From assembly GCF_000787575.1 (NCBI RefSeq), contig NW_012236516.1:321834-342534 (forward strand): a stretch of DNA of 20,701 bases. The letters run 5' to 3'. Position numbers and translations under genes: made by a program. Below the pieces are notes generated by a model that was not told the origin of the DNA, did not search any database, and saw only the letters and a program-made list of their open reading frames with translations. Positions 1 to 20,701 of the stretch are shown one piece after another. The number at the start of each line of letters is the position of its first letter. Position 1 is the stretch's first letter. This stretch comes from Acytostelium subglobosum LB1. Lineage: Eukaryota > Evosea > Eumycetozoa > Acytosteliales > Acytosteliaceae.

Positions 1-31
1 TTGACAATTAACTAACTAACAACTTATATAG

Positions 32-824
32 TATGGAGTGATGGTGATTGGGAGCAGAACTCAACATACTGGGAGAGCACTGATTTCCTAGCATGGCTCT
101 ACACCAACAGCTCGGTCAAGGATACTGTAGTCACCAATGATAGATGGGGAGCTGACTGCCGAGGCAAGAATGGTGGATTCTGGACTCCAACAGACCGTTA
201 CGATCCACTGAGGTTGGTTGGACACAAGTGGGAGAACTGTTACACCATTGGAACATCATGGGGGTATGTACACATACATCTATCCAACGACCATCGATCA
301 CAACACTAACATAACATACACAAACGAATAGTTACAATCAATATGAACCACTTGCAGCATACCAAACAACTACCCAGCTTCTAGAGGCTATGGTCACTAC
401 AGTCAGCTGTGGAGGCAACTTCTTGTTGGACGTCGGACCTACCTCTGATGGTATAATCCCACTGATCATGCAGGATAGACTTTTGGACATTGGTGATTGG
501 ATGGGTATCAATGGTGAGGCCATCTACAACAGCACTCCATGGAGAGTGCAGAATGATACAGCGGACATTTGGTACACCTACAATGCCGACTCTGATGTCA
601 TCTATGCATTCTCCTTTACCTGGCCTGTCGGCGGTCAGCTCCAACTACACTCGCCAATAGGCAACCCGTACTCTACTATTGAGATTCTCGGAGTGAACGC
701 TGTCATCCAATGGTGGGGACCCAATCACAGCATTCCAGGCATGAAGATATTCCTTCCTCCATTGGCACCATCAGAGTACCCTCCTCATGGTGTATATGTA
801 TTTGCTCTATACAATGTTCAGTAG
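32..824 (+). CDS. alfA: alpha-L-fucosidase (GH29), 3' part
   Basis: This is the C-terminal ~241 residues of a lysosomal or secreted alpha-L-fucosidase, which removes terminal L-fucose from glycoconjugates. Exons are 32-263 and 332-824; the intron at 264-331 starts GTATGT and ends TAG. Bases 1-31 are the tail of an upstream intron with a CTAAC branch-like motif and a TATAG acceptor, so the N-terminal half lies outside the window. Visible landmarks are WSDGDW, where the Asp after WS aligns with the GH29 nucleophile; VTNDRWG; and [12 protein letters not shown], which fits the family signature P-x2-L-x3-K-W-E-x-C. These are followed by the [13 protein letters not shown] segment and a C-terminal beta-rich region. 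The stop is TAG at 822-824. The gene symbol follows the D. discoideum name; a paralogue cannot be excluded. Confidence 0.95.
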
Positions 825-1259
825 GTCTCCTCCAGTATGTCAATCAATCAAACCGGATACCGATCATTCAATCAATCAATGAAGTTCATTTTTGTTTGAA
901 TATCCAACCTTGATGGCTTTTCCCATTCGCGAACATCTGAGCACCAGATCTGTTAAAATATCTATGATTAACGTGAATCTTATCTAACTTGGATCTCGAG
1001 CATAAGCAATGATCACAACTTACACCCACCTTTCCCCATTTTGATCATGATCACCTCCAACTCCATTTACTCACCCAATCACCCACTTCCAAACCCACTC
1101 ATCCATCCCCCAAGTGATCAGAGAGCAACAGGCACATGCTTTGCTTGAATGTCTGTCTGTCAGTTACACATTCGGAATAATACATTGTAGTTGTATAATA
1201 GTAGTAGTAGTAACTGTTGTTGTATTTGTAATATCAAACAATCAATCAATCATAAAGTG
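825..1259. promoter_or_regulatory. Intergenic region and kelch-gene promoter
   Basis: No gene is visible. The sequence holds a 12-bp perfect palindrome (TGATCATGATCA, 1042-1053) and a C-rich tract at about 1022-1110 with repeated CACCCA/ACCCAC words. On the minus strand these read as GGGTG/GTGGG, resembling the G-box class bound by the dictyostelid factor GBF. The match is by eye only. Just before the kelch start there are AGT and CAAT short tandem repeats. Confidence 0.4.
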
Positions 1260-2511
1260 ATGCATTGGTCAAAGGCGCCAACGAATGGGATTGACTTTAT
1301 GGGTGCCAGGTCGCACTCTGCTACAGTAGTTGGACATCGTATATTCGTCTTTGGTGGATCAGACAGAGATGAGAACTTCAATGATCTACTTATATTCGAT
1401 ACAGGTATGTCGACACGGACTGACTACACCTACGCCCGTGACACCATACTCACATCCATCACCACATCATGAAGAGACTCTATATTGGAGTAAACCAGAG
1501 ACTCATGGACAGAAAGGATCGATACCAACACCTCAAAGAGCACACTCGGCAACATTGGTTGGCACGCGTATATTGGTGTTTGGCGGTGGCGACGGCTCAA
1601 ACTACTTCAACGACCTATATTCGCTGGATACAAAGACACTGACGTGGAGCAAACCAATCACCAGTGGTCAGTGTCCAGGCCCACGACGCGCACATAGTGC
1701 CAATCTAGTTGGATCAAAGTTATGGATATTCGGTGGCGGCAACGGTAACAAGGCTTTGAATGAACTGTATTGCTTGGACACAATGACAATGACCTGGTCG
1801 CAGATAACACCCGGTGGCACACCACCAATTGGACGCGGCTACCACATTAGTGAGGTGATTGATGGCAAGATTGCGATAATTGGAGGATCGGATGGTGCCG
1901 AGTGCTTCTCGGACTTCCATCTGTACAGCCCCTCCAAGAACACATGGAAGAAGGTGCCGATCAAGGGTCCGACGCCCATGCTGTCACATGCCTCTGTGAT
2001 CGTTGGTCGCAACATTGTTGTGTTTGGCGGTCACAACGCTTCAGACTACATCAACTCGCTGCAGACTTTCGATCTGGGTCGCCGCAAGTGGGAGGATCGC
2101 CAGACCTCGGGTACGGCACCCGAGCCTCGTGGCTACCACTGTTGCTGCTTCGTCAATCATAGAATGTTTGTCATTGGTGGATACGACGGCACGCAGTGCT
2201 TCAAAGATGTATATATGCTGGACCTAGGCGAGTTTGCTGCCAACGAGTTGGTTCGCAAGAAGATGACGCTTCAAGGTCTGACGCCGCCAGTGACAACGCC
2301 TCCCCCATCACAGGGTCACCCCACGTCGCCACTTGCCTCTTCACAGCCCCTGCCATCATCAATCACCTCGCCACTTTCCAAATCAGCTAGACCTGCAGCG
2401 CCGCGTATAGCATCGTTTGGCGTCAAGTCTTCGTCTGCTGCAAACATCACAACATCTGGCGCATCATCATCATCATCACCAGCAAACAAACTGAGTCCAA
2501 ACCAAGTCTAG
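1260..2511 (+). CDS. Kelch-repeat protein, six repeats
   Basis: A 393-residue protein from exons 1260-1404 and 1475-2511. The 70-bp intron (GTATGT...AAG) joins DT|E in frame. Six kelch repeats of about 50 residues fill residues 1-310. Each has the H-S-A or similar strand, a hydrophobic FGG/IGG turn (VFGGSD, VFGGGD, IFGGGN, IIGGSD, VFGGHN, VIGGYD) and a closing W about 10-15 residues into the next repeat. This predicts one six-bladed beta-propeller for protein-protein contacts. The last ~80 residues are Ser/Thr/Pro-rich and probably disordered. No BTB, F-box or kinase domain is seen. The reading frame continues upstream without ATG, so ATG 1260 is taken as the start. The specific partner is unknown; RABEPK/Tea1-like proteins share the architecture only. 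Confidence 0.88.
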
Positions 2512-2769
2512 ATAGACTATATCATCTGATCAACCCTCCTGTAACCATATCCCCTCCTCTATCTTCCTGTATTATGTATAGATAAACAATGTCAACAACA
2601 GCAACGACTACAAGGTGTAATCCAACATGCGACACATCGATTGTCTAGGTTGGATATTGTGTTTATTCGCAAGCCATGGAATGAGGTTGTCTTGGACCAC
2701 GACCATGTGTATCGCTGGCAATAACTGAGTATTGATCGAATGATCGATTGACTGGCTGATGGTGTGTAA

Positions 2770-3882
2770 TCAATGTCCATTGCTTGGTTGTGGACAACCA
2801 GGAAGTTTGGCAAACTCATACTTGATGTCGACATAGGGGAAGTTGAGATCAAGTCGATAGTAGTTGCCCTTGTCATCGTAGAAGTACTTCTTGAGATCGA
2901 ATATGGACATCACCTGCTTGATCACATCAATGAATGATTCTCCCTTGGTGAAGTGGAACACTTCAAAGAACTTGAGTATATCCTCTTTCTCCTCTTTGAA
3001 GCTTATCATCACAGGTTTGCTCGAGTAGATATTGATGTAGTCTCTCTTGAATACAGTATCACATTCAAATGTTGAACCAAGACTATAAAGGTATTCGACG
3101 CCAGCCACTACAAAGTCATCACAAGTTGATGACTGAAGGTACAAGTTGTCTCCAAAGCTGTCCCATACATCCCAAGTCTGGTAGTCTATTATTTGAACAT
3201 GATTGATTAGGTCAATGATTGATTGATTGATTGAATCAACGATAAGTAACTTACTAGGGTTGGTGTCATTGTATGATAACATCCATTGACTGAACTTGTT
3301 GAATGTTGCACCATTGATTGTTGAAAGATAGGTCAATGATGCACTGGGGAAGATGCTTGGATCCCAATAAGTCAGGTTGACCGATGGGAATGTGCACAGG
3401 GTACCCTTGTTACACCAAAGTAACTCCTTGGTACCATTGACTTCGACAATGTTTGGGAATGATCCATTGAGTACCTCATAGTATGCATCATACTCTGCTG
3501 TATAGTTCATACCAGTTGTCTGGTCAAAGAATCCCAATGCAGAGTGGAAGCCACCCAATTCTCCAAACAAGTTACCATACATTGCTTCGAATATAGGTGC
3601 TTGCATATAGTACACTTTAACAACATTGTCTACATGGTGAAAGAGGAGAGGGAGGGTAAGTAAGTATGTAATGATTTGATTGTTTGATTGATTGAATGAT
3701 TATTTACCATCTGATACAGGATCGAAACCTGTAGAGATCACAGGGCAATCTTCACGAGGATGTAATTGTTTACAATATAATGGATCATTATTTGGTAATG
3801 ATGCATTGGACACTGCCAAGTTGATTGTTATAACAATGGCAATGTATAATAATGATGTTGCCCAAAGGCATTTACCCATCAT
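2770..3882 (-). CDS. cln5: CLN5-like lysosomal protein
   Basis: A 321-residue protein from exons 3882-3708, 3629-3255 and 3185-2770. Introns (78 and 69 bp, GTAAAT...TAG and GTAAGT...TAG) fall exactly where frames switch. Residues 1-28 form a hydrophobic signal peptide. The mature part resembles human CLN5: MQAPIFEAMYGNLFGEL, HSALGF, ELLWCNKGTLCTF, then STCDDF and a C-terminal LNFPYVDIKYEFAKLP. Several N-x-S/T sequons fit a glycosylated lysosomal protein. CLN5 is the neuronal ceroid lipofuscinosis 5 protein, reported to make bis(monoacylglycero)phosphate and to act as a Cys-based thioesterase. Its proposed catalytic His and Cys correspond here to His87 and Cys205. A promoter region is shared head to head with the ABHD11-like gene. 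Confidence 0.87.
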
Positions 3883-4489
3883 TATATCTATTTAATTAAT
3901 CTATTTGTCTTTGAATAATAAGAATAATATTAATAATTGGTATTTGTAATAATAATAATTAGTTGTAATAATAATTGTAGTAAATAATAATAAGAATGTA
4001 AAGTGATTGAATTGAATGAAGGTCCAATATTGGTTTAATATAGATGTTATTGTTGAGGGAATCAAGGTCCAACATGTCAAGTCTCTGATAACTTCCAAAT
4101 TAGGACCCTGAACACAAGTCGTTGTCAAAGTTAACAGAAAACATCACTTCTCTCTATCACGTCGTGTTTAAACGGAAGGGGCTGCGTCTCCACACTGGCG
4201 AGAGTGGTTGAATGTTCATGTGTGTGGTAACAAGGAAGAGAGAAGTTGAAAGAGGAGTGAACAGAGAACTATTTACATACTCATCATGCTATTACTTGTT
4301 ATTACACTTATCATTCTTATCTGTGTAAAAGATTAAAATGAAGACCAGTCCACATTAACAAACCAAATAAAATGACCGAGATTCGTTCCTTGAATGCCGC
4401 TACCAAAGGTCCTTCGGGACTCAAAATATGACCAACAGATATATACTAAGATACAATTATTATTGAATGTTTGTGTATCAAGGAAGACA
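3883..4489. promoter_or_regulatory. Divergent intergenic region, cln5 / ABHD11-like
   Basis: The cln5-proximal part is very AT-rich with ATT/AAT trinucleotide runs (3910-3995). A less AT-rich patch at 4146-4246 is bounded by a perfect 10-bp inverted repeat, ACTTCTCTCT (4146-4155) and AGAGAGAAGT (4237-4246), and could be a small structured RNA. An in-frame upstream ATG for the hydrolase lies at 4394. I see no other gene. Confidence 0.4.
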
Positions 4490-5699
4490 ATGCTATCACA
4501 CTTTGTAAAGACTTCAATCTTACATAATACAAAGACAGCGTTTGAATCAGCATCGTCTTCAATCTTGACACGTCATATCAACAGCAGCAACAACAGAAGG
4601 CAAAGACATGTGATATTCTTACATGGCCTATTCGGTTCAAATGAGAACTGGAGGATCACTCATAAGCTGTTAAGCAACAAATTGAATGAGACTGATAATA
4701 GCAGTCCATTCTCATCTACAGAGGTAACTAGTCCATCCTCACTTGTTAACCGATCACTCTCCGAAACTTACACAACAACGACATACAACCAGTTATACTC
4801 TTTGGATATGCGTAACCATGGCAACTCAATGCACTCACCAGAGATGAAGATTGACAATCTTGTCGAAGACCTTTCAATTTTCCTTAGAGAGAATGACATC
4901 CTGAAGCGCAAACACAATGATAACTCATCTGTAGTCCTCGTTGGACACTCTGTAGGTGGCAAAGTCGCCATGCTCTACAGTTTAAAACACCAACAAGATG
5001 TTGATGGACTGGTCTGTGCAGATGGTATGATGATGATGCACTTTAGGTTATCAATGCTCAGGACTGACATTCCTCCCTCCGGCTCCAGTTGCACCTACCT
5101 GTTATGTTGGAGTACACAATCATTCATCAAAGTTCGAAGCGATGCTCAAGGCAGCCTCAATATTCAATGACAATGATGTTACAAGATCAAAGATTGAAGA
5201 CATCCTCGAGAGCTACGAACTGGACAAAGGAAATCGCCTGTACCTAATGAACAATCTTGTACAAAATACATCCGTCGCTGGCAACAACTTTAGATGGAGA
5301 GTTAACCTTCGTGTATGTATGAATGAATGAATGAATGAATGAAAGAATCCATGTCCACCTCTAACCAAATACAAACATCACCAGACACTATACGATCACC
5401 AAGACGATATGTTAAGCTTCCCTTCCGATGAACGTATCAAACAACTTTACAATGACATGTCGTCTACGACTCATCTACCTGTATTCAACAAGCCAGTACT
5501 GTTTGTAGGTGGCAATGACAGTCATTATCTGCGGCCTCCTCATACATCTAGCATCAACAAGTACTTCCCAAACCACCAGATCACCTTCATACCTGGCGGA
5601 CACTTTGCTCACGTCCAAAGCTGTAGACAGTTCACTGACAAACTAGTAGATTATCTGAACACCAATGTGGAGCTCCTCAGTCAGTCTCCAGTGGTTTGA
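4490..5699 (+). CDS. abhd11: ABHD11-like alpha/beta hydrolase, mitochondrial
   Basis: A 357-residue serine hydrolase from exons 4490-5024, 5089-5312 and 5385-5699. Introns are 64 and 72 bp (GTATGA...CCAG, GTATGT...CCAG). Landmarks are HGLFGS (about residue 45, oxyanion region), LDMRNHGNSMHSPEM, the nucleophile elbow GHSVGG (Ser154), FRWRVNL, and GGHFAHV with the likely catalytic His326. The order and spacing match ABHD11/Imo32. ABHD11 is a mitochondrial matrix protein linked to lipoylation of 2-oxoglutarate dehydrogenase. ATG 4490 was preferred over the in-frame ATG 4394 because it has A at -3 and begins a basic, acid-free leader (MLSHFVKTSI...) typical of a mitochondrial presequence; using 4394 would add 32 residues. 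Residues 64-98 are a Ser/Thr/Asn-rich insertion. Confidence 0.82.
5320..5343 (+). repeat. (TGAA)6 microsatellite in intron
   Basis: Six perfect TGAA units begin 8 bases after the donor GT of the second intron of the ABHD11-like gene. Confidence 0.95.
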
Positions 5700-5700
5700 C

Positions 5701-5947
5701 GTGACTGCCATTGCCTGGTTGGGCAACATTGACATTGTTGTGAAAGACGATACAGTCACTCTGGATGGTCACCATTTATCGATTTAGTACCCAACAGCAA
5801 GTCAAACAATGGAGTACATCCATTCAAAACACAGGCTTGTACGAATCACACGAATATGTACTTTGGCAATTCAACGAACACTCTGCAGAGAGATATTACC
5901 TGTTGTGTGTTTTGGTGAACAGCTTGAACTTTGATTACGTGAAATGA
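5701..5947 (+). other. Coding-like remnant or small orphan gene
   Basis: Two adjacent frames look coding-like. Frame A (5701-5787) reads WLGNIDIVVKDDTVTLDGHH and then stops. Frame B (ATG 5765 to TGA 5947, 60 residues) includes QQQVKQWSTSIQNTG and HEYVLWQFNEHS. Composition is balanced, unlike the tandem-repeat DNA usual between genes here. Two AATAAA signals (5947-5952, 5957-5962) follow at once. It could be 3' UTR of the ABHD11-like gene, a frameshifted gene fragment, or a short gene. I do not recognise a family. Confidence 0.3.
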
Positions 5948-5983
5948 ATAAATCAGAATAAAATTTAATGTTAATTTAATTAA

Positions 5984-6057
5984 AAGTGTCACTTCACTCA
6001 ACCCTCTGGATGTCCATAACTAGAAGGGTTGACAACACATCCATTAAGTGTCAACCC
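5984..6057 (+). other. Element with mutually exclusive hairpins
   Basis: GGGTTGAC (6026-6033) can pair with GTCAACCC (6050-6057), or its GGGTTGA with TCAACCC at 5998-6004. GGATGT (6008-6013) also pairs with ACATCC (6037-6042). The whole is flanked by a direct repeat AAGTGTCA at 5984-5991 and 6046-6053. It lies just upstream of the charged-repeat gene. Function unknown. Confidence 0.4.
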
Positions 6058-6157
6058 ATTCATTCATTCCAACATATATACATATATTAATTAATTAATA
6101 TAAAACACATATATACTCTTTCATTTTATTACAAATAATATTATAAAATAACAAACA

Positions 6158-6559
6158 ATGTCTGATGCCAAAGTAGAACATAAGGAGGAGCATAAGGAGG
6201 AGCACAAGGTCGAGGCCCATAAGGACGAGCATAAGGACAAGGACCATAAGGATAAGAAGGACAAGAAGGATAAGAAGGATAAGGAGGGCAAGGAGCATAA
6301 GGATAAGGAGGGAAAGAAGGAGAAGAAGGACAAGGAGCATAAGGACAAGGAGGGTAAAGAGCACAAGGATAAGGAGGGCAAAGAGCACAAGGATAAGGAG
6401 CACAAGGAAGGCAAAGAGCACAAGGACAAGGAAGGCAAGGAGCACAAGGACAAGGAAGGAAAGAAGGAGAAGAAGGACAAGGAGCACAAGGACAAGGAGG
6501 GAAAGAAGGACAAGGAAGGAAAGAAGGACAAGGAGCACAAGGAGAAGGAGAAGCATTAA
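6158..6559 (+). CDS. Highly charged K/E/D/H/G repeat protein
   Basis: An intronless 133-residue protein, no recognised family. After residue 20 it uses only Lys, His, Asp, Glu and Gly. Repeats are variants of EHKDKEGK, with KDKKDKKDK near the N-terminus and EGKKEKKDK later. It has no Cys, aromatic or, past Val18, any hydrophobic residue, so it cannot fold around a core; it should be a disordered polyampholyte, very soluble, with some helical or metal-binding tendency through His. The start is well supported: an AT-rich leader ending AACAAACA before ATG and TCT as second codon, as in dictyostelid genes. Composition recalls hydrophilin/LEA-type desiccation protectants, but that is inference. 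Long open frames on the opposite strand are by-products of the repetitive AAG/GAG codons. Confidence 0.85.
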   Translation: MSDAKVEHKEEHKEEHKVEAHKDEHKDKDHKDKKDKKDKKDKEGKEHKDKEGKKEKKDKEHKDKEGKEHKDKEGKEHKDKEHKEGKEHKDKEGKEHKDKEGKKEKKDKEHKDKEGKKDKEGKKDKEHKEKEKH

Positions 6560-6684
6560 GCACTCATTACATCCATCCAACAACATCTCGCCTAGAAACA
6601 TCATCATTAACATTTGATTGATGTGTCCACAACCTGTTCTGGAGCTGTTCTAGCTGGACCACCCAGTGCAGTACTGACTGATCT

Positions 6685-6705
6685 ATCAATCAATCAATCA
6701 ATCAA
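6685..6705 (+). repeat. (ATCA)5 tetranucleotide repeat
   Basis: Five perfect ATCA units plus one base, in the 208-bp convergent interval between the charged-repeat gene and the PQ-loop gene. Confidence 0.95.
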
Positions 6706-6767
6706 ATAAATAGTCATTCAATCCCTTTGTTGTATAATATAACTAAATAACAACTAAACTCTTATGT

Positions 6768-7980
6768 TCATTCATCTATCAACAATGGTTGATATTCATC
6801 ATTAGATGCTAACTTGGATCCTAATGGTGGTGATTGTGATGATGGCGATATGTCATCACCGTCCATGTTGACGACTGCGTCATTGATGACCATGTAGTCA
6901 GCCTTGGCTCTCTTGTTCTTGAAGTGATAGTATATCAGCAGTACGAGCAACACTGCAATCTGGATGGCCGCACTAACGTATGACAACCAAGTCGACACAC
7001 TCTCATGCGATACAAATATCAAGAAGTATATCGTCAACAGATTGCCAGGCCATTGAATGAGCAGCATCAATATTGAGAATGTTCCAACAGTCTATACACG
7101 GACATAGATGGGGATGGGTTAACGACATTGATCATTACCTCACGTCGCCACAACATACCTTAGCTTTGAATGTCTTGTATATCTGTGGTGACCATTGGAT
7201 AAATGTGGCGATTGTAGACACCAGTCCCATTGTATAGCCAAAGATGTATGAGGTGTGATCACATGGTCCATCCTTTGCCAACAGGATGAGTGTAGTCAAT
7301 GCGATGACAAATATGAACAGGATCAAGAGTCCAAAGAATGTCTTGCCCAATTTGAACTCGCGTCTTGATCCAACGACGTCGCCATTGGCATCCTCAATCC
7401 TTCTTAAATCCTGTGGAGTGAATATAATATAGAATACAAAGCTGTTTGTTACCAAGTTAGTGATTGAGTAAGTGAGTGTTTGGAATGGTTCCAGTCATTG
7501 ATTGATTGAGTGATTGATGTAATCATTCCAGAATCCACCAACAACTTTGATCACTTCGCCACATACATTGGAAAAGTGAAGATCCAGAGAACGAACAGCT
7601 GGAACATTGATAGGAGTGATGGCGCACACTTGGCGAATCCTACTACACTACATGCATCCACCTGAGGATACTTTAACATGACTGAGTGATGTGTATGATG
7701 TATGAGTGGATGATCATTGATTGATCTATCGATCACACTTACATATATTGATTGCAGCAGAGTATTGATTTACATTGCCTAGGAATAGCCAGAGATAGCT
7801 TAGACCTGCAGATGAGCGTGACTTGAGTATGTTGTACCATTGTGGCAAGGTTGATGCTACACCTCCCAGAATAAGGACAACTCCTAGCAAGATACCCATG
7901 GTATCCATTGGCACCAACAGATCATTCCATCCATCTGGTGTATTGGGTAACGTTCCATTGATACATAATGAGTCTGGCAT
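6768..7980 (-). CDS. PQ-loop repeat membrane protein
   Basis: A 306-residue protein from exons 7980-7743, 7642-7567, 7441-7159 and 7091-6768. Introns are 100, 125 and 67 bp with GTAAGT or GTATGT donors. The two PQ motifs are STLPQWYNI (Pro46-Gln47) and QWSPQIYKTFKAKTVGTFS (Pro190-Gln191), each in the first helix of a three-helix bundle, giving about seven membrane segments as in the SWEET/cystinosin/PQLC superfamily. The family exports amino acids, sugars or lipids, often from lysosomes or vacuoles. The cytosolic tail ends in NDEYQPLLIDE, containing an acidic dileucine signal (E-x3-L-L) typical of lysosomal sorting. Substrate is not readable from sequence. The exon 1/2 junction relies on one of several clustered AGs and is the weakest part of the model. 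Confidence 0.82.
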
Positions 7981-8036
7981 AATGTATTGCTAAATCCAGA
8001 AGAGTCAGCCTGAGCTATGATGTCTCTTGAATTGCT

Positions 8037-8058
8037 TGATTGATTGATTGATTGATTG
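8037..8058 (+). repeat. (TTGA)5 tetranucleotide repeat
   Basis: An uninterrupted TTGATTGA run of 22 bases in the divergent promoter, close to the PQ-loop gene. Confidence 0.95.
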
Positions 8059-8123
8059 TAAGGTACTGTAAGGTAATGACAAAGTAATGAGAGTCTGTTT
8101 TGTCTTCACTCAGCATTGCAAGT

Positions 8124-8177
8124 GAGTGTAAAGATCATCACTTCTTGAAATCCGAACATTTGGAGTGTAAAGATCAT
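8124..8177 (+). repeat. 15-bp direct repeat pair
   Basis: GAGTGTAAAGATCAT occurs at 8124-8138 and again at 8163-8177, identical, start to start 39 bp. The second copy lies about 120 bp before the HemK-like start. The unit is not a microsatellite. It may be a pair of transcription-factor sites or a small duplication. Confidence 0.7.
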
Positions 8178-8296
8178 ACGAATCTTGTACATGTGATCAA
8201 CCACACACTCGATCCACATTCACACACACTCGTCTTTCGATCACTGACCATTCATTCATTCAATTACAAACAATGTGATATTCTACACAATATACA

Positions 8297-9401
8297 ATGG
8301 TATCGAACTTCTTACATAGATCATTCACTACACTTAATAAGACTGTTGCTGGAGTAGTGACGACATCTTATAGCAACAATGCGAGATGGTTGATTAATAA
8401 GTCAAAAGAGCTGTTGAAGGCTTCGGGCAATGTTGATGTTGTCCAAAGTGCCAACATAGACACTCGTATCCTAATGGAGGAAGTACTACATTTGAAACCA
8501 AATGCAAGGATTGATCCAAATCTTGCACTGACAGATACAGACAAGGCCTCATTCCTCAGGTATGACTCTGAATGATTGATGGTTGTATGTGTGGGGTATG
8601 TTGCTGACACTCGTTCCAAGGGTAGATTGATTGAAAGGAGGTTGAACAATGAACCAATAGCATATATAGTTGGATATAAGTACTTCTGGAAACACAAGTT
8701 CCAATGCAATCGATCCACACTCATTCCGAGACCAGACAGTGAAACGGTAATCAATCATCCATCATAATGGAAGGGCATGGCGTGACATACTCATACTCAC
8801 TCAATGACAACAACCATAACATTAGTTGATCGATCACATATTGGACTTGTCAACAAAGAGTTCGATCAAACCAAAGAAAGTGTTGGACCTTGGTACTGGA
8901 ACAGGATGTTTGTTATTGAGTGTGTTGGAGGAATTCCCCAATGCAGTTGGTGTTGGTGTAGACAAGTCATCAGAGGCATTGGATGTCGCGAGGACCAATG
9001 CCAATCAATTGGGATTTGGTCTCAGAACACAATTCATTCAATCAAACTGGTTAAACAACATTGACTCATCAGTACATCGCAACTTTGACCTAATCATTTC
9101 CAATCCACCCTATATCGCACCAGCTGACTATCCACATCTCAATCCAACTGTAAACGCTTGGGAACCAGTCACTGCATTGGTGGCCAATAGAGAAGGATTG
9201 GAAGAGTATGATGTTATATCAAAGTCAATCATGGAAAAGAAGATACTGGATCGTGATGATGGACTACTCGTGTTTGAGATTGGCAAGGATCAGGAGAATG
9301 ACATTGTGGACATTGTCCAAGCAAATGGATTCAAACTGGACTCGATGCGCAAGGACTTGGGAGGCATATTCAGGTCATTGGCATTCCGATCACACAACTA
9401 A
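8297..9401 (+). CDS. hemk1: HemK/PrmC-type release-factor glutamine methyltransferase
   Basis: A 319-residue SAM-dependent enzyme from exons 8297-8559, 8626-8746 and 8826-9401. Introns are 66 and 79 bp. It should N5-methylate the glutamine of the GGQ motif of a peptide chain release factor. Motifs in order are a helical N-terminal domain with NIDTRILMEEVL, then EPIAYIVGYKYFW, LIPRPDSE, the SAM-binding VLDLGTGTGCLLLSVL (residues 147-162) and the diagnostic substrate motif ISNPPYIAP (NPPY at 221-224). The first ~25 residues are basic and Ser/Thr-rich with almost no acids, fitting mitochondrial import and action on a mitochondrial release factor. The first splice acceptor is TAG at 8623-8625; the AG five bases upstream would give a stop. 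It converges with the His-rich gene. Confidence 0.92.
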
Positions 9402-9539
9402 ACTAAAGTTTGGGTTATTGTAACAATGATTGATTGCCCAATGCGATGGGTATATTTATTTATAATTTATGATTGATGTTACCAGATCGCTGATGTGTAT
9501 TGGACAATATAAAATAGGATCCACTCGGACCGTTGGGTA

Positions 9540-9554
9540 CACCCTGAAAGGGTG
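9540..9554. other. Short GC hairpin between convergent genes
   Basis: CACCCT-GAA-AGGGTG forms a 6-bp stem with a 3-base loop, in the 192-bp interval between the 3' ends of the HemK-like and His-rich genes. It could sit in either 3' UTR. A role in 3'-end formation is only possible, not shown. Confidence 0.35.
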
Positions 9555-9593
9555 CGGATACAAGAACAAGAACAAAGGTGGGCATACCAAGGC

Positions 9594-10757
9594 TTATTGG
9601 CAACCCATCTGTCTTGGCAACACCTTGACATCTCCATTCTCCAAGACCACATACTTGTCAGTGTCCTTCATGATCTTGTTGGCAAACAGTTGCTCGATTG
9701 ACTCTCTGACCTTGGCGTGCTGCACGTTGATGATCCTCTGTTTGATGTCATTCAAGGGAATGATGTCGCCAGCCTGGTACTGCTTGACGATGGCGTTGAT
9801 CTCCTTTCTCCAGGCCAGGTTCTTGATCTTGATCTTCTCCATCTTCCTCTCGACCTTGGCCTCCATCTTCTGGATGTGAGCGTCCTTCTTGTGGAGATGG
9901 GCCTCCAAGTGCGACCTCTTCCTCTCGAGACCGGCGATCTTTCTGTCGAAGCAAGCCTGCTTCCTCTCCAACTTGGCCTCATACTTCTGCTCCAGATGTG
10001 GGAACTTGTTGTCGAGACACGATTGCTTCTTGGCAAGCTTCATCCTCATCTTCTCGATCTTGGCGTCCATCTTCTCGACCATCCTCTGGATCTTGAGCTC
10101 CCTTTTCTCGATCTTCTGGGCCAGCTTGGACTCGTGACAGTGGTCCTCAGACTTGTTATGGTGACTCTGGCAACGATCATATGGACTGCCCTCAACGTAT
10201 CCTGGGTGCTTGCTCTCCATCTTGGCGATCTTCTTCATGATCTTGTCTTGGACACGTTGGTTGAAGCATCCAATACCACCCTGCATTGGGCCTTGACCTT
10301 GCATTGATGGATGGCCGTGACCATGTGGGCCATGATGTCCATGATGTCCATGATGACCATGATGAGCACCGTGATGACCGTGATGACCGTGATGGCCGTG
10401 ATGGCCGTGATGTCCAAAGCGACCATGTGGACCATGACCATGTGGACCGTGACCATGTGGACCGTGACCATGAGGACCAAAGTGTTGACCAGGGTGCATG
10501 GGTGGAGCTGGTTGGTAGTAATACTGTTGCTGTGGATGCTGACCATGGGCACAGGGTGCGGCATTACCAGGAGCTGCAGAACAAACTGGATAAATTGGAG
10601 CAACAGATGGTGATGATGGGTTGGTTTGTTGAGATGATTGTTGAGAAATATTCATATTGCTTAATGGTTGAACAAGGGAGTTTGCATTATTATTGTTATT
10701 ATTATAATTGTCATAGTTGTTGTTGGCATCATAATCAAGATCTGATTCGTAAGTCAT
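9594..10757 (-). CDS. His/Gly-rich coiled-coil protein, unknown function
   Basis: An intronless 387-residue protein, no family recognised. Residues 11-45 are Asn/Gln/Ser-rich. Residues 88-150 are a His-rich tract built from GPHGH and then GHH units, a likely Cu/Ni/Zn-binding or pH-responsive segment. Residues 163-207 contain scattered Cys and His (CFNQR, DRCQSHH, EDHCHE). About 208-316 is Lys/Glu/Arg-rich with heptad-like spacing and should be a long coiled coil. The final ~70 residues look globular (DIIPLNDIKQRI, IEQLFANKIM, KYVVLENGDVKVLP) and may be a real small domain. There is no signal peptide or membrane segment. The start follows an A-run (AAAAAAATG), as expected. The reading frames on the other strand over this gene mirror its repeats. 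Confidence 0.85.
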   Translation of the reverse strand: MTYESDLDYDANNNYDNYNNNNNNANSLVQPLSNMNISQQSSQQTNPSSPSVAPIYPVCSAAPGNAAPCAHGQHPQQQYYYQPAPPMHPGQHFGPHGHGPHGHGPHGHGPHGRFGHHGHHGHHGHHGHHGAHHGHHGHHGHHGPHGHGHPSMQGQGPMQGGIGCFNQRVQDKIMKKIAKMESKHPGYVEGSPYDRCQSHHNKSEDHCHESKLAQKIEKRELKIQRMVEKMDAKIEKMRMKLAKKQSCLDNKFPHLEQKYEAKLERKQACFDRKIAGLERKRSHLEAHLHKKDAHIQKMEAKVERKMEKIKIKNLAWRKEINAIVKQYQAGDIIPLNDIKQRIINVQHAKVRESIEQLFANKIMKDTDKYVVLENGDVKVLPRQMGCQ

Positions 10758-11724
10758 TTTTTTATTATTGGTTGATGGTTATTATTATTATAATTATTAT
10801 ATTTAAATATTGATTGGATTGATATAGTGTGATTAATTGATAGAGAATGGTAGTTATAAATATGTATTGTCCTTGGTATTGATAAAATTGATACAATTGA
10901 TTGATAAAAGTGATTTGGAATCACTTGGTGTATAAATACATTTGGGTTATGTTCCCGTGTTGACAAGAACAAGACGGTCCGACTCGCAATCAATGTTGAG
11001 TATGTGGATCACCAAAACTACCACACACTTGTCCCTTGAGAATAAGGAACAACGCCTACTCCTACATGCATTTGCCAAAATAATAAATGGGTTTTGTTAT
11101 GTATCTCACTCATTCCATCTCATTCATGTTATTTTATCAATCGGTGATGATCGTATACACATAACAAACAATATCATTCCTCTTCTTCCTCCTTGTACCA
11201 ATCTTCCCAAGCCTAGGATTATCGATTCACTCTCCTACACTTGTCTTAACAGGATATATTCGATAGAAACAACAACAACAGCAGGTTGACATAATCATGA
11301 TGAGTTAGATTCATTCAAAGCCAATGGTCAAATGAGGAAGTTCATTGTTTACTTTACTTACTTACTTAAACAAGGGTGGACACTGTAATATGGCCGTTCC
11401 CAAAATGACAGTAGGCGCAGCACTACATACTTTTTAAGTTGTACACAACTAACATTCATTATTAGTAACTTACTATCTCTAACTGAATTTTATTATTGTC
11501 CTCTCTTCGTAGGGGTTGGTGTGTGGTTGTGTTTAGCTATGAGTCGCCCGAAATGGTGTTGATCTTGGAATGATTTGATTCGAAACAACCAGTGACTGAG
11601 TAAGCGAAGGAATAAGAAACAACTCAAAACATCTTATTTATTCATACTTTCATTCATTCACTCATAACTACAACTACTACTTCATTAATTATATTTATAT
11701 TTATATTTGTACATAATATATACA
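10758..11724. promoter_or_regulatory. Long divergent intergenic region
   Basis: About 970 bp between the His-rich gene (-) and the NAPE-PLD-like gene (+), with no convincing gene. The first ~110 bases are AT/trinucleotide-rich leader of the His-rich gene. A TATAAATA box-like sequence is at 10931-10938, followed on + by about 45 codons without stop ending at 11037 (includes VDKNKTVRLAINVEYVDHQ), too short to call. The segment 11300-11560 is mixed-composition with a (TTAC) run near 11353-11367. A/T-rich leader sequence precedes ATG 11725. Confidence 0.35.
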
Positions 11725-12887
11725 ATGCAATCAACTGAAGAAGATAAACAATCACACTTGTCATTCGCAAGTACACCATCATCCAATTCATCAGTGTCTG
11801 ATGAATCAGGTGATGTTGAGGTCACAAGCCCACCACCAAAGACAATGACCAAGTTTCACAATGGAAGATATATCAATCCATACCGTCCAGAGGGTGTCCC
11901 CTATCTAGAGTATGTGTTATCACTTCACTCCACTCACATCAATCAATCATTCTACCTCACTCAATCAATCACTCAATTAGTTTCATTAAATGGAACCTTT
12001 CAAGAAAGTCAGTAAAGCCATTAACAGAACATGAGAAGAAGGTTGATCACCCTGTGTTGAAGGTCGACTTGGGACATCTGGCGACGCCAGTACAGGACAG
12101 CTCATTGCGAATGACATGGATCGGTCATTCAACATTCTATGTACAGTTTGCAGGTGTCAACTTCTTGACTGATCCTGTATGGGCAGAGCGTGCCTCTCCC
12201 GTCTCCTTTGCAGGTCCAAAGAGGTTGCGTCCTGTACCCTGTTCACTGGACGACCTGCCACAACTCGACTTTATCATTCTCAGTCACGACCACTTTGATC
12301 ATCTATGCATCGACACTGCAAAGAAGATTGGCAATCGAGCCAAGTGGTACATACCTGTGGGCAGGAAGCCTTGGTTCAACGCGATTGGTATCACCAATCT
12401 CGAGGAGCTTGAATGGTGGCAGGAGGCCGACTTTAATGGCCGCATCAAGGTGGTCTGTGTGCCATGCAGCCATCACAGTCAGCGATCACCAATCGACAGG
12501 AACGTCAGTCTTTGGTGCTCTTGGATCGTCGTGGACAAGACCACACAGAAGAAATACTATCACAGTGGCGACACAGCATATTGCTCGGCATTCAAAGAGA
12601 TTGGACATCACTACGGTCCCATCGACCTGAGTTGCATTGCGATCGGAGCATACGAACCAAGATTCTTTATCAAGAACTTCCATATCAATCCCGAGGAATC
12701 AGTGATGGTACACAAGGATATCAAATCAATACGCAGTGTTGGCATGCATTGGGGTACATTCATTCTCACTGACGAACCAATAATGGAACCACCAAAGTTA
12801 TTAAGAGAGGAAGCGACCAAAGCCAACCTGACGGAGGACGAGTTCACCGTCATGAAGATTGGTGAGACCAAGACTTACAATCTGTAG
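11725..12887 (+). CDS. napepld: NAPE-PLD family phospholipase D
   Basis: A 363-residue zinc metallo-beta-lactamase-fold enzyme from exons 11725-11909 and 11981-12887. The 71-bp intron (GTATGT...TTAG) joins PYL-D-FIKWN. The family cleaves N-acyl-phosphatidylethanolamine to N-acylethanolamine and phosphatidate. Diagnostic segments are TWIGHSTFYV, FLTDPVWAERASP, GPKRLRPVPC, the metal motif SHDHFDH (His164, His166, Asp168, His169), HSGDTAYCSAFKEIG, IGAYEPRFF and MHWGTF. These follow human NAPE-PLD closely, including the PC/EP residues specific to this branch. The N-terminal ~45 residues are Ser/Thr-rich and polar, with no signal peptide. Substrate in amoebae may be broader than in mammals. Confidence 0.92.
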
Positions 12888-12920
12888 CAGTAAATCGATC
12901 ATTAATAATTGTTAAATATA

Positions 12921-13162
12921 TATTTATCACATGGGTTGCTGCGGAAGTACTCAACAATCTTGCTGAGTTCGGCAGAGGTGAAGACTCGACCTTCAATTGT
13001 CAAACCTCGTAGTGCACTGCTGTCATTGATCGGGCCGTACCTTGCAAAGAACTCACCTGCTCCCAATGTCAATAGAGGGTACTGCAAGGGTTGTCGATCC
13101 TTCACCCCTGACGAGCTTGACAAGATTGTCGAGTTCTTCTGCAGCAAGCCATGTGATAAATA
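12921..13162. repeat. Imperfect ~74-bp inverted repeat with coding-like arms
   Basis: Arm 1 (12921-12994) and arm 2 (13089-13162) are reverse complements at roughly 80% identity, separated by 94 bp. Read outward, both arms encode the same peptide: FTSAELSKIVEYFRSNPCDKY on the minus strand (arm 1) and FTPDELDKIVEFFCSKPCDKY on the plus strand (arm 2). The minus strand continues open inward (GAGEFFARYGPINDSSALRG) and ends in TAA just outside arm 1. So the repeat seems to derive from the 3' end of a gene duplicated head to head. No full gene or ATG-led model fits. The protein family is not recognised. Confidence 0.75.
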
Positions 13163-13221
13163 TGCAAAAATCAAGGTCCATTTCCTACACTGCTGAAGAG
13201 GATACTTTAATGGTCTGCGCT

Positions 13222-13229
13222 TGACGTCA
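13222..13229. promoter_or_regulatory. CRE-like palindrome TGACGTCA
   Basis: A perfect TGACGTCA (consensus bZIP/CREB site) lies between the inverted repeat and the tRNA terminator. No pol II gene start is near it, so a regulatory role is doubtful. Confidence 0.25.
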
Positions 13230-13243
13230 GCGTCGCGGAGGAG

Positions 13244-13258
13244 AAAAAAAAAAAAAAA
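13244..13258 (-). terminator. Pol III terminator of tRNA-Thr
   Basis: Fifteen consecutive A on the plus strand, i.e. T15 on the minus strand, begin 15 bases beyond the tRNA 3' end. This is a strong RNA polymerase III stop. Confidence 0.85.
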
Positions 13259-13273
13259 GATTAATAGGTTATT

Positions 13274-13345
13274 GGCTCCACGGAGAATCGAACTCCGGAC
13301 CTCAGGTTTACAAGACCTGCGCACTGCCATCTGTGCTATAGAGCC
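13274..13345 (-). tRNA. tRNA-Thr (UGU)
   Basis: A complete 72-nt intronless cloverleaf on the minus strand. The acceptor stem is GGCTCTA/TGGAGCC with one T-G pair. The D stem is GCAC/GTGC. The anticodon arm is CAGGT-CTTGTAA-ACCTG with anticodon TGT, reading ACA (Thr). The variable loop is 5 nt. The T arm is CGGAG-TTCGATT-CTCCG. CCA is not encoded, as expected in eukaryotes. Flanks show no tRNA-targeted retroelement. Confidence 0.96.
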
Positions 13346-13538
13346 GTCAAAAATTCCGAATGATTTTCCTCATAATTTATGCCGTATTTTTGGGATTTTC
13401 TAATGTTTAAAATGTATATTTCCATAATAATATATATCCAGACTTTGGATGAATAAAGTAGTAAATCAACTTATTCCATTTACATTTGGATCATATCTTT
13501 TCCTGTAAACTACCTTTACCAATACCAATGATTAAAAG

Positions 13539-13548
13539 TTGGCGCCAA
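13539..13548. promoter_or_regulatory. E2F-like palindrome upstream of rfc2
   Basis: TTGGCGCCAA is a perfect 10-bp palindrome matching the core of the E2F/DP site (TTTSSCGC on both strands). It lies 81 bp before the rfc2 ATG in an otherwise AT-rich promoter. Replication genes are classic E2F targets, and dictyostelids have E2F/DP and an Rb-like protein. Binding is inferred. Confidence 0.6.
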
Positions 13549-13628
13549 GATTCAGATTCAAATTATTGTTCATTTATAACTTACCTTCATACATACTCCA
13601 TAAATATATATAAATAATTAGATTGGAA

Positions 13629-14710
13629 ATGATGTCTACAACTACAACAATAGCAGCAACATCTGCTGAGAAGGATTCACTGTTACCATGGGTAGAGAAG
13701 TATAGACCCAAAGAAATCAAAGACATTGTTGGAAATGAAGAGACTGTCTCTCGTCTACAAAGTATATCAAAGGATGGCAATCTACCAAATATCATTATAT
13801 CCGTATGATCAAACATTCATATATATACTTGATTGATCATTCATACTCATACTCAATCAATCTACTTCTACAGGGTCCACCAGGTACAGGTAAAACAACT
13901 AGTATACTATGTCTTGCACAAGCATTGCTGGGACCAAACTATAGAGATGCTGTATATGAGTTGAATGCATCGGATGATCGTACGTTGGATGTTGTACGTG
14001 ACAAGATCAAGTCGTTTGCACAAAAGAAGGTGACACTGCCACCTGGACGACACAAGATCATCATTCTAGACGAGGCGGACAGTATGACATCGGGCGCACA
14101 ACAAGCACTGCGTCGTATCATGGAGATATACTCGTCGACCACACGTTTCGCACTGGCGTGCAATCAGTCGACCAAGATCATCGAGCCCATCCAATCGAGA
14201 TGTGCCGTGCTGCGATACACACGTCTCTCTGACTCGCAGATCCTCAAGCGTCTGCTCGAGGTGATTGCGGCCGAGGGCGTGCCACACACCAACGACGGCC
14301 TCGAGTCGATCATCTTCTCGGCCGAAGGTGATATGCGTCAGGCGCTCAACAACCTCCAGTCAACATTCACAGGCTTTGAGCTGGTCAATGCCGAAAACGT
14401 CTTCAAGGTGTGCGACCAACCGCACCCAGTCATTGTACAGAACACGCTGCTCAAGTGTGCCGAGGGCAACTTCAAGGAAGCCTACGACTTTACCAAGGCC
14501 CTGTACGCCAAGGGCTACAGTCCAATCGATATCATCACCACATTCTTCAAGGTGGCCAAGAGTTTGTCGCTGCCCGAGTACCAGAAGCTCGAGTTCCTCA
14601 AAGAGATTGGTAACACCAACATGCGAGTGTCTGCCGGTGTTAACTCACTACTGCAGCTCTCTGGTCTGCTTGCCAGACTCTGTAGTATCTCTTTGTCTAT
14701 TAAGAAATAA
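13629..14710 (+). CDS. rfc2: Replication factor C subunit 2
   Basis: A 336-residue AAA+ clamp-loader subunit from exons 13629-13802 and 13874-14710; the 71-bp intron falls just before the Walker A motif. RFC loads PCNA at primer-template junctions. Motifs are the RFC box [19 protein letters not shown], Walker [11 protein letters not shown] (residues 59-68), ELNASDDR, Walker [11 protein letters not shown], the arginine-finger SRC in [22 protein letters not shown] and the C-terminal collar with [16 protein letters not shown]. The match to human RFC2 (yeast Rfc4) is close along the whole length, including [23 protein letters not shown] 13632 follows immediately and is an alternative start. Codon use is markedly GC-richer in exon 2. 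It converges with the LAMTOR4-like gene 151 bp downstream. Confidence 0.96.
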
Positions 14711-14861
14711 AGTCAACTACCCTGAGACCAACATTCATTCGAGTCTATAGTCTCATTCAGTCTCGCTGTCTATAACTTCAAACACCTGTTATAGGTGTCT
14801 GTTGCTGTTTTATTGTGGAGGTAGGTGATGCTAACGTGTCTGACAAGATGAAAGAACCAAG

Positions 14862-15350
14862 TTACTGTACAACAACAAACACCTTGTTGTTTGCAATGGA
14901 CACTACGTAGGTTTGATCCGAGTATATAACTGTATGAATGATTGAATGATTGAGTAAATGAACATGAGTGAATGAACTAATGAATGAGATTGCCCAACAC
15001 TGTGATCAAACATACGTGACAATCTCTTGAAGTCCTGCTTGTTTGAAGATGTGATGATATTGATATCTTGCAGCATTGATAGGATGGTCTTGGCAAACTC
15101 CTTCTTCTCTGATTGCAATACACCAGCGCTCTATAAAGTATTTGTACAATGTGATGTCAGTCGCATGTTCATAACCTGTCAAACATGGCCAGTAGTCATC
15201 AATCAATCTGTCTGTCCATTTGTATGAATGAATGAATGACACTGCCTGTCAGTCCTGTCTACCTGTTTATCAACATACAGAGAGTATATTGGCTTCGAAA
15301 TCCAAGGTCATTGAACCCTTAAAGTCCTTCAAGATATCTGATTCGCTCAT
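14862..15350 (-). CDS. lamtor4: LAMTOR4-like Ragulator subunit
   Basis: An 84-residue protein split into three short exons: 15350-15279 (24 codons), 15130-15016 and 14929-14862. Introns are 148 and 86 bp (GTATGT...ATAG, GTATGT...ACAG). All phases agree and the stop is TAA. The C-terminal part FKRLSLIYSDQTYVVSIANN followed by KVFVVV parallels human LAMTOR4 (FKRLSVVF...VTV...RVFVV). The N-terminal half has the ILSSAGVLQSE...AKTILSML pattern of the same roadblock-like fold. LAMTOR4 is one of five Ragulator subunits that anchor Rag GTPases on lysosomes for TORC1 signalling. Length is slightly below the human 99 residues. The acceptor of intron 1 is the least certain point; other AGs break the frame. 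Confidence 0.75.
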
Positions 15351-16139
15351 TCTATATTATATATATATGTATAAGTAATAATGTATTTATGTTTATGAAT
15401 AACTTTGATGAATCAATTGTGTGTTTGAAGACGATTCACAAGAGCATTCCAAACACCTTTTTTCTATTTTTTCAAAGATCTGCTCCTCACTTCTTGCCCT
15501 TTCATCTCCTTTAGCTCCTTATTCAATGTTCATGTTAATTGACCTTGTGACTTATTTGTTATATAAAATTATATTATTACGATATTTACTTTATCCTTAT
15601 TCAGTTCGGTTCTGTTGTTGATGTGATATTTTGAGTCGACTAGATAATTTCGGTAAACGTGCGCACTTGATGGACCTACACCCCCTTTGACCACGTGTTT
15701 GGGGACGTGTCCCTTCGAACCATCAACGAATCAAACAAAGTCATCGACTACTTCTATTCGTTCATACATACGGGACTACTAGGAGCCGGTGATTGGGGAG
15801 GGAGGCTTGTGTAGGCAGCCAGTCTCTTCACTCATTACAAGTCAAGGTGTGTTGTGGCTTACTTAGTTACTACCCTCACCACTATCCCCAAACAACACTA
15901 TCAACACTTCACCACCCCACCCTTCTATCTTTGCTTTATGCAACAACAACAACAACACTCTGCTCACTCACTATCTATCCTGCAAGCAAACAAACAAACA
16001 AGGTCGATAAACACATACATCGTCATTCTTTGTTTGTTATTACAGACTGAACATGTGATCTAATCATTTGGTATCATTATCTATTATATCTATATATATA
16101 TATACATTTATTATCATTAATAATAAATACATACATATA
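15351..16139. promoter_or_regulatory. Divergent intergenic region, LAMTOR4 / NRAMP
   Basis: About 790 bp. AT-rich near both starts, with TA dinucleotide runs at 15355-15370 and 16088-16104. A GC-richer patch at 15650-15850 has a GTGCGCAC palindrome (15659-15666), a CACGTG E-box (15692-15697), a bulged hairpin (ACACCCCC 15678-15685 with GGGG-AC-GTGT 15701-15710) and a 47-codon stop-to-stop frame at 15671-15811. CAACAACAA repeats occur near 15940. No gene is called. Confidence 0.35.
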
Positions 16140-18194
16140 ATGGTCGAATCAAATAATAATAATAATGATGTTCCACCAACACCAGATATTCAACAACAAC
16201 ATGATCACGATGTTGATCATGATGAAAGGAAATATCATAATCAGAATAGTATAGAGAGTATAGAGTTGGATATATTATCATCATCACCAAATAAGAATAA
16301 CGATCATGAATGCAACGACGAAGAATACCAAGACGACTTGGATATAGGTGCAGACGAAATCGAATCAACAACATATTATCATCCAGATGGAAAGAAGAAA
16401 TCATCATCTCGCTATTGCCAACTTATTAAACCAAGTGACAAAGAGTCTGAGACCGACCAAACCGTGCTGATACCAAATGAGTATGTCTAGTCTCATCTGG
16501 ATTTCCGACGCGACCCCACAGCACGGTCGACCATTCATTCGGCTCGGACCATCACCATTCCTAATAAGGCAACTCCTCCACATCAACTAGGAACAAAGGC
16601 TTTAGTATCAAGAAACTATTCAGCTTCCTTGGACCGGCAGTCTTTGTTTCAATTGGGTACATGGACCCAGGCAACTGTACGTGTATCATTCCAAAGATGG
16701 CGCCAATCCAACTCATATTCTGACACAATCAATCAATCTCAAACAGGGGCGACAGACTTGGAGGGAGGTAGTAGATTTGGATACCAACTGGTATGGGTAT
16801 TGCTTATGAGTAATATTATGGCCATGTTGTTACAGATACTTTCGTTTAAGATTGCGTTGGTCACGAAGAAGGACTTGGCTCAGATGTGTGGATCAGAATT
16901 CCCAAAGGCTATCAAGTATGTGTTGTGGGTCATCATTGAGATTGCAATCACATCGACAGACTTGGCCGAGGTCATTGGTACGGCCGTAGCACTGCAGATT
17001 CTGTTTGGAATACCATTGATTGCTGGAGTCCTCATCACTGCCCTGGACACACTGCTCTTCCTACTCATTCAGCGATGGGGCATTCGCAAGCTCGAGTTCA
17101 TCGTACTCGGACTACTCACAATCATTGCCTTTTGCTTCATTGTCGAGTTGTTCATGAGCAAGCCCAACGCAAAGGACGTGTTTAAAGGATTCATCCCAAC
17201 GCTGTCCAAGGACAGTATCATGCCTGCCATCGGTATCATTGGTGCGACGATCATGCCACACAATCTATTCCTACACAGTGGCGTTGTCAAGTCTCGCAAG
17301 ATTGGCAAAGACAATGCATCAGTCAGGCAAGCATTCAAATATAACATTATCGATACAGTGGTTGCCCTCAACACTGCATTCTTTGTCAATGCATCGATCA
17401 TCATTTGTAAGTTACCCAGTCAAGTCATCTTCCACCACTTGGATTGACACCCATCCCTCCCTCCATCCAATCATAGTGGCTGGTGCCGTCTTTTATGAGA
17501 ATGGCGTGGAGGTATCAGATCTGAGCGATGCTTATAAGCTGTTGGAGAATATTATGAACTCAAAGGTGGCATCTATAATGTTTGGTGTTGGATTGCTATG
17601 TGCTGGACAGGCTTCAACCATCACCGGTACAATGGCAGGACAGATTGTAATGGAGGGATTCATACAGATTAAGCTACCCCCTTGGGTACGGCGACTTGTC
17701 ACTCGATTGTTGGCCATCATCCCAGCAGTCATTGTCATTCTTGCAATGGGTCCTAGTCAAGTGTACAACCTATTGATCATCTCCCAAGTCATCCTATCAA
17801 TTGCCCTACCCTTCGCAATCGTTCCACTTATCAAGTTCACCTCTGATCGAGAGATCATGGGTGAGTTTGTCAACAGGATATGGGTAAGTTAAACGCCAAT
17901 CACTCATTCAATAATATGACATGGACTAACACTTTCCTTTCATTCTTAAAGATAACCGTTGCAGCAATCATAATTGCATTGATATTGATTGGATTGAACA
18001 TGATGGCTATTGTTCAGTTGATTCAAGAACTGATCGAGACGGGTTTGGTTGCAGCCATCCTCACGTATATATTTATTGTGCCACTGGTTGTGGCGTTTGT
18101 ACTGCTACTGGTATGGGTCATCTTTTACAAGCAGACTCCAACCATTATCAAGTTCATCAAATGTAGGGTCCTTGGGGGTGTTGGAACTTATTAG
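16140..18194 (+). CDS. nramp: NRAMP divalent metal transporter
   Basis: A 578-residue proton-coupled Fe/Mn transporter from exons 16140-16480, 16591-16676, 16747-17406, 17477-17883 and 17952-18194; introns are 110, 70, 70, 70 and 68 bp counting the four gaps as 110, 70, 70 and 68. The metal-site motifs are intact: DPGNW in TM1 (SIGYMDPGN, spanning the exon 2/3 junction) and IMPHNLFLHS in TM6. About 11-12 hydrophobic segments follow, with GQASTITGTMAGQ in TM9-10. In D. discoideum NRAMP proteins act on phagosomes and the contractile vacuole and restrict intracellular bacteria. The first ~145 residues form a polar, Asn/Asp/Glu/Ser-rich cytosolic extension with DHDVDHDE. DPGNWATDLEGGS is closer to MntH/plant-type than to animal NRAMP (DPGNIESD). 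The last 38 coding bases overlap the opposite FNIP gene. Confidence 0.93.
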
Positions 18195-19473
18195 TAATAA
18201 AGGATGACACTCTTGAATGTACTTTGGAGACCATTTGTCGAAAGGCTATTGTCTTTGGCTTCAATGATTCATCGTCAAGGTCTGGTGATGTTGGAATGTG
18301 ATCAAATAGTGTTGGTCCACTCTTGTGAGTGTGCCTCAGAGTAAAGAGTACTTGTGCCGGTTGTCTTGGCAGGCGGTCCATCAATCGGAACTTGAACACT
18401 GTTTCCTTGTAGTATGAATTGCCGTCCACGTATAGGTGTATAGTTTGAACACCTGGAAACTTGTGATGGAAGTAACTGTAGAGCTCCATGAATCGGATGT
18501 ATGATGTGAACAATCGAATGTTTGTTGTGATCTCCAATATCTTGAGACCCTGAGTAGGTTGGATTGGATCGAAATTCCTTGGTTCAACGTATGGTCTTTG
18601 AACTATTAGATGTTCAATACTATGAGGCTTGCAAGTGAGGTAGCATAGTTGTGTAACATTGTGAATGTTTAATCTTTGAAGATTGGCTGGGAATGATACC
18701 ATGTCGACATTGGCCAATTGTTTGAAATGCTCACCAATAGTCAACTCTGTGAGAGACATTGGCAACACATCTGGTGATAATGGTTGATTGTAGCCCTGAC
18801 CAAGAACCAATGAGGTGATTGATGATGGTAGTATTCCAGGGTTGATCGGTTTGAGGTAATATATACCCAAAGACAACTGGGTCAAAGTGGAGGGTAGTGT
18901 ATTCTTTTTGAAAGTATGGTCATATAGATTACCAAATGTAAGCGATTTGAGTGAAGGTGGAAGTACCCTTGGCTCCAAGGGTTGATCAAAGTGATCTCCA
19001 AATGATAGACTTGTGAGTGATGATGGTAAACATCCATGGTCTATTGGTTGATTGAATGATGTTCCAAATAGAATTGATTTTAATGTATCTGGTAGGAGTC
19101 CAGGTGTAATGTACTCATTGATCAATCCACCAAAGATAAGTGATTTTGTGTTGGAGGGTATTGAGTGGCTGTTGAACATCAATGTGTTCTCCACGATGTA
19201 GGTGTCGTTGGACTTTGGGTCATTACCAGAGTTGATGATGAAAGGATTTCTTTGGGTCATATTTATAACTTGGCATATTGGTTGATAAGGTTGACAATAA
19301 CAATACTTCTCAGACATTCGCTTATAGGATTGTGGAGTACGATTATAGTTGAATCTTGATTTACTCTTTACTAGTTTCAAGTATCTCTTTGAAGTGCATT
19401 TGAAACAAAATGTATCAATCTCATCAATCATTGAGAGAATATTACAAACTATTATATCAGGCAATAAATCCAT
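18157..19473 (-). CDS. FNIP-repeat protein with F-box-like N-terminus
   Basis: An intronless 438-residue member of the dictyostelid-expanded FNIP (LRR-like) family. Residues 1-40 (LLPDIIVCNILSMIDEIDTF...) have the Leu-Pro-x2-I spacing of an F-box-like segment. Roughly seven 22-residue FNIP units occupy about 104-265, such as LPSSLTSLSFGDHFDQPLEP and LPSSITSLVLGQGYNQPLSP. A ~170-residue C-terminal region follows with no repeat. The start is preceded by an A-rich leader (CAAATACAAATG). Individual functions are mostly unknown; substrate recognition for ubiquitin ligases is a guess from the F-box-like start. It is in tandem with another FNIP gene, 156 bp apart. Confidence 0.9.
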   Translation of the reverse strand: MDLLPDIIVCNILSMIDEIDTFCFKCTSKRYLKLVKSKSRFNYNRTPQSYKRMSEKYCYCQPYQPICQVINMTQRNPFIINSGNDPKSNDTYIVENTLMFNSHSIPSNTKSLIFGGLINEYITPGLLPDTLKSILFGTSFNQPIDHGCLPSSLTSLSFGDHFDQPLEPRVLPPSLKSLTFGNLYDHTFKKNTLPSTLTQLSLGIYYLKPINPGILPSSITSLVLGQGYNQPLSPDVLPMSLTELTIGEHFKQLANVDMVSFPANLQRLNIHNVTQLCYLTCKPHSIEHLIVQRPYVEPRNFDPIQPTQGLKILEITTNIRLFTSYIRFMELYSYFHHKFPGVQTIHLYVDGNSYYKETVFKFRLMDRLPRQPAQVLFTLRHTHKSGPTLFDHIPTSPDLDDESLKPKTIAFRQMVSKVHSRVSSFITNKFQHPQGPYI

Positions 19474-19629
19474 TTGTATTTGAAAGTATATATATATTGT
19501 ATTATTATTACATGTATGATGAAAATAAATGATTGATTCATTCTTCTAGATTGATCACTAATTTCAAAGGTTAGCCTACCCTGGTATGAAATTCAATGAA
19601 AATGATGACAGGAATTCTTAATCAGATGA

Positions 19630-20701
19630 TCACAAATGATGTTGGAACATTGAGATTGTTAAGAATGGAATGTGGGGTATCTTGACATGTCGTTGACCAT
19701 CAACAGATGATGATGAATCGATAATACATCTTCCAAATAAAAAGGTACCTAATATTTGATTGTAGACCATATATGTATCTTCCTCTATCATCCTAACATA
19801 TAGTACCAATGATCGATAGAAGCCATAGCAACGTATTACATTGTTTGGGATTGTTGGATAGATTGGCTGTAGTTTGTAGCCTCTAAGATCATGTGGAACG
19901 TTCAATGTTAAAGTCTTTAAATTGATCAATGATTCAATCTTCTCAAGCTTAGTGATTCCCAAACAATTTAGACTTAGCTCAGTTACTGATTGGGGTATGA
20001 CACCATCACATAGTCTTGCTTGGAAGTTAGAACCAAGATTCAATCTTGTAATGGACGATGGAAGGATACCTGGCACCATATCATCTTGATTGAACCATTC
20101 ACCAAAGTGAAGACTTTGCACTGATTCAGGTATTGATCCAACTTCCAAAGTACAATGGAATGAGCCTTCCAAATAGAGATTGTTCACTGATGACGGTATA
20201 TCTCCTGGTTTCAATTCTTGGTTGAAATCATAGAGTATCAAAGTTATAATATGTTGTGGAATCATTCCAGGTGACAATGGTTGACCAAGGTTAAATAGTG
20301 TAAGATGTGTGAGAGAGCGAGGGAATGTTCGGTTCGCGTTGAGTCTTAGGAGAGTTTGATCATCGATGCGAGATAGAGACAATCTTGTCAGATTCGGTAA
20401 AGAGCCAATGTCGTTGAGATGATCAAGTCCAAAATCTAATCCAAGTGAGAGATTCTTGATTGATAAAGGGAATAGATTGGTACCATCAATGTCAAATAAT
20501 GGTTGATCGAAATAATCGCTCATCGTTAGGGATTGGACTGATTCGGGGATGGAGCCCTTGTTCAATTGATTGAATCTATATTCAAGTGATAGATTTTTTA
20601 CAGATGTTGGTATCTGTCCACTGACAAGGTCTTGTCCAAAGAAACTTCCAAAGGAGAGGGTTGTAACACTTGTTGGTATGACACCTAGAGGGTCCAATGG
20701 T
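19630..20701 (-). CDS. FNIP-repeat protein, 5' truncated by window
   Basis: A C-terminal fragment of about 356 residues; the frame stays open to the window edge, where PLDPLGVIPTSVTTLSFG is already mid-repeat, so the N-terminus lies beyond 20701. About eleven FNIP units are visible, several degenerate: IPTSVKNLSLEYRFNQLN, IPESVQSLTMSDYFDQPL, IPSSVNNLYLEGSFHCTL, LPSSITRLNLGSNFQARL, IPQSVTELSLNCLG. A ~110-residue non-repeat tail ends in ISMFQHHL. The repeat series resembles the neighbour on the same strand, implying tandem duplication, but the tails share little obvious sequence. Confidence 0.9.
   Translation of the reverse strand, partial: PLDPLGVIPTSVTTLSFGSFFGQDLVSGQIPTSVKNLSLEYRFNQLNKGSIPESVQSLTMSDYFDQPLFDIDGTNLFPLSIKNLSLGLDFGLDHLNDIGSLPNLTRLSLSRIDDQTLLRLNANRTFPRSLTHLTLFNLGQPLSPGMIPQHIITLILYDFNQELKPGDIPSSVNNLYLEGSFHCTLEVGSIPESVQSLHFGEWFNQDDMVPGILPSSITRLNLGSNFQARLCDGVIPQSVTELSLNCLGITKLEKIESLINLKTLTLNVPHDLRGYKLQPIYPTIPNNVIRCYGFYRSLVLYVRMIEEDTYMVYNQILGTFLFGRCIIDSSSSVDGQRHVKIPHIPFLTISMFQHHL

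Follow-up and report, generated by a model that had tools for sequence, protein, structure and literature searches.

The closest described counterpart of the gene studied here is human LAMTOR4 (C7orf59; PDB 5X6U, 5VOK). LAMTOR4 is one of the five subunits of Ragulator, the scaffold that in other cells couples nutrient signaling with the lysosome. In the human complex, LAMTOR4 and LAMTOR5 make up an incomplete roadblock dimer; once it has bound and stabilized LAMTOR1, LAMTOR2–LAMTOR3 join and the Rag GTPases are bound (PMC6722880, PMC5680233). LAMTOR5 (HBXIP, PF16672) is described as a sister subunit of the same incomplete roadblock type (PMC5680233). In yeast (Ego2/Ego4, PF11503) and fission yeast (Lam4), the Rag scaffold of the vacuole likewise contains small roadblock proteins (PMC4860963, PMC6722880, PMC5752196). 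The PF11503 family Ego2/Ego4 is given as the LAMTOR4/5 counterpart in PMC6722880 and is tabulated as Ego2 in PMC11836306, where S. pombe Lam4 is equated with LAMTOR5 and not with LAMTOR4. By the account of fungi in PMC11836306, LAMTOR4 is absent there save for one chytrid representative. A putative Ragulator of Dictyostelium discoideum has already been drawn and Lamtor1 localized (PMC5407849), and D. discoideum LAMTOR1 is named in PMC8584165. Amoeba LAMTOR4 is not treated in the relevant passages of the papers examined that pair LAMTOR4 with Dictyostelium. A dictyostelid LAMTOR4 may well already be annotated in UniProt or dictyBase.

Here we analyze a short split gene of Acytostelium subglobosum. 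We consider it very probable that the locus is a protein-coding, three-exon LAMTOR4 gene, and that its product would adopt an incomplete roadblock fold, pair with LAMTOR5, hold LAMTOR1 and serve the recruitment of Rag GTPases and TORC1 at the lysosome. The gene adds one more member to a known family; with the other four subunits also encoded in the genome, its discovery is sound but was to be expected.

Exon structure of the gene

The gene lies on the minus strand of the window, the whole stretch of 20,701 nucleotides that was analyzed (G000:C40:321834-342534). Its structure is read directly from the DNA: exons of 72, 115 and 68 nt, joined at GT/AG sites, give a coding sequence of 255 nt, comprising 84 codons and a TAA stop (Table 1). 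An in-frame stop immediately precedes the start codon. Only two GTA(A/T)G sites occur on the minus strand in the 700 bases scanned, and these are the two donors used. The earlier note had proposed three exons, none longer than 40 codons, spliced at GT/AG sites with matching phases into an 84-residue protein. All of its coordinates check, the longest exon has no more than 39 codons, and the protein was reproduced from the DNA with phases 0 and 1 and the TAA stop; the intron lengths (148 and 86 nt) are not divisible by three. We infer that the transcript is spliced in this way in the cell.

The note had also stated that ordinary ORF calling misses the gene. A six-frame search of the genome (30.7 Mb, 56 contigs) with the human LAMTOR4 domain returned nothing at E ≤ 10, a result that fits a gene missed by ORF calling but that, without a positive control, shows little by its emptiness.

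Table 1 Positions of the LAMTOR4 exons, adjoining features and two putative partner genes.
Feature	Position	Strand	Description
LAMTOR4 exon 1	15279..15350	-	72 nt, 24 codons; start codon at 15350; MSESDILKDFKGSMTLDFEANILS
Intron 1	15131..15278	-	GTATGT...TTATAG; 148 nt, phase 0
LAMTOR4 exon 2	15016..15130	-	115 nt; residues 25-62 (KRLS at end) and base 1 of codon 63
Intron 2	14930..15015	-	GTATGT...ATACAG; 86 nt, phase 1
LAMTOR4 exon 3	14862..14929	-	68 nt including stop TAA; LIYSDQTYVVSIANNKVFVVVQ; acceptor chosen by homology, not codon usage
AATAAA, possible poly(A) signal	14809..14814	-	~48 nt 3' of stop; consensus match only
Replication factor C small-subunit ORF, convergent neighbour	13805..14710	+	Rep_fac_C 90.8 bits, AAA 50.8 bits
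Putative LAMTOR5 gene	G000:C38, ~279733-280006		short exons; PF16672; span without last exon
Putative LAMTOR1 gene	G000:C28, ~279028		three exons; MGC start; phmmer to LAMTOR1 E 4.2e-6

A codon-usage measure derived from eight long ORFs of the window provided a view of the gene in which no homology was used. By this measure alone the best models include exons 1 and 2. The full three-exon model ranked 9th of 81, because other exon-3 acceptors scored slightly better, and 10th of 500 when looser donors were admitted. Codon usage thus singles out exons 1 and 2 only and does not confirm that the whole gene stands out; as it leaves exon 3 unsettled, exon 3 rests on homology. It is conceivable, though quite improbable, that exons 1 and 2 are correct and that exon 3 uses a different acceptor, which would give the protein another C-terminus. 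Acceptors before 14830 or 14804 are indeed favored by codon usage (24.4 and 22.7 versus 21.1 bits). However, these differences are small, and among the listed models only the acceptor of the 14929 exon gives LIYSDQTYVVSIANNKVFVV, which runs without a gap to the end of the LAMTOR4 alignment.

Similarity to LAMTOR4 and its controls

The homology of the three-exon product to LAMTOR4 is read directly from its sequence. With the fixed spliced product as query, phmmer listed ten matches at E ≤ 10 among 177635 distinct sequences of the PDB. Nine of these were LAMTOR4 (E 0.0021–0.0044) and the tenth was a designed protein (E 1.2); no other roadblock protein, LAMTOR5 included, was among the ten. The earlier note had assigned only the C-terminal half to LAMTOR4. 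The match itself stands, whereas its extent was understated: it covers residues 12–82 and hence nearly the whole protein, spans all three exons and stops where the LAMTOR4 domain stops.

Consistently, BLASTP with the human LAMTOR4 domain gave 19 identical (28%) and 39 positive (58%) positions out of 67. The alignment passes both splice junctions without a gap and keeps the FKRLS and VFVV blocks. Intron 1 interrupts ILS/SAGVL, paired with human VLA/SSGDL, and intron 2 interrupts FKRLS/LIYSDQT, paired with human FKRLS/VVFGEHT (slashes mark the junctions). The domains are similar in length, the human pair Ser67/Arg65 corresponds to Ser62/Arg60, and the alignment contains gaps of 1, 2 and 3 residues. 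The two proteins differ at their ends: 16 residues precede the aligned domain in the human protein versus 11 in the amoeba protein, and 12 follow it in the human 99-residue chain versus 2. By its sequence the product is a LAMTOR4 homologue (IPR034601), and the description of it as a diverged one is supported by phmmer, by BLASTP and by its specificity over other roadblock queries (see below).

A Pfam scan of the product gave four matches, all below cut-off. Three were to unrelated models, namely DUF4883 (E 0.0039, 18 bits, cut-off 27.1), CDC73_N (E 0.0052, 16.6 bits, cut-off 27) and Closter_coat (E 0.05). The fourth was to the Ego2/Ego4 roadblock family PF11503 (E 0.07), with residues 6–35 of the product on profile positions 4–33, at nearly equal distance from the N-terminus; at 13.5 bits this match stays under the cut-off of 25, a point of difference from yeast Ego2/Ego4. 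No Pfam model matched the human LAMTOR4 domain at E ≤ 10, and therefore Pfam could not have shown LAMTOR4 membership of the product. Because DUF4883 and CDC73_N reach similar E-values, the phmmer result against the PDB is not decisive alone.

Since splice sites can be picked to suit a match, we used a control in which the human LAMTOR4 domain was aligned to genomic DNA with free splicing (GT..AG introns of 50–300 nt, penalty 14). At the locus the domain scored 53 on a stretch of 1040 bases. Other roadblock queries, comprising part of human LAMTOR5, amoeba LAMTOR5, amoeba LAMTOR2 and the amoeba dynein-type roadblock protein, scored 27–32 there, the LAMTOR5 queries reaching 31–32. These scores bear on the reading that the gene encodes a different small protein of the roadblock class (LAMTOR5, Ego2-like or dynein light chain type). 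Small roadblock proteins are similar in fold, the identity to LAMTOR4 is only 28%, and the sole weak roadblock match in Pfam is PF11503; nevertheless, we hold this reading to be very improbable. Apart from the low scores of these queries, the natural PDB matches are LAMTOR4 only, and the genome has its own LAMTOR5 gene (C38), a separate LAMTOR2 gene and a putative dynein-type protein (C54).

The preferred assignment to LAMTOR4 was further compared with chance. None of 2400 shuffled queries reached 53 at the locus (mean 26.8, maximum 52), one of them coming within one point, and none of 360 pieces of 1040 bases from both strands of 20 control loci of the same genome did so (maximum 43). A Gumbel fit gave P ~7e-5 for a sequence of this length, a value that is not genome-wide significant alone. 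The locus was also compared with 42 control strands, taken from 20 loci of 10 kb and the masked window (both strands of each), and ranked first of 43 at intron penalties of 10, 14 and 18, with scores of 57, 53 and 49 versus 47, 43 and 43 for the best control strand. The alignment at penalty 5 was discarded because the masked window reached 76 versus 92 at the locus. As positive controls, pieces of human LAMTOR5 and LAMTOR1, aligned by the same method to the amoeba loci of the respective genes, scored 47 and 45.

A chance match in intergenic DNA, built by free choice of splice sites, would agree with the way in which free splicing flatters a match at a cheap intron penalty, with a control P value short of genome-wide significance and with unrelated Pfam models reaching E-values like those of LAMTOR4. 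Such an origin is nonetheless scarcely credible: codon usage recovers exons 1 and 2 without homology, the match crosses all three exons and ends at the domain end, and the Ser–Arg pair of LAMTOR4 and some partner residues are kept. A pseudogene or decayed LAMTOR4 copy has likewise next to no probability, as the frame is intact over 84 codons, the two introns have good sites, and a genome search with the product gave three matches, each an exon of this one gene (exon 2 being the best single match).

Ragulator subunits of the genome and the predicted assembly

Genes for the other Ragulator subunits were found elsewhere in the genome, and those of LAMTOR1, 2, 3 and 5 are all split by introns. LAMTOR3 scored 49.5 bits by exon in the six-frame search, above cut-off, and 101.1 bits when joined. 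The single exons of LAMTOR5 reached 25.5 and 20.4 bits, under the PF16672 cut-off of 27, versus 74.7 bits (E 6.6e-21) for the joined exons. LAMTOR2 showed 46% identity over human residues 56–122 and matched Robl_LC7 with 36.6 bits when joined, and was missed by its Pfam model in the six-frame genome search. A second LAMTOR2 match, on C50, was dropped (E 0.5). The sole six-frame PF03259 (Robl_LC7) match, C54:1222520-1222756, was rejected as LAMTOR2; it reads as a dynein-type roadblock light chain.

LAMTOR1 was harder to trace: PF15454 had no match in the genome and none in control genomes either, and a genome search with the human C-terminus was empty. A DNA pattern for ELVVxFG occurred at 5 places, no more than in the reversed control (4+1), and one of these places reads as LAMTOR1. 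Human LAMTOR1 is lipid-anchored and starts with MGC, as does the candidate. The assignment is confirmed by phmmer, which finds LAMTOR1 with the candidate at E 4.2e-6, but with its exons joined the candidate matches no Pfam model, PF15454 included. Two of its peptides, EEQPDVSYSQMR and DCGELVVFFGTSLK, are near D. discoideum LAMTOR1 phosphopeptides printed in PMC8584165. As far as can be judged from sequence, all five Ragulator subunits are encoded in the genome.

The Pfam model Gtr1_RagA had 18 matches in the genome. Two of them were strong, one of 262.7 bits on C24 and one of 195.1 bits on C28; internal stops in the C28 locus suggest an intron. By sequence, the two strong loci fit a pair of RagA type and RagC type. 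On C28, ~25 kb separate the candidate LAMTOR1 gene from the strong Rag GTPase locus at C28:253753.

Taken together, LAMTOR3 was the only subunit to pass in six-frame searches: LAMTOR5 remained below cut-off, and LAMTOR1, LAMTOR4 and, by its Pfam model, LAMTOR2 were missed; for LAMTOR4 and LAMTOR5 this is because of their introns. Protist surveys that report Ragulator subunits as missing should accordingly be read with caution, as six-frame searches can overlook them.

By analogy with the human complex, from which we infer the fold, pairing, localization and function of the product, amoeba LAMTOR4 should assemble as human LAMTOR4 does. The 84-residue product would most likely adopt an incomplete roadblock fold that lacks the C-terminal helix; its chain stops directly after VFVVVQ, as expected without the last helix. 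Its partner would be LAMTOR5, whose gene lies elsewhere in the genome, and the two together would hold lipid-anchored LAMTOR1. LAMTOR1 would then take up LAMTOR2–LAMTOR3, and the assembled Ragulator would recruit Rag GTPases and TORC1 to the lysosomal membrane.

Residues around human Ser67 support in detail the idea that amoeba LAMTOR4 works like the human protein. Human Ser67 contacts Arg65, HBXIP Glu68 and p18 Val118, Ser121 and Glu122 (PMC6722880). In our alignments Ser67 corresponds to amoeba Ser62, and three of the five named contacts are kept (Arg60, LAMTOR5 Glu68 and p18 Ser121); the other two are not, as p18 Glu122 is Gln in amoeba LAMTOR1 and Val118 lies opposite a gap. Amoeba LAMTOR1 also keeps p18 Leu119; replacing this residue by Arg impairs binding in the human protein (PMC5680233).

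Ser62 lies in a PKA-type site, K-R-L-S, that is kept in amoeba LAMTOR4. In the human system Ser67 is a PKA substrate, and once PKA is activated LAMTOR1 is released and Ragulator falls apart (PMC6722880). When TORC1 is inhibited in Dictyostelium, PKA rises by way of YakA and development begins (PMC6637605). By analogy, LAMTOR4 might serve as a PKA switch in social amoebae, although we regard this as doubtful. PKA-phosphorylated Ser62 would keep Ragulator apart and TORC1 off, and, if true, such a PKA-to-TORC1 latch would hinder cells that have gone from growth into development from turning back. However, changing Ser67 to alanine in human cells weakens the Ragulator complex too, so assembly alone may be the reason why the serine is kept; conservation by itself does not tell a regulatory role from a structural one. 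The kept PKA-type site makes feedback from PKA to TORC1 directly testable in genetically tractable relatives.

The gene had further been said to bear on the age of lysosomal TORC1 signaling. Given the near absence of LAMTOR4 from fungi in the account of PMC11836306, its presence in this genome agrees with a gene that arose early and was lost in fungi. A five-part Ragulator that included LAMTOR4 before animals, fungi and amoebae parted is thereby supported, and the fungal absence would be a loss. The argument is nonetheless weaker than was claimed and gains little, because a Ragulator had already been proposed for Dictyostelium (PMC5407849) and its LAMTOR1 already reported.

Surroundings of the gene in the window

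The LAMTOR4 gene and the replication factor C gene lie on opposite strands and are therefore arranged tail to tail; the initial residues of the replication factor C ORF may be an intron. A CLN5-like (lysosomal) protein at 2770-3615 (-) and an Nramp metal transporter at 16629-17447 (+) are encoded in the same 20 kb, and their nearness to the gene of a Ragulator subunit is probably a coincidence. Two adjacent FNIP-repeat-like ORFs occupy 18157-20700 (-), and the Pfam scan, which covered the first of them, found an F-box in it. F-box/FNIP-repeat proteins are typical of dictyostelids, and together with the two LAMTOR1 peptides this one gives the genome a dictyostelid look. At 6095-6613, a low-complexity stretch is open in several frames on both strands, with HKDKEGK repeats on the plus strand (133 aa).
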